IMG/VR virus record: IMGVR_UViG_3300020446_000025
Span: 1 to 39,377 of that record
DNA: 39,377 bases
DNA from: a virus
Strand: one strand, 5' to 3'
This document shows positions 1 to 39,377 of the stretch, one piece after another. The first letter of the stretch is position 1, and every line of letters starts with the position of its first letter. Both the position numbers and the translations under genes were made by a program. A model generated the notes under the pieces. It was given only the letters and a program-made list of their open reading frames with translations. It searched no databases and had not been told where the DNA came from.

Positions 1-206
1 AGGGGTCGTTCGCCTAGCGTCTTGGCCCAAGAAGGTCTATGAAACGCAGCAGGTTCGTGCCTCCCGTATGCGTACCATACTCCCTCATCAATTCGAGCGT
101 GTGGCTTGCGCTCGTACCAATTCCAGACCCCATCAGAGTCCTGGGCGATATATGTCGCCCAGTCTGGAGCGTATCGCCACAAGTAGTCCACTGGCATTTC
201 TCGCAT
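1..206 (-). CDS. Hypothetical phage protein, C-terminus outside window
   Basis: Leftward frame that starts at ATG 206 and runs off the left edge, so only the first 68 residues are visible. A GGAG ribosome site lies 6 bases before the ATG and the start is 9 bases after the stop of the DUF3310-like gene, so it is the last visible gene of the leftward operon. The protein is rich in Trp and Tyr, with short segments such as PDWATYIAQDSDG and WNWYE. This resembles small uncharacterised phage proteins of the type 'PxWAxxIAQDxDGxWYW'. No function can be given. A longer frame in another phase (14-277) overlaps it but lacks a matching ribosome site and is rejected. Confidence 0.6.
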   Translation of the reverse strand, partial: MREMPVDYLWRYAPDWATYIAQDSDGVWNWYERKPHARIDEGVWYAYGRHEPAAFHRPSWAKTLGERP

Positions 207-215
207 CTTGATCTC

Positions 216-647
216 CTACCATTCGTCATAAGTTGCAAGAGGGTGTCGCAGCTCGTCCTCGGTAATAAGGCCGGCATAAAGGAGCTTCATCTCGAGTCCG
301 CGGATTGCCCACTCGAGGTGCTTGGCTCCCTTCTGTAAGTCTTGAAGCTCTGTACCTTTCTTGCTGGATCGCAAGATGTACTCGAGGGCCTTGGCGACAT
401 CGACCGCGTAAAGCCCTGTTAGCTGATTAACGACTGCTTGCTGGATGTCTCGCGACTGGATGCTCCTGCCGCACGGACACTCCAAGATTTGATAGTGATT
501 AGGCTGGTTGATGAGGTCGTTATCGACCCCACCATCCTTATCCTTCTTGGCTTTTGGGTTAGCCATTTCTCTCTGAACCTTTTTGCGAGCGGCTTTTTGC
601 TTTTGTCTAGCTATGCTCAGCCGCTTTGCGTGAACAAGATCTTTCAT
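216..647 (-). CDS. DUF3310-like protein (SaV-like nucleotide-metabolism family)
   Basis: 143 residues from ATG 647, chosen over the upstream ATG at 665 because GGAGGA lies just before it. The N-terminal third is a Lys/Arg-rich stretch. The middle and C-terminus carry the DUF3310 pattern: an NQPNHY segment, then a central helix (YAVDVAKALEYILRSSKKG) and a DLQKGAKHLEW helix. Members are small phage proteins of unproven function, sometimes called SaV-like or nucleotide-kinase-like; that name is not biochemically established. It sits downstream of SSB in the recombination/replication operon. The assignment rests on motif recognition. Confidence 0.6.
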   Translation of the reverse strand: MKDLVHAKRLSIARQKQKAARKKVQREMANPKAKKDKDGGVDNDLINQPNHYQILECPCGRSIQSRDIQQAVVNQLTGLYAVDVAKALEYILRSSKKGTELQDLQKGAKHLEWAIRGLEMKLLYAGLITEDELRHPLATYDEW

Positions 648-764
648 CTCTCCTCCAATAGACATGGACCCTTCCGCACGATCCGCATCTCATATATCTC
701 GCGATGACCTCTTTGTTCTTAACCTGCTTCCTATCGTCCATTTCCCTTCCGCAGCTGCACTGCA

Positions 765-1172
765 TTAAAAGGGGATGTCATCTTCAGGAAGGTCAATGGG
801 CTGGGCTGCGGACGGTTGTGCTGCTGCGGGAGCATTGCTGTCACCGCTCTGCTTGCTCAGCATCTGCATCACGAACGAGTGGACCTCTTTGACCCTGTAC
901 TCGATCCCGTCCTTCTCATACTTGCGGGTTTTCGTCGTGCCTTCGACGTACAGCTGCGTACCTTTCTTGACGTACTGCTGAACTACCTCAGCCAGCTTTC
1001 CCCGAAAAATAACGGTGTGCCACTCGGTCAGCTCTTTTTTCTCTCCGCTTTTTTTGTCGGTCCACTTTTCACTGGTAGCCAGGGTGACAGTGGCCACCGT
1101 GTCTCCGTTATCGAATGTTTTTACTTGCGGGTCTTTGCCTACGTTTCCCACAAGGATTTGCTTGTTAATCAC
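765..1172 (-). CDS. ssb: Single-stranded DNA-binding protein
   Basis: 135 residues. The N-terminal OB fold is recognisable from MINKQILVGNVGKDPQVK, the central EWHTVIFRGKLAEVVQQYVKKG segment and the YVEGTTKTRKYEKDG strand pair. A disordered Ala/Gln/Pro linker follows, then the acidic tip DLPEDDIPF, which in bacterial SSBs binds partner proteins. It should coat single-stranded DNA in phage replication and annealing. Its start overlaps the end of the YqaJ-type exonuclease gene by 8 bases, so the two are probably translationally coupled. About 115 bases between it and the DUF3310-like gene hold no convincing gene. Confidence 0.95.
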   Translation of the reverse strand: MINKQILVGNVGKDPQVKTFDNGDTVATVTLATSEKWTDKKSGEKKELTEWHTVIFRGKLAEVVQQYVKKGTQLYVEGTTKTRKYEKDGIEYRVKEVHSFVMQMLSKQSGDSNAPAAAQPSAAQPIDLPEDDIPF

Positions 1173-2103
1173 TCTTGACTCTCCGTAATTGGAATGTGGT
1201 TGATGGTTGCGAGCGATACTCCTCGAGATCCCAGTCGGGGTTGTTAGCCACGACTGCGTTCTTGTACGAGATCGTTCCCTTGCTCTTGGTTGTGATGCTC
1301 ATATAGCGATTGCCGACCATCTTCCGGCCAGCAGCCATATCCTCGAGCTGCTGCCTTATCTCCCCTTTGCGCTGCTCTAGGCTTGCGATTTGGCTGTCTA
1401 TTGAGAACAGCTCTTCCTCACCTGATACCCACTCCGGCAGCTTGGTTGCGTCTACGATGTCTACTGGTTCATGCGTTTCTGCATCTTTAAGAAACGTGAC
1501 CCAGCCCTCGAGGAGAGCTGCTTGCGCTAACGGGTTGGCGTGATACTCGAGGAGCTTCATCTGCGCTGGGGTTCCGTCAGAGGTGACGAAGATGCAGCGT
1601 TTAGCACCAGATACCATGAGGTTGTGCTCGAGCTGCCACATGATGTACTGCGGCAGCTGCTGGTCATCTATTGCCTGCGCGAGCTTTTTGTTCCAGAGCT
1701 TATGCTCGAAGATGATCGAGCCATCCTCGGTCATACCATCCAGGCTGCAAGCTAGTTTGTCTTTGAGAATCTCTAGGGTTGCAGCGGGGGTCCCCTCGGG
1801 GAAGTCTGAATCCTCCATCTCGCAGCACTGGGCCTCGAGGGTGATCGGAGTTTTCTCAACCTCTGTCATCAGCTCTGCAACGATAGGGCGAGCTGCTTCT
1901 TCGGCTTGATGGCCTTTATTGAAAAGATCCTGCACCTTACCGCCCACTGGTTTTGAGTATCCCGTGGTGTAGCTGGTCAGCAGATCCTCTCGTTTGGTGT
2001 AAGGGGATTCGCCCATCATGGCTGGGGCATTGCTGCCGGTGAGCTTGGACTTGCGCCATGCCTTCCATAGCGCAGTCCCTTGGTTGATGTCTTTGAGCTT
2101 CAC
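1165..2103 (-). CDS. YqaJ/lambda-exonuclease-type viral recombinase nuclease
   Basis: 312 residues. It has the layout of the YqaJ family of PD-(D/E)XK nucleases, which resect double-stranded ends 5' to 3' for single-strand annealing. Visible motifs are the GHQAEEAARP helix near residues 64-73, the catalytic Asp in CSLDGMTEDG (D122) and the ExK pair in IIFEHKLW (E133, K135). The C-terminal part (about 230-290) is a predicted coiled segment. The start ATG overlaps the stop of the upstream annealing-protein candidate as ATGA, and the end overlaps the SSB start. This exonuclease/annealing/SSB trio is a standard phage recombination set. Confidence 0.88.
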   Translation of the reverse strand: MKLKDINQGTALWKAWRKSKLTGSNAPAMMGESPYTKREDLLTSYTTGYSKPVGGKVQDLFNKGHQAEEAARPIVAELMTEVEKTPITLEAQCCEMEDSDFPEGTPAATLEILKDKLACSLDGMTEDGSIIFEHKLWNKKLAQAIDDQQLPQYIMWQLEHNLMVSGAKRCIFVTSDGTPAQMKLLEYHANPLAQAALLEGWVTFLKDAETHEPVDIVDATKLPEWVSGEEELFSIDSQIASLEQRKGEIRQQLEDMAAGRKMVGNRYMSITTKSKGTISYKNAVVANNPDWDLEEYRSQPSTTFQLRRVKSD

Positions 2104-2753
2104 GCTGCCTCCTTGCCACCAGCGGCTGCGGAGAGCTGTGCGATCTGCTCTTCAGTGGCGAGATATCCACCCTTCTGCATACGAGCAGTAATCTCACCTA
2201 CCGTGTGCTTGCCTGACTTAATCAGATCGATTGACTGCTGGAGCTTTTCCTTCGTAACAGGCTTGCCCTTCTTTGCTACCTCAATGACTGGTGCAGGCGC
2301 AGGCTCCTCTGGCGCAGCCTCAGTAGCAGGGTCCTTTTGCTTCGGGACTGGATTGTCATTAGTGTCCTCCAGCTCATCATCTGAGTAGACATAACCGTGC
2401 AAACCGATGAGCTTTAGAATCACGCGGTCTTTAGCGCGCTTCTCAGCCATAGCGAGGGGAAACTTGTTCTTGGAGTTTTTCTGCGAGGCTTCCCCGTAGG
2501 ACCACTCGCTTTTCTCCCCCAGATGCCCTCGGACCCAGACGGCAGCAGAACCAGTAGAGCCTGCCTCGAGGTCCACTGAGATCAGCTGCGGGTCATCGAA
2601 TGATACGCCCTGGGCGGCAGCGATCCGCTCGAGCGCCTTGTGGTAGACACAAAGCGTCCCGTGGCAATCCCACAGCGCGGATTCCGCTGTCTCGCCTATT
2701 TCTTTGAGCTTCTCCCCAACGATCTTGGGATAGTTGAGTTTCTTCTTAGGCAT
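2100..2753 (-). CDS. Possible single-strand annealing (Rad52-like) protein
   Basis: 217 residues from ATG 2753, beginning MPKKKLNYPKIVG. The longer frame to 2876 only extends into the preceding gene and is rejected. A central segment reads GEAS(x)KNSKNKFPLAMAEKRAKDRVIL followed by KLIGLHGYVYSDDE. The pattern of an Ala-rich helix with conserved Lys/Arg and a closing GLHG is like the 'AxxRAxxRxIlxxxG' helix of Erf/Sak/Rad52-type annealing proteins. The C-terminus is an Ala/Pro/Glu linker plus a small helical tail. Position directly before the exonuclease and SSB supports an annealing role. The family identity is an inference; it is often annotated only as a phage hypothetical. Confidence 0.5.
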   Translation of the reverse strand: MPKKKLNYPKIVGEKLKEIGETAESALWDCHGTLCVYHKALERIAAAQGVSFDDPQLISVDLEAGSTGSAAVWVRGHLGEKSEWSYGEASQKNSKNKFPLAMAEKRAKDRVILKLIGLHGYVYSDDELEDTNDNPVPKQKDPATEAAPEEPAPAPVIEVAKKGKPVTKEKLQQSIDLIKSGKHTVGEITARMQKGGYLATEEQIAQLSAAAGGKEAA

Positions 2754-3069
2754 CGCGCGCCTCCTCTGTAGCGTCCAGCTGCTCGCCAAAGACATAGCTG
2801 TGGCTATAGCCGCTGTTGTAATTGCTAACGAAGGGCAGGGATTCGTGACTGGTGGGGAAGGCGTGTGCGTTGCCATCCCTATAGTCTGTGTAGCCTTGTA
2901 TCCAGGCTTGAATTGCCATTTCTGGATCGTCGGCTCGAGAGATTTTGTCCAGACAAGGACGCAAGCAGTGTGGGCCTAGCAAGTACAGCTGGGTGAACAG
3001 CTCACCAAACTGCAACGCGCTGTTGTACTGCTCATCGACCATGACTGGTATTGCCGATAAGTCATTCAT
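2746..3069 (-). CDS. Hypothetical protein, first gene of leftward operon
   Basis: 107 residues, not recognised. It starts at ATG 3069 behind a very strong GAGGAGGAAAT ribosome site and overlaps the next gene by 8 bases. The sequence is acidic and aromatic (YLLGPHCLRPCLDKISRAD, then WIQGYTDYRDG). There is no signal peptide, membrane segment or metal motif. As the promoter-proximal gene of the recombination operon it is probably made early. Confidence 0.6.
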   Translation of the reverse strand: MNDLSAIPVMVDEQYNSALQFGELFTQLYLLGPHCLRPCLDKISRADDPEMAIQAWIQGYTDYRDGNAHAFPTSHESLPFVSNYNSGYSHSYVFGEQLDATEEARDA

Positions 3070-3179
3070 ATTTCCTCCTCAGCGGCTCGGAAGTGAGCGG
3101 CTATGGATGAATACTACATCCAGCTACGGTATAAAACAACATCTTTAGGGATATGTAATTTGGGTTTTATTTTTTTCAG

Positions 3180-3214
3180 AACCAGACATTTTTCACAAAG
3201 AAAACCAGACATTT
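3180..3214. repeat. Two 12-bp direct repeats (operator candidates)
   Basis: AACCAGACATTT occurs at 3180-3191 and again at 3203-3214, so the copies start 23 bases apart, close to two helical turns. Same-face spacing of short identical elements is typical of paired protein-binding sites. The best candidate ligand is the HTH protein encoded at 3806-4153, but this is inference. Confidence 0.5.
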
Positions 3215-3253
3215 GTACGGACAAGTAAGCGTTTAAGCCATTTTTTTACTCGA

Positions 3254-3274
3254 TATGTATGGTTTCGCTACATA
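3254..3274. repeat. Inverted repeat TATGTA-9-TACATA
   Basis: Perfect 6-bp arms at 3254-3259 and 3269-3274 around a 9-base spacer. A TGTATGG direct repeat (3256-3262, 3278-3284; 22 bases apart) overlaps it. Probably part of an operator cluster upstream of the rightward promoter candidate. Confidence 0.4.
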
Positions 3275-3288
3275 ACTTGTATGGATTA

Positions 3289-3316
3289 TTGATCGTGATC
3301 TACGGTTGGGTATATG
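3289..3316 (+). promoter_or_regulatory. Candidate rightward sigma70 promoter
   Basis: TTGATC at 3289-3294, 16-base spacer, TATATG at 3311-3316. Four bases match the consensus in each hexamer. It would give a leader of about 100 bases ahead of the ATG at 3428. The palindrome at 3338-3357 would lie just inside the transcript. Not unique; treat as tentative. Confidence 0.35.
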
Positions 3317-3337
3317 CTTACAGGAGTGATAAGAGAT

Positions 3338-3357
3338 ACAAGGTATCCAGACCTTGT
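3338..3357. promoter_or_regulatory. Palindrome ACAAGGT-6-ACCTTGT (operator or leader hairpin)
   Basis: Perfect 7-bp arms (3338-3344 and 3351-3357) around ATCCAG. Twenty base pairs of dyad symmetry fits a dimeric HTH repressor. In RNA it would form a 7-bp stem in the leader of the 3428 gene. It has no T-run after it, so it is not an intrinsic terminator. Confidence 0.45.
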
Positions 3358-3427
3358 GATATTGATATAACAATAGAACGAACAGCGTCGATCAGCTTGG
3401 CACGGGAACACTACCCAGGAGGAAATA

Positions 3428-3652
3428 ATGAATAAATTTTACTGGACTACAGATTCGGGGCTGCTCACATGGAGTCGCTTATTTTTAGGGGATTGGGTGA
3501 ATTGGACTGTCAACAAGGAGTTCAATGGAGTGGCGGTATTACGCATCCCAGACACCGATGGGGTCAGTGCTAACTGGCTTTGGGCTGTTACAGATATCTT
3601 CGGTATGAATTTCTTTCGGCGGGGAGGCGGAGATGCAATATACAGAGCTTGA
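3428..3652 (+). CDS. Small hypothetical early protein
   Basis: 74 residues with an excellent AGGAGG ribosome site 5 bases before the ATG. It is Trp/Phe-rich (FYWTTDSG, WTVNKEFNG, WLWAVTDIFG) and ends in a basic tail. No HTH or membrane segment is evident, so despite its position opposite a repressor-like gene I do not call it Cro. The next gene starts inside it at 3633. Confidence 0.55.
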   Translation: MNKFYWTTDSGLLTWSRLFLGDWVNWTVNKEFNGVAVLRIPDTDGVSANWLWAVTDIFGMNFFRRGGGDAIYRA

Positions 3653-3809
3653 TTCTCTCGACCTTCGCGAGAAGTTGGCGCAGCTGACAACAGAAGATCA
3701 AATTATGCTTGCATGGCTTGTGTACCGGCTAGGCGACGCATCTGAGACATGGGACAACGTATTCCGCGAGAGCACGGGCCAGCAGGGGTTTAGGCAAAGT
3801 TTTGTTTAG
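3633..3809 (+). CDS. Small hypothetical acidic protein
   Basis: 58 residues, starting at ATG 3633 behind GGGAGG. The sequence is a helical acidic protein (MQYTELDSLDLREKLAQL, later QIMLAWLVYRLGDASETWD). It overlaps the end of the upstream gene by 20 bases and the end of the convergent repressor-like gene by 4 bases. Function unknown. The clear ribosome site and tight packing argue that it is real. Confidence 0.5.
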   Translation: MQYTELDSLDLREKLAQLTTEDQIMLAWLVYRLGDASETWDNVFRESTGQQGFRQSFV

Positions 3810-4153
3810 TCTGAGCCCTTTGCGGCAGATTCCGCCCTAGTAATTATCATCGCATCTACGATTTTCTCTACGGCCTGACGGCTGTTGAGATCGAGCATTT
3901 GTATGCGCTCTGCTAAATCATCCGACCTCGAGTGGTCGGTGTCCATCCATGCCGGCTCTAGGCTACAGGCTTCTTCGATGCGTCTAGCCAGCCTGTCTCC
4001 GACTTCGCGCCGGTTGTCTGAATTTAGGAATATCCGTGCCAACTGCATCTGGGCGATGCCGGTTTGTTTGGCCATTTGGTTAGGAACCCCTTTGTACCTA
4101 ACTTGAATTAGATACTTGAGGTTCTCGCGGCGAATCTCATAAACGGTACGCAC
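3806..4153 (-). CDS. Cro/CI-type HTH regulator
   Basis: 115 residues from a GTG start at 4153 with GGGAGA upstream. The first about 75 residues look like a Cro/C1 helix-turn-helix: RRENLKYLIQ, then MAKQTGIAQMQLARIF (recognition helices) and VGDRLARRIEEACSLEPAWMD, the typical closing helices of phage repressors. The C-terminal 40 residues form a helix (LDLNSRQAVEKIVDAMI). There is no LexA-type autocleavage domain, so it lacks a visible SOS-cleavage route. It is divergent from the replication operon at 4360 and convergent with the small genes, so it probably controls one or both early operons. Confidence 0.7.
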   Translation of the reverse strand: MRTVYEIRRENLKYLIQVRYKGVPNQMAKQTGIAQMQLARIFLNSDNRREVGDRLARRIEEACSLEPAWMDTDHSRSDDLAERIQMLDLNSRQAVEKIVDAMIITRAESAAKGSD

Positions 4154-4359
4154 AATTCTCTCCCTGGGCTTCGTGGATCTTTTGACCTCTTTGACTGCAC
4201 CGAAGCCGATGTTGCTAGTGTATAAGAATAATCCCTCTCGGCATTAACTTTAACACCAATCCTATACGCTTCGTAACTTTTTTAAAGCTCCCCCGCCAAT
4301 CCATTTAGGTTGATTTCTAATACTTTCGGGATTAGTCTCTCTGGTCGGGAGGATTAACT
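4154..4359. promoter_or_regulatory. Divergent intergenic region, repressor/replication operons
   Basis: 206 bases between the leftward HTH gene and the rightward replication operon. It should hold both promoters. I see AT-rich stretches around 4220-4290 and a TATAAG at about 4221, but no hexamer pair with consensus spacing that I would defend. An imperfect inverted repeat (GGCTTCGTGG near 4168 and CACCGAAGCC near 4199) flanks two TTGACY elements. A GGGAGGA ribosome site precedes the ATG at 4360. Confidence 0.4.
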
Positions 4360-4758
4360 ATGCAAAAAATACTGTCTTGTCTGCAAAAAACTAAAAGCAC
4401 TGGCAAGGATAACAGGGGGCGAAATACTTGGAAGGCTTGCTGTCCAGCGCACTCCGACTCAGACCCCAGCCTGTTAATAACAGAGGCCGATAATATGGCC
4501 TTGTTCTATTGTCGATCCGGTTGCGATCAAGCAAGCATCATGGCTGCGCTGCAAGCACTGGGCCTCACGCCCAAGGACCTGCACTGGGATGAGGACTGGA
4601 AGCCTCGAGCCAAGCCGGTTTTCGAGACCTACCATAAAGCACTGGTGATGATCGGCCAGAACGATATCAAGGCCGGCAAGCGCCTCATACCGTCCGATAA
4701 GGCTGCTTACAAGGACGCCAAGCTGCGCGAGCTGATGCAGCAGGAGGCGGTGGCATGA
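4360..4758 (+). CDS. Stand-alone primase-type zinc-ribbon protein
   Basis: 132 residues. The N-terminal 75 residues match the zinc-binding domain of DnaG/gp4-type primases: CPAH (C28, H31), SDSDPSLLI, then YCRSGCD (C51, C55) and a helix ending ALGLTPKDL. In complete primases this domain reads the template and is followed by a TOPRIM catalytic domain, which is absent here; the remaining 55 residues are a basic helical tail. It is the first gene of the rightward replication operon and overlaps the initiator start (ATGA-type). It may act with a host primase or regulate the initiator. Confidence 0.7.
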   Translation: MQKILSCLQKTKSTGKDNRGRNTWKACCPAHSDSDPSLLITEADNMALFYCRSGCDQASIMAALQALGLTPKDLHWDEDWKPRAKPVFETYHKALVMIGQNDIKAGKRLIPSDKAAYKDAKLRELMQQEAVA

Positions 4759-5507
4759 GCTTTGTTGCCCAAAACGCAGTGTGGGCGCTGCCTATGCGTC
4801 CAGCCAGCTGTAAGTTTGTGCTTCTCGCCCTGGCTATGAGAGCTGGAAACAAGGGAGCGCAGTGTTTCCCGTCAGTCTCGAGGCTTGTCTCTGACACTGG
4901 GCTCGACCGCAAAACGATAATGGCTGCTGTCTCGATGCTCGAGGAATGGCAGTTCATCAAAGTAGAGCGGCTGCGCGGGGCCAGTAATAGATATGTCATC
5001 GACATAGAGGCGATAAAAAGAGCAGCTGATGTCCCTGATGATGGTGAACCAGCTGATGTGGTCCCCATTCAAACCAGTACCAAAACTGGTACTACAAGCA
5101 GTACCGATATTGGTAGTACCGATAACGGGACCAGTACCGAAAACGGGACTCAACCAGTACCAGAAACGGGACCCGACCAGTACCAAAAACGGGACACTAA
5201 CCTATCAGTAACCTGTCAAGAACCTATCAAGAGCGAGAACAAGGGCAGGAAACCTAAGACTGATTTGCCTGATTGGTTCGTCGCTGAAGGCGTTACCGAT
5301 GCACATCGAGCTTGGGCTGAATCTCACGGATTTATGGTGGGTCTGCTCGATCTCCACTTCCAGTCTTTCATCGATAAGGCGGCAGCAAAGGGATACCAGT
5401 ATGCCGACTGGGATCGAGCGTTTTACAGCGCGGTCAGAAGTGATTGGGCAGGGCTAAACCAAAAGGCAGCTGAGCCGACAAAGATTGCGGGGGTGTATGT
5501 CGCATGA
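4755..5507 (+). CDS. O-like replication initiator with winged-helix domain
   Basis: 250 residues. The N-terminus (about 1-80) is a winged-helix domain of the HTH_36/replication-initiator type: FVLLALAMRAG, CFPSVSRLVSDTGLDRKTIM, then MLEEWQFIKVERLRG. A low-complexity Ser/Thr/Gly/Asn linker (about 108-148) follows and is encoded by iteron-like DNA repeats. The C-terminal domain (about 170-235) has WFVAEGVTDAHRAWAESHG and ends WDRAFYSAVRSDWAG, a DnaT/O-like C-terminal pattern. Gene layout and in-gene repeats parallel lambda O, whose gene contains the origin. It overlaps the helicase start by 4 bases. Role as origin-binding initiator is a strong inference. Confidence 0.75.
   Translation: MSFVAQNAVWALPMRPASCKFVLLALAMRAGNKGAQCFPSVSRLVSDTGLDRKTIMAAVSMLEEWQFIKVERLRGASNRYVIDIEAIKRAADVPDDGEPADVVPIQTSTKTGTTSSTDIGSTDNGTSTENGTQPVPETGPDQYQKRDTNLSVTCQEPIKSENKGRKPKTDLPDWFVAEGVTDAHRAWAESHGFMVGLLDLHFQSFIDKAAAKGYQYADWDRAFYSAVRSDWAGLNQKAAEPTKIAGVYVA
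5076..5195 (+). repeat. Six 17-bp iterons, candidate replication origin
   Basis: Copies of AGTACCRANAACGGGAC begin at 5076, 5100, 5115, 5133, 5156 and 5179; the first two end in TGGTAC and TGGTAG instead of GGGAC. Start-to-start spacings are 24, 15, 18, 23 and 23 bases. Copies 1-4 lie in one codon phase (read as STKTGT, STDIGS, STDNGT, STENGT) but copies 5 and 6 lie in the two other phases (PVPETGP, QYQKRD). The DNA is therefore conserved while the peptide is not, so the repeat is under selection as DNA. Position in the linker of an initiator gene matches origin iterons such as those in lambda O. Confidence 0.75.
5199..5231 (+). repeat. Three tandem 11-bp repeats next to iterons
   Basis: AACCTATCAGT (5199-5209), AACCTGTCAAG (5210-5220) and AACCTATCAAG (5221-5231) lie head to tail with no spacer. 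The 11-bp unit is not a codon multiple, so each copy is read in a different phase. It is close to one helical turn, which would put identical contacts on one face. The block starts 3 bases after the last iteron and is probably part of the origin. Confidence 0.6.
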
Positions 5508-6475
5508 ATGATTTTGTCGCAGTTCCTAACTTTAAAAACATAGATATCCATGAAGAGCTGGCGGACGCTGAGCTTGGGGATATCGTAACTCCTGATGCTC
5601 TGGTGGGCAGATTACTTGAACGGCGCTCGACGATGGCTGAGGGAATCAAGCTGCCATTTGAGAAGCTGGCGAAAACAGATTTTCTGATGCACAAGGGCTC
5701 ACTGAATTTGATCGGTGGCTATACCGGCCATTTCAAATCAACGATCAGCAGCCAAATCGGGCTGCGCGCCCTGCGTACGGGGTATCGGGTTGGCATCGCG
5801 AGCCTCGAGCTGTTTGCGGAAGATGTGCTCGAGCAATACTGCGAAATTGCTTTGACCCAGCCTCGGCCCAACGAAGAATACGTCACGGCTTTTTCCGAAT
5901 GGGCCAAAGAAAAGCTCTTCATTTACGACCGGATGGACGCGATCACCCCAGAAGAGGCGGTCCAGATGGTCATCGCGCTCTCTAAATACTGCGGTTGCGA
6001 TCTGATTGTTCTTGATGCGCTGATGATGATGGGTGTTTGTGGGGACACCGTGGTGGAGCAGCAGTTCACTCAAACCTTGGCCGCGGTTGCCAAGCGTTTC
6101 CAAGTGACCATTCTGCTTGTGCATCACGTTCGTAAGCCCTCCGGCTTCGACGGCGAAGAAAAGATGCCAGGGAAGTATGACTTCATAGGGTCCAGCCATC
6201 TGGCCAATATCGCAGCCTCGATCATGCTGGTATGGCATGACAAGAAACAAGCGGAGCTGCGCGCGCAGGCGGAGCTGGGGGAGTTCAACGCTGACTACAA
6301 CCCCAACCAGCACGACATGGTTTTCAAGGTCGCGAAGAATCGTTACGGGAGATACGAAGGGGGTATAGCCCTTTGGCAGCACGAAAACTGCCGCGGCTTT
6401 ACTAGCGACCGCGATAGAAAGATCACACCGTTCTCGCTGCACCAGATGACCGGCAAGATCAAGGCGGTGGTATGA
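5504..6475 (+). CDS. DnaB/RecA-like replicative helicase ATPase
   Basis: 323 residues; the C-terminal RecA-fold domain of DnaB-type helicases without the N-terminal primase-binding domain. Motif A is GGYTGHFKST (71-80), where Phe replaces the Gly expected before the Lys. Motif 1a is IASLELFAEDVLEQ, like DnaB SLEMS. Motif B is CDLIVLDALMMM, and ILLVHHVRKPSG matches motif 3. A GKYDFIGSSHLANIAAS segment follows, resembling the arginine-containing loop region of the family. It sits directly after the initiator with a 4-base overlap, so it should be the phage helicase loaded at the iteron origin, in the place of lambda P. Confidence 0.8.
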   Translation: MNDFVAVPNFKNIDIHEELADAELGDIVTPDALVGRLLERRSTMAEGIKLPFEKLAKTDFLMHKGSLNLIGGYTGHFKSTISSQIGLRALRTGYRVGIASLELFAEDVLEQYCEIALTQPRPNEEYVTAFSEWAKEKLFIYDRMDAITPEEAVQMVIALSKYCGCDLIVLDALMMMGVCGDTVVEQQFTQTLAAVAKRFQVTILLVHHVRKPSGFDGEEKMPGKYDFIGSSHLANIAASIMLVWHDKKQAELRAQAELGEFNADYNPNQHDMVFKVAKNRYGRYEGGIALWQHENCRGFTSDRDRKITPFSLHQMTGKIKAVV

Positions 6476-6900
6476 CCACTTCATTCGCGCTGCAAAAGAA
6501 AGAGCAGATCGAGTACATGGCGGTCACGCTGAGCGATCTGGTGGAAAAGCACGGGCTCGTCACGGTTGATTACAAGGTGGGAAGGACCCGTTCGTCGTTT
6601 CAGCAAGCTGCGCTCGAGGTCTGGTGCAGGCAGGTTGCGGAGTTCTTTAACGAGCAGGACATACCTCGAGCGATCAAGAGTCCGATATTTAAGAAGGGCG
6701 AGATGGATGCGCCCTGGTCGCGAGCTGCGGTTAAGAACGAAATCTGGCGACCGATCCAGCTGGCTAAGACTGAGAAAGAATCTACGACTCGAGCAACCAG
6801 TCGCGAGTTCTTCGAGATCCATGAATTTATTGTGCGCGCCTTCGCGGAGAAGGGGTTGCAGCTACCGCCGTGGCCAGTGAGGAACGATGGCCGCGATTAA
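6472..6900 (+). CDS. NinB-like recombination protein (tentative)
   Basis: 142 residues. After a short basic N-terminus it reads GRTRSSFQQAALEVWCRQVAE, then WSRAAVKNEIWRPIQLAKT, then ESTTRATSREFFEIHEFIV and a Pro-rich end. NinB-type proteins show the same order: R-S-x-x-Q-x-A-x-x-W, a Lys/Trp helix, an S-T-T segment and a final helix. NinB binds single-stranded DNA and modulates recombination. The next gene is NinG-like, which supports a nin-like block. The similarity is by eye and distant. Starts as ATGA overlap with the helicase gene. Confidence 0.45.
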   Translation: MTTSFALQKKEQIEYMAVTLSDLVEKHGLVTVDYKVGRTRSSFQQAALEVWCRQVAEFFNEQDIPRAIKSPIFKKGEMDAPWSRAAVKNEIWRPIQLAKTEKESTTRATSREFFEIHEFIVRAFAEKGLQLPPWPVRNDGRD

Positions 6901-7306
6901 AAGAACCCCAGCAGATGTTGCGTTTTCCCAGTGCATTAGAGAGCGCAGCGACTGGACCTGCGAAAGATGCGGGACCAAGTACGAACCTGGGGCTCGAGGA
7001 CTCGAGTGCAGCCACTACCACACCCGCGGTAAGTGGGGGGTACGCTTCCATAGCCTCAATGCTGAGGCCCTGTGTACAGGTTGCCACTTCCTCGAAGGCG
7101 GTTTGAAGAGAGCTGACACGCAGCTCACAGAATTTCAGCGAGAGCTGCTTACCGATCTAGTGAATGACACTGGGTTAGGTAAGGAAATCAGAAGGACTAA
7201 AGGCAAAGGGGCAATCGCCAAACATTTCCGCGAGCAGCTGGATCTTATGAAGCAGCTGCGGGAGTGCGGCGCTACGGGGCGAATAGAGTTCGAGGATTTT
7301 GTATGA
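6887..7306 (+). CDS. NinG-like zinc-binding recombination protein
   Basis: 139 residues. It shows two zinc-knuckle pairs and the NinG/Rap-like order: FSQCIRERSDWTCERCG (CxxC), LECSHYHTRGKW, RFHSLNAEALCTGCH (CxxC with following His). In lambda NinG the corresponding segments are IRERD..CISCG, GHY.T, and QC..CN. NinG (Rap) is a Holliday-junction-directed nuclease. The C-terminal helix is charged and may bind DNA. The start overlaps the upstream gene by 14 bases and the end couples to the next gene by ATGA. Confidence 0.65.
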   Translation: MAAIKRTPADVAFSQCIRERSDWTCERCGTKYEPGARGLECSHYHTRGKWGVRFHSLNAEALCTGCHFLEGGLKRADTQLTEFQRELLTDLVNDTGLGKEIRRTKGKGAIAKHFREQLDLMKQLRECGATGRIEFEDFV

Positions 7307-7788
7307 ACCAATTTTTCAATCGCAGGAAGTCTGTGCCGGAAGATCTCGCAAACGGTGCAGCGTATGACGATCCGAGCTGGCAGTTTGTTCAGCGCGAGCT
7401 GGCACGGATTCAAGAGCGTTCAGTGGTCGAGGAGTCTAACGACCAGCAGCTAGAGGAGCGTCACCAGATGGAAGAAGCAGACCAGAAGGTACTAGATGAG
7501 CTGGCTCGATATCTGGGTCCGCAGCGGCAAAAGGTTGTGAAGGCTAAGTTCGGGCGGAAAATCGCGGAGCGAGTGGCGGCGGAGAACCAGCACTTTCAAG
7601 CGACTGGGCCAAAGATACCAGCTCCCAGCTCGCAGCTCGCCAGCTCTGAGACTATGGAAATAGCTATGCGTACTCTCAGGGACCAGATAGAGCACTGTGT
7701 CGGGGGAGAGCGCAGGGACGCAGAGCGCCGGTTGGCAGTCATCCGCAATGTTTATGAGAAGGCGTACGGGTGCTCAGCAAGCATTTAG
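7303..7788 (+). CDS. Hypothetical charged helical protein
   Basis: 161 residues from ATG 7303, which overlaps the preceding TGA (ATGA); the longer frame from 7264 is rejected. The sequence is Glu/Gln/Arg-rich with a long predicted helix near residues 30-90 (LEERHQMEEADQKVLDELAR) and an Ala/Pro linker before a C-terminal helix with two Cys. Not recognised. Position between NinG-like and Q-like genes suggests a nin-type accessory function. Confidence 0.55.
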   Translation: MNQFFNRRKSVPEDLANGAAYDDPSWQFVQRELARIQERSVVEESNDQQLEERHQMEEADQKVLDELARYLGPQRQKVVKAKFGRKIAERVAAENQHFQATGPKIPAPSSQLASSETMEIAMRTLRDQIEHCVGGERRDAERRLAVIRNVYEKAYGCSASI

Positions 7789-8087
7789 CTAGGCAGCTGC
7801 TATCAGACTGGGGAAGGTACGAGAGAAAGGAGATCAGGCGGATAGGGTTCCCCGCCGTGTCTCCCATGTTTCGTGATTATCTCGCTGGCTATCGGTCAAC
7901 AGTCCCAGGGTCCAAAGATGAGCGCATCATCGAAAAGACTGGGGCAGCTCTGGCGCAGATGCACCAAGGATTAGCCAAGACTCTTAGGCTGGTTTATCTG
8001 GATCGGGGCAAGTGTCCGCGTAGGGCGCATGATCTCGCGCTGCACGGATTTATTAAGGAGTTCGAGTCGCTACCCGAAGAGATTTAG
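7770..8087 (+). CDS. Possible Q-like late antiterminator
   Basis: 105 residues from GTG 7770, overlapping the previous gene. It begins LSKHLARQLLSDWGRYERKEIRRIGFP, close to the 'LL..WGRW.R' opening of phage Q-type antiterminators. A following LTRLVYLDRG region and a C-terminal helix (RRAHDLALHGFIKE) could be the helical DNA-binding part. It is the last gene of the rightward early operon and the late block begins with a terminator leader (10870-10909), which is where a Q protein would act. The call is based on pattern and context and needs a profile search. It ends convergent with the leftward block, overlapping by 18 bases. Confidence 0.45.
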   Translation: MLSKHLARQLLSDWGRYERKEIRRIGFPAVSPMFRDYLAGYRSTVPGSKDERIIEKTGAALAQMHQGLAKTLRLVYLDRGKCPRRAHDLALHGFIKEFESLPEEI

Positions 8088-8306
8088 CATTGTTCTGCAC
8101 TCATCTGAACAATACCTCACCCTTCGATCTTCAGTGAGGACAGTCACCCCGCAGCGCCGGCACTGGATCTCGACGCCTTCGCGGGGTCTCCGTTGGTATT
8201 TCGCAGCCTGCTTGCACTTGTTCGAGCAATACTTTGCCCTGGGGTCTACAGCGGTGAAGCCCGTCCCGCAAACGACACACTTAAACTTTTTGCGCTTGCG
8301 CGGCAT
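8070..8306 (-). CDS. Small double zinc-finger protein
   Basis: 78 residues with two similar zinc modules: KCVVCGTGF..(D)..AKYCSNKCKQAAKY and QCRRCGVTVLTEDRRVRYCSDECRTM. Each is CxxC followed by YCSxxC, the pattern seen in NinG N-termini and many small phage proteins. The N-terminus is strongly basic (MPRKRKKFK), so nucleic-acid binding is likely. It is the last gene of the leftward accessory block, its ATG overlaps the upstream TAA (TAATG), and its end overlaps the convergent Q-like gene. Confidence 0.7.
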   Translation of the reverse strand: MPRKRKKFKCVVCGTGFTAVDPRAKYCSNKCKQAAKYQRRPREGVEIQCRRCGVTVLTEDRRVRYCSDECRTMLNLFG

Positions 8307-8590
8307 TAGTGCGTCACCATAGGCGGCTCAGTCACCAGCAGCGCAATGGGAAACTCTGACCATCGCTTGTTCTTCTTGGCGTTCGAGTAAACCCTGCCAT
8401 TGACTACTGGCAGAAAACCGAAGCGCGTTATCTTCACCATGTCCTGCTTCAGCATACGCTCCAGGGCGCGATTAACATCCTCGCCGGCATGAGCTGGCAA
8501 CCAGTTGTGAATGACATCAAGGTGAGCTGCGTTGTGGCCATGACACCAGAAGATGAGGAAGTTCCAGATGTCAGCCTCGAGCCTAGTCAC
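8306..8590 (-). CDS. Hypothetical, possible winged-helix protein
   Basis: 94 residues from GTG 8590, which overlaps the previous TGA as GTGA; the ATG at 8665 would extend into the neighbouring gene and is rejected. It reads like a small winged-helix fold: LEADIWNFLIFW, then VIHNWLPAHAGEDVNRALERMLKQDMVKI and a beta pair (FLPVVNGRVYSN). No known function. Regulatory or DNA-binding role is possible. Confidence 0.55.
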   Translation of the reverse strand: MTRLEADIWNFLIFWCHGHNAAHLDVIHNWLPAHAGEDVNRALERMLKQDMVKITRFGFLPVVNGRVYSNAKKNKRWSEFPIALLVTEPPMVTH

Positions 8591-8883
8591 GGCATCAGAC
8601 TCAACGGTTCGCGCACATCTGAGACTAGAATTGCGCGGGTAGGGCGCTGCCAGAGGTACTTGCACTCGAATCGCTGCCCAAGGACAGGTATGGGGTCCTG
8701 ATAGAGCTGCGCGTAAAAGGCGACTCGATCACCTACTTGGACGTATTCGCTGGCACTCGACGGGATTCTCCCCCGAAGGAGAGAACCGTCAGCACACTGG
8801 ACAACCCAGTCCATGCCATCTCCGTAAGCAGTAAACTTACCGCAGTAGGATTCCACTACCTCACCACAAATCAGGTGCTTCAT
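8587..8883 (-). CDS. Hypothetical small beta-rich protein
   Basis: 98 residues from ATG 8883, which forms ATGA with the upstream stop; the ATG at 8898 is less well placed. Sequence is Cys-containing and probably beta-rich (CGKFTAYGDGMDWVVQC, VGDRVAFYAQLYQDP). No family recognised. Confidence 0.55.
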   Translation of the reverse strand: MKHLICGEVVESYCGKFTAYGDGMDWVVQCADGSLLRGRIPSSASEYVQVGDRVAFYAQLYQDPIPVLGQRFECKYLWQRPTRAILVSDVREPLSLMP

Positions 8884-9128
8884 GCAGAGCGCAGCCACTG
8901 GTTTACGGTCTTGTCATTGTCGTGCGCTTTGTCGATCTCGCGCTCGATCAACCAGTCCTCGGCCTTGTCGTAGTCCATGTCATCTACTGGGTGGCCGTTG
9001 TAAGTAGCGATAGCCTGCACATCCCAGAATCGCACACCGTCCTCGATCCAGCCGTCCACGGTCGATTCATCCCAGTTCAGCTCGGGATCATCCGCGTCTA
9101 TCTCAATCGTGATCGTGATCTTCGGCAT
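8880..9128 (-). CDS. Hypothetical acidic protein
   Basis: 82 residues, very acidic, with a beta-strand opening (KITITIEIDADDPEL) and several Trp. The C-terminal half is Asp/Glu-rich (DDMDYDKAEDWLIEREID). Overlaps the next gene downstream by 4 bases and its neighbour upstream by 26 bases. Function unknown; highly acidic small phage proteins are sometimes inhibitors of host DNA-binding proteins, but nothing here proves that. Confidence 0.55.
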   Translation of the reverse strand: MPKITITIEIDADDPELNWDESTVDGWIEDGVRFWDVQAIATYNGHPVDDMDYDKAEDWLIEREIDKAHDNDKTVNQWLRSA

Positions 9129-9288
9129 AGCTCGACCCTCCGTACAGCTCGGCGTACTCGCGATTAGCAGCCTCGATCCTCAGTTCTTCCTGATAATCCA
9201 TCTCGCCAACAATGCCGAAAGCGATACTCAGGACCGTGAATAGCAGCGCAGCCAAGTAATGTTCTGGCCAATCACTCAGTCTCTTCAT
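9103..9288 (-). CDS. Small single-pass membrane protein
   Basis: 61 residues. Residues 10-28 (HYLAALLFTVLSIAFGIVG) form one membrane helix; a charged soluble tail with Tyr and Asp/His residues follows. Overlaps both neighbours. Not recognised. Could affect the host envelope, but this is speculation. Confidence 0.5.
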   Translation of the reverse strand: MKRLSDWPEHYLAALLFTVLSIAFGIVGEMDYQEELRIEAANREYAELYGGSSYAEDHDHD

Positions 9289-9610
9289 CTGTCTGGGCCT
9301 CCTGTTCTGCGCGGTATGCCTCGAGCCAATCGACCGCGATACCGCAAGCGGATCGAATGATCTTTTCCGCGTCTGCCTTTTCGTGGGATGCGTACAGGGC
9401 CAGTGCGGTACAGGTAAACGCTCCGAAGATCGCCTCCATGTGCTCGCCCTTGTCGCCGTACTCCCGCTCGATCTCCTCCATCAGCGATTGCATCTGGCGC
9501 TTGCCGACAAAGTAGGGGCGGGTGGTGTCTAGTGCTTTATCGTTCTCCATCGCCGCAGCCACTGCTCGGCCCACCGCGAGCATTTCTTCTTGGGCTTCTT
9601 CTTCGTCCAT
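9272..9610 (-). CDS. Hypothetical helical acidic protein
   Basis: 112 residues, helical and Glu/Ala-rich, with an amphipathic middle (AIFGAFTCTALALYASHEKADAEKII) and an acidic end. No known motif. Its start lies 2 bases after the preceding stop and the end overlaps the membrane-protein gene by 17 bases. Confidence 0.55.
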   Translation of the reverse strand: MDEEEAQEEMLAVGRAVAAAMENDKALDTTRPYFVGKRQMQSLMEEIEREYGDKGEHMEAIFGAFTCTALALYASHEKADAEKIIRSACGIAVDWLEAYRAEQEAQTDEETE

Positions 9611-9612
9611 AC

Positions 9613-9924
9613 CTAGTCCTCTTGGGGTCTTTTGATGATTGAAGGGACAAGGCGCTCTGGGATCTCTCTAACTTCGCCCTTGTCGCTGGTGATCTTCAGA
9701 CGCAGCTCGCCGCGGAAACCTAACCACTGGGTCTTGATGGGAACCTGATTCCCCTCGAAGAGATCCGGCGCTACATCCTTGAGCTGGAAGTAAGCGTCCA
9801 GCTGGTCTAACAGCTGATCTCTAATTGCGCCCAAATCTCGCAGGCGCCCAAGGATCTCTAAGGCTTGTGCGTTGCTGGTTTCTCGATCAGATATTCGCTC
9901 GAGAGTGTTGAAGTGCTGGTCCAT
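9613..9924 (-). CDS. Hypothetical protein
   Basis: 103 residues from ATG 9924, overlapping the preceding TAA as TAATG; the frame extends to 9969 but that part lies in the previous gene. N-terminal coiled or helical half (LERISDRETSNAQALEILGRLRDLG) and a beta-rich C-terminal half (WLGFRGELRLKITSDKGEVR). Not recognised. Confidence 0.55.
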   Translation of the reverse strand: MDQHFNTLERISDRETSNAQALEILGRLRDLGAIRDQLLDQLDAYFQLKDVAPDLFEGNQVPIKTQWLGFRGELRLKITSDKGEVREIPERLVPSIIKRPQED

Positions 9925-10271
9925 TAAGGCGCACCTCCAGCTCGGGCTTCCCACTCGCCGCAGTCCCATCCATAGGAGTGCGTAGCGCGCTGCTCCTCCT
10001 CATGCTCACTGGGGGATGCTTCTGGCTCTCGGTAGCGAATCTCGACGAGATTGCGGAACCATTCTTCTGGATGCTCGAGAACGTCAGCGGTTACACCCTG
10101 GAGCCACTTATTGATATGGCGACTGGTTGTTTGGGAATACCAGTTGGACGTTCTGGCGTACTGGCCAGAAGGCAGCAGGGCTGCTACTGGGGTTTCGTAT
10201 GAAAAAAGGATTACCGCGCCTTCCGTAGTGGTCAGCTCGGTTTGGTTTGAAGCGATTGGTTTAAGTTTCAC
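9924..10271 (-). CDS. Hypothetical protein
   Basis: 115 residues from a GTG start at 10271 behind GGAGG. The middle looks like SYETPVAALLPSG and TSNWYSQTTSRHINKWL, followed by an acidic Glu-rich tail. SYxTxVA and SxTTSxHIN are shared with short phage/plasmid proteins that are uncharacterised as far as I know. No function is assigned. Confidence 0.6.
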   Translation of the reverse strand: MKLKPIASNQTELTTTEGAVILFSYETPVAALLPSGQYARTSNWYSQTTSRHINKWLQGVTADVLEHPEEWFRNLVEIRYREPEASPSEHEEEQRATHSYGWDCGEWEARAGGAP

Positions 10272-10281
10272 TAGGTCCTCC

Positions 10282-10629
10282 CTATGAATAATCCGCAGGC
10301 GTCAGCGGACCAAGGCTGTAGGCGGTTTGATCTGAGCTGGTTTGCTTGCGGGTTCTGAAAAAGCCTTCGTGCTGCGGGAACTTTTTGTGGAAAGCTCTGG
10401 CGTAGAAGGCTCGGTAGTTGTTGTTGAGCTTGAAGCAGGTAACGCCATCGCCACCCATGTTCTTCATGTGTCTGATGACCTCGAAGATCACAGCAGCTGA
10501 GTAAGTCTTGAAGCCGACTCGGATAGCCTCAAATGCAAGCTCGGTGAACATCCTCCACACTTCGGGGTGTTTCTTATGGAAGGCGATGCACTCCTGACGC
10601 ATCTGCTCTTCTCTGGTGTTATGTGACAT
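10282..10629 (-). CDS. Conserved small phage/bacterial protein of unknown role
   Basis: 115 residues from ATG 10629 (MSHNTREEQ), chosen because GGAG lies 8 bases upstream; the ATG at 10662 would put the start inside the palindrome. It contains FHKKHPEVWRMFTELAFEAI, then TYSAAVIFEVIRHM, then FKLNNNYRAFYARAF. I recognise this as a widespread uncharacterised family ('F-H-x-x-H-P-x-V' and 'K-L-N-N-N-Y-R') in phages and bacteria. It is the first gene of the leftward accessory operon and directly follows its promoter. Confidence 0.7.
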   Translation of the reverse strand: MSHNTREEQMRQECIAFHKKHPEVWRMFTELAFEAIRVGFKTYSAAVIFEVIRHMKNMGGDGVTCFKLNNNYRAFYARAFHKKFPQHEGFFRTRKQTSSDQTAYSLGPLTPADYS

Positions 10630-10653
10630 AACATGATCTCCGGTGCATGGATT

Positions 10654-10677
10654 ACTAAACATACTTTGGTGTTTAGT
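10654..10677. promoter_or_regulatory. Operator-like palindrome at leftward start site
   Basis: Perfect 8-bp arms ACTAAACA (10654-10661) and TGTTTAGT (10670-10677) around TACTTTGG. It covers roughly +1 to +24 of the leftward promoter at 10685-10713, a typical place for a repressor site. It could alternatively form a stem in the leader of the 10629 gene. Confidence 0.55.
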
Positions 10678-10684
10678 TGAGCCG

Positions 10685-10713
10685 AAGATAATCGAATGAA
10701 GCTAAGGTGTCAA
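10685..10713 (-). promoter_or_regulatory. Leftward sigma70 promoter
   Basis: On the minus strand: perfect TTGACA (10713-10708), exactly 17-base spacer, TATCTT (10690-10685). Predicted start is near 10677. It reads into the accessory operon 10629 to 8070. This is the best promoter by consensus in the window. Confidence 0.7.
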
Positions 10714-10832
10714 ACAATATAAAATCAATTTAATAAATCGAATTAATTAGCTTGATTACTTATTCTCAGAGTTGACAATAAGCACTGGCAGAGCTGCGTC
10801 CACATATTCCTCCCGTGGATTACAGTTAAGCC

Positions 10833-10858
10833 AAACCGGAACTCCTAAAAGCCGGTTT
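10833..10858. promoter_or_regulatory. Leader stem-loop before late terminator
   Basis: Perfect 7-bp arms AAACCGG (10833-10839) and CCGGTTT (10852-10858) around a 12-base loop, ending 11 bases before the terminator stem. It has no U-tract of its own. It may be a late leader RNA element or protein-binding site (for example for an antiterminator). No convincing rightward promoter was found in 10714-10830, apart from an isolated TTGACA at 10772. Confidence 0.4.
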
Positions 10859-10869
10859 CCAAACGTCAG

Positions 10870-10909
10870 AGCCCCTGCCCAGTGACCCTGGGTGGGGGCT
10901 TTGTTTTTG
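10870..10909 (+). terminator. Intrinsic terminator in late leader
   Basis: 13-bp stem, AGCCCCTGCCCAG (10870-10882) with CTGGGTGGGGGCT (10888-10900), including two G-T wobbles, loop TGACC, then TTGTTTTTG. It lies only 14 bases before the first late gene at 10923, and no rightward gene ends nearby, so rightward transcripts would stop before the late operon unless antiterminated. This matches a tR'-like arrangement. Confidence 0.7.
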
Positions 10910-10922
10910 TAGGGGTCCGGCG

Positions 10923-11216
10923 ATGGTCACTGAAAGACAGAAAGGATTGCTCGAGCGAGCTGGTGTATCAGGCTTTAACAAGCCGAAGCGAACGCCATCT
11001 CACCCAAGCAAGTCTCATGTGGTGGTTGCGAAGGAAGGCGATAAGGTCAAAACCATACGTTTCGGGGAGCAGGGCGCTAACACCGCCGGCAAACCGAAGG
11101 CCGGAGAAAGCGAGGCAATGAAGAAAAAGCGTAAGTCGTTCAAAGCTCGACACGCTAAGAACATTGCCAAAGGGAAGATGAGCGCAGCTTTTTGGGCTAA
11201 CAAGGTTAAGTGGTAA
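10923..11216 (+). CDS. Small basic conserved phage protein
   Basis: 97 residues, strongly basic, with KPKRTPSHPSKSHVVV, TIRFGEQGA and a C-terminal KSFKARHAKNIAKGKMSAAFWA block ending NKVKW. I recognise this type from podovirus late regions, where it is annotated only as hypothetical; it may be a minor virion or DNA-binding protein. First late gene after the leader terminator; its TAA overlaps the next ATG. Confidence 0.65.
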   Translation: MVTERQKGLLERAGVSGFNKPKRTPSHPSKSHVVVAKEGDKVKTIRFGEQGANTAGKPKAGESEAMKKKRKSFKARHAKNIAKGKMSAAFWANKVKW

Positions 11217-11422
11217 TGCCCTCAGACCGCACAGGGGAGCTTCTCGAGGCAGCTGGCTTAGTGGTGGGGATAACCCTCATCTTATGCCAAGCGTTGCTTC
11301 TGGCGCTGCTCATGGTCTTTACAGCTGTGTTCCAGACACAGGGAAAGAGAAATGAGATTGAAAGCACTGTTACTGGGGCTGGCTGTATTCACGCTGCCGG
11401 CGTCCGCACAGACTGTAATTAA
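11216..11422 (+). CDS. Small single-pass membrane protein
   Basis: 68 residues from ATG 11216 (TAATG coupling). Residues 14-39 form one strongly hydrophobic helix (LVVGITLILCQALLLALLMVF). A polar tail overlaps the next gene by 71 bases. It could contribute to lysis, but a better holin candidate lies at 13728. The long overlap lowers confidence. Confidence 0.45.
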   Translation: MPSDRTGELLEAAGLVVGITLILCQALLLALLMVFTAVFQTQGKRNEIESTVTGAGCIHAAGVRTDCN

Positions 11423-11732
11423 CTTCGAGGACGGCTCGACCTTCACGCTCGAGGCCGGTCAACAGATTTATATCAGCAACGAAGCGAGCACGTTGTTCAA
11501 GCGTAAGCTGATGAACGACAAAAGCACTTACTTCATTTCACAGAAACCGTGGGCCAGTCGGGACTATGTTCCAGAGCCCATTGACTCTATGACTCCAGGG
11601 TCCCACGAATGGTGCGTTGAATACGTCCCGTGGTCTGAGGGTTTCACGTTCGGGATGCAAACTTTCCAGCGAGCTTGCGACACGAACGGCGACGATGTTT
11701 ACGATGAGTCCGACGAGGGCTGGGAAGGTTAA
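11352..11732 (+). CDS. Secreted protein with EF-hand-like loop
   Basis: 126 residues with a clear Sec signal peptide: MRLK, hydrophobic core LLLGLAVFTL, and PASA cleavage after residue 19. The mature part is beta-like and ends with DTNGDDVYDESDE (110-122), which fits the Asp-x-Asn-x-Asp...Asp calcium loop of EF-hand or dockerin type. Two Cys (88 and 109) could pair in the periplasm. Exported phage proteins are unusual in late regions outside lysis and superinfection exclusion. Function unknown. A GGGAAAGAG ribosome site precedes the ATG. Confidence 0.65.
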   Translation: MRLKALLLGLAVFTLPASAQTVINFEDGSTFTLEAGQQIYISNEASTLFKRKLMNDKSTYFISQKPWASRDYVPEPIDSMTPGSHEWCVEYVPWSEGFTFGMQTFQRACDTNGDDVYDESDEGWEG

Positions 11733-11735
11733 ATC

Positions 11736-11909
11736 ATGGCAGGTCTGCTAGAGAAGCCTGGGCTATACGCCAACATCCACAAGAAGCGAAAGCGTATCGA
11801 GCGGCAGAAGGCTGCGGGTAAGACGCCAGAGCGGATGCGGAGCAAGGGCGACAAGGGCGCACCATCTGAAAAGGATTTCGAGGACGCTGCAAAAACAGCT
11901 AAGAGCTGA
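11736..11909 (+). CDS. Small basic conserved podovirus protein
   Basis: 57 residues, 3 bases after the previous stop. Begins MAGLLEKPGLYANIHKKRKRIERQ and ends with SKGDKGAPSEKDFEDAAKTAK. This 'GLYANIxxKRKRI ... GxKGAPT/S...F..AAKTAK' pattern is a common short podovirus protein of unknown function. Its TGA overlaps the lysozyme ATG. It was too short for the frame list but is well supported. Confidence 0.7.
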   Translation: MAGLLEKPGLYANIHKKRKRIERQKAAGKTPERMRSKGDKGAPSEKDFEDAAKTAKS

Positions 11910-12319
11910 TGGAAGTAGAGCTGCTCGAACGGATTAAGAAGTTTGAGGGATACCGGCGCTATGCGTATCGGTGCTCTCTGGATCACCTCACTATCGGTTA
12001 TGGGACCATGATCGAAGATGGTGGGCATGGAATCCCTGAGTTTGTGGCGGAGCTGCTGCTTAGGGATTATCTCGAAACGATACAAACGAGGCTCAAGGCG
12101 CACGACTGGTTCACCGCGCTGAATGAGCCCAGGCAGCATTGCATCCTAGAGATGGCTTACCAAATGGGGGTAGAGGGCGTTCTAGCCTTCAAGATGATGA
12201 TTCAGAGCTTGAAAGACAAAGACTGGGAGGGAGCGCGAACCAACGCTCTCGATAGTTTATGGGCAAGGCAAACCCCTGCCCGAGCTAAGGATGTAGCGGA
12301 CAGACTAGCCGTAGGCTAA
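11909..12319 (+). CDS. T4-type lysozyme (GH24 endolysin)
   Basis: 136 residues. It shows the GH24 phage lysozyme N-terminus: KKFEGYRRYAYRC, then LTIGYGT. The catalytic set is E13, C22 and T28, the E-8-D/C-5-T spacing of the family, with Cys at the Asp position as in several phage lysozymes. No signal peptide or SAR segment, so it needs a holin to reach peptidoglycan. C-terminal helices (ILEMAYQMGVEGVLAF, WARQTPARAKDVADRL) match the lysozyme fold. Start and end are coupled to neighbours. Confidence 0.88.
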   Translation: MEVELLERIKKFEGYRRYAYRCSLDHLTIGYGTMIEDGGHGIPEFVAELLLRDYLETIQTRLKAHDWFTALNEPRQHCILEMAYQMGVEGVLAFKMMIQSLKDKDWEGARTNALDSLWARQTPARAKDVADRLAVG

Positions 12320-13497
12320 TGGACCGTTACGAATATCTGCGTCCTTACGCAGAGACAGACAAGCAGAACGCGCTGCTCGACTCCTGTAAAAAACACAGGA
12401 CTCTCAATGATGTAGCGAAGGAACTTGGTGTTCATTTGAGGAACGCTCAGGTAATGCTTGCGCGAATGAAGGGTCGGGCTGCGATACAGGGCGTATCACC
12501 TGAGCACGACATGACTCGAGAGGTCCCGCGGCCATTTACGGTCAAGGGTACTTCGACGCTATACAACGCGGAAGGCGATGTATCGGCTCAGTGGGTCAAG
12601 ACACAAATAGATAACGAGGACAAGCTAACCCTAGTCAGGGATGCCATTGTCCAGTCGATGAGCGACTTCAAGGGCGTCTATCGTCCGCGCAAAGCGCCTG
12701 CCTCAGACACTACAAGGCTGATGGCCTGTTATGTACTGGGGGACCCGCACATTGGCTGTTACGCTCATGCTGCCGAAGCCGGAGAAAACTTCGACGTAAA
12801 AATCGCTAGAGAGGATCTGCTGAACGCGACCTCGAGGCTGGTAGCGGTAGCACCTAAGACGGATCGGGCATTGATTGCCAACCTGGGCGATTTCTTCCAC
12901 GCGGACAATCGCGGGAACACGACCACGCGGGGAACACCCGTCGATGTCGATACTCGCTGGCCGCAGGTGTTGCAGGCCGGCTGTATGCTGATGGTCGATC
13001 TGATTACGCTGGCGCTGTCAAAGCACCCGCAAGTCACAGTGGTTAATTGCATTGGTAATCACGACGATCACTCGAGCGTGATGCTATCGGCATTTCTAAG
13101 CGCGTACTTCCACGACGAGCATCGAGTCGAAGTGCTGCCGACCACTAACAAGTTTCACTACGTCCAGCATGGCAAGGTCGCTATCGGCATGACTCATGGC
13201 GATACGGTAAAGCTGCAAGCTCTCTCAGAGATCATGGCAACTGACCGGCCAGAGCTATGGGCAGGTACAGAGCATCGGTACTGGTTCACTGGGCATATAC
13301 ACCACACAACAAAACAAGAGCTGCGCGGATGCGTAGTCGAGTCCTTTAGGACCCTGGCTGCAAAAGATCTCTGGCACATGAACTCTGGATACCGGAGCGG
13401 CAGAGATATGTTCTGCATCGTGCAAGACAAAGAATATGGGGAAGTCGAGCGTTATCGCTGCGACATTCGGAGGGCGCGCAGTGGCGAAGATCACTAG
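12319..13497 (+). CDS. Calcineurin-type metallophosphoesterase with HTH N-terminus
   Basis: 392 residues. An N-terminal HTH-like helix pair (TLNDVAKELGVHLRNAQVMLARM, about 28-50) precedes the metallophosphoesterase domain. Metal motifs in order are LGDPHIG (D142, H144), NLGDFFHADN (D191), CIGNHDDH (N247, H248), MTHGD (H293) and TGHIHH (H326, H328). This is the full dinuclear-metal set of the SbcD/Mre11-like superfamily. It is common in podovirus late regions, probably acting on DNA or nucleotides, but the substrate is unknown. The end overlaps the zinc-ribbon gene by 17 bases. Confidence 0.85.
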   Translation: MDRYEYLRPYAETDKQNALLDSCKKHRTLNDVAKELGVHLRNAQVMLARMKGRAAIQGVSPEHDMTREVPRPFTVKGTSTLYNAEGDVSAQWVKTQIDNEDKLTLVRDAIVQSMSDFKGVYRPRKAPASDTTRLMACYVLGDPHIGCYAHAAEAGENFDVKIAREDLLNATSRLVAVAPKTDRALIANLGDFFHADNRGNTTTRGTPVDVDTRWPQVLQAGCMLMVDLITLALSKHPQVTVVNCIGNHDDHSSVMLSAFLSAYFHDEHRVEVLPTTNKFHYVQHGKVAIGMTHGDTVKLQALSEIMATDRPELWAGTEHRYWFTGHIHHTTKQELRGCVVESFRTLAAKDLWHMNSGYRSGRDMFCIVQDKEYGEVERYRCDIRRARSGEDH

Positions 13498-13735
13498 CAT
13501 CGACGGTTACAAAGATTCAAAAGAAGAGCTGGAAAAAAAGGTGAATTTCGAGGCAGTCAACGTCTGGTGCGATAACTGCAACGGTGGCCTGTTCAGCTGG
13601 AAGGTAGACGTAAACAACGAGAGGAACCACTTGCTGGTGTGCGCTACCTGTCAATCCACTTATCCGATCCTCGATGTTGAGGACATCTTGGGCCTGCTGC
13701 GGCTAGAGCCCGAGGAAAAAGGCGAAGATGATTAG
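13481..13735 (+). CDS. Small zinc-ribbon protein
   Basis: 84 residues from GTG 13481, preceded by GGAGGG; the ATG at 13436 lies deep in the previous gene without a ribosome site. Contains VWCDNCNGG and LLVCATCQSTYPI, a CxxC pair on each side of about 25 residues. Acidic C-terminal tail. Likely binds zinc; no role assigned. Confidence 0.6.
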   Translation: MAKITSIDGYKDSKEELEKKVNFEAVNVWCDNCNGGLFSWKVDVNNERNHLLVCATCQSTYPILDVEDILGLLRLEPEEKGEDD

Positions 13736-14183
13736 TTTACTGGGCAAGATCTTTGGGTCCGAGAAGGGCCTAGATGCTGCTGTCAGCGGAATTACCAAGG
13801 GCCTCGATGCGCTGGTCTATACCGATGAGGAGAAGGCGCAGGACGCAGCTCTCGAGCGGCAGAAAGCTCGAGACATGGTTGTGGAATGGATGGCCAGCAC
13901 GACTGGTCAGAAGCTCGCGCGCAGATTGATTGCGGTGAGCATTACGTTTGTATGGCTGCTGCAATACATATTCGCCTGGGGGCTAGTGACTGCTGCGGTA
14001 TTTGTGGACCCTGAGACAGCGGAGAGGCTCAAAGAAGCATCCGCGATTACTCAGGAACATTCTGACGGGATGACAGGAGCGATCATGCTCATATTGAGTT
14101 TTTACTTTGCAGCTCCGCACATGGACAAGATTGTGGGTCCCGCGATGGAGAGGTTTGCCAAGACTGGCAAGCAGCAGAAATGA
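13728..14183 (+). CDS. GTA-type holin (3TM-holin family)
   Basis: 151 residues. An amphipathic N-terminal part (MISLLGKIFG, SGITKGLDALVYTDEEKAQDA) is followed by a membrane helix or hairpin at about 67-93 (RLIAVSITFVWLLQYIFAWG) and another at about 115-130 (GAIMLILSFYFAAP). The order, including 'TGQKLARRLIA', matches the holin family first described in gene-transfer agents (PF11351-like). It should form the lesion that releases the lysozyme. The genes between it and the lysozyme are unrelated to lysis. Confidence 0.75.
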   Translation: MISLLGKIFGSEKGLDAAVSGITKGLDALVYTDEEKAQDAALERQKARDMVVEWMASTTGQKLARRLIAVSITFVWLLQYIFAWGLVTAAVFVDPETAERLKEASAITQEHSDGMTGAIMLILSFYFAAPHMDKIVGPAMERFAKTGKQQK

Positions 14184-14470
14184 AAATGAACATTGAGCCA
14201 TCGCTCAGCTGGAGCGATATCGTTATGACTTTTGGCCTGATTGCCTCTGGCTTTCTGGCGTTCACGGCAATATCCGAAGGGGTGGCAAAGAACGCTGTCG
14301 AGCTTGAATATCTCGAGCAAGACATCCAGCAGCTGACCGAAGATCACGCAGCTCGCTTGCAGCAGGAGCGAGGAGATCGGGAGCGCATGAGGACTGAAAT
14401 GCGCGAGGACCTATTACTGATTAACCAGAAGCTCGACAGACTGATCGAGCGGGAGCTGAGTGATGGCTGA
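14180..14470 (+). CDS. Membrane-anchored coiled-coil protein, possible inner spanin
   Basis: 96 residues: one N-terminal membrane helix (about 12-33), then a charged coiled coil to the C-terminus (LEQDIQQLTEDHAARLQQERG and MREDLLLINQKLDRLIERE). This topology fits Rz-like inner spanins and it directly follows the holin gene (ATGA). No nested or adjacent lipoprotein partner (o-spanin) was seen, so the role is uncertain. Confidence 0.55.
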   Translation: MKMNIEPSLSWSDIVMTFGLIASGFLAFTAISEGVAKNAVELEYLEQDIQQLTEDHAARLQQERGDRERMRTEMREDLLLINQKLDRLIERELSDG

Positions 14471-14864
14471 CTACAGGCCCGTAGCACCGCAATCAAATAC
14501 TACGCTTGCGCCACAGGCCCCAAGAGGGCAGGTGAACACCGGCAACAGCTTTCCAGTGCAGCGCGCACGGCAAGAGCAAGCGCAGCAGGTAGCAGCACCC
14601 ACAATCCAAGAGGGTATGCCGGCCATGACTACCGCAGATGCGCTGCGTATGGCCAACAACATGAATGACCTGCCTCGAGAAAACATTACGGTCGCCGGCA
14701 TGAATCAGGCTAAGGCGACTGGGCCGCAGACAAATATGCAGGCTGGCTTCTCAGAACAAGCGAAATCAAACATGGGCGGCCCAATGGGGTCCCCCCAAGA
14801 TTACAGAGGACTGCTCCAGAGGTTTGCTTATCAGCTGCCAGGGTACGGACAGTCAGGTGGTTAA
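14463..14864 (+). CDS. Hypothetical Gln/Pro/Asn-rich protein
   Basis: 133 residues from ATG 14463, overlapping the spanin-like gene. Low complexity: Gln, Ala, Pro, Asn and Met-rich, no hydrophobic segments, and a short helical end (PQDYRGLLQRFAYQLPGYG). It lies just before the terminase genes and may be a minor or disordered virion protein. Not recognised. Confidence 0.55.
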   Translation: MADYRPVAPQSNTTLAPQAPRGQVNTGNSFPVQRARQEQAQQVAAPTIQEGMPAMTTADALRMANNMNDLPRENITVAGMNQAKATGPQTNMQAGFSEQAKSNMGGPMGSPQDYRGLLQRFAYQLPGYGQSGG

Positions 14865-14866
14865 GA

Positions 14867-15139
14867 ATGGAAGAGGAAGCCCCAAAGAAGCGGGGCCGAC
14901 CGAAGGGTAGCTTTAGCAAGGCATCCAAGGCGCAAGTGGCCCGATTAACATCCGGCGGCAAGCTGAGCCCCTTGGAGTACCTAGCCTCGATCTACCAGAA
15001 CGAAGCAGAAGATATCCGACTCAGGATAGACGCTGCCAAAGCCGCAGCACCATACGTCCATGCTCGACTGGCATCGACTGAGGTGAACGCCGCTGTCACG
15101 GAGGTTAGCCACGAAGAATGGCTGAAAACCTTGAAGTAA
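14867..15139 (+). CDS. Terminase small subunit (putative)
   Basis: 90 residues. It opens with an AT-hook-like KKRGRPKGSFSKAS and continues with SPLEYLASIYQNEAED, RIDAAKAAAPYVHARLASTEV and an EEWLKTLK end. This is the 'LEYL...R..AA..AAPYxHxRLA' pattern of small terminase subunits in podoviruses. It should recognise packaging DNA and deliver it to TerL. It overlaps the terL start by 22 bases. Confidence 0.72.
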   Translation: MEEEAPKKRGRPKGSFSKASKAQVARLTSGGKLSPLEYLASIYQNEAEDIRLRIDAAKAAAPYVHARLASTEVNAAVTEVSHEEWLKTLK

Positions 15140-16638
15140 CTCGATTACGACTAAGAGATGACTTCCCGTTTTACGCTCGCAACTGTTTACGCATTAGGGC
15201 TAAGACCGGAAAGATCAACGCCTTCGAGCTGAACAAGGCGCAGCAGTACATCCATCGCTGCCTCGAGGAGCAACGGGAAAAGACCGGCAGGGTCAGAGCG
15301 ATTGTTCTGAAGGGCCGGCAGCAGGGCGTTTCAACATACGTTGAGGGGCGCTACTACTGGAAGGTCACGCATCGGTCTGGGGTTCGAGCGTTCATTCTTA
15401 CGCATGAAGCGGACTCTACCTCGGCGCTGTTTGAGATGGCGGAGCGTTATCACGAATTGGCCCCTGGCTTTGTTAAGCCTGCGACTGGTGCAAGCAACGC
15501 TAAAGAGCTGCTCTTCAAGAAGCTCGATAGTGGCTACAAGGTCGGGACCGCGGGCAACAAGTCTGTCGGGCGAGGCACAACGATTCAGTATTTCCACGGA
15601 TCAGAGGTAGCTTACTGGCCAAATGCGGCTGAACACGCCAAAGGGATATTGCAGGCTGTACCCGATGAGAACGATACAGAGGTCATTCTGGAATCGACGG
15701 CCAATGGCGTGGGCAATTACTTCTATCAGCAGTGGCAGCAAGCAGAGGCGGGAGAGAGCCCGTTTCAAGCGATATTTGTCCCATGGTTCTGGCAACCGGA
15801 GTATCGGAAGTTCGGCCTGGGCATAAAGCGCACTGACGAAGAGAACAAGATGGTCGAGCTGTTTGGGCTCGATGACGAACAACTCGCTTTCCGCAGATCC
15901 AAGATTGCAGAGCTGTCAGCAGATGGCGGCGATGGTCTGTTTGCGTTTAAGCAGGAATATCCAATGACCGCGCAAGAGGCGTTCCAAGTCTCTGGCGGTG
16001 ACAGCCTGATACGGCCAGAGCTGGTTGTGCAGGCAAGACAAAACAAAGTCCTAGCGTTCGGGCCTCTGATCGTAGGTGTAGACCCTGCAAGATTTGGCGA
16101 TGACCGGACAGCGATCATTCGGCGCAAGGGGCGGTCTGCATACGACCTGATGACCTATGAAAAGACGAGCACTATGGAGGTCGCGGGATTGGTTCATAGC
16201 ATCATCCGAAACGAAAAGCCGGCGCAGGTGGCTATTGATGTTGGCGGTCTTGGTGCTGGTGTTGTTGATCGACTCATCGAGCTGGGGCATGAGGACGTTG
16301 TAGAGCCGATTAACTTCGGCGGGACATCTCTGGACCCGCAGCGGTTCAAGAATCGCAGGGCTGAGATGTGGTGGAACCTGCGTGACTGGCTCGATGGTGA
16401 TATGCCGGTAATGATTCCCGACAAGGACGAGCTGCACACGGATTTGTGCGCTCCGTTCTACAAGTACGACTCTCACGCTCGAAGGCAGCTGGAGAGTAAG
16501 GACGATATTAAAAAGCGAGGTTTGCGCTCAACAGACTGCGCGGACGCCCTGGCGCTCACCTTCGCTGAGCCCCTCACGCAACGCGAAGAAGAGATCACTA
16601 CCGAATCTAGGGTAGTGGATAGGGTGGCCGGATACTAA
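15118..16638 (+). CDS. terL: Terminase large subunit
   Basis: 506 residues with both functional domains. ATPase: Walker A-like KGRQQGVST (65-73) and Walker B TEVILES (187-193, catalytic Glu 192). RNase H-like nuclease: VGVDPARFGDDRTA (D322, D329 region), IDVGGLGAG (D374) and STDCADALALTF near 480. It packages DNA into the prohead and cuts it. The family resembles podovirus terminases. The Walker A is of the 'GRQxGxST' type typical of phage TerL. Confidence 0.95.
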   Translation: MAENLEVTRLRLRDDFPFYARNCLRIRAKTGKINAFELNKAQQYIHRCLEEQREKTGRVRAIVLKGRQQGVSTYVEGRYYWKVTHRSGVRAFILTHEADSTSALFEMAERYHELAPGFVKPATGASNAKELLFKKLDSGYKVGTAGNKSVGRGTTIQYFHGSEVAYWPNAAEHAKGILQAVPDENDTEVILESTANGVGNYFYQQWQQAEAGESPFQAIFVPWFWQPEYRKFGLGIKRTDEENKMVELFGLDDEQLAFRRSKIAELSADGGDGLFAFKQEYPMTAQEAFQVSGGDSLIRPELVVQARQNKVLAFGPLIVGVDPARFGDDRTAIIRRKGRSAYDLMTYEKTSTMEVAGLVHSIIRNEKPAQVAIDVGGLGAGVVDRLIELGHEDVVEPINFGGTSLDPQRFKNRRAEMWWNLRDWLDGDMPVMIPDKDELHTDLCAPFYKYDSHARRQLESKDDIKKRGLRSTDCADALALTFAEPLTQREEEITTESRVVDRVAGY

Positions 16639-16648
16639 AGGTAATGCG

Positions 16649-18859
16649 ATGCACAGCGACGAGATACAACAGATAGAGCAGGATGCAGAGGAGTTCGAGC
16701 TTCAGATAGCCGAGCGCCTGCATACGTTTGCCTCGCGTTTGAGCAGACTGGCATCCGAGCAGGTAGGTAAGCGCAGCCAAGTCGAACAGCGATGGCTGGA
16801 CGATCTGCGCCAGTACCACGGCGAGTACGCAGCTGATGAAGCTGCTGGGCTATCCCGATCTAAGGGATCTCAGGTGTTCGTCAATATCACGCGGAACAAG
16901 ACCAACGCAGCGGAAGCGCGCTTGCAGGATATGCTGTTCCCGACCGATGACCGCAACTTCGGCATTTACCCGACTCCTGTACCCGAGCTGGATAACTTGG
17001 CAGCAGAGCAGCCACAGACTCCCGAGGAGCATGGGCCGGTAGAGATTGCCCGAAGAATCCAGAATCAGGCCGAGCAAAGCGCCAAGATGATGCAGGATGT
17101 CATCGACGATCAACTGGTAGAGAGCCGATACCACATCAAGGCACGGGACGTTATCCACGATGCCTGCCAGCTGGGTACGGCGATCATCAAGGGTCCGGTG
17201 ATAATTGGTAGGACCAAGAAACGCTGGGATGTGCTGCCTGATGGTACGAGTGTGCTGCAAATCCTCGAGGCCCTCGAGCCTAGCGTCGAGCGTGTAGACC
17301 CGTGGGATTTCTATCCCGATATGTCTGCGAAGTCGGTCGCTGAGGCTGAGTTTGTATTCGAGCGCAGAAGGCTATCCAAGAAGCAGCTGCGCGAGATGGC
17401 GAAGCTCCCTGGGGTCCTAGCGTCACAACTGAAAGAGATCGTGCGATCTGGCTATAAGTCCTCGCACATTGCCAAAGACTTTACCGATGACATCCGCAAC
17501 ATTACTGGGATCAACACGGTAGGCGAGGGCAACAAGTACGAGATCTGGGAATATCACGGCCCGATCTCCAAATCTGAGCTGATGGACGCAATGGCGCTCA
17601 GCGATGATGAAGAATACGCAAGCATCGAGACAGATGAGCTGGATGACGAGATCGAGGCGACAGTCTTTTTCTCTGGGAACCATGTCATCAAAGTCTCTTT
17701 GAACCCGATGGATTCCGATGAGCGTCCCTTCGCAGTGTTCAACTGGGAGAAGGATGAGTCCTCGATATTCGGCTTTGGCGTTCCCTGCCTGATGAGGAAC
17801 CCTCAGAAGGTCATAAACGCCGCGTGGCGAATGATGATGGACAACGCAGGGCTATCGGTAGCAGATCAGCTAGTGGTCAATAAGGAGCTTCTGAGCCCCG
17901 CTGACGGCAGCTGGGAGATGACACCGAAAAAGGTCTGGTACTTGCGAGATAAGACCAGATCGGTCGCTGAGGCGTTTGCATCGTTCTCTACGCCTAGCCA
18001 TCAAGTCGAGCTAGGCAACATATTCAGCATGGCAAGGCAGCTGGCAGATGAGGAGACAAACCTGCCACTAATCGCCCAGGGCGAGATGGCCCCGCACGTT
18101 ACCAAGACAAGCTCTGGTATGGCGATGCTGATGAACAGCTCGAACATCGTGCTGCGGAAAGCGGTAAAGAATTGGGATGACGATATCACCCGACCGCTGA
18201 TTACCCGTTTCTATGACTGGAATATGCAGTTCTCTGACCGCCCTGAGATCAAGGGCGATTTCAGTGTCGAGGCGCGTGGATCTGGCGCTTTGCTGGTACG
18301 CGAGAAGCAGCAAGAGAACCTGATGATCTACTCGAACATCTCGAACAACAACCCCGAATACTACAAGCGGCGTGACTGGGCTGAGCTGGATCGAGAGATC
18401 GCCAAGTCCCTCGAGGTTCCATACGAGCAGATCACCAAGACTGATACAGAGATCGCTGAAGAAGAGGCGGCTATGGCTGAGCAGCAGGGAATGATGCCAA
18501 GCCTCGATATGCAGAAGCTCCAGCTCGAAGCTGATCTGGCAGCAGCGCGATTGCAGCTCGAGCAGCAGAAGCTGGATTTCGATATGCAGCTCCAGTCAGC
18601 GAGGCTTCAGCTTGATCGTGAAGAGATGCAGGTCGATGCACAGATCGACATGGAGAAGATGGCGCAAAACGAGCGCCTCAAGGTGTCTGACATTAGCGCC
18701 AAGTACAAATCTGGCGAAGCTAACCGCATGACCAACTACAAGATCGCTGAGGACCGCAACAAGACTGAGCGAGACAAGGCAGCTGCGACCACCAACGTGA
18801 AGCTCACAGAGCAGCAGCTGAAGGCACAAAACATTCGCAATAGGTTTGATACCTACTGA
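16649..18859 (+). CDS. Portal protein
   Basis: 736 residues, the size of podovirus portals. Starts with a helical region and the segment RWLDDLRQYHGEY. A central domain includes DPWDFYPDMSA, IWEYHGPISK and VSVDPxxxx-like IKVSLNPMDSDERPF, then FGFGVPCLMRNPQKVINAAWRMMMDN, typical of portal wing/clip parts. The C-terminal 130 residues are a long Gln/Leu-rich coiled coil (LQLEADLAAARLQLEQQKL), a barrel-like extension. It follows TerL by 10 bases. Confidence 0.88.
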   Translation: MHSDEIQQIEQDAEEFELQIAERLHTFASRLSRLASEQVGKRSQVEQRWLDDLRQYHGEYAADEAAGLSRSKGSQVFVNITRNKTNAAEARLQDMLFPTDDRNFGIYPTPVPELDNLAAEQPQTPEEHGPVEIARRIQNQAEQSAKMMQDVIDDQLVESRYHIKARDVIHDACQLGTAIIKGPVIIGRTKKRWDVLPDGTSVLQILEALEPSVERVDPWDFYPDMSAKSVAEAEFVFERRRLSKKQLREMAKLPGVLASQLKEIVRSGYKSSHIAKDFTDDIRNITGINTVGEGNKYEIWEYHGPISKSELMDAMALSDDEEYASIETDELDDEIEATVFFSGNHVIKVSLNPMDSDERPFAVFNWEKDESSIFGFGVPCLMRNPQKVINAAWRMMMDNAGLSVADQLVVNKELLSPADGSWEMTPKKVWYLRDKTRSVAEAFASFSTPSHQVELGNIFSMARQLADEETNLPLIAQGEMAPHVTKTSSGMAMLMNSSNIVLRKAVKNWDDDITRPLITRFYDWNMQFSDRPEIKGDFSVEARGSGALLVREKQQENLMIYSNISNNNPEYYKRRDWAELDREIAKSLEVPYEQITKTDTEIAEEEAAMAEQQGMMPSLDMQKLQLEADLAAARLQLEQQKLDFDMQLQSARLQLDREEMQVDAQIDMEKMAQNERLKVSDISAKYKSGEANRMTNYKIAEDRNKTERDKAAATTNVKLTEQQLKAQNIRNRFDTY

Positions 18860-19038
18860 TGAAGATCGACAAGCACGGCTCCACATGGAAGGCCGTGGAA
18901 AGATTTATAGAGCAAGAGCGTAAAGACGCGATCAATTTTCTCATAGCTGATCGCGATTCAGAAAAGCAGCGCGGTGCGCTGACTATCTTGGAAAGGCTGG
19001 AAGGACTGGTCCTCGAGGACCCCGACACCCCCGCCTAA
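18859..19038 (+). CDS. Small hypothetical protein between portal and scaffold
   Basis: 59 residues (MKIDKHGSTWKAVERFIEQERKD...), starting as TGATG overlap with the portal stop. Helical and charged, with LTILERLEGLVLEDP near the end. Short helical genes here are common in podoviruses. Function unknown; listed because of coupling and frame integrity. Confidence 0.6.
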   Translation: MKIDKHGSTWKAVERFIEQERKDAINFLIADRDSEKQRGALTILERLEGLVLEDPDTPA

Positions 19039-19093
19039 CTAAACCTAAACGCAATTAACTAATGGCCGCTCGCAAGAGCCGCTAGGGGTTCTT

Positions 19094-19975
19094 ATGTCTG
19101 AAACAAACGAAGAGCAAACCTTCGAGGACGCTTTTGATGAGCTGGCGGAGGAGACAAGCTCTTCATCCGCTGCAACTGAAACCACTGAAGAGGTAACAAA
19201 TCATGCCGAAGAAGAAAAAGAAGAAGAAGGGGTACGGGAAGCCAACCTACTAGAGCCGGAGCCGGAACCAGAGCCGGAACCGGAACCAGCGCCTGAGCTA
19301 ACGCTCGAGGAAAAACTGGATAAAGCACACGCTGAGATCCAGCAGCTCACGCACAAATACAACTCTGATCTAGGCAGGCAGAACGCCTATCAGAGACAAC
19401 TGCAAGAGCGGGACCAGCAGATCCTGCAACTGCAAAGGCAGAGCCAGCAGGCCCAGCCAAAGAACCCTGGGATCAGCAATGAACGCTGGAAGGTAGTCAC
19501 TGAGGACTATCCCGACATTGCAGAAGGGGTACAGGCAATCTTCGAGGAGCAGACCAAGCGCCACGAAGCGCAGCTGGCAGCTGTTCAAGATCAAGTACAG
19601 AGAGAGCTTGCGCCAATACAGCAGCAAGCGCATCAAACCTATGTCGATCAGCAATTTGCTGTTCTCGAGCAGGAGCATCCTGACTATCGAGAGATTGCTG
19701 GGTCAGATGATTTTAAGGGGTGGGTAGGCGCGCAGCCTGAGCCCATCCAAGCACTAATGAAAAGCGAGCAAGCCGGTGACGCAGCTTACCTGCTTCGCGC
19801 TTACAAGAATGAGATGAACCCTGGACAACAGGCGACATCTGAGCTGAAGCAACGCAATCAAGCGAAGCTGAGGCAAGCACAGACCGTTCCTAGCCGCGGA
19901 GGTAGAGCGCAAACACAAATGCCGCCCGATGATGATTTCGATGCCGCATTTGAGTTCTTTGCTTCTAAAGGCTGA
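19094..19975 (+). CDS. Scaffolding protein
   Basis: 293 residues. An acidic disordered N-terminus includes (EP)6-type repeats at about 53-68. Then come a coiled coil (AHAEIQQLTHKYNSDLGRQ, QERDQQILQLQRQ), a helical middle (YPDIAEGVQAIFEEQTKRHEAQL) and an acidic end (MPPDDDFDAAFEFFASKG). This composition and the position directly before the capsid gene are characteristic of phage scaffolds that direct prohead assembly. Name by feature, not by close sequence match. Confidence 0.85.
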   Translation: MSETNEEQTFEDAFDELAEETSSSSAATETTEEVTNHAEEEKEEEGVREANLLEPEPEPEPEPEPAPELTLEEKLDKAHAEIQQLTHKYNSDLGRQNAYQRQLQERDQQILQLQRQSQQAQPKNPGISNERWKVVTEDYPDIAEGVQAIFEEQTKRHEAQLAAVQDQVQRELAPIQQQAHQTYVDQQFAVLEQEHPDYREIAGSDDFKGWVGAQPEPIQALMKSEQAGDAAYLLRAYKNEMNPGQQATSELKQRNQAKLRQAQTVPSRGGRAQTQMPPDDDFDAAFEFFASKG

Positions 19976-20088
19976 TGAACGATCTAACTGGACTAACACC
20001 ACGCAAGATTGACGTACCGAAGGTAGTGCCGCGTTTGCCGCACAGCCGGAAGGTCCCTCTTTTCGAGCCGGTGATCGGTCATTTTTAA
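19975..20088 (+). CDS. Tiny hypothetical protein between scaffold and capsid
   Basis: 37 residues (MNDLTGLTPRKIDVPKVVP...HF), starting by ATGA overlap with the scaffold stop. Pro-rich and basic. Short but positionally typical of small conserved genes at this place. It could be a decoration or linker peptide; no homologue recognised. Confidence 0.45.
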   Translation: MNDLTGLTPRKIDVPKVVPRLPHSRKVPLFEPVIGHF

Positions 20089-20130
20089 CCCTTAAATTTG
20101 CCAATCATCTCAAGAAAGGAGACCTAGACA

Positions 20131-21123
20131 ATGGCAACTACTACCTACTCAGGTCTGTCACAGCGTACTAACGCTTACGCAGCCAAAGAAATGCTGGCTC
20201 ACGCTGAGCCAATCATGTGTCTGTCGAAGTTCGGCATGACTAAGCCTATGCCCAAGAACAAGGCGAACGTAATTAAGTTCCGCCGTCCTGTTCCTTTGGC
20301 AGTCGCAACCACTCCTCTGACAGAGGGCTCTGCACCTACTTCGCAGGCCATCTCGTATGAGGACGTAACTGTCACGCTGAGCCAGTTCGGAAACGTAGTC
20401 GAGATCACTGACGTTGTTAATGATCTTGCCGAAGATCCGGTACTGAAAGACGCAGCAATGCTTTGCGGTGAGCAAGCTGGCGAAACCATCGAGACCCTCA
20501 TGTGGGGTGTTCTCCAGGGTGGAACCAACGTGTTCTATGCAAACGGCTCAGCGCGTAACGCTGTAAACACTGCTATCACTCTGGACAAGCAGCGAGCTAT
20601 CACTCGCCAGCTCAAGTCAGAGCGAGGCAAGAAGATCACTTCAATGATCTCCTCTTCCGTTAAGTATGGCACTGAGGCTGTCGCTCCTGCGTACATCGCC
20701 TTTGCTCACACTGACCTCGAGGCTGACATTCGTGATCTGGCCGGCTTCACGCCGACTGAGAAGTACGGATCTATGAAGGCTCTGCCTTATGAGATCGGTA
20801 AGGTCGAAGATGTACGTTACATCCTGACGCCTGTTCTCAGCTCGATTGCTGATGCTGGTGGTGCAGCTGGTGGCAACTTTGTTTCTACCACTGGTACATC
20901 TGCGGATGTTTACCCTGTTGTTTACTGCGCCAAAGACGCATACGGCCACGTTGCACTGAAAGGTGCTGAGGCTGTTACTCCGACGATCATCAACCCTGGC
21001 CAGCTCGATAAGTCTGATCCCCTTGGTCAGAAGGGCATGGTGGGATGGAAAACTTATCACAAGTCTTTCATCGCTAATCAGGCGTGGATGGCTCGCTTAG
21101 AGTGCGGTGCATCCGTTCTGTAA
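20131..21123 (+). CDS. Major capsid protein, N4-gp56-like
   Basis: 330 residues with a strong AAAGGAG ribosome site. It shows the N4-gp56-type HK97-fold order: TNAYAAKEMLAHAEPIMCLSKFG, then KANVIKFRRPVPL, then the E-loop-like TPLTEGSAPTSQAIS, SQFGNVVEITDVVNDLAEDPVL and a C-terminal KTYHKSFIANQAWMARLECGAS. It forms the capsid shell. A short palindrome (21122-21134) and a strong terminator (21145-21172) follow the stop, which should raise capsid mRNA over the downstream genes. Confidence 0.93.
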   Translation: MATTTYSGLSQRTNAYAAKEMLAHAEPIMCLSKFGMTKPMPKNKANVIKFRRPVPLAVATTPLTEGSAPTSQAISYEDVTVTLSQFGNVVEITDVVNDLAEDPVLKDAAMLCGEQAGETIETLMWGVLQGGTNVFYANGSARNAVNTAITLDKQRAITRQLKSERGKKITSMISSSVKYGTEAVAPAYIAFAHTDLEADIRDLAGFTPTEKYGSMKALPYEIGKVEDVRYILTPVLSSIADAGGAAGGNFVSTTGTSADVYPVVYCAKDAYGHVALKGAEAVTPTIINPGQLDKSDPLGQKGMVGWKTYHKSFIANQAWMARLECGASVL

Positions 21124-21144
21124 GGACGGTCCTTGAGAAGTACG

Positions 21145-21172
21145 GGGGGAGCTTTTGCTCCCCCTTTTTTTT
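21145..21172 (+). terminator. Strong intrinsic terminator after capsid gene
   Basis: Perfect 8-bp GC-rich stem, GGGGGAGC and GCTCCCCC, with a TTTT loop and eight T bases. It lies between the capsid gene and the next structural gene. No obvious new promoter follows before 21205, so it probably acts as a partial terminator or is read through under antitermination. Confidence 0.9.
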
Positions 21173-21204
21173 AATAGCCGCCTTCGGGCCGCAGGAGAAA
21201 AAGA

Positions 21205-21603
21205 ATGTCAGATATAAACCTTTACAACCTTTCCAGAGACGAGCTGCTCGAGCAGGCAAGGATTCTCGGAATCGTAACAAGGGGTAACGTCACTGCTGAG
21301 ACTTTGCGAAAGAAGATCAAGGCAGCGATTGAGATCGAGCCACCGGCAGATCAAAAGGTCGAGAAAGAAGAAGATCTAGGGCGAAAGAAAGATTGGATCA
21401 CGATTGTGATCGCAGAGGACGAGAACGACACGCAGCCTGCGTTCGTTGGCGTCAACGGTAAGTCATTCCGAATCCGCAGAGGTGAGCCGGTAGCGGTTCC
21501 GCCAGAGGTAGTGCGAGTGCTGGGCGATGCTCAGCAAGTCGTTACCAGCAGCGATGGTTCGACTAAAAAAGTACCAACGTATCCATTTCGTGTAGAGAGC
21601 TAA
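21205..21603 (+). CDS. Hypothetical head/neck protein with SAP-like N-terminus
   Basis: 132 residues. The first 45 residues read LYNLSRDELLEQARILGIVTRGNVTAETLRKKI, a SAP/HeH-like helix-extension-helix that may bind nucleic acid. The C-terminal half is beta-rich with VNGKSFRIRRGEPVAVPPEVV. It is placed where head-tail joining proteins usually are. Role inferred only from position. Confidence 0.6.
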   Translation: MSDINLYNLSRDELLEQARILGIVTRGNVTAETLRKKIKAAIEIEPPADQKVEKEEDLGRKKDWITIVIAEDENDTQPAFVGVNGKSFRIRRGEPVAVPPEVVRVLGDAQQVVTSSDGSTKKVPTYPFRVES

Positions 21604-21604
21604 C

Positions 21605-22228
21605 ATGAATTATCTCCAGCTTTGCCAAAGATTAGTGCAGGAAACGGGAATTACTGACGTAGGCCCCTCGAGCACAGATGGCCAAGCCGGTGATTTTGGG
21701 CGGGTCACGGCATGGGTAAATGATGCGTGGCTGAAGATTCAGTCCCTGCGCTCAGACTGGAGCTGGGCGTGGGGTACTGGCACAGGAACACTGGCAGCTG
21801 ACACCTATGAGGTAACGCTGCCTGCGACTGTAGAAAGCATCCAGCGGGTATCGCTGGGGCAGAGCTACTTGCAGCAGGAAAGCTGGAACGATTTTGCCGA
21901 TGCGTACCGCACGATTTCCAGCGGCAATCCTTCTGTCTGGGCTATCCGGCCTGATGGGGTTCTAGTGTTCAACGCTAAGCCCACTGAGCAGCAGACAGTT
22001 ACTTACGAGTCATTTGCTAAGCCTGCTTCGTTCGCAAATGGCAGCGAAGTCCCTGCTATGCCTGAGAGATACCATCTGCTGATTGTGTATGAGGCACTGC
22101 GCTCTTACGCACAGTTCGATGAGGCTCCAGAGCTAGAGAGAAAGGCTGTCGGATATTTCGAGGATATGTTGGCTGACCTCGAGAGGGATCAGCTAACAGG
22201 TATCAGTCCACCGATAACTCTAGCGTAG
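21605..22228 (+). CDS. Head-tail adaptor / tail tubular A-like protein
   Basis: 207 residues. Starts MNYLQLCQRLVQETGI, has DFGRVTAWVNDAWLKIQSLRSDWSWAW, a beta-rich centre (TYEVTLPATVESIQRVSL), and a C-terminal LLIVYEALRSYAQFDEAPELERKA helix. This order matches podovirus adaptor or tail-tube A family proteins that sit under the portal. 9 bases separate it from the next gene. Confidence 0.7.
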   Translation: MNYLQLCQRLVQETGITDVGPSSTDGQAGDFGRVTAWVNDAWLKIQSLRSDWSWAWGTGTGTLAADTYEVTLPATVESIQRVSLGQSYLQQESWNDFADAYRTISSGNPSVWAIRPDGVLVFNAKPTEQQTVTYESFAKPASFANGSEVPAMPERYHLLIVYEALRSYAQFDEAPELERKAVGYFEDMLADLERDQLTGISPPITLA

Positions 22229-22237
22229 GGATCTCTA

Positions 22238-23725
22238 GTGCCGACTAACCTTGAATACTTCCCAGCAGTAGGGGGCCTTAACCAAGAGGCTCCGCCCCTA
22301 GCAATGCAGCCAGGGGAGCTTGTAGACGTAACAAACTACGAGTGCCTGCCTAACGGCGGGTATCGAAGGATTTTCGGATACGAGCTATTCGACGGGCAGA
22401 CAAGCAATCAAACAACAGTCCCTGGGAATGGAGACATTACTGGGGTCCATATTTATCAGGGCCAAGTGTATGCCTTCCGCGAGAATGGCGGCTCTACAAA
22501 GATGTATCGGGCCATGCCTAGCGGCTGGACTGAGATGACTGGTTACACTTGGACGAATGGCGGCACTTTCCGGTGTTGCAATTACAACTTCCAAGGGCAG
22601 GACTATCAGGAAAAGATGTATATCGTGAACGGCATTAATCCTGCCGTTCAATTCGATGGCGCAAACTTTACGACTCTGAATACTGGCTCAGGCACGAACA
22701 ACCCATCACTGGTAGTCGGCTACAAGTACCACCTGTTTCTGGCGGTAGAGTCATCTCTGGTTATTTCTGGGATAGGCAATCCCACCAGCTTTAGCACTAA
22801 TGACGGCGCTATGGAGATCGCGGTCGGTGACACTATCACCAATCTGCGGGAGCACTCGAGCGCGCTCATCATTGGCTGCGAGGACGGCACTAAGTCTTTG
22901 TATGGATCATCCGCATCCGACTGGCAGCTCGATGATTTAAACAAGGCAGGCTCCTACGCTGGGACTATGGAGTCTGTGGGCGGTCAGGTTGTTGGCTTAG
23001 ATAGGCAGGGCCTGATGAGTCTGTCGGCTGCACAGCAGTTCGGTAACTTCGCTTACGCCTCTTTGTCACAAAAGGTCAGTACGTTGATTAAGGAGTACGG
23101 GGTGAGCCCTGCTGCCTGCATCAACAGGAATTCAAATCAGTACCGGATGTTTTCAGAGCGTGATGGCTTGTACTTCACGTTTTCTGGTCCGCAGCTGGTA
23201 GGCATAACCAAGACGCGATTCCCAGATCCAGTGAAGTGCATTGCATCTGCTATCGACAACTCTGCCCAAGAGATCACGGTATTTGGTTCTAGTGACGGCA
23301 AGGTATTCAAGATGGATACCGGCTATCGGTTTGACAGCGAAAACATCTATGCCTTCTTGCTGACCAACTTCACCGCTTATGGCGGTTCTTCTGTGAACAA
23401 GCGTTTCAGAGTCGTGCAGCCCGATATACGGGTTGAGGGCGCAGACCGCATACAGATCGCAGTGAGAGCAACAACAGAATATGGATTAGGTGAGTCCTCG
23501 AGGGGACTGTCGCCTTACCTCTACATGGCCCCAGGCTCCCTTTATGACGTTGAGTTCTGGAATGAATTTAAGTGGGACGCAACCTACTCGAATGACGCAA
23601 AGGTTCGGGTGTCGGTGACTGGGACAAATATGGGTGTCTATCTAGCGACCGATGGCTCTGAAGATGCAGTCCATACGGTCTACGGCGTCACGCTCCATTA
23701 CTCTCCTCGGAGGCTTAAACGATGA
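22238..23725 (+). CDS. Virion structural protein, possible beta-propeller tail/plug
   Basis: 495 residues from GTG 22238 (MPTNLEYFPAVGGLNQEAPPLAMQPGELVDV). Many repeated short beta units with Gly-Asp turns (VVGYKYHLFLAVESS, LIIGCEDGTKSLYGSS, ITVFGSSDGKVFKMDTGY) suggest a beta-propeller fold. The N-terminal PGELVDVTNYECLPNGGYRRIFGYELFDG is a familiar start in podovirus tail or head-stabilising proteins. Its place after the adaptor gene fits a tail-hub or plug role (compare P22 gp10), but no firm homologue is claimed. The ending TGA overlaps the next ATG. Confidence 0.65.
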   Translation: MPTNLEYFPAVGGLNQEAPPLAMQPGELVDVTNYECLPNGGYRRIFGYELFDGQTSNQTTVPGNGDITGVHIYQGQVYAFRENGGSTKMYRAMPSGWTEMTGYTWTNGGTFRCCNYNFQGQDYQEKMYIVNGINPAVQFDGANFTTLNTGSGTNNPSLVVGYKYHLFLAVESSLVISGIGNPTSFSTNDGAMEIAVGDTITNLREHSSALIIGCEDGTKSLYGSSASDWQLDDLNKAGSYAGTMESVGGQVVGLDRQGLMSLSAAQQFGNFAYASLSQKVSTLIKEYGVSPAACINRNSNQYRMFSERDGLYFTFSGPQLVGITKTRFPDPVKCIASAIDNSAQEITVFGSSDGKVFKMDTGYRFDSENIYAFLLTNFTAYGGSSVNKRFRVVQPDIRVEGADRIQIAVRATTEYGLGESSRGLSPYLYMAPGSLYDVEFWNEFKWDATYSNDAKVRVSVTGTNMGVYLATDGSEDAVHTVYGVTLHYSPRRLKR

Positions 23726-24675
23726 GCAACCAATATGTCCCCAATCTGGCTGACTTGCTCCCAGGCGAGCTTGCTAGATCGTCCGACATTAACACTAGAT
23801 ATAGCAATGTAATCGCTGGCTTTGACAAGCTGCCTGCACCCTTAACGACTGGGCAGGGGTTTTCAGATCCAGTTCCGGTTGGAACGCCAACAGCTAACGA
23901 ACACGCAGTCACCAAGGTGTTTGCAGAGACAACTCTGGTTGCCGCAGCAGAGGCAGCAGCGGTAGTCCACATCACGCCGATACTTAACCAGCACTTAGCT
24001 GATACCAACGCAGTAAGGGCTCTGGCGCAGGGCGATGCTAATGCAGCAGCAGCCAGTGCTACGGCTAGTGCTGCCAGTGCGACAGCCTCACTAAACAGCG
24101 CGAACGACGCGGCAGCTTCTCAGAACGCTGCGTCCAATTCGGCACAGCAGGCAGAAAGCAACTATCAATTTCTGCGTGACAGATTTCTGGGTCCTAAAAC
24201 CTCAGAGCCATCAACCGATGATGATGGCGATGCGCTGCAACAAGGGGCCGTTTACTACAACACCACTGAGAACAGGACGTACGTTTACCACGGTACTCAG
24301 TGGCAACAGATGGCCACTCCGCTTACTGCGGTGGCAAGCAGAAACAGCTATACGGCTACCGCAGGGCAGACCACGTTTAACTGTGTCTACTTCCCTGGGG
24401 AAATTGATGTATGGCTGAACGGAATCAAGTTAGGCAGCTCTGACTTCACCGCTACAAACGGGACCAGCATCACGCTGACTACCGGCGCAGCCGTGGGCGA
24501 TGAGGTGCAGGTGCTTGGTTTCCAGTCTGTCGAAATCGCAGACATTATGACCGAAGCGGAAACCATCGCTTACATCCAATCTCAACTCAACACTCTAGTA
24601 GCAAGCTCTCAGGCGCTCATCGACATGGTTGATGACGCTGTGAGTGATGCAAATCTTTTGAATCTTGGTGTTTAA
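23722..24675 (+). CDS. Tail fibre, N-terminal attachment part
   Basis: 317 residues. Ala/Asn-rich coiled region (about 90-140: DANAAAASATASAASATAS...) resembling tail-fibre stalks. It is followed by YYNTTENRTYVYHGTQW and by the common phage fibre domain FNCVYFPGEIDVWLNGIKLGSSDFTATNGTSITLT (about 225-270). The C-terminal helix may trimerise. It starts as ATGA overlap with the previous structural gene. Probably attaches the following Gly-rich fibre to the tail. Confidence 0.75.
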   Translation: MSNQYVPNLADLLPGELARSSDINTRYSNVIAGFDKLPAPLTTGQGFSDPVPVGTPTANEHAVTKVFAETTLVAAAEAAAVVHITPILNQHLADTNAVRALAQGDANAAAASATASAASATASLNSANDAAASQNAASNSAQQAESNYQFLRDRFLGPKTSEPSTDDDGDALQQGAVYYNTTENRTYVYHGTQWQQMATPLTAVASRNSYTATAGQTTFNCVYFPGEIDVWLNGIKLGSSDFTATNGTSITLTTGAAVGDEVQVLGFQSVEIADIMTEAETIAYIQSQLNTLVASSQALIDMVDDAVSDANLLNLGV

Positions 24676-24690
24676 CACGGAGTCTTACTG

Positions 24691-26163
24691 ATGACTTATA
24701 ACTTCACTACTTTAACTACGGCGCTTGATACCAAGGCTCAAGCTATTGCTGCTGATTCCAGTACAACCGCCAAGGATCTCATTTACTTAGCCAAGGCTAT
24801 CGAGGCTATCAACGCCCAAGCTGCTATGTCGGGAAGTAATAATCTGAGCGAGCTGACTGACGCGGCAGCGGCTAGGACCAATCTCGGCTTGCCGACGATT
24901 GATATCACCGGCATTACGAACGATCAGATATTGGTCTGGAACGCTGCGCTTACAAAGTTTCAAGCGGGGAGCGTTTCTAGCGCGATTGTCTCCCAATCGA
25001 ATCCAACCGGATCAGAAACAGGGGTCGCGTTGGGCGATATGTTCGTCAACTCTGACTCCGGCGAGATATTCATCGTTCATTCAATCGCGGGTGGTGTTGT
25101 CGGCTGGCTGGGGACTTTAGGAGGCACTGTCAACATCCCTCAAGGGCAGGCGATTTTCTTTAACCCAAGATCAACCAGTGGTGGTACCTCTTACCACAGC
25201 GGCACATTCACAGTCCCCGATGGCATCACTGAAATTAGTGTGGTTATGGTTGGGGGTGGCGCTGGCGGTCACTACAGCTGGGCGAGCAGCGCCGGAGGCG
25301 GCGGTGGGCTTGCTTGGGTAAACAACATACCTGTACTCGCTGGGGACACTATCGACGTTTATGCAGGCAGAGGCGGCGATGTAGGCGGTCATGGTTACGC
25401 CTCATATATAGCTAAAGGCGGCACTACGATCATAGGCGCTTATGGCGGTCAGCACAGTGGTACCACTTATAGCACCAGTTACGGTACGCCGTATGGAGGA
25501 TCAATCACCACCAACGGCACAAGCCATACGATAACGCCAGGGAACAGCAGTAGTGGTCGCGGCGGTCTTTGCTCAAGCAACGGTTACGGTGGCGGCGGTG
25601 GCGCTGGCGGCTACAGCGGAAACGGCGGTAACGGTTCCTACGGTTCTACCAACAATGGCAACAACAGCTACAACGGTACTGCAAACGGAACCGGTGGTGC
25701 TGGCGGTGGTGGCGGTGGTTACGATTCTTCCACCTACTCATTTGCCGGTGGCGGTGGTACTGGCTTGTTTGGCGAGGGTCTTAGCGGGGCGGGCATGATG
25801 ACCAACAACGGCAACTCTTTCTACTCAGACGGTCGTTACACTGGTAAGGGCGGCTCAGGTGGTGAGGATGGGTCTGACAACAACAACTCAAGTATGACCA
25901 CCCGAGGTAAATACGGCAGCTCAGCAGACACTGACACCCAGATGTCCACAATCACAGGAGGCGGACAAGGTTCTGGCAGCAGAACCACTTATCACGGCCA
26001 CGGCGGAATGTTCGGTGGCGGCGGCGGTGGCGGCGGCACAAGCGTGAGCGGTAACAGCAATTTCTGTTTAGGCGGTAACGGCGGGGTCCGAATTATCTGG
26101 GGCAAGGGAAGGGAGTTCCCGAAAACTAGAACGGGCAATGTAACTCAATACCCAGCGCCATAA
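24691..26163 (+). CDS. Glycine-rich tail fibre / adhesin
   Basis: 490 residues. The N-terminal about 130 residues are helical and beta-like (LSELTDAAAARTNLGLP, a phage fibre motif). Then comes GTFTVPDGITEISVVMVGGGAGG and about 250 residues dominated by Gly runs with Ser, Asn and Tyr (for example GGGGGAGGYSGNGG, GGAGGGGGGY). Such runs form polyglycine-II-type sandwiches in gp38-like fibre tips. It ends with GVRIIWGKGREFP, typical of these domains. It should contact the host receptor. The next gene is an assembly chaperone candidate. Confidence 0.8.
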   Translation: MTYNFTTLTTALDTKAQAIAADSSTTAKDLIYLAKAIEAINAQAAMSGSNNLSELTDAAAARTNLGLPTIDITGITNDQILVWNAALTKFQAGSVSSAIVSQSNPTGSETGVALGDMFVNSDSGEIFIVHSIAGGVVGWLGTLGGTVNIPQGQAIFFNPRSTSGGTSYHSGTFTVPDGITEISVVMVGGGAGGHYSWASSAGGGGGLAWVNNIPVLAGDTIDVYAGRGGDVGGHGYASYIAKGGTTIIGAYGGQHSGTTYSTSYGTPYGGSITTNGTSHTITPGNSSSGRGGLCSSNGYGGGGGAGGYSGNGGNGSYGSTNNGNNSYNGTANGTGGAGGGGGGYDSSTYSFAGGGGTGLFGEGLSGAGMMTNNGNSFYSDGRYTGKGGSGGEDGSDNNNSSMTTRGKYGSSADTDTQMSTITGGGQGSGSRTTYHGHGGMFGGGGGGGGTSVSGNSNFCLGGNGGVRIIWGKGREFPKTRTGNVTQYPAP

Positions 26164-26173
26164 GGAGTCAGAC

Positions 26174-26413
26174 ATGAGCGAAATAACACAAAGCGAAACA
26201 CTGGAATTAGCGATGCGCGGTCTGCGTCTGCTCAGAGATGAGGCTTTACATTCATCTGATTGGACCCAGATGGCGGATTCTCCGTTGTCTGCTGAGGACA
26301 AAACTGCATGGGCTAACTACCGTACTTATCTGCGGGATTTGCCTGCCAGCACAAACAGCGAACAGGCGCTTTCCTTTGAAGGCATCCAAAGTTTCGCTGA
26401 CTGGAGTGCGTAA
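26174..26413 (+). CDS. Tail fibre assembly chaperone-like protein
   Basis: 79 residues. RLLRDEALHSSDWTQMADSPLSAEDKTAWANYRTYLRDLP is the core of a common small phage tail-assembly chaperone family ('LR..RD.LL..SDWT...D.P....WA.YR..LRDLP'). It probably helps fold or trimerise the preceding fibre. Its TAA/ATG overlaps the collagen-like gene. Confidence 0.8.
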   Translation: MSEITQSETLELAMRGLRLLRDEALHSSDWTQMADSPLSAEDKTAWANYRTYLRDLPASTNSEQALSFEGIQSFADWSA

Positions 26414-26649
26414 TGAGCAGAGCGCGAATACTCGCTGATTTAGTGGCGGATGGCAGCGTAGGCGTGTCTGACATTACCGGCCTGACCGCGTACATCGACA
26501 GTGAGGTATCAGATGTAACTGGTCCTCAAGGTCCAGCTGGTCCGCAAGGCCCCGCTGGGGCTGCTGGCGCGCAAGGCCCTCAAGGTCCGCAAGGAACAGC
26601 TGCGACTTTCACGCTTACTGGTAACACGCTGACAATCACCACTGGTTAA
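26413..26649 (+). CDS. Short collagen-like protein
   Basis: 78 residues. After an N-terminal VADGSVGVSDITGLTAYIDSEVSDVTG segment (a common fibre module), residues 36-62 are Gly-x-y triplets (GPQGPAGPQGPAG, GAQGPQGPQG). Such repeats form triple helices in phage fibres. The C-terminal TFTLTGNTLTITTG is beta-like. Probably a fibre accessory or baseplate piece. Confidence 0.75.
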   Translation: MSRARILADLVADGSVGVSDITGLTAYIDSEVSDVTGPQGPAGPQGPAGAAGAQGPQGPQGTAATFTLTGNTLTITTG

Positions 26650-26651
26650 TT

Positions 26652-26843
26652 ATGAGTCTTGAGAAGAGAGCGCAGCCAGAGATATCCGGCTGCGGGGATT
26701 CCCTTGGGCTCGAAATAGGCTGCTTGCCCGACCACTGCGTTAGGAAGGCTGATGACGGCAAGCTGGTGATTAGTGCTACCGAGGCTGAAATGCAGCAGTT
26801 CGGCATTGTGAGGAAGGCAGATGCCAACGACACAAACGATTGA
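26652..26843 (+). CDS. Small Cys-containing hypothetical protein
   Basis: 63 residues, 2 bases after the previous stop, overlapping the next gene by 23 bases. It contains CGDSLGLEIGCLPDHC and an EAEMQQFGI end. Not recognised. Linked by position to the tail-tip module. Confidence 0.5.
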   Translation: MSLEKRAQPEISGCGDSLGLEIGCLPDHCVRKADDGKLVISATEAEMQQFGIVRKADANDTND

Positions 26844-27741
26844 CTGGTCGCAGGTACAAACTGTTACCCATAACGGCGCAGCTGTCGAAAAGGTCGATAT
26901 CGTTCATAGCCCATTAGTGCGGACGTTCACTGTAACGGTAGCAGCCTCGTCAGGCGCTAATCAGGGGTGGGGGTCCGGCAACATCTATCTCCTCGATGAT
27001 GACTGGTATCCGTCCTCCGCGGCTGGCTCATACCGATCTGGTTATGTCGATGCGGAGCCATCAACAGATCCCAATGCTGGGTTTGGCGACTCAAACATTG
27101 ACCTCGAGCTGCTGAAGGGTTGCACATACGTTTTCGATCAGTCAGACAGCTCTAACTCTGGTCATCCATTGGGCTTTGTCAGCAGTGGGGCTGGAGGCAG
27201 CGGAGCCACGGTTGTTCGCAGCGGGACCTTGAATGGTTGCACGATTACGAACCTTGGAACCCCAGGGCAGTCTGGGGCGGAAACGAGGATCGTAATACCG
27301 GCAAACTACTCAGGCTCGAGCATTTACTGGGCCTGCAACGCTCACGCGAATATGGGCGGATATGCGCCGGCAACTACAACTGCGCCGATTGAATTATGGC
27401 GGCGAGTGTGGATCTCAGATTCTCAGGTAACGCAAAACTATATACCCCCTGTGTACGGGTGGGTTTCTCAGGCAACTGGAAACGTGACAAGCAATGTAGC
27501 GACCTACTACTGGCACGTTAATTGTAACCCTCGACCGGCAAATGTTTGGCCTGGGGGCCAGCCATCAAGCGCAGACTGTCCTACTGGGTGGCAATACCAG
27601 TGCCAGTGGACGAACGTGGGTGGGTGTCCGTGGACCTGCAACTTGCAGTGCATCGAGTACACCACGGTCTGGGGCATTGTGACCGCAGGCTATTACCAAA
27701 CAACGACAACAGATACTTCGCGGTATTTGTACTTTTTCTAG
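26821..27741 (+). CDS. Cupredoxin-like, Trp/Cys-rich tail-tip protein
   Basis: 306 residues. The middle (about 92-180) reads TYVFDQSDSSNSGHPLGF ... SGSSIYWACNAHANMGG. It carries H115, C172, H175 and M178, the His/Cys/His/Met set of type-1 copper sites, with C-x2-H-x2-M spacing. I associate this 'DQSDSSNSGHPL ... CxxHxxMGG' domain with marine phage tail proteins; copper binding is not shown. The C-terminal about 100 residues are unusually rich in Trp (7) and Cys (6), for example CQWTNVGGCPWTCNLQC, and end in YLYFF. It lies between the fibre genes and the halogenase. It may be a fibre tip or a matrix-type protein. Confidence 0.6.
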   Translation: MPTTQTIDWSQVQTVTHNGAAVEKVDIVHSPLVRTFTVTVAASSGANQGWGSGNIYLLDDDWYPSSAAGSYRSGYVDAEPSTDPNAGFGDSNIDLELLKGCTYVFDQSDSSNSGHPLGFVSSGAGGSGATVVRSGTLNGCTITNLGTPGQSGAETRIVIPANYSGSSIYWACNAHANMGGYAPATTTAPIELWRRVWISDSQVTQNYIPPVYGWVSQATGNVTSNVATYYWHVNCNPRPANVWPGGQPSSADCPTGWQYQCQWTNVGGCPWTCNLQCIEYTTVWGIVTAGYYQTTTTDTSRYLYFF

Positions 27742-27750
27742 GAGCAGTGC

Positions 27751-28161
27751 ATGACGCCTCACGACCAAATGATTCATACGCCGGACGGCAGAACAGTCGT
27801 AGTGAAGGTGGGCGATGACCGGAATCTGCAAAGCAGTATCAAGCCGGAGTTCAGCTTCGATTACGACTCTCTTAACTTCAGCACCTCAACGAAAGAGAGA
27901 GTGCATGGCGGCGAGACTATTGCGCTTACTGATCTCGAGTGTGATGAGATTAAGGCGTATCTGGAGACGGTCGAAGAGGACACCGCTCTTACCGCAAAGA
28001 TACAGCGGCTCAACCAGTGTGAGAATTATCTGCGAACGACTGACTGGTATGTGATTCGTCAGCAGGAGATCGGGACTGCTATCCCAGAGGATGTCTCGAC
28101 AGAGCGCGCAGTGTGCCGTCAGTACATTAGCGATGTGAGGGATAGTGGCGTTATCCGCTAA
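27751..28161 (+). CDS. Tail-fibre-assembly-like protein
   Basis: 136 residues. The C-terminal half (LNQCENYLRTTDWYVIRQQEIG, VSTERAVCRQYISDVRDSG) matches the helical 'L..TDW..IR..E.G..IP..V...R..CR.YI' core of tail-assembly proteins. The N-terminal part is a beta-like acidic region. It overlaps the halogenase start by 17 bases. A dedicated fibre chaperone next to the halogenase is plausible. Confidence 0.65.
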   Translation: MTPHDQMIHTPDGRTVVVKVGDDRNLQSSIKPEFSFDYDSLNFSTSTKERVHGGETIALTDLECDEIKAYLETVEEDTALTAKIQRLNQCENYLRTTDWYVIRQQEIGTAIPEDVSTERAVCRQYISDVRDSGVIR

Positions 28162-29710
28162 GCCGGTAGTAGTTATTGTTGGCGGTGGTTCTTCTGGATG
28201 GTCAGCAGCAGCGTTACTTTCAGCATCACCATCTCTCGATATCAAGGTTATTGAGCCGGTACAGAATAACCCTATCGGCGTGGGGGAGAGCACTCTCCCA
28301 GTAATCAACACGTTCCACGAAGGCACAGAGCTGAAGGCGCTTAAAGGACGCAAATGGCTCGATCAGGTCGATGGGACGGCTAAGTTCTCAATACAGTTCG
28401 AGGACTTCTACAAGCTCGATGGGCGCAAGTGGGTGCATCCTTTCTTTGTTACCCCTGGCCCTGATGTCGAGGTAGTGGAAAAGCTGCAAGCCGGCAAAGC
28501 GGAGTCTGCTGCGAATCTTAGGCAGGCTAACTGGGTAGAGAAGAACCTCTTGCTCGGGAAGATGCAGGCGGAGAAGTTCTGGGAAGGGCCAGATATTTCT
28601 GCGCTGCCAACTGGCTTTCACTTCGATGCCGCCCTTTACGGGGCTTATCTTCGTGATGCGGTCCTGACAGAGAGGCCGCACGTTCAGCTGATAAAAGGCG
28701 CGGTCACAGATGTAACGCGGGACGAAAGCGACAATATTTTGACGCTTGGCCTCAATACTGGGGATCAAGTGTCTGGGGACTATTTCGTAGATTGCACCGG
28801 CTTTAAGTCGCTGCTATCGACTGGCGGCTCGATTGACTATACGGATCGCTTGTACTGCGACACCGCATTAGCAGCGCAGCTGCCTTATATCGACAAAGAA
28901 TTACAGCAGCGGAACACCACTCACTGTAAGGCGCTAAGCGCAGGCTGGGTTTGGAATGTGCCGCTGCAAAGCAGGATCGGGACTGGCTATGTGTACTCAT
29001 CGAGGCACATAAATCAGGCCGAAGCAGAGCAGGAGTTCCGCACTTACCTCGAGCAGAGGTTTGGTTATCCACCTTCCGAGGTTTCGCTTCGGCGGGTGGA
29101 TTTCACTCCAAGGAGAAAAGTAGAACCCTGGCGGCATAACGTCATCTCCATAGGGCTCAGCGGATTTTTCCTCGAGCCGCTAGAAAGCACTGGAATTGCG
29201 CTGACTCATCTGGCTATTCAGCGGCTCAGGCCGCTGTTAGAGCAGGCCATGCTGCCGCTTGATAAGCGCAGAGCAAAGTTCAACCAGTGCGTAAACGCTC
29301 GAGCAGACGAGGCGATGGAGTTCATCGACGCCCATTACGCGCTTAGCGAAAGGCAAGACTCTCAGTTCTGGCGTGATGCTAGGTCAGGGAGGCTCTCAGA
29401 GGCTCAGCAGGGCATTTTCTCTGGGTATGTGGCGAGCAACATAGAGTTTGACGATTCGACTGTCAGAGGCGCTGTAGGGACGTTCATGTTCTTTCCCGCG
29501 GGGAGCTGGGCATTAATGATGTACGGGTACGGCTTCCAGCCTAACTCGAGCGCAGCATTGACTTCATTTGTCGATGCTAGGCGCAACATTTGCGCCAGCT
29601 GCCCGCACAAGCGAACCATTCTGAATCAGGGTTATTGCGCTGAATGTAAGTGCGTTTTAGCCCTCAAAACCAAATTGAAATCAGCAACCTGCCCAATCGG
29701 GAAGTGGTAG
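28145..29710 (+). CDS. Flavin-dependent tryptophan halogenase with Cys-rich tail
   Basis: 521 residues from GTG 28145 (GAGG ribosome site, overlap with previous gene). FAD-binding GGGSSG is at 13-18. GVGEST lies at 45-50. The catalytic Lys is K80 in DGTAKFSIQF, aligned with PrnA K79. The halogenase signature is GWVWNVP (267-273; WxWxxP). EPLESTGI (344-351) carries E347 and S348, matching PrnA E346/S347. The residues needed to form and use HOCl are therefore present. The last 45 residues hold CASCPHKR, CAECKC and CPIGKW, a zinc-ribbon-like tail not typical of bacterial Trp halogenases. It needs reduced flavin from the host. The substrate is unknown; phage halogenases have been described in cyanophages. 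Confidence 0.9.
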   Translation: MALSAKPVVVIVGGGSSGWSAAALLSASPSLDIKVIEPVQNNPIGVGESTLPVINTFHEGTELKALKGRKWLDQVDGTAKFSIQFEDFYKLDGRKWVHPFFVTPGPDVEVVEKLQAGKAESAANLRQANWVEKNLLLGKMQAEKFWEGPDISALPTGFHFDAALYGAYLRDAVLTERPHVQLIKGAVTDVTRDESDNILTLGLNTGDQVSGDYFVDCTGFKSLLSTGGSIDYTDRLYCDTALAAQLPYIDKELQQRNTTHCKALSAGWVWNVPLQSRIGTGYVYSSRHINQAEAEQEFRTYLEQRFGYPPSEVSLRRVDFTPRRKVEPWRHNVISIGLSGFFLEPLESTGIALTHLAIQRLRPLLEQAMLPLDKRRAKFNQCVNARADEAMEFIDAHYALSERQDSQFWRDARSGRLSEAQQGIFSGYVASNIEFDDSTVRGAVGTFMFFPAGSWALMMYGYGFQPNSSAALTSFVDARRNICASCPHKRTILNQGYCAECKCVLALKTKLKSATCPIGKW

Positions 29711-29727
29711 CTGAGGAGGCTTAGCAA

Positions 29728-30018
29728 ATGGACCCTATGAAGGCGCTGGACGCAGTGCGCTGGTATTTCGTTCGCATACTCGAGGTTATGTCTCAGTTCG
29801 TGAATGTGGTGGTGTTTTTTAGCACTAACCCTATGGAGACACTGGCATCGAGGTGCTATCGGCTGCGGGATCAAGGGAACAGCATTAAGCCCTGGCGCAT
29901 TTTGCAAAAAATACTGGATTTCTGTGCATGGCCGTTTCATGTGGAACATTGCAGAAAGTCTTATGAAACGAGCTTGAGCAACGCTTACAGCTTGGTTGAC
30001 TCAAAAGAATCTGAGTGA
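29728..30018 (+). CDS. Small hypothetical membrane-associated protein
   Basis: 96 residues behind GAGGAGGC. WYFVRILEVMSQFVNVVVFF is a hydrophobic segment. The middle SRCYRLRDQG and the end WRILQKILDFCAWPFHVEHCRKSYE match a recurrent short phage protein pattern ('S..R.YR ... ID..F..HC...Y'). Function unknown. It starts the internal-virion cluster. Confidence 0.6.
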   Translation: MDPMKALDAVRWYFVRILEVMSQFVNVVVFFSTNPMETLASRCYRLRDQGNSIKPWRILQKILDFCAWPFHVEHCRKSYETSLSNAYSLVDSKESE

Positions 30019-30027
30019 GGATCTGAT

Positions 30028-31431
30028 ATGTCCACTTATATGACTGGGGATGAGTTCGAGGAACGCAAGCGCAAAGCCTTAGAGCAGGTGCAGCAAGTCA
30101 CTGCTCCGCAAATGGGCGCGGCAGAGCAAGCCGAGGTAGTAAAAGCCAACGCAATTACTCGCGAGGTCGATGAGAAGGAGACTTCCCAGTACCAGCTAGA
30201 CAAAATGCTCCGCACCGATTCCCCTCTCATGGAAAGGGCGAGGACAGAGGGGCTCCAGCAGGGCGCTGCCCGTGGGCTGCTCAACTCGAGCATGGCGGTA
30301 GGAGCCGCCCAGGGCGCAATGATTGATCGAGCGCAGCCATTTGCGATCAATGACGCAGCTACCTACTTCAATACTGCCGAATCAAATATGAGGGCGCAGA
30401 ATCAAGCAGAGCTGCAAAACGCTCAAATGTCTACAGAGACAAATATCTTCAACGTGGGACAGGTAAACCAGCGCACCCGCGATCAGGCCGGCTTTGATTT
30501 GCAGGCGGCTTCCCAAAATGCTCAAGCGTCCAATAGTGCGCTCAACTCCTTTTTGGACCGCGAGAACAGCATCTTTATGATGGAGTCCAATCAGGCGTTT
30601 CAAGCTGCTGAAAACGCTGCTGACAGGACATTGCAGACTAATTTACAGGCAAACCAGCAATCGTTTCTTACCTCTGAGAACGCGCTAGATAGAGCGCAGC
30701 AGACGGCCTTGCAAGACGATGCTCAGGCGTTCGCAGCCACCCAGCAGTCTGCATTGTTTACTCAGCAGACCGCTCTACAAAATGCTGAATTTGCTCAACA
30801 GACAGCCATGCAGACTGCGGATCAAACCTTCCAGACCGCCTTTCAATCTGCCGCGTTCGCTCAGCAGACAGCTCTGCAAGATGATGCCCAAGCAGCTGCT
30901 ACGCTTTCTCAGGAAAGTCAGCAAACCTTCCAAGCTGGTCAAGCTGAGCTTGATCGCGAGCTGGCGCTCAATCAGACAAATGCTCAGACCGCTAGTGCGA
31001 TTGTGATCGGCACGATGGATGCGATTGGCAACATATCTGCTGATCCTAATCTGAACGCCACGCAAAAAACTCAGGCTATCGCCAATGCGATGAATGTCGC
31101 TGCGGGTATGCCAGAGCTGCATAACATTGTCTCTGGTAACAACCCGCCTGCCAGCGGTGGTGATGATGATGCTGATGACGGCGGCGCTGACGGTGGTGAT
31201 GCTGATGACGGCGGCACTGATAACAGCACACCAGCAAACCCCAACCCAGACACAAATACTTCGTTTAACGCCGATGGCGATAACAACTGGGCCACGAACA
31301 ACATTGTGAACCCCAACACCGGAGGGGGTCGGGGCGGTCGAAATTACAGCACCCCATTTGGAAATATCACGCTAACACCAGAGCAGATCGAGGCAATCGA
31401 AAACGCCGAAAGGGATGGTTTCAAGCCGTAA
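30028..31431 (+). CDS. Gln/Ala-rich virion protein, possible ejection protein
   Basis: 467 residues. The N-terminal part contains KETSQYQLDKMLRTDSPLMERARTEG and then ARGLLNSSMAVGAAQGAMI, a conserved marine podovirus virion motif. Residues about 190-310 are repeats of roughly 22 residues (QQTALQDDAQAF, QQTAMQTADQTF, QQTALQDDAQAAA), probably hendecad coiled coils. A GGDD-type acidic repeat and a Asn-rich disordered region follow. Role as internal virion or needle protein is inferred from the neighbouring GNAT and amphipathic-helix genes. Confidence 0.65.
   Translation: MSTYMTGDEFEERKRKALEQVQQVTAPQMGAAEQAEVVKANAITREVDEKETSQYQLDKMLRTDSPLMERARTEGLQQGAARGLLNSSMAVGAAQGAMIDRAQPFAINDAATYFNTAESNMRAQNQAELQNAQMSTETNIFNVGQVNQRTRDQAGFDLQAASQNAQASNSALNSFLDRENSIFMMESNQAFQAAENAADRTLQTNLQANQQSFLTSENALDRAQQTALQDDAQAFAATQQSALFTQQTALQNAEFAQQTAMQTADQTFQTAFQSAAFAQQTALQDDAQAAATLSQESQQTFQAGQAELDRELALNQTNAQTASAIVIGTMDAIGNISADPNLNATQKTQAIANAMNVAAGMPELHNIVSGNNPPASGGDDDADDGGADGGDADDGGTDNSTPANPNPDTNTSFNADGDNNWATNNIVNPNTGGGRGGRNYSTPFGNITLTPEQIEAIENAERDGFKP
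31156..31221 (+). repeat. Two tandem in-frame Asp/Gly-coding repeats
   Basis: GGTGGTGATGATGATGCTGATGACGG... (36 bases, 31156-31191) is followed by a 30-base copy lacking one GATGAT pair (31192-31221). They encode GGDDDADDGGAD and GGDADDGGTD. A copy-number-variable low-complexity region inside the virion protein. Confidence 0.6.
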
Positions 31432-31459
31432 GATTTATTAGCAACAACCCAGGGTAGAA

Positions 31460-31900
31460 ATGATAAGAGAAGCTAAACCTTCCGATGTGAAGGCAATAGT
31501 CGATTTAGCCGTAGAGTCAGTAAGCAGAAACCCACTTCCAGTAAACATTGATCGCGATGCGATGACACAGACCACTCGAGAAGCAATCTCGGGAGCGGCT
31601 CATTTTGTCTGGGTGTCGGAGATTGATGGAGAGGTGGTTGGCTGCGTTGGCGCTATGTCAGAAAAATCGTTTTGGTACGAAAGGCAGCAATGCAGCGTCC
31701 TTTTGTACTACGCAAGAGTCCCTCGAGATGGACTCAAACTAATTCGCAAACTAGCAGAGTGGATTCGGTCAAGACCGACGATCAAGGTGGCTGTGATGGA
31801 GTTAGAGCCAGAAGCAGATCCCCGTCTTGTGAAGTATCTCCAGCGTATCGGTTTTGCTCGTTTGTCCACTAACTGTTCATTCGTAAGGGGCCTCACATGA
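31460..31900 (+). CDS. GNAT-family acetyltransferase in virion cluster
   Basis: 146 residues. Starts MIREAKPSDVKAIVDLAVES, continues FVWVSEIDGEVVGCVGAMS, and has LIRKLAEWIRSRPTIKVAVMELEPEADPRLVKYLQRIGFARL, the usual GNAT strand-helix end. The acetyl-CoA loop is degenerate (VPRDGLKLI in place of R-G-x-G-x-A/G). GNAT-like proteins are often found next to internal virion proteins in podoviruses; the acceptor is unknown. It overlaps the next gene by 4 bases. Confidence 0.75.
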   Translation: MIREAKPSDVKAIVDLAVESVSRNPLPVNIDRDAMTQTTREAISGAAHFVWVSEIDGEVVGCVGAMSEKSFWYERQQCSVLLYYARVPRDGLKLIRKLAEWIRSRPTIKVAVMELEPEADPRLVKYLQRIGFARLSTNCSFVRGLT

Positions 31901-32742
31901 GTAAGGTTGTCAAGAAAGTAGGGAAGGCGATCAAGAAGGTCGTTAAAGGCGTTGTAAAAGGCGTCAAAAAGGTCTGGAAGAAGATCAAGCAATCCAAGAT
32001 TCTCAAGGTAATTGCGGCAGCGGCTCTGATCTACTTCGGTGGGGCAGCAATTATGGGAGGGCTCGGCGGCGCAGCCGGTGGCGGAGGATTCGCAGGGTTC
32101 CTCAAAGGAGCTGCGACAGGTATGGGCAACGCATGGTCCAGCCTTGGCGCAGCGGGTTCTTCTGTAATGAGCGGCAACTTTGGTGCAGCTGGATCAAACC
32201 TGATGGCTGGCATTAAAGGTACGACCATCAACGCTACTACTGGCGCAGTGACGGGTGTGGTTTCGGGTGGAGCCAACGCGGTAATCAGCCCAGGGACCCA
32301 AGCAGCAGCAGGAGCCGCACAAGGCGCAGCGCAGGGCGCTTCCGGCATGGTTCCGACTAATGCCACTGCCGGCGGCGTATCTGGTGCTGGAAACGTGCCG
32401 CTAGATGTAAGCGGAACCCTGACAAGTAACGCAGCAGGAAACGCCCCTGGGCTTCTTAACCAAGCAGGCAATGTGGTTGGAGATCAGGCGCTCAGTCAGG
32501 GCATTAGCTACGGCCAAGGCATTAAAGACGCAGCCAAGATCACTATCGGCGGTCAGGCGGTGCTGGGTGGCGTACAAGCGGTCGCAGCAAGTAAAGCGGC
32601 GGACGATGAGGCTGCGGCCTTAGAAGAGGCTCGCAGACAGTATGGCGAGAATGTCGGCGCGGCATTCGTAATGCCTGTGTTCAATCCGCTAACTGGCCGA
32701 TACGAAGTTCCTAATCAAGTTCAACCGGCCCCTGGAGGTTAA
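31897..32742 (+). CDS. Internal virion protein with cationic amphipathic N-terminus
   Basis: 281 residues. The first about 40 residues are a Lys-rich amphipathic helix (MSKVVKKVGKAIKKVVKGVVKGV...KKIKQSK). A hydrophobic stretch (ILKVIAAAALIYFGGAAIMG) and a Gly/Ala-rich middle follow. Such basic helices plus hydrophobic segments are membrane-active and typical of podovirus ejection proteins. The C-terminal part is helical (ADDEAAALEEARRQYGENV). Likely forms part of a channel for DNA ejection; not proven. Confidence 0.65.
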   Translation: MSKVVKKVGKAIKKVVKGVVKGVKKVWKKIKQSKILKVIAAAALIYFGGAAIMGGLGGAAGGGGFAGFLKGAATGMGNAWSSLGAAGSSVMSGNFGAAGSNLMAGIKGTTINATTGAVTGVVSGGANAVISPGTQAAAGAAQGAAQGASGMVPTNATAGGVSGAGNVPLDVSGTLTSNAAGNAPGLLNQAGNVVGDQALSQGISYGQGIKDAAKITIGGQAVLGGVQAVAASKAADDEAAALEEARRQYGENVGAAFVMPVFNPLTGRYEVPNQVQPAPGG

Positions 32743-32744
32743 TC

Positions 32745-33332
32745 ATGCAAGGATTACTGAATCAAGCTGGGGGCGAAGAACAAGCACCCGTACAGGAAGC
32801 CATGCCTGCTGAAGATACTGGCGGCGATGAGTTTCAAGATCCGGCGCTTCAGCGCGCTATAGCCTATGTTGGTGATCGTTTATACGGCCCCGACAAGGTA
32901 TCCGAAGAGATCGCGAGGCAGCTGGGTCAAGCAGACACGCCAATGCCCAAGATGATCGCTGGTCTTGCATACACGCTGGCAGAAGCAGCAGATACCGCAA
33001 CTGATGGGCTTATCAAGGAAGAAAACCTTTCGATCTTGGGGATGCTGACGCTGAATGAGGTGTTCACTATTGCTCAGACCGCGGGTATGCCTCTTGCAGA
33101 CGGTGACATTTCTGCTGCGATGAAGCAGATGATAATTATGTATGGGCAAGAAAACGGTCTGACTCCAGAAGAGCTGGATGTCCTGTCGCAAGGCATGACG
33201 CAGATTGATGACGCTCAGTTCGCTACTGAAGCTGCCGCGCTGCCTGATGAGTTTGGTGACTCTCTCCCCGATTACGAGATCGAGGACGAAGAAGAGCCAA
33301 TGCAGCAGCCAGCAGGTGCTATGGGGGCCTAA
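32745..33332 (+). CDS. Hypothetical internal virion-associated protein
   Basis: 195 residues, 2 bases after the preceding gene. Acidic, with helices (YVGDRLYGPDKVSEEIARQLGQAD, MIAGLAYTLAEAADTATDGL, NLSILGMLTLNEVFTIAQTAG). Ends with an acidic DYEIEDEEEPMQQP tail. I associate 'P..I...A..L...AD....G.L....ilg' helical proteins with the same cluster in marine podoviruses. Function unknown. Confidence 0.6.
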   Translation: MQGLLNQAGGEEQAPVQEAMPAEDTGGDEFQDPALQRAIAYVGDRLYGPDKVSEEIARQLGQADTPMPKMIAGLAYTLAEAADTATDGLIKEENLSILGMLTLNEVFTIAQTAGMPLADGDISAAMKQMIIMYGQENGLTPEELDVLSQGMTQIDDAQFATEAAALPDEFGDSLPDYEIEDEEEPMQQPAGAMGA

Positions 33333-33333
33333 C

Positions 33334-34089
33334 ATGGGATTGCTTACCGATTTTGCTTTAGGCGCTGCTGCTGGCGCAGCCAAAGGTTTCACGGACTATG
33401 GCAATACGCTCTTTTCTGTAGAGACAGAGAAGGAGCGGCTGCGCGAGCTGCAAAGGATCAATGACGCTAACTACAAGCGTGATCGTCAGGACGCGCTGGA
33501 TGATCGTGCGTTCTTGATACAAGAGAACGACCGCCTCTACCAGCGAGAGCGAGATGACTTCTTGGCAGATCGGCAGGCAGGCTTTGATCGGGATGATGAT
33601 GTCTATGATCGCGCCCGAGAGGACTTCTTGGCAGATCGGACGTATACAGAAGGGCTCCCGCAGCAGTTCTTTGAAGATGACACTGGGATGCTCAAGTATG
33701 TGGATGGAAAGGGGCAGGTCACTGATGTTACCCAGCTGACCCGCACTAACCCGCTGCTATCCCCAGCTATCGACGCATACACCGCGCAGCAGCGTCAGAT
33801 TGACGATATGGGCTACACGCCAGAGGACAATCCAGAGGCGTTCGAAAGGCTCAACAACTACGCAAACATCATCCAATCGGCCATGAAGGACACTGGCGAA
33901 AAGATGGGGCTGGATGTCAGCTTCCTCGATCTTGGTGGTGCTGGAAGGGGCTCTCTCGCTCAGCAAAGAGCGGCAATCGAGCAGGCTATTGCTAACGGGC
34001 CTAATGCCAGAGGTCAGTACGATCTGAGTGATGGGACCACCGCAACATTGGCGGAGCTTAATCTCGCTCTATCAAGGCTTCCTAATTAA
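33334..34089 (+). CDS. Coiled-coil internal virion protein
   Basis: 251 residues from ATG 33334 (the frame to 33205 is the previous gene's shadow). It begins MGLLTDFALGAAAGAAKGFTDYGNTLF, a membrane-active-looking segment. Next comes a long charged helix with repeats DDFLADRQAGFDRD and EDFLADRTYTEG (about 70-110). The C-terminal half is a mixed acidic domain (NPEAFERLNNYANIIQSAM, then a Gly-rich turn and GTTATLAELNLALSRL). Last gene before a strong terminator; likely an ejection component. Confidence 0.65.
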   Translation: MGLLTDFALGAAAGAAKGFTDYGNTLFSVETEKERLRELQRINDANYKRDRQDALDDRAFLIQENDRLYQRERDDFLADRQAGFDRDDDVYDRAREDFLADRTYTEGLPQQFFEDDTGMLKYVDGKGQVTDVTQLTRTNPLLSPAIDAYTAQQRQIDDMGYTPEDNPEAFERLNNYANIIQSAMKDTGEKMGLDVSFLDLGGAGRGSLAQQRAAIEQAIANGPNARGQYDLSDGTTATLAELNLALSRLPN

Positions 34090-34122
34090 GTAATTTCTCT
34101 CCCTGGGTCTATTGACCTATTC

Positions 34123-34148
34123 GGGGGCCTTTTGGCCCCCTTTTTTTT
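34123..34148 (+). terminator. Strong intrinsic terminator after internal virion genes
   Basis: Perfect 7-bp stem GGGGGCC and GGCCCCC with a TTTT loop and eight T bases. It ends the virion cluster. It overlaps the leader of the giant gene at 34168, so that gene is either expressed by read-through or by a promoter in the 20 bases after it (none seen). Confidence 0.9.
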
Positions 34149-34167
34149 GTTTTGAGGATTGGTCGGA

Positions 34168-37100
34168 ATGGCTGAAAACACGCGCTCCAACTTCTTTAAC
34201 CCAGGGTTGTTTGATGATGAGTACATCGCTCCGTCTGTAACAAGGTCAAACTTTTTCTCCCCTGGCCTGTTTGATGAAGAGGAAGAGGAAGAGAAAGGTT
34301 TTGTTCTAAACACGCTCGCTGGCGCGGGTGAGCGTGGTGCAGAGCTTGTCAGTAATCTTGTTGAGTTCACCGGCAATCTGGCTGAGTCCGGCGAAAAATG
34401 GATAGCAGAAACAACTGGGATCAATCCCTACATCGAGTTTGGCGAAGATGGCGTTTCGTTTGAGTGGTATCGGGACCCGAACGAAACCAGCAATATGCTT
34501 CAGCCGTTGGCCGAAGGGATCGAAGAGCTTGGAGACTTCGGTTATGAGTCCCGCTTCACTTGGGAAAACTTTAAGGGTGAAGATGGCGAGCTGAGCTGGG
34601 ATGACTGGACCAACCCCAAAAAGCTGGCTGGGTTTGTTGTAGAGCAGGGCGTTCACTCGATACCCGATATGGTCGCAGCGGTTACCACGCTGGTCCCATA
34701 TGTCGCATCTCGAACACAAGAGATTGCCGAGCAGCGGGAGATCAACAAGGGCAAGAGCTATCGGTACGTCGATGGCGTCTACATCGAGGACCCTGATGGG
34801 CCTATCCGAGTAGACAACGATGGTGTGGTCACTGCCGGCGATTTAACCGAGGCGCTACCTACTGCGGTTTTTAATTCTGTGCTCGAGCGAATCGGTGCTC
34901 TGAGCATATTTAAGTCGGCTCCAGGGGCTACCCTAAAAAGCCGCATCTTTAAGGGCTCTACTCGAGAAGCTGGCACTGAGTTCTTACAGGAAGGTTCGGA
35001 ATACGCGGGTGAGGTTATTGGCACTCCTGTTCCGTTTGAAACTGACGTTGCGCTAGATCGCGGTATTGCTGGTGCTGTGGCAGGCGGCGGATTTGGTGGC
35101 TTGCTTGCAGGCGGTGACTCACTGCTTCGTGGCAATGAGCTTGCTGAAGCTGTCGATAAAGGCCGCAAAGAATCTCAAGCTCGCGGTGGCGATGGGCTCG
35201 ATCAAGCAGCTGCTGCGGCAGGCAATGCAGCCAGCACTCCCCTTAGCGCCACTGAGCGTCTGCGTCAACGCATGGGTATGGGCAGCACTGAGCCTGAGCA
35301 GCTCATGGACGTTGAGGATCTTGCCGGCACATCCGAAGCCAACCCCGTTCCAGTTTTCGGCGCGACTATAGAAACGCCTACTGGCACTACCCAAATCGAA
35401 ACAGATAACGCAGAAGCTACTGCGAGAGCTGCTCGCGCCCTAGCAGGCGATACTGGCACTGTTACCCTTACCCCAGAAGAAACAACCCTCGACCCCGAAT
35501 CCCTTAGCAGAGAGCAGCTCGAGGAGCTGTATCCTGCTGCCTACCAAGTAAGCCCCTACGCCCTGGGTCAGATAGATGACTTCAGAAGGCTGGGCATCCC
35601 CAACGAGCAAACCTACCAAGCCATTCTTGCGTCTAGGCGAGCTGACCGCACTGCCCCCGTACAGACCCCCGCACCGTCCTCCAGACAGCCTTTAGGCACT
35701 GACCCACGCTTGGGTCTGCGCGACAGCATATTGATGAATGAGCGCGATATACGCGCTGCTGAGGAAGCTGGGGACCAAGACGCTGTTACTGCCTTGAATG
35801 AAGATAACGTGCGATTGCGTAGCGTAGAGGCTCAACTGCGTAGAGCTAACGAGCTGGCACAGCAGGGCAATCAAGCAGCAGCTGACAGAATCATTGAGCG
35901 AGTCAGACCGATCTTGCAGGAAGAGGCAGGCCGCAGAGCTGCTTTCGATTTCACTCCCCCTCAGACAGACCCATTGCTGCTCGAGGACCAAGGCATCATC
36001 TATGGCGAGGCCCCAGAGGGCGCTCCTCAGTTGCCGTCAAGAGTCACACGCCGCAAGACCAGTGGCGAGCCATACCCCACAGCCAAGACAGCTCAGGCTG
36101 CAATGAATTTCCTGCGGAACAACGAGCCCGAATATAACTGGGCCGTGATCCGTGATGGGGACGGGTTTGCCGTCGAGGGCAATTTGCCGGAAGGCCCTGG
36201 GGCTCAAGTTATCAACGAGGTTACTCCTGATGCCGTAGTAGAGCGCGGTCAACAAAGCCAGCGGCAGCGGCTACAGGACCTTCAATTTGAAGAAGAGGTC
36301 GTACAGCCAGAGCAGGCAATCGAGCAAGAGCGGCAAGAAGATCAAGTTTCTATCGGGGACGTTATTGCTCAGTTTGAAGCGTCTGTAGATGAAGAGGCTC
36401 AGAAGCTAGACGAGCTGCGCGCCCAGAGAGATGAGATGACCGCGCGGGATCTCAAGGGCGTAAACGCGCCGATTCCCGCATCAACGATTAAAGATACTGA
36501 TGACCTGCTTCTGACCATTGTGAAGCTGGGCGGGATCAACATCGAGGATGCGAAGAGCAACGATTTCGATACTAAGCGAGATGCGCCCAAGCCTTACAGT
36601 GTCGGCAGGTACGCGCTATTCAAGCGTAACGGGAAAACCTTTGACGATCTCCGTGAGAGCTTACAGGAGCTGGGCTGGTATATACCGGAAGATCCGAATC
36701 AGCCCCCGCAGCTTGGTGCTAACGATGTTATGGAGGACATTCGTGACGCTATCAGGTCAACCAGCGAGGGCAGCTATGTTTATAAGGCAGACAAAGAAGG
36801 TGACATAGCAGGCTTAGATCGAGATATAGATCTACAGCAGGAGCTTATTGACGAGTTCGAGTACCTGCTAGAATCCTACAAAACACAAATCAACCCCGAA
36901 GAGGCTGGTCGCAATGACCTCAACATCTACGATGCGGCTCAATTCTTCGAGGGCGTAACAGAGGAGATCTACAGTGGTCCAGAACAGATACCCGCGCGAA
37001 GGGCTGAGGCAACTACAGGAGATGTACCAGCGGTTGTCGCCGGAGGAGATCGCGCAGCTGAGGGAGACCCCAGAGGGGGTCAGCGAAGAGATCAAGAAAT

Positions 37101-39377
37101 TGCAGAAGATCGCAGCACAGAGAGTGTTGCAGAGGCGAGGGATAACCTTCCCCCAGATGTAACAACAGACACGACCACCGAAGCGGAGCCACAAGGCTCC
37201 GTTTCTGCTTCTGGGGTCCCAGAATTTGAGCTTGGCACTTATACGGAAAGAGACATTGCTACGCTCGAGGATAGGGATCTCGAGAGCATGGAGGCTCGCG
37301 AGCAGATAGACCGTGAGCGCAATGAGTTTGCGCTGGATGCTGGTGAATCAACCCTAGCGGCTGCTACGGAAAGACTGGGGCAGACCCGCGGCGGGGATAT
37401 GTTTGGCTTCGATGAGGTCCAGCCCCGATCCAACAAGGATTACGGGTTCGAGAATAGACGCCGGCAGATTAACTCGAAGCTCAATCAAACAAGCGAAGCA
37501 GATTTAGATCTGTTCTTGGAAGATATCGGTGCTCAAAAGAAAGGCACGAAACTCGAGAAGATTGAGCGGCTTACAGAGGCTTTTGAGGCTCAGTACGTTT
37601 TCGAGAACACCGGACCCTATGAGAGTGTTGTTCAAATAGAGCAGGCAATCCAAGACGGCGTAATCGACCGAGAGGACGCTGCTCGCTTTGCCAGAGTCTT
37701 GGCCACCTCTCAAAACGCTATGCCTTCCTCAACCAGTGCTAAGAGCAACGCCGGAGACATAGCCACACTTGCCGCGCGTATGTCTGGTAGCGAGAGAGTT
37801 CCCTACCGCACTGAAGCGGAAGAAGCGGCTTTCGAGGAATCAAACGCACCTGAGAGGCAGCGCCTGCAAGAGCAGCAGGAACAGCAAGAAGCTGAGAGAC
37901 AGGAAACAAGCGAGTGGTTTGACAACAAAGAAAACAGGGATCGGTTTATTGATTTCTGGGAAAAGGCTACTCCATCCACAAGGCGTGATGTCCTCGAGCG
38001 AGTAGGCATGAACGCCCTGGGCGACACTGACAAGAAGATCGCTCGGCGCATAAACGCAGAGACCCCATCTAAGCTGCCCAATGCGGTAAATAACCTCCTT
38101 GTTCCGTGGGCTGCACAAAACTTTGATAGCTACTTAGAGGAGTACAAAAACAACAAGGACAACTGGGATGCGGTCGAGTGGGCTCAATATCTTGATCGCC
38201 CACAAGAGGAAATAGAGCGGCTCATCCAAGATCGAGAAATCAGGGATCTCGCGCTTCTCCAAGCTGAGCAGCCAAGCAATGCGCCAGAGCACCGAAATGC
38301 AGACACTGGGGTAAATGAAGCGCAGCTCGCGGAGCTGGTGGAAACTCTCGGCAGATACCGTACAGCAGAAGATACGCTTGCAGACCCAGAGCGCGTGACT
38401 CGAGTGCTGCAAGCGCCGGCAGAAAAAGATCGTGTTCGGCTAAAAGATAAGGTCAACATTCTCACGGGAAGCCAAGGGTTTCTGAGCCCAGAGCAAGCTG
38501 AAGCTCGAGTGCAAACGTGGCGGGACAATGCTCGAGGCCAGTTCCGAGTTCCAGAAAAGAGAGCAATAAACGACCGACTTGTTGTGCTTTCCCTCTTTGA
38601 CCTAACGGGATCATGGTCAGATCCGTGGTCAGAAGCCGGATATGAGGTTCATACCTTCGATATCCAAGACAACCCCTATGTAGGCGACATAACCAACTTC
38701 GGTACAGATTTCTTCCAGCAGCTGTTCAATATGTTCGACGGCAAAGAAATCCACGCGATTTTGGCTGCTTGCCCCTGCACTGATTTCGCAAGCAGCGGAT
38801 CAAGGCACTTCTCCGCGAAAGATAAAGACGGGCGCACTTACTCAAGCATACAGCTGGTGCAAGCCACCCTCGATGTTATCGAATACTTCAAGCCATCTGT
38901 CTGGGCGATAGAGAATCCAGTGGGTCGCATCGAGAAGATGAACGGCTTGCCGCCCTGGTCACTTTCTTTTGATCCGTACCACTTTGGCGAGGACTACACA
39001 AAGAAAACGCTTCTTTGGGGCCGCATGAACGCAGACCTGCCTATTGCGCCAACTGAGCCTACTGCCGGCTCCAAGATGCACAGTCAGTTCGGCGGCAGCT
39101 CGATAGAGACAAAGAACGCGAGAAGCGAAACCCCAGAAGGTTTTGCTTATGCCTTCTTCAACGCAAACAACGCTATCGACCACCCGATTATGACCATGCA
39201 GAACCGCTACGACATGGTTGATCCAGATGCGATTCGCGAAGCTGTTGAAGCGGGAATGTCGTTCTCCGACATAGACAACATTGTCATGGACCCTTACTAC
39301 ATTTCCCTCGACTATGAGGCTGCTGCGGCGGATCTGAGAGAGGCTGTTAAGGAGCTTCGAGAGGATCAGGAAGGGGG
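34168..39377 (+). CDS. Giant polyvalent-type protein with C5-methyltransferase-like domain, partial
   Basis: At least 1,736 codons from ATG 34168; no stop before the window edge. The N-terminus has two TRSNFF(N/S)PGLFD(D/E)E copies (residues 5-18, 25-38). A Gly-rich hydrophobic segment (GIAGAVAGGGFGGLLAGG) is near 295-315. Around 633-680 is a beta-rich YPTAKTAQAAM...GFAVEG unit, and about 780-875 an IVKLGGINIEDAKS/DVMEDIRDAI unit, like domains of polyvalent proteins. A SAP-like KGTKLEKIERL lies near 1131. Residues about 1472-1640 form a cytosine-methyltransferase-like domain: SLFDLTGSWSD (motif I; Leu replaces usual Gly), ACPCTDF (C1537, motif IV) and AIENPVG (motif VI). Polyvalent proteins often travel with the virion and act in the new host. 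Confidence 0.75.
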   Translation, partial: MAENTRSNFFNPGLFDDEYIAPSVTRSNFFSPGLFDEEEEEEKGFVLNTLAGAGERGAELVSNLVEFTGNLAESGEKWIAETTGINPYIEFGEDGVSFEWYRDPNETSNMLQPLAEGIEELGDFGYESRFTWENFKGEDGELSWDDWTNPKKLAGFVVEQGVHSIPDMVAAVTTLVPYVASRTQEIAEQREINKGKSYRYVDGVYIEDPDGPIRVDNDGVVTAGDLTEALPTAVFNSVLERIGALSIFKSAPGATLKSRIFKGSTREAGTEFLQEGSEYAGEVIGTPVPFETDVALDRGIAGAVAGGGFGGLLAGGDSLLRGNELAEAVDKGRKESQARGGDGLDQAAAAAGNAASTPLSATERLRQRMGMGSTEPEQLMDVEDLAGTSEANPVPVFGATIETPTGTTQIETDNAEATARAARALAGDTGTVTLTPEETTLDPESLSREQLEELYPAAYQVSPYALGQIDDFRRLGIPNEQTYQAILASRRADRTAPVQTPAPSSRQPLGTDPRLGLRDSILMNERDIRAAEEAGDQDAVTALNEDNVRLRSVEAQLRRANELAQQGNQAAADRIIERVRPILQEEAGRRAAFDFTPPQTDPLLLEDQGIIYGEAPEGAPQLPSRVTRRKTSGEPYPTAKTAQAAMNFLRNNEPEYNWAVIRDGDGFAVEGNLPEGPGAQVINEVTPDAVVERGQQSQRQRLQDLQFEEEVVQPEQAIEQERQEDQVSIGDVIAQFEASVDEEAQKLDELRAQRDEMTARDLKGVNAPIPASTIKDTDDLLLTIVKLGGINIEDAKSNDFDTKRDAPKPYSVGRYALFKRNGKTFDDLRESLQELGWYIPEDPNQPPQLGANDVMEDIRDAIRSTSEGSYVYKADKEGDIAGLDRDIDLQQELIDEFEYLLESYKTQINPEEAGRNDLNIYDAAQFFEGVTEEIYSGPEQIPARRAEATTGDVPAVVAGGDRAAEGDPRGGQRRDQEIAEDRSTESVAEARDNLPPDVTTDTTTEAEPQGSVSASGVPEFELGTYTERDIATLEDRDLESMEAREQIDRERNEFALDAGESTLAAATERLGQTRGGDMFGFDEVQPRSNKDYGFENRRRQINSKLNQTSEADLDLFLEDIGAQKKGTKLEKIERLTEAFEAQYVFENTGPYESVVQIEQAIQDGVIDREDAARFARVLATSQNAMPSSTSAKSNAGDIATLAARMSGSERVPYRTEAEEAAFEESNAPERQRLQEQQEQQEAERQETSEWFDNKENRDRFIDFWEKATPSTRRDVLERVGMNALGDTDKKIARRINAETPSKLPNAVNNLLVPWAAQNFDSYLEEYKNNKDNWDAVEWAQYLDRPQEEIERLIQDREIRDLALLQAEQPSNAPEHRNADTGVNEAQLAELVETLGRYRTAEDTLADPERVTRVLQAPAEKDRVRLKDKVNILTGSQGFLSPEQAEARVQTWRDNARGQFRVPEKRAINDRLVVLSLFDLTGSWSDPWSEAGYEVHTFDIQDNPYVGDITNFGTDFFQQLFNMFDGKEIHAILAACPCTDFASSGSRHFSAKDKDGRTYSSIQLVQATLDVIEYFKPSVWAIENPVGRIEKMNGLPPWSLSFDPYHFGEDYTKKTLLWGRMNADLPIAPTEPTAGSKMHSQFGGSSIETKNARSETPEGFAYAFFNANNAIDHPIMTMQNRYDMVDPDAIREAVEAGMSFSDIDNIVMDPYYISLDYEAAAADLREAVKELREDQEG

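Follow-up and report, generated by a model that had tools for sequence, protein, structure and literature searches.

Among viral flavin-dependent halogenases (FDHs), VirX1 (6QGM, from cyanophage Syn10) has been crystallised and characterised, and a wide range of small aromatic compounds are halogenated by it in vitro (PMC8407142). The table in that review lists no native product for it. Cyanophage halogenases have been listed among auxiliary metabolic genes (PMC10452541) and viewed as part of a cluster making or decorating metabolites or the capsule (PMC7824862). Other FDHs modify ribosomally made polypeptides: ChlH, of the chlorolassin pathway, acts on peptidyl Trp and also on some proteins (PMC12518702), and a brominase of a proteusin, another ribosomally synthesised and post-translationally modified peptide (RiPP), likewise acts on peptidyl Trp (PMC10858898). 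In addition, QhpG, a flavoprotein resembling FAD-dependent halogenases, dihydroxylates protein Trp (PMC7876137). In full-text searches of open-access literature, with hits judged by titles and abstracts, we found no link between a halogenase and a virion or tail protein. Here, we describe an FDH gene in a marine-type bacterial virus whose linear record comprises 39,377 b (hereafter, the window, meaning the whole record, a contig that stops short at the 3' end), together with the tail genes that accompany it and its relatives.

Results

An Intact FDH Gene with a C-Terminal Cys Ribbon

The gene at 28145-29710 (+ strand) starts with GTG, behind the ribosome-binding-like sequence GAGGGATA (GAGG-type), and translates into 521 residues with zero internal stops. 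Its product matches the Pfam profile PF04820 (Trp_halogenase) with an E-value of 7e-94 (315.6 bits, for a curated cut-off of 21) and phrog_2928 (tryptophan halogenase) at 1.5e-102, and 30 distinct halogenase sequences in the PDB match it, the best being VirX1 (2.7e-62). The AlphaFold2 model, with a pLDDT of 87 and a pTM of 0.85, strengthens this assignment, since its best Foldseek matches are all FDHs (E ~1e-39, TM ~0.75), with Xcc4156 (6Y1W) as top match and BrvH (6FRL) within the top 50.

The signature that PrnA, RebH, Thal and BorH (PF04820) share with this protein, along with the overall fold, is present in full. The GxGxxG element is the FAD-binding motif GGGSSG (residues 13-18, 28181..28198, +), and the WxWxIP element reads GWVWNVP (residues 267-273, 28943..28963, +). 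K80 (28382..28384, +) aligns with the catalytic Lys of VirX1, while E347 and S348 (29183..29188, +), which sit inside FLEPLESTG, align with the Glu/Ser of FDHs, E347 corresponding to the catalytic Glu of VirX1. GGG, K80, E347 and S348 are invariant across 20 viral relatives. The preliminary description of this DNA had given exactly these coordinates and motifs and read them as an intact FAD-dependent halogenase, which the profile, VirX1 and conservation results bear out. By sequence, 28145-29710 is an intact FDH gene, with catalysis predicted from its motifs and fold.

As for the class of substrate, Tyr-Tyr, Glu and Phe-Trp-x-Asn hold free Trp in the PrnA/RebH structures. When the protein is aligned with BorH (6ul2), DESTYYGRFEaEFRnFWTNGSYY of BorH faces DSTVRGAVG-TFM-FFPAGSWA of the window, so that VR..-..FF.A stands at the position of YY..E..FW.N, the substrate-holding motif of the PrnA/RebH/Thal/BorH type. 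Because the residues that hold free Trp are absent, “tryptophan halogenase” is here the name of a family rather than a substrate assignment; the enzyme does not look like a free-tryptophan halogenase, and the label used in the preliminary description is not supported in its strict sense. The gene also lies outside any pigment or antibiotic cluster, unlike those of PrnA, RebH, Thal and BorH. A PA.SW stretch similar to that of the window FDH occurs in the substrate lid of BrvH. BrvH and Xcc4156 are, however, cellular enzymes, and we know of no link between FDHs of their type and phage tails.

The protein ends in a Cys ribbon (residues 475-521, 29567..29707, +) of the form CASCP..CAECKC..KTKLKSATCPIGKW, whose last stretch reads CPIGKW. 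This module, which was absent from the preliminary description, matches phrog_13558 (1.3e-11); its similarity to DUF6171 (8.5e-5, 23.3 bits) lies under the Pfam cut-off of 27. We found it fused to only two further FDHs (in contigs L093 and L174). The ribbon also exists alone, as proteins of 50-70 aa in other phages, sometimes in tail-fibre regions. One such gene directly follows Gly-rich fibre proteins in Roseobacter phage CRP-143 (L007:7974-8126), and another directly precedes a 2OG-Fe(II) oxygenase in the fibre block of metaG-MbCM1 (L008:5944-6123). We rejected the latter as a case of a 2OG oxygenase with a fused ribbon, the ribbon being encoded there by a small ORF of its own, which precedes the 2OG gene.

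The FDH Gene Lies in a Tail-Fibre Module

The FDH start overlaps by 17 nt the gene at 27751..28161 (+), which encodes a putative chaperone of 136 aa similar to the tail fiber assembly (Tfa) family (phrog_4912, 3.4e-5; also phrog_27919), without a Pfam match. The placement in a tail-fibre module and the overlap with a chaperone-like gene, both claimed earlier, are thus confirmed. The gene before the chaperone (26821..27741, +), not mentioned in the preliminary description, encodes a tail-tip protein of 306 aa, which we propose as the substrate. It matches tail fiber phrogs 30742 and 693, is 44% identical to the tip of L093, and contains 13 W, 18 Y and 9 C, mostly in its C-terminal third. Within this Trp/Tyr/Cys-rich C-terminal region (residues ~190-306, 27388..27738, +), W193, W231, W243, W263, W271 and W284, as well as Cys 235/253/261/269/273/277, are common to the L093 tip. 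The structure model of the tip was not used, because its mean pLDDT was 50.6, it had no significant fold match and its C terminus was not confidently modelled. Ahead of the aromatic-rich region lies a cupredoxin-like domain (GHPLGF...YWACNAHANMGG; 27103-27381, tip residues ~95-187), a module that occurs very frequently in the tail fibres of marine phages and in cyanophage gp9-type connectors.

Further upstream are a collagen-like fibre protein of 78 aa ending in ATFTLTGNTLTITTG (26413..26649, +; PF01391 Collagen, 1.7e-5, below the cut-off), a Phage_tail_APC tail assembly chaperone of 79 aa (26174..26413, +; PF16778, 1e-14) and a Gly-rich tail-fibre-like protein of 490 aa (24691..26163, +; phrog_4474, 2e-37; weak Gly_rich_2), which has a counterpart in L093. 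The C-terminal motif of the collagen-like protein recurs upstream of the tip in L093, L174, L177, L178, L180 and L181.

Terminase, head-tail adaptor and major head protein were found among the window proteins scanned, with no sheath, which suggests a podovirus-like phage. We did not name a host, since the nearest capsid, that of a Pseudoalteromonas phage, is only 49.5% identical and too distant for this purpose. We recognised no flavin reductase among those ORFs of the window that were searched, as expected for phage FDHs. The search for a biosynthetic cluster or partner enzyme near the FDH in the window found none except a GNAT acetyltransferase-like gene (phrog_1249; 31460-31900, +), which lies in the virion block three genes past the FDH and is possibly another protein-modifying enzyme. 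The same block holds a giant ORF (34159-39375, +; 1739 aa) that is open at the contig end and has no Pfam match at E 0.01; the PCTDFASSG and ENPVGR stretches in its C-terminal part look like a cytosine-methyltransferase-like domain.

Tip, Chaperone and FDH Recur as a Cassette

Single-protein scans of IMG/VR and genome contigs returned no FDH relatives; alignment queries did find them. The nearest ones (L093, L013 and L014), 38-42% identical to the window FDH, are each encoded in the order tip, chaperone, FDH. We searched IMG/VR with the chaperone alone, which involves no selection for halogenases beyond the seeds. The search yielded 15 non-redundant close homologues of the chaperone, with an FDH directly downstream in 10, a 2OG-Fe(II) oxygenase in two and neither in three. 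Four of the 10 FDH cases are the search seeds themselves (the window, L093, L013 and L014), leaving six independent finds, among which L177, L180 and L181 are close to one another. By comparison, none of 83 distant chaperone homologues is followed by either enzyme (Fisher 5.6e-13, for loci that are not phylogenetically independent). All 10 sampled members of the FDH clade sit directly behind a chaperone orthologue and a small Trp/Tyr-rich tip.

The two 2OG-Fe(II) oxygenases (L176:5311-5940 and L341:5302-5994) fill the slot of the FDH directly after the same chaperone. The first matches PF13640 (2e-11) and phrog_61 (4e-37), and the second was assigned by similarity. Although unrelated to FDHs in family and chemistry, these enzymes also perform oxidative tailoring, which suggests that the chemistry used to tailor the tip is interchangeable.

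The proteins encoded before the chaperone average 5.1% W and 9.3% Y in the close set vs. 1.3% W and 3.5% Y in the distant set. The tip of L180 is extreme, with 14 W and 23 Y in 157 aa and WVDTSYWAYYY at its end, and stretches like ELWRRVW- and DTSYWxYFY are common to the tips. In part of the clade, the genes upstream of the tip, encoding collagen-like or other fibre proteins, end in an ATFxxxGxTLTI motif; in the FDH-less group, they have S74-like fibre ends. Three contigs (L182-L184) combine an aromatic-rich tip and its cognate chaperone with no FDH within the stretch read. An enrichment in Trp specific to FDH-linked close tips was rejected, the difference from FDH-less close tips being not significant (p=0.13, n=9 and 4). 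Since the latter are also aromatic-rich, this property may serve receptor binding alone; many flanks are fragments, which makes the absence of an enzyme weak evidence. In RiPP-type systems, a ribosomal substrate is encoded beside its enzyme; the conserved neighbour of the FDH is Trp/Tyr-rich and may be such a substrate.

The FDH and Its Chaperone Are Co-Inherited on Different Phage Backbones

The 10 cassette enzymes group into a single clade (support 100/100) in a tree built from 44 FDHs. VirX1-like viral FDHs make up a neighbouring clade (100/99), outside of which the window FDH falls. Distances between FDHs correlate with those between their chaperones (Mantel r=0.86, p=0.0001), and the cassette is found on different backbones, marked by a tail sheath together with a myovirus-type portal in L014, by an internal virion protein in L181 and by a podovirus-like head-tail adaptor in the window. 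The dN/dS of the FDH is ~0.08-0.22 between diverged relatives, for some of which dS is saturated, and 0.39 for the near-identical pair L177/L180, from which we conclude that the gene is under purifying selection. In this pair, the FDH is 97% identical and the chaperone 100%, the tip only 69%. This is an apparent tip swap by recombination, as expected for a host-recognition part that is swapped and stays aromatic-rich.

Other Phage Halogenases Have Different Neighbours

Matches to FDHs occur in 80 of 50,697 phage records, mostly those of cyanomyoviruses, and alignment scans of IMG/VR gave at least 589 and at least 579 confirmed FDH relatives. The earlier statement that halogenases are rare in phages must therefore be qualified; with at least 80 phage records, more than 570 IMG/VR contigs and a characterised VirX1, they are not a novelty.

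VirX1 shares the phage FDH fold and catalytic residues with the window FDH, and its gene likewise follows tail-fibre genes (phrog_863) and one small gene. It differs in being only ~31-33% identical, in belonging to a separate clade, in lacking the Cys ribbon and in its neighbourhood, in which the fibres are Trp-poor and phrog_1787, without detectable homology to the window's chaperone, takes the place of the latter. For want of such homology, the small gene before cyanophage FDHs was rejected as a chaperone. Accordingly, in 99 marine viral FDH loci, what we counted upstream in 40 and found absent in 59 is a small tail-module gene rather than a chaperone. A rule by which all viral FDHs follow Trp-rich proteins was also rejected, offset -1 being only mildly enriched and VirX1-type fibres Trp-poor.

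In some marine viral contigs (L050, L059, L091 and L026), a single locus contains three to four halogenase-like genes that differ from one another. Two human faecal “Bacteriophage sp.” records, MT837902.1 (L004) and MT835646.1 (L006), were rejected as sources of phage FDHs. Their surrounding ORFs are bacterial-looking, including glycosidase, TonB-receptor-like and transporter genes, and the records are probably mislabelled fragments of bacterial chromosomes. Their FDHs were kept solely as a bacterial outgroup.

Discussion

We propose that the adjacent tail tip is the substrate of the FDH, which would halogenate its Trp (or Tyr) while the tip is being assembled, a reading to which we give a probability of about one half. 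We infer the scheme that follows, from activity, substrate and timing to the role of the ribbon and the benefit for the phage, from the intact genes, their linkage and their co-inheritance. The enzyme would be a two-component FDH of the phage type related to VirX1. FADH2 would be supplied by a host flavin reductase, and the flavin hydroperoxide would react with chloride or bromide to give HOX. The HOX would travel to K80, which together with E347 would direct halogenation of an aromatic ring. The acceptor would be a protein-bound Trp (less likely Tyr) in the aromatic-rich tip encoded two genes upstream, the nascent tip being presented either before it folds or in complex with the small chaperone whose gene lies between the two. 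The Cys ribbon may help the FDH to dock, and halogenated aromatics would alter receptor binding by the tip or its stability. Such a step is chemically plausible given that ChlH and other FDHs act on peptides and QhpG acts on protein Trp. ChlH and the proteusin brominase resemble the window FDH in the task proposed for it, i.e., the modification of Trp in a ribosomal polypeptide encoded nearby, although their substrates are RiPP precursors and not virion proteins.

That the FDH clade always adjoins an aromatic-rich tip suggests that the enzyme probably decorates the virus's own attachment tip. The preliminary description had argued from co-expression with late structural genes for a target in the virion or the host envelope. 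The tip-chaperone synteny, conserved across different phages, is a stronger argument and makes a virion component the probable target, although genes may also stay neighbours because they travel together in a mobile tail module. Since VirX1-type fibres are Trp-poor, the proposal is safest for the window's own clade.

The FDH might instead be an auxiliary metabolic enzyme, acting on a small aromatic (indole, phenol or a host metabolite) and merely carried in a late tail operon, or acting on a natural product or a polysaccharide of the host surface. Cyanophage halogenases are generally viewed in this way (PMC10452541, PMC7824862), the breadth of small aromatics accepted by VirX1 in vitro (PMC8407142) agrees with it, and many marine viral FDHs are arrayed with 2OG oxygenases and further enzymes rather than beside a fibre, the small upstream gene being absent from 59 of the 99 loci. 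For the window's clade, which is tied to a single pair of tip and chaperone, and in a window whose only candidate partner enzyme is the GNAT acetyltransferase-like protein, we nevertheless consider it rather unlikely. Hydroxylation or cross-linking of tip Trp/Tyr by an enzyme of the FDH family would fit both the precedent of QhpG, a halogenase-like modifier of peptidyl Trp (PMC7876137), and the occupation of the same slot by 2OG enzymes, yet the halogenation signature (K80, E347/S348 and the WxWxIP-type motif) is kept clade-wide, which makes this alternative improbable. Still less probable is that the FDH alters some component of the host surface, a change that might, for instance, block superinfection. 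A presumed late-operon position would time such an activity, but the protein, which begins with its FAD-binding strand, has no apparent secretion signal or membrane segment, and both the replacement by 2OG oxygenases and the linkage to the chaperone point to a co-produced protein target. Least probable of all is an inactive FDH-fold protein that swapped tail modules carry along for structural reasons or by chance, since, even though tail modules do recombine (as in L177/L180), the gene is under purifying selection, has intact catalytic residues clade-wide and is retained on different backbones.

More broadly, and somewhat more tentatively than for the window itself, we suggest that phages may halogenate their own receptor-binding tips by means of a dedicated tip-chaperone-FDH cassette in which 2OG-Fe(II) oxygenases are interchangeable with the FDH. 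Phage halogenases tend to be classed as auxiliary metabolic genes without a known substrate, and the conserved cassette, by pointing to a specific neighbouring protein, makes their role testable by mass spectrometry. If the proposal is true, these FDHs would be protein halogenases that act with the help of a chaperone and would be useful in biotechnology, and the cassette would also suggest a native role for VirX1 and other marine phage halogenases. Virions with halogenated aromatic residues would then represent a new way to diversify host recognition.

Follow-up and report, generated by a model that had tools for sequence, protein, structure and literature searches.

Polyvalent proteins are giant multidomain phage proteins, and the DarB-like methylases have been proposed to modify the injected DNA (Iyer et al., 2017; PMC5512222). 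The main text of that paper describes mostly EcoKI/TaqI-like adenine methylases, and the word cytosine occurs in it in the reference list only. In phage P1, the first 30 residues of DarB mediate packaging (PMC9024508), and gp69 of the Burkholderia phage JC1, which with Bcep22 represents the DarB-like giants, was identified by mass spectrometry with 51 unique peptides in CsCl-purified virions (PMC9144972). In plasmids, orphan methyltransferases are prominent in the leading regions (PMC11541004), and the cytosine methylase of pKAZ3 was shown to block EcoRII (PMC11602122).

Here, we analysed a complete IMG/VR virus record of 39,377 bases (the window), classed as linear; such records are often fragments. 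The giant encoded at its end resembles the polyvalent proteins in its size and its relatives, which carry LPD38, LPD23, LPD39, ART-PolyVal, ddrB-ParB and SNF2, but its module is a C5-cytosine methyltransferase. A literature search of open-licence PMC papers listed none that deals with cytosine methyltransferases of polyvalent or virion proteins, and we rate a C5-cytosine module in a polyvalent-type giant as new compared with the described adenine methylases. Databases already hold pieces of such proteins, where gp023 of Pseudomonas phage 8P (8P_023) is deposited as a structural protein and a BFVD match is named helicase. With a probability of roughly 0.6, we consider the giant to be a polyvalent protein of the DarB-like kind that is packaged into virions and in which an added C5 enzyme would methylate incoming DNA, probably shielding it from restriction.

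The giant gene and its phage

The giant gene, its N-terminal and middle segments, and the neighbouring features were located as follows.

16649..18859, + strand: portal/head-tail connector (phrog_332, E 7e-55), on the same strand and upstream of the giant (late gene order)
20131..21123, + strand: major capsid protein (phrog_1357, E 2.4e-66), used for finding the nearest phages
34123..34148, + strand: strong intrinsic-terminator-like hairpin of 7 G-C pairs followed by T8, just 5' of the giant gene
34168..39377, + strand: giant reading frame of 1736 codons without a stop up to the record end; ATG 34168 and TTG 34159 are possible starts
34297..35061, + strand: conserved N-terminal domain (aa 44-298), also present in giants from phages of Vibrio, Shewanella and Thalassomonas and in the related giants L047 and L059
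35977..36753, + strand: middle segment (aa 604-862) with homology to giant L206 (E 8e-24)
37231..37782, + strand: further middle segment (aa 1022-1205) with homology to L206 (E 6e-7), containing a 'SAP-like' stretch at about 37489-37584

The single open frame of more than 1,700 codons described in the initial annotation was borne out, as it runs free of stops from TTG 34159 or ATG 34168 to the record end. Since the window is the whole of a record classed as linear, the gene is cut at that end, and the window encodes the N-terminal 1736 residues of a longer giant protein; the C-terminal part, which could be decisive for packaging, lies beyond the record. The hairpin with eight T before the start codon could result in low expression of the giant. 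A similar hairpin was present in 2 of 60 giants examined, and a terminator as part of a general giant-gene design was rejected on this count. The CpG odds of 0.93 and TpG odds of 1.10 in the window present no strong methylation scar, a point against the role proposed for the giant below. Amid the phage late genes, the window also encodes a tryptophan-halogenase-like protein (28145-29710; phrog_2928, E 1.5e-102). A glycine-rich basic protein at 31897-32742 weakly resembles tape-measure proteins (phrog_1272, E 1e-4) and is perhaps an ejection protein.

The whole giant, used as the query in a direct scan of viral contigs, retrieved no relative, whereas alignments of its N-terminal part and of its module did. 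The N-terminal domain (aa 44-298) matched, at about 33%, giants from phages of Vibrio, Shewanella and Thalassomonas, and two of the giants related through this domain, those of D478 and X14, carry LPD38 together with a methylase domain of another type. In a protein comparison, the other late genes of the window gave no match below E 0.04 to those of D478 and 8P. Relatives of the window's capsid protein are common among phages (87, of which 80 were kept). LPD38 scored over the cut-off in 13 of the 35 capsid-related records searched out of these 80, and the window's giant or its module was matched in 3 of the 35, many of which are fragments in which absence means little. One of these 3, the phage G007, with a capsid protein 87% identical, encodes the giant L206 (3,360 aa), which shares both middle segments with the window giant. 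The C5 module is absent from L206, in which no Pfam domain was found, and the module is therefore an optional accessory even among near relatives.

A C5-cytosine methyltransferase module inside giant proteins

The methyltransferase lies at the end of the sequenced part of the giant.

38476..39348, + strand: C5-cytosine methyltransferase module (aa 1437-1727), with N-terminal helices, catalytic core and C-terminal helical tail
38566..39180, + strand: methyltransferase core (aa 1467-1671), matching phrog_757 (DNA methyltransferase) with E 6.3e-43
38773..38781, + strand: catalytic PCT loop with Cys1537; P, C and T invariant in 76/76 modules
38911..38925, + strand: ENPVG motif (aa 1582-1586); E, N and P invariant in 76/76 modules

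The phrog_757 match over the core confirms the C5-methyltransferase-like domain that had been proposed from the DNA alone, and the positions given for C1537, which lies within the PCT loop, and for ENPVG were correct. Pfam detected a single domain in the window giant, DNA_methylase (PF00145), with E 0.04 and 13.8 bits against a cut-off of 22. The related modules of 8P (23.8 bits), L016 (23.7 bits) and L047 (25.6 bits) passed this cut-off, and those of L015 and L059 did not. NCBIfam gave no match to the module, PADLOC returned only weak type II methylase matches, and a profile search of PDB sequences only spurious coiled-coil matches. An alignment of 76 modules presented 32 invariant columns, including P100, C101, T102, E146, N147 and P148, and thereby both C5 catalytic motifs, PC (motif IV) and EN (motif VI). 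The AlphaFold model built on this alignment had a mean pLDDT of 93.3 and a pTM of 0.92; it replaced a poor first model from 6 sequences (pLDDT 65.5). Its best structural matches were DNMT3A/B and M.HhaI (Z about 14, 190-200 residues, rmsd 3.2-4). DNMT2 was not among the best 50 matches listed, which excludes nothing. The best viral match, in BFVD, was a giant phage protein that is 61% identical and named only as a helicase. By its predicted fold and its catalytic residues, the window frame holds a genuine C5-cytosine methyltransferase.

The canonical C5 enzymes M.HhaI, M.HaeIII and DNMT3 share the core fold (Z about 13-14) and the PC and EN motifs with the module, but by the ranges of the structural matches their matched span is about 71-121 residues longer. 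The YTK and RSxTP motifs are only 38-43 residues apart in the 76 members, a stretch that we take to be the motif VIII-IX spacing of the family. Given the shorter matched span and this short spacing, the target-recognition domain appears to be nearly missing, and the module is consistent with a stripped-down C5 enzyme, which may have a relaxed specificity. A leucine in motif I (SLFDLTGSW) had raised doubts about activity in the initial annotation. This site is variable in the family (L 32, Y 27, A 7, others 10; n=76), and as leucine is its commonest residue, it is no sign of decay. Pairwise dN/dS values of 0.04-0.22 between close relatives, from a test on 23 of the 76 modules in which distant pairs reached 0.52, near saturation, indicated purifying selection.

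From the 410 relatives that the module retrieved in a scan of viral contigs, we analysed the best 80. Giant frames of 1,392-5,920 aa carried the module in 56 of these 80, which fall into 48 clusters when modules are grouped at 95% identity; the other 24 are short proteins, one with 382 aa and 23 with 186-199 aa. In the 53 giants whose N-terminus is intact, the module starts at residue 920-2297. Among the best 80 of the 410, 30 giants have an intact C-terminus, and 29 of these continue for a further 1,272-3,158 residues after the module. The exception was L080, whose frame is interrupted within the module, perhaps by a sequencing error or because it is a pseudogene. The module is an internal part of giants, and as 29 of 30 intact ones continue for at least 1,272 residues, the earlier description of the protein as ending in a methyltransferase merely reflects where the record stops.

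The domains found beside the module were those of polyvalent proteins. A Pfam scan of 15 of the 56 giants found LPD38 in 13, ART-PolyVal in 6, SAP in 2 and ddrB-ParB in 1, and two giants matched a DarB-like antirestriction PHROG. When 8P and the window were added to the 56, an adenine-methyltransferase homologue was present in 25 of the 58 C5 giants, and 19 of these 25 contain NPP[FYW] at some point of their sequence. In 19 of the 58, a SNF2 helicase accompanied the adenine-methyltransferase homologue. After removal of near-copies, and leaving out 8P and the window, adenine methylase and SNF2 occurred together in 17 of the 48 clusters. Neither was detected in the 1736 residues of the window giant, and they may lie past the record end. 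Two relatives have the N-terminal domain of the window giant as well as the C5 module: L047, with ddrB-ParB and LPD38, and L059, in which a helicase-type ATPase, an adenine methylase and, weakly, a transglycosylase were matched. The polyvalent-type units that had been annotated in the window giant itself were not detectable in the part within the window, where Pfam gave the one enzyme domain and no LPD; its polyvalent character comes from the relatives. For the annotated SAP-like segment, Pfam returned no SAP hit at E values up to 1; with SAP present in two related giants, the segment may still be of this type.

Proposed virion packaging and protection of incoming DNA

The giant of phage 8P (gp023, QIW89234.1, 5145 aa) is annotated only as 'structural protein'. 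Like the window giant, it has an internal C5 module, 45% identical over 291 aa, and a duplicated N-terminal motif; it differs in its type of N-terminal domain and in carrying an adenine methylase and SNF2 in addition. It aligns with PEp14 gp27 up to 8P residue 899 and again from 1399, and in PEp14 gp27 the two stretches meet at 1212-1222 with no extra residues between them. Against JC1 gp69, the alignment stops at 901 and resumes at 1406, a stretch of 505 residues in 8P that faces a gap of 151 residues in JC1. The C5 module of 8P (aa 1041-1318) lies in the gap between the colinear blocks and is, as judged from the alignments, an insertion of about 500 residues into a giant colinear with JC1 gp69. 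P1 DarB, JC1 gp69 and PEp14 gp27 have no C5 motifs, unlike the window and 8P giants.

Of our findings, this colinearity with the virion protein JC1 gp69 argues most strongly that C5 giants may be virion proteins. The window giant had no direct match to P1 DarB or JC1 gp69, and our literature search revealed no study of phage 8P virion proteins. The initial annotation had suggested a packaged and injected protein that protects DNA. Homology favours this suggestion, through the match of the N-terminal domain to LPD38 giants, the capsid-related phages with LPD38 giants, and the link from 8P to JC1 gp69, and the reservation about activity drawn from motif I is not supported.

We propose that the giant would be produced from the late operon of a tailed phage, loaded into the head, probably via its N-terminal segment, and ejected together with the DNA. 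On entry, the C5 module would take S-adenosylmethionine from the host and methylate cytosines of the incoming genome; activity would start only then, because the cofactor would have to come from the host. The methylated DNA would be refractory to type II restriction, and perhaps to restriction of other types, ahead of phage gene expression.

Plasmid relatives of the module would fit this role in the entry phase. By tblastn, the module was found in 267 plasmid records, with at least 80% of its length in 130, mainly of Pseudomonas, Escherichia and Acinetobacter. The three plasmid versions that were opened (pAMBL2, P. siliginis and Acinetobacter) are annotated as DNA cytosine methyltransferases and are 53-60% identical to the window module; they keep both helical flanks but are unfused proteins of 337-381 aa. 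As pKAZ3 encodes no member of this enzyme family, no tested relative of the module is known. The stand-alone phage DNA methyltransferases of PHROG 757 agree with the module in the catalytic core and in the short spacing of motifs VIII and IX, but in the set analysed they are 186-199 aa long, have no helical flanks and form a separate clade. A tree with 83 rows set the 24 phage stand-alones apart (97/88) from a group of 53 giant-borne modules, within which the 6 plasmid-type modules were nested. Its bootstrap values were not yet stable and long branches occurred in several rows; the direction of transfer is not readable from this tree.

The enzyme could instead act in the producing cell, where the late giant would methylate phage DNA before or during packaging and yield virions with pre-methylated DNA. 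The location of the giant in a late operon agrees with this, as do the phages with stand-alone copies of the enzyme class among their non-structural genes, for example next to NinB/NinG. These same copies would already meet that need, and the fusion to packaged DarB-like giants would be left unexplained, which makes this explanation unlikely. We regard it as less likely still that an injected module methylates host DNA or RNA and changes host gene expression or defence. Polyvalent proteins do carry other enzymes, such as the ADP-ribosyltransferases of 6 of the 15 scanned giants, and the near absence of a target-recognition domain would suit such a target, but the closest relatives of the module are plasmid enzymes, and these, together with the frequent fusion with DarB-type adenine methylase and helicase, point to the protection of incoming DNA. 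That the module is a catalytically dead leftover with a structural or DNA-binding role, as the doubt over motif I and the weak PF00145 match might suggest, is very improbable given the invariant catalytic residues (76/76), the dN/dS of 0.04-0.22 in close pairs and a motif I that is normal for the family.

If protection of the entering DNA is the correct reading, virion-delivered antirestriction would extend from adenine to cytosine methylation. Phage 8P provides named material in which protection by an injected methylase against type II enzymes can be tested, and a C5-methyltransferase of relaxed specificity that nearly lacks a target-recognition domain would serve as a tool enzyme.

The N-terminal tandem motif

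Two near-identical copies of a 14-residue motif, TRSNFFNPGLFDDE and TRSNFFSPGLFDEE, were identified at the start of the giant.

34180..34221, + strand: tandem motif copy 1, TRSNFFNPGLFDDE (aa 5-18); 0/200 shuffles as good
34240..34281, + strand: tandem motif copy 2, TRSNFFSPGLFDEE (aa 25-38), from the self-repeat test

The N-terminal repeats reported earlier are therefore real by this test. A self-repeat at p 0.01 or less was found in 16 of 50 distinct N-termini (the window and other giants) and in 8 of 150 control frames (Fisher p 5e-6); the controls were 150 of 176 available frames from the same loci, with a threshold of at most 1/100 shuffles, about equal to p 0.01. Giants of this type often start with a short aromatic-acidic motif in two or three copies, and a tandem motif is also present in the 8P giant and in three giants of the window's capsid lineage, with a different motif in each. 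It was not found elsewhere in the six frames of the window and is thus not common to any co-packaged window protein.

The tandem motif is possibly a capsid-loading signal, an attractive hypothesis given the role of the first 30 residues of DarB; if real, such a signal would explain how these giants enter phage heads. The same repeat test detected no tandem motif in P1 DarB, JC1 gp69, PEp14 gp27 and F116 p59, and a universal loading signal was therefore rejected. A wider proposal, which we consider conceivable though doubtful, is that phages and plasmids share a mobile, nearly specificity-free C5 cassette, which in giants would coat the entering DNA as a general shield, with the tandem motif as a lock-and-key loading code. 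The adenine methylase and the helicase translocase often found alongside would then leave both 5-methylcytosine and N6-methyladenine on the entering DNA, and the motif differs between phages, as a lock-and-key code would. The N-terminus of P1 DdrA (27542-27907 of locus L209) contains a tandem repeat of about 20 residues, with 0/500 shuffles as good. The L047 and L075 giants instead have longer tandem units at their N-termini, for example ARxAGYxDxxI.
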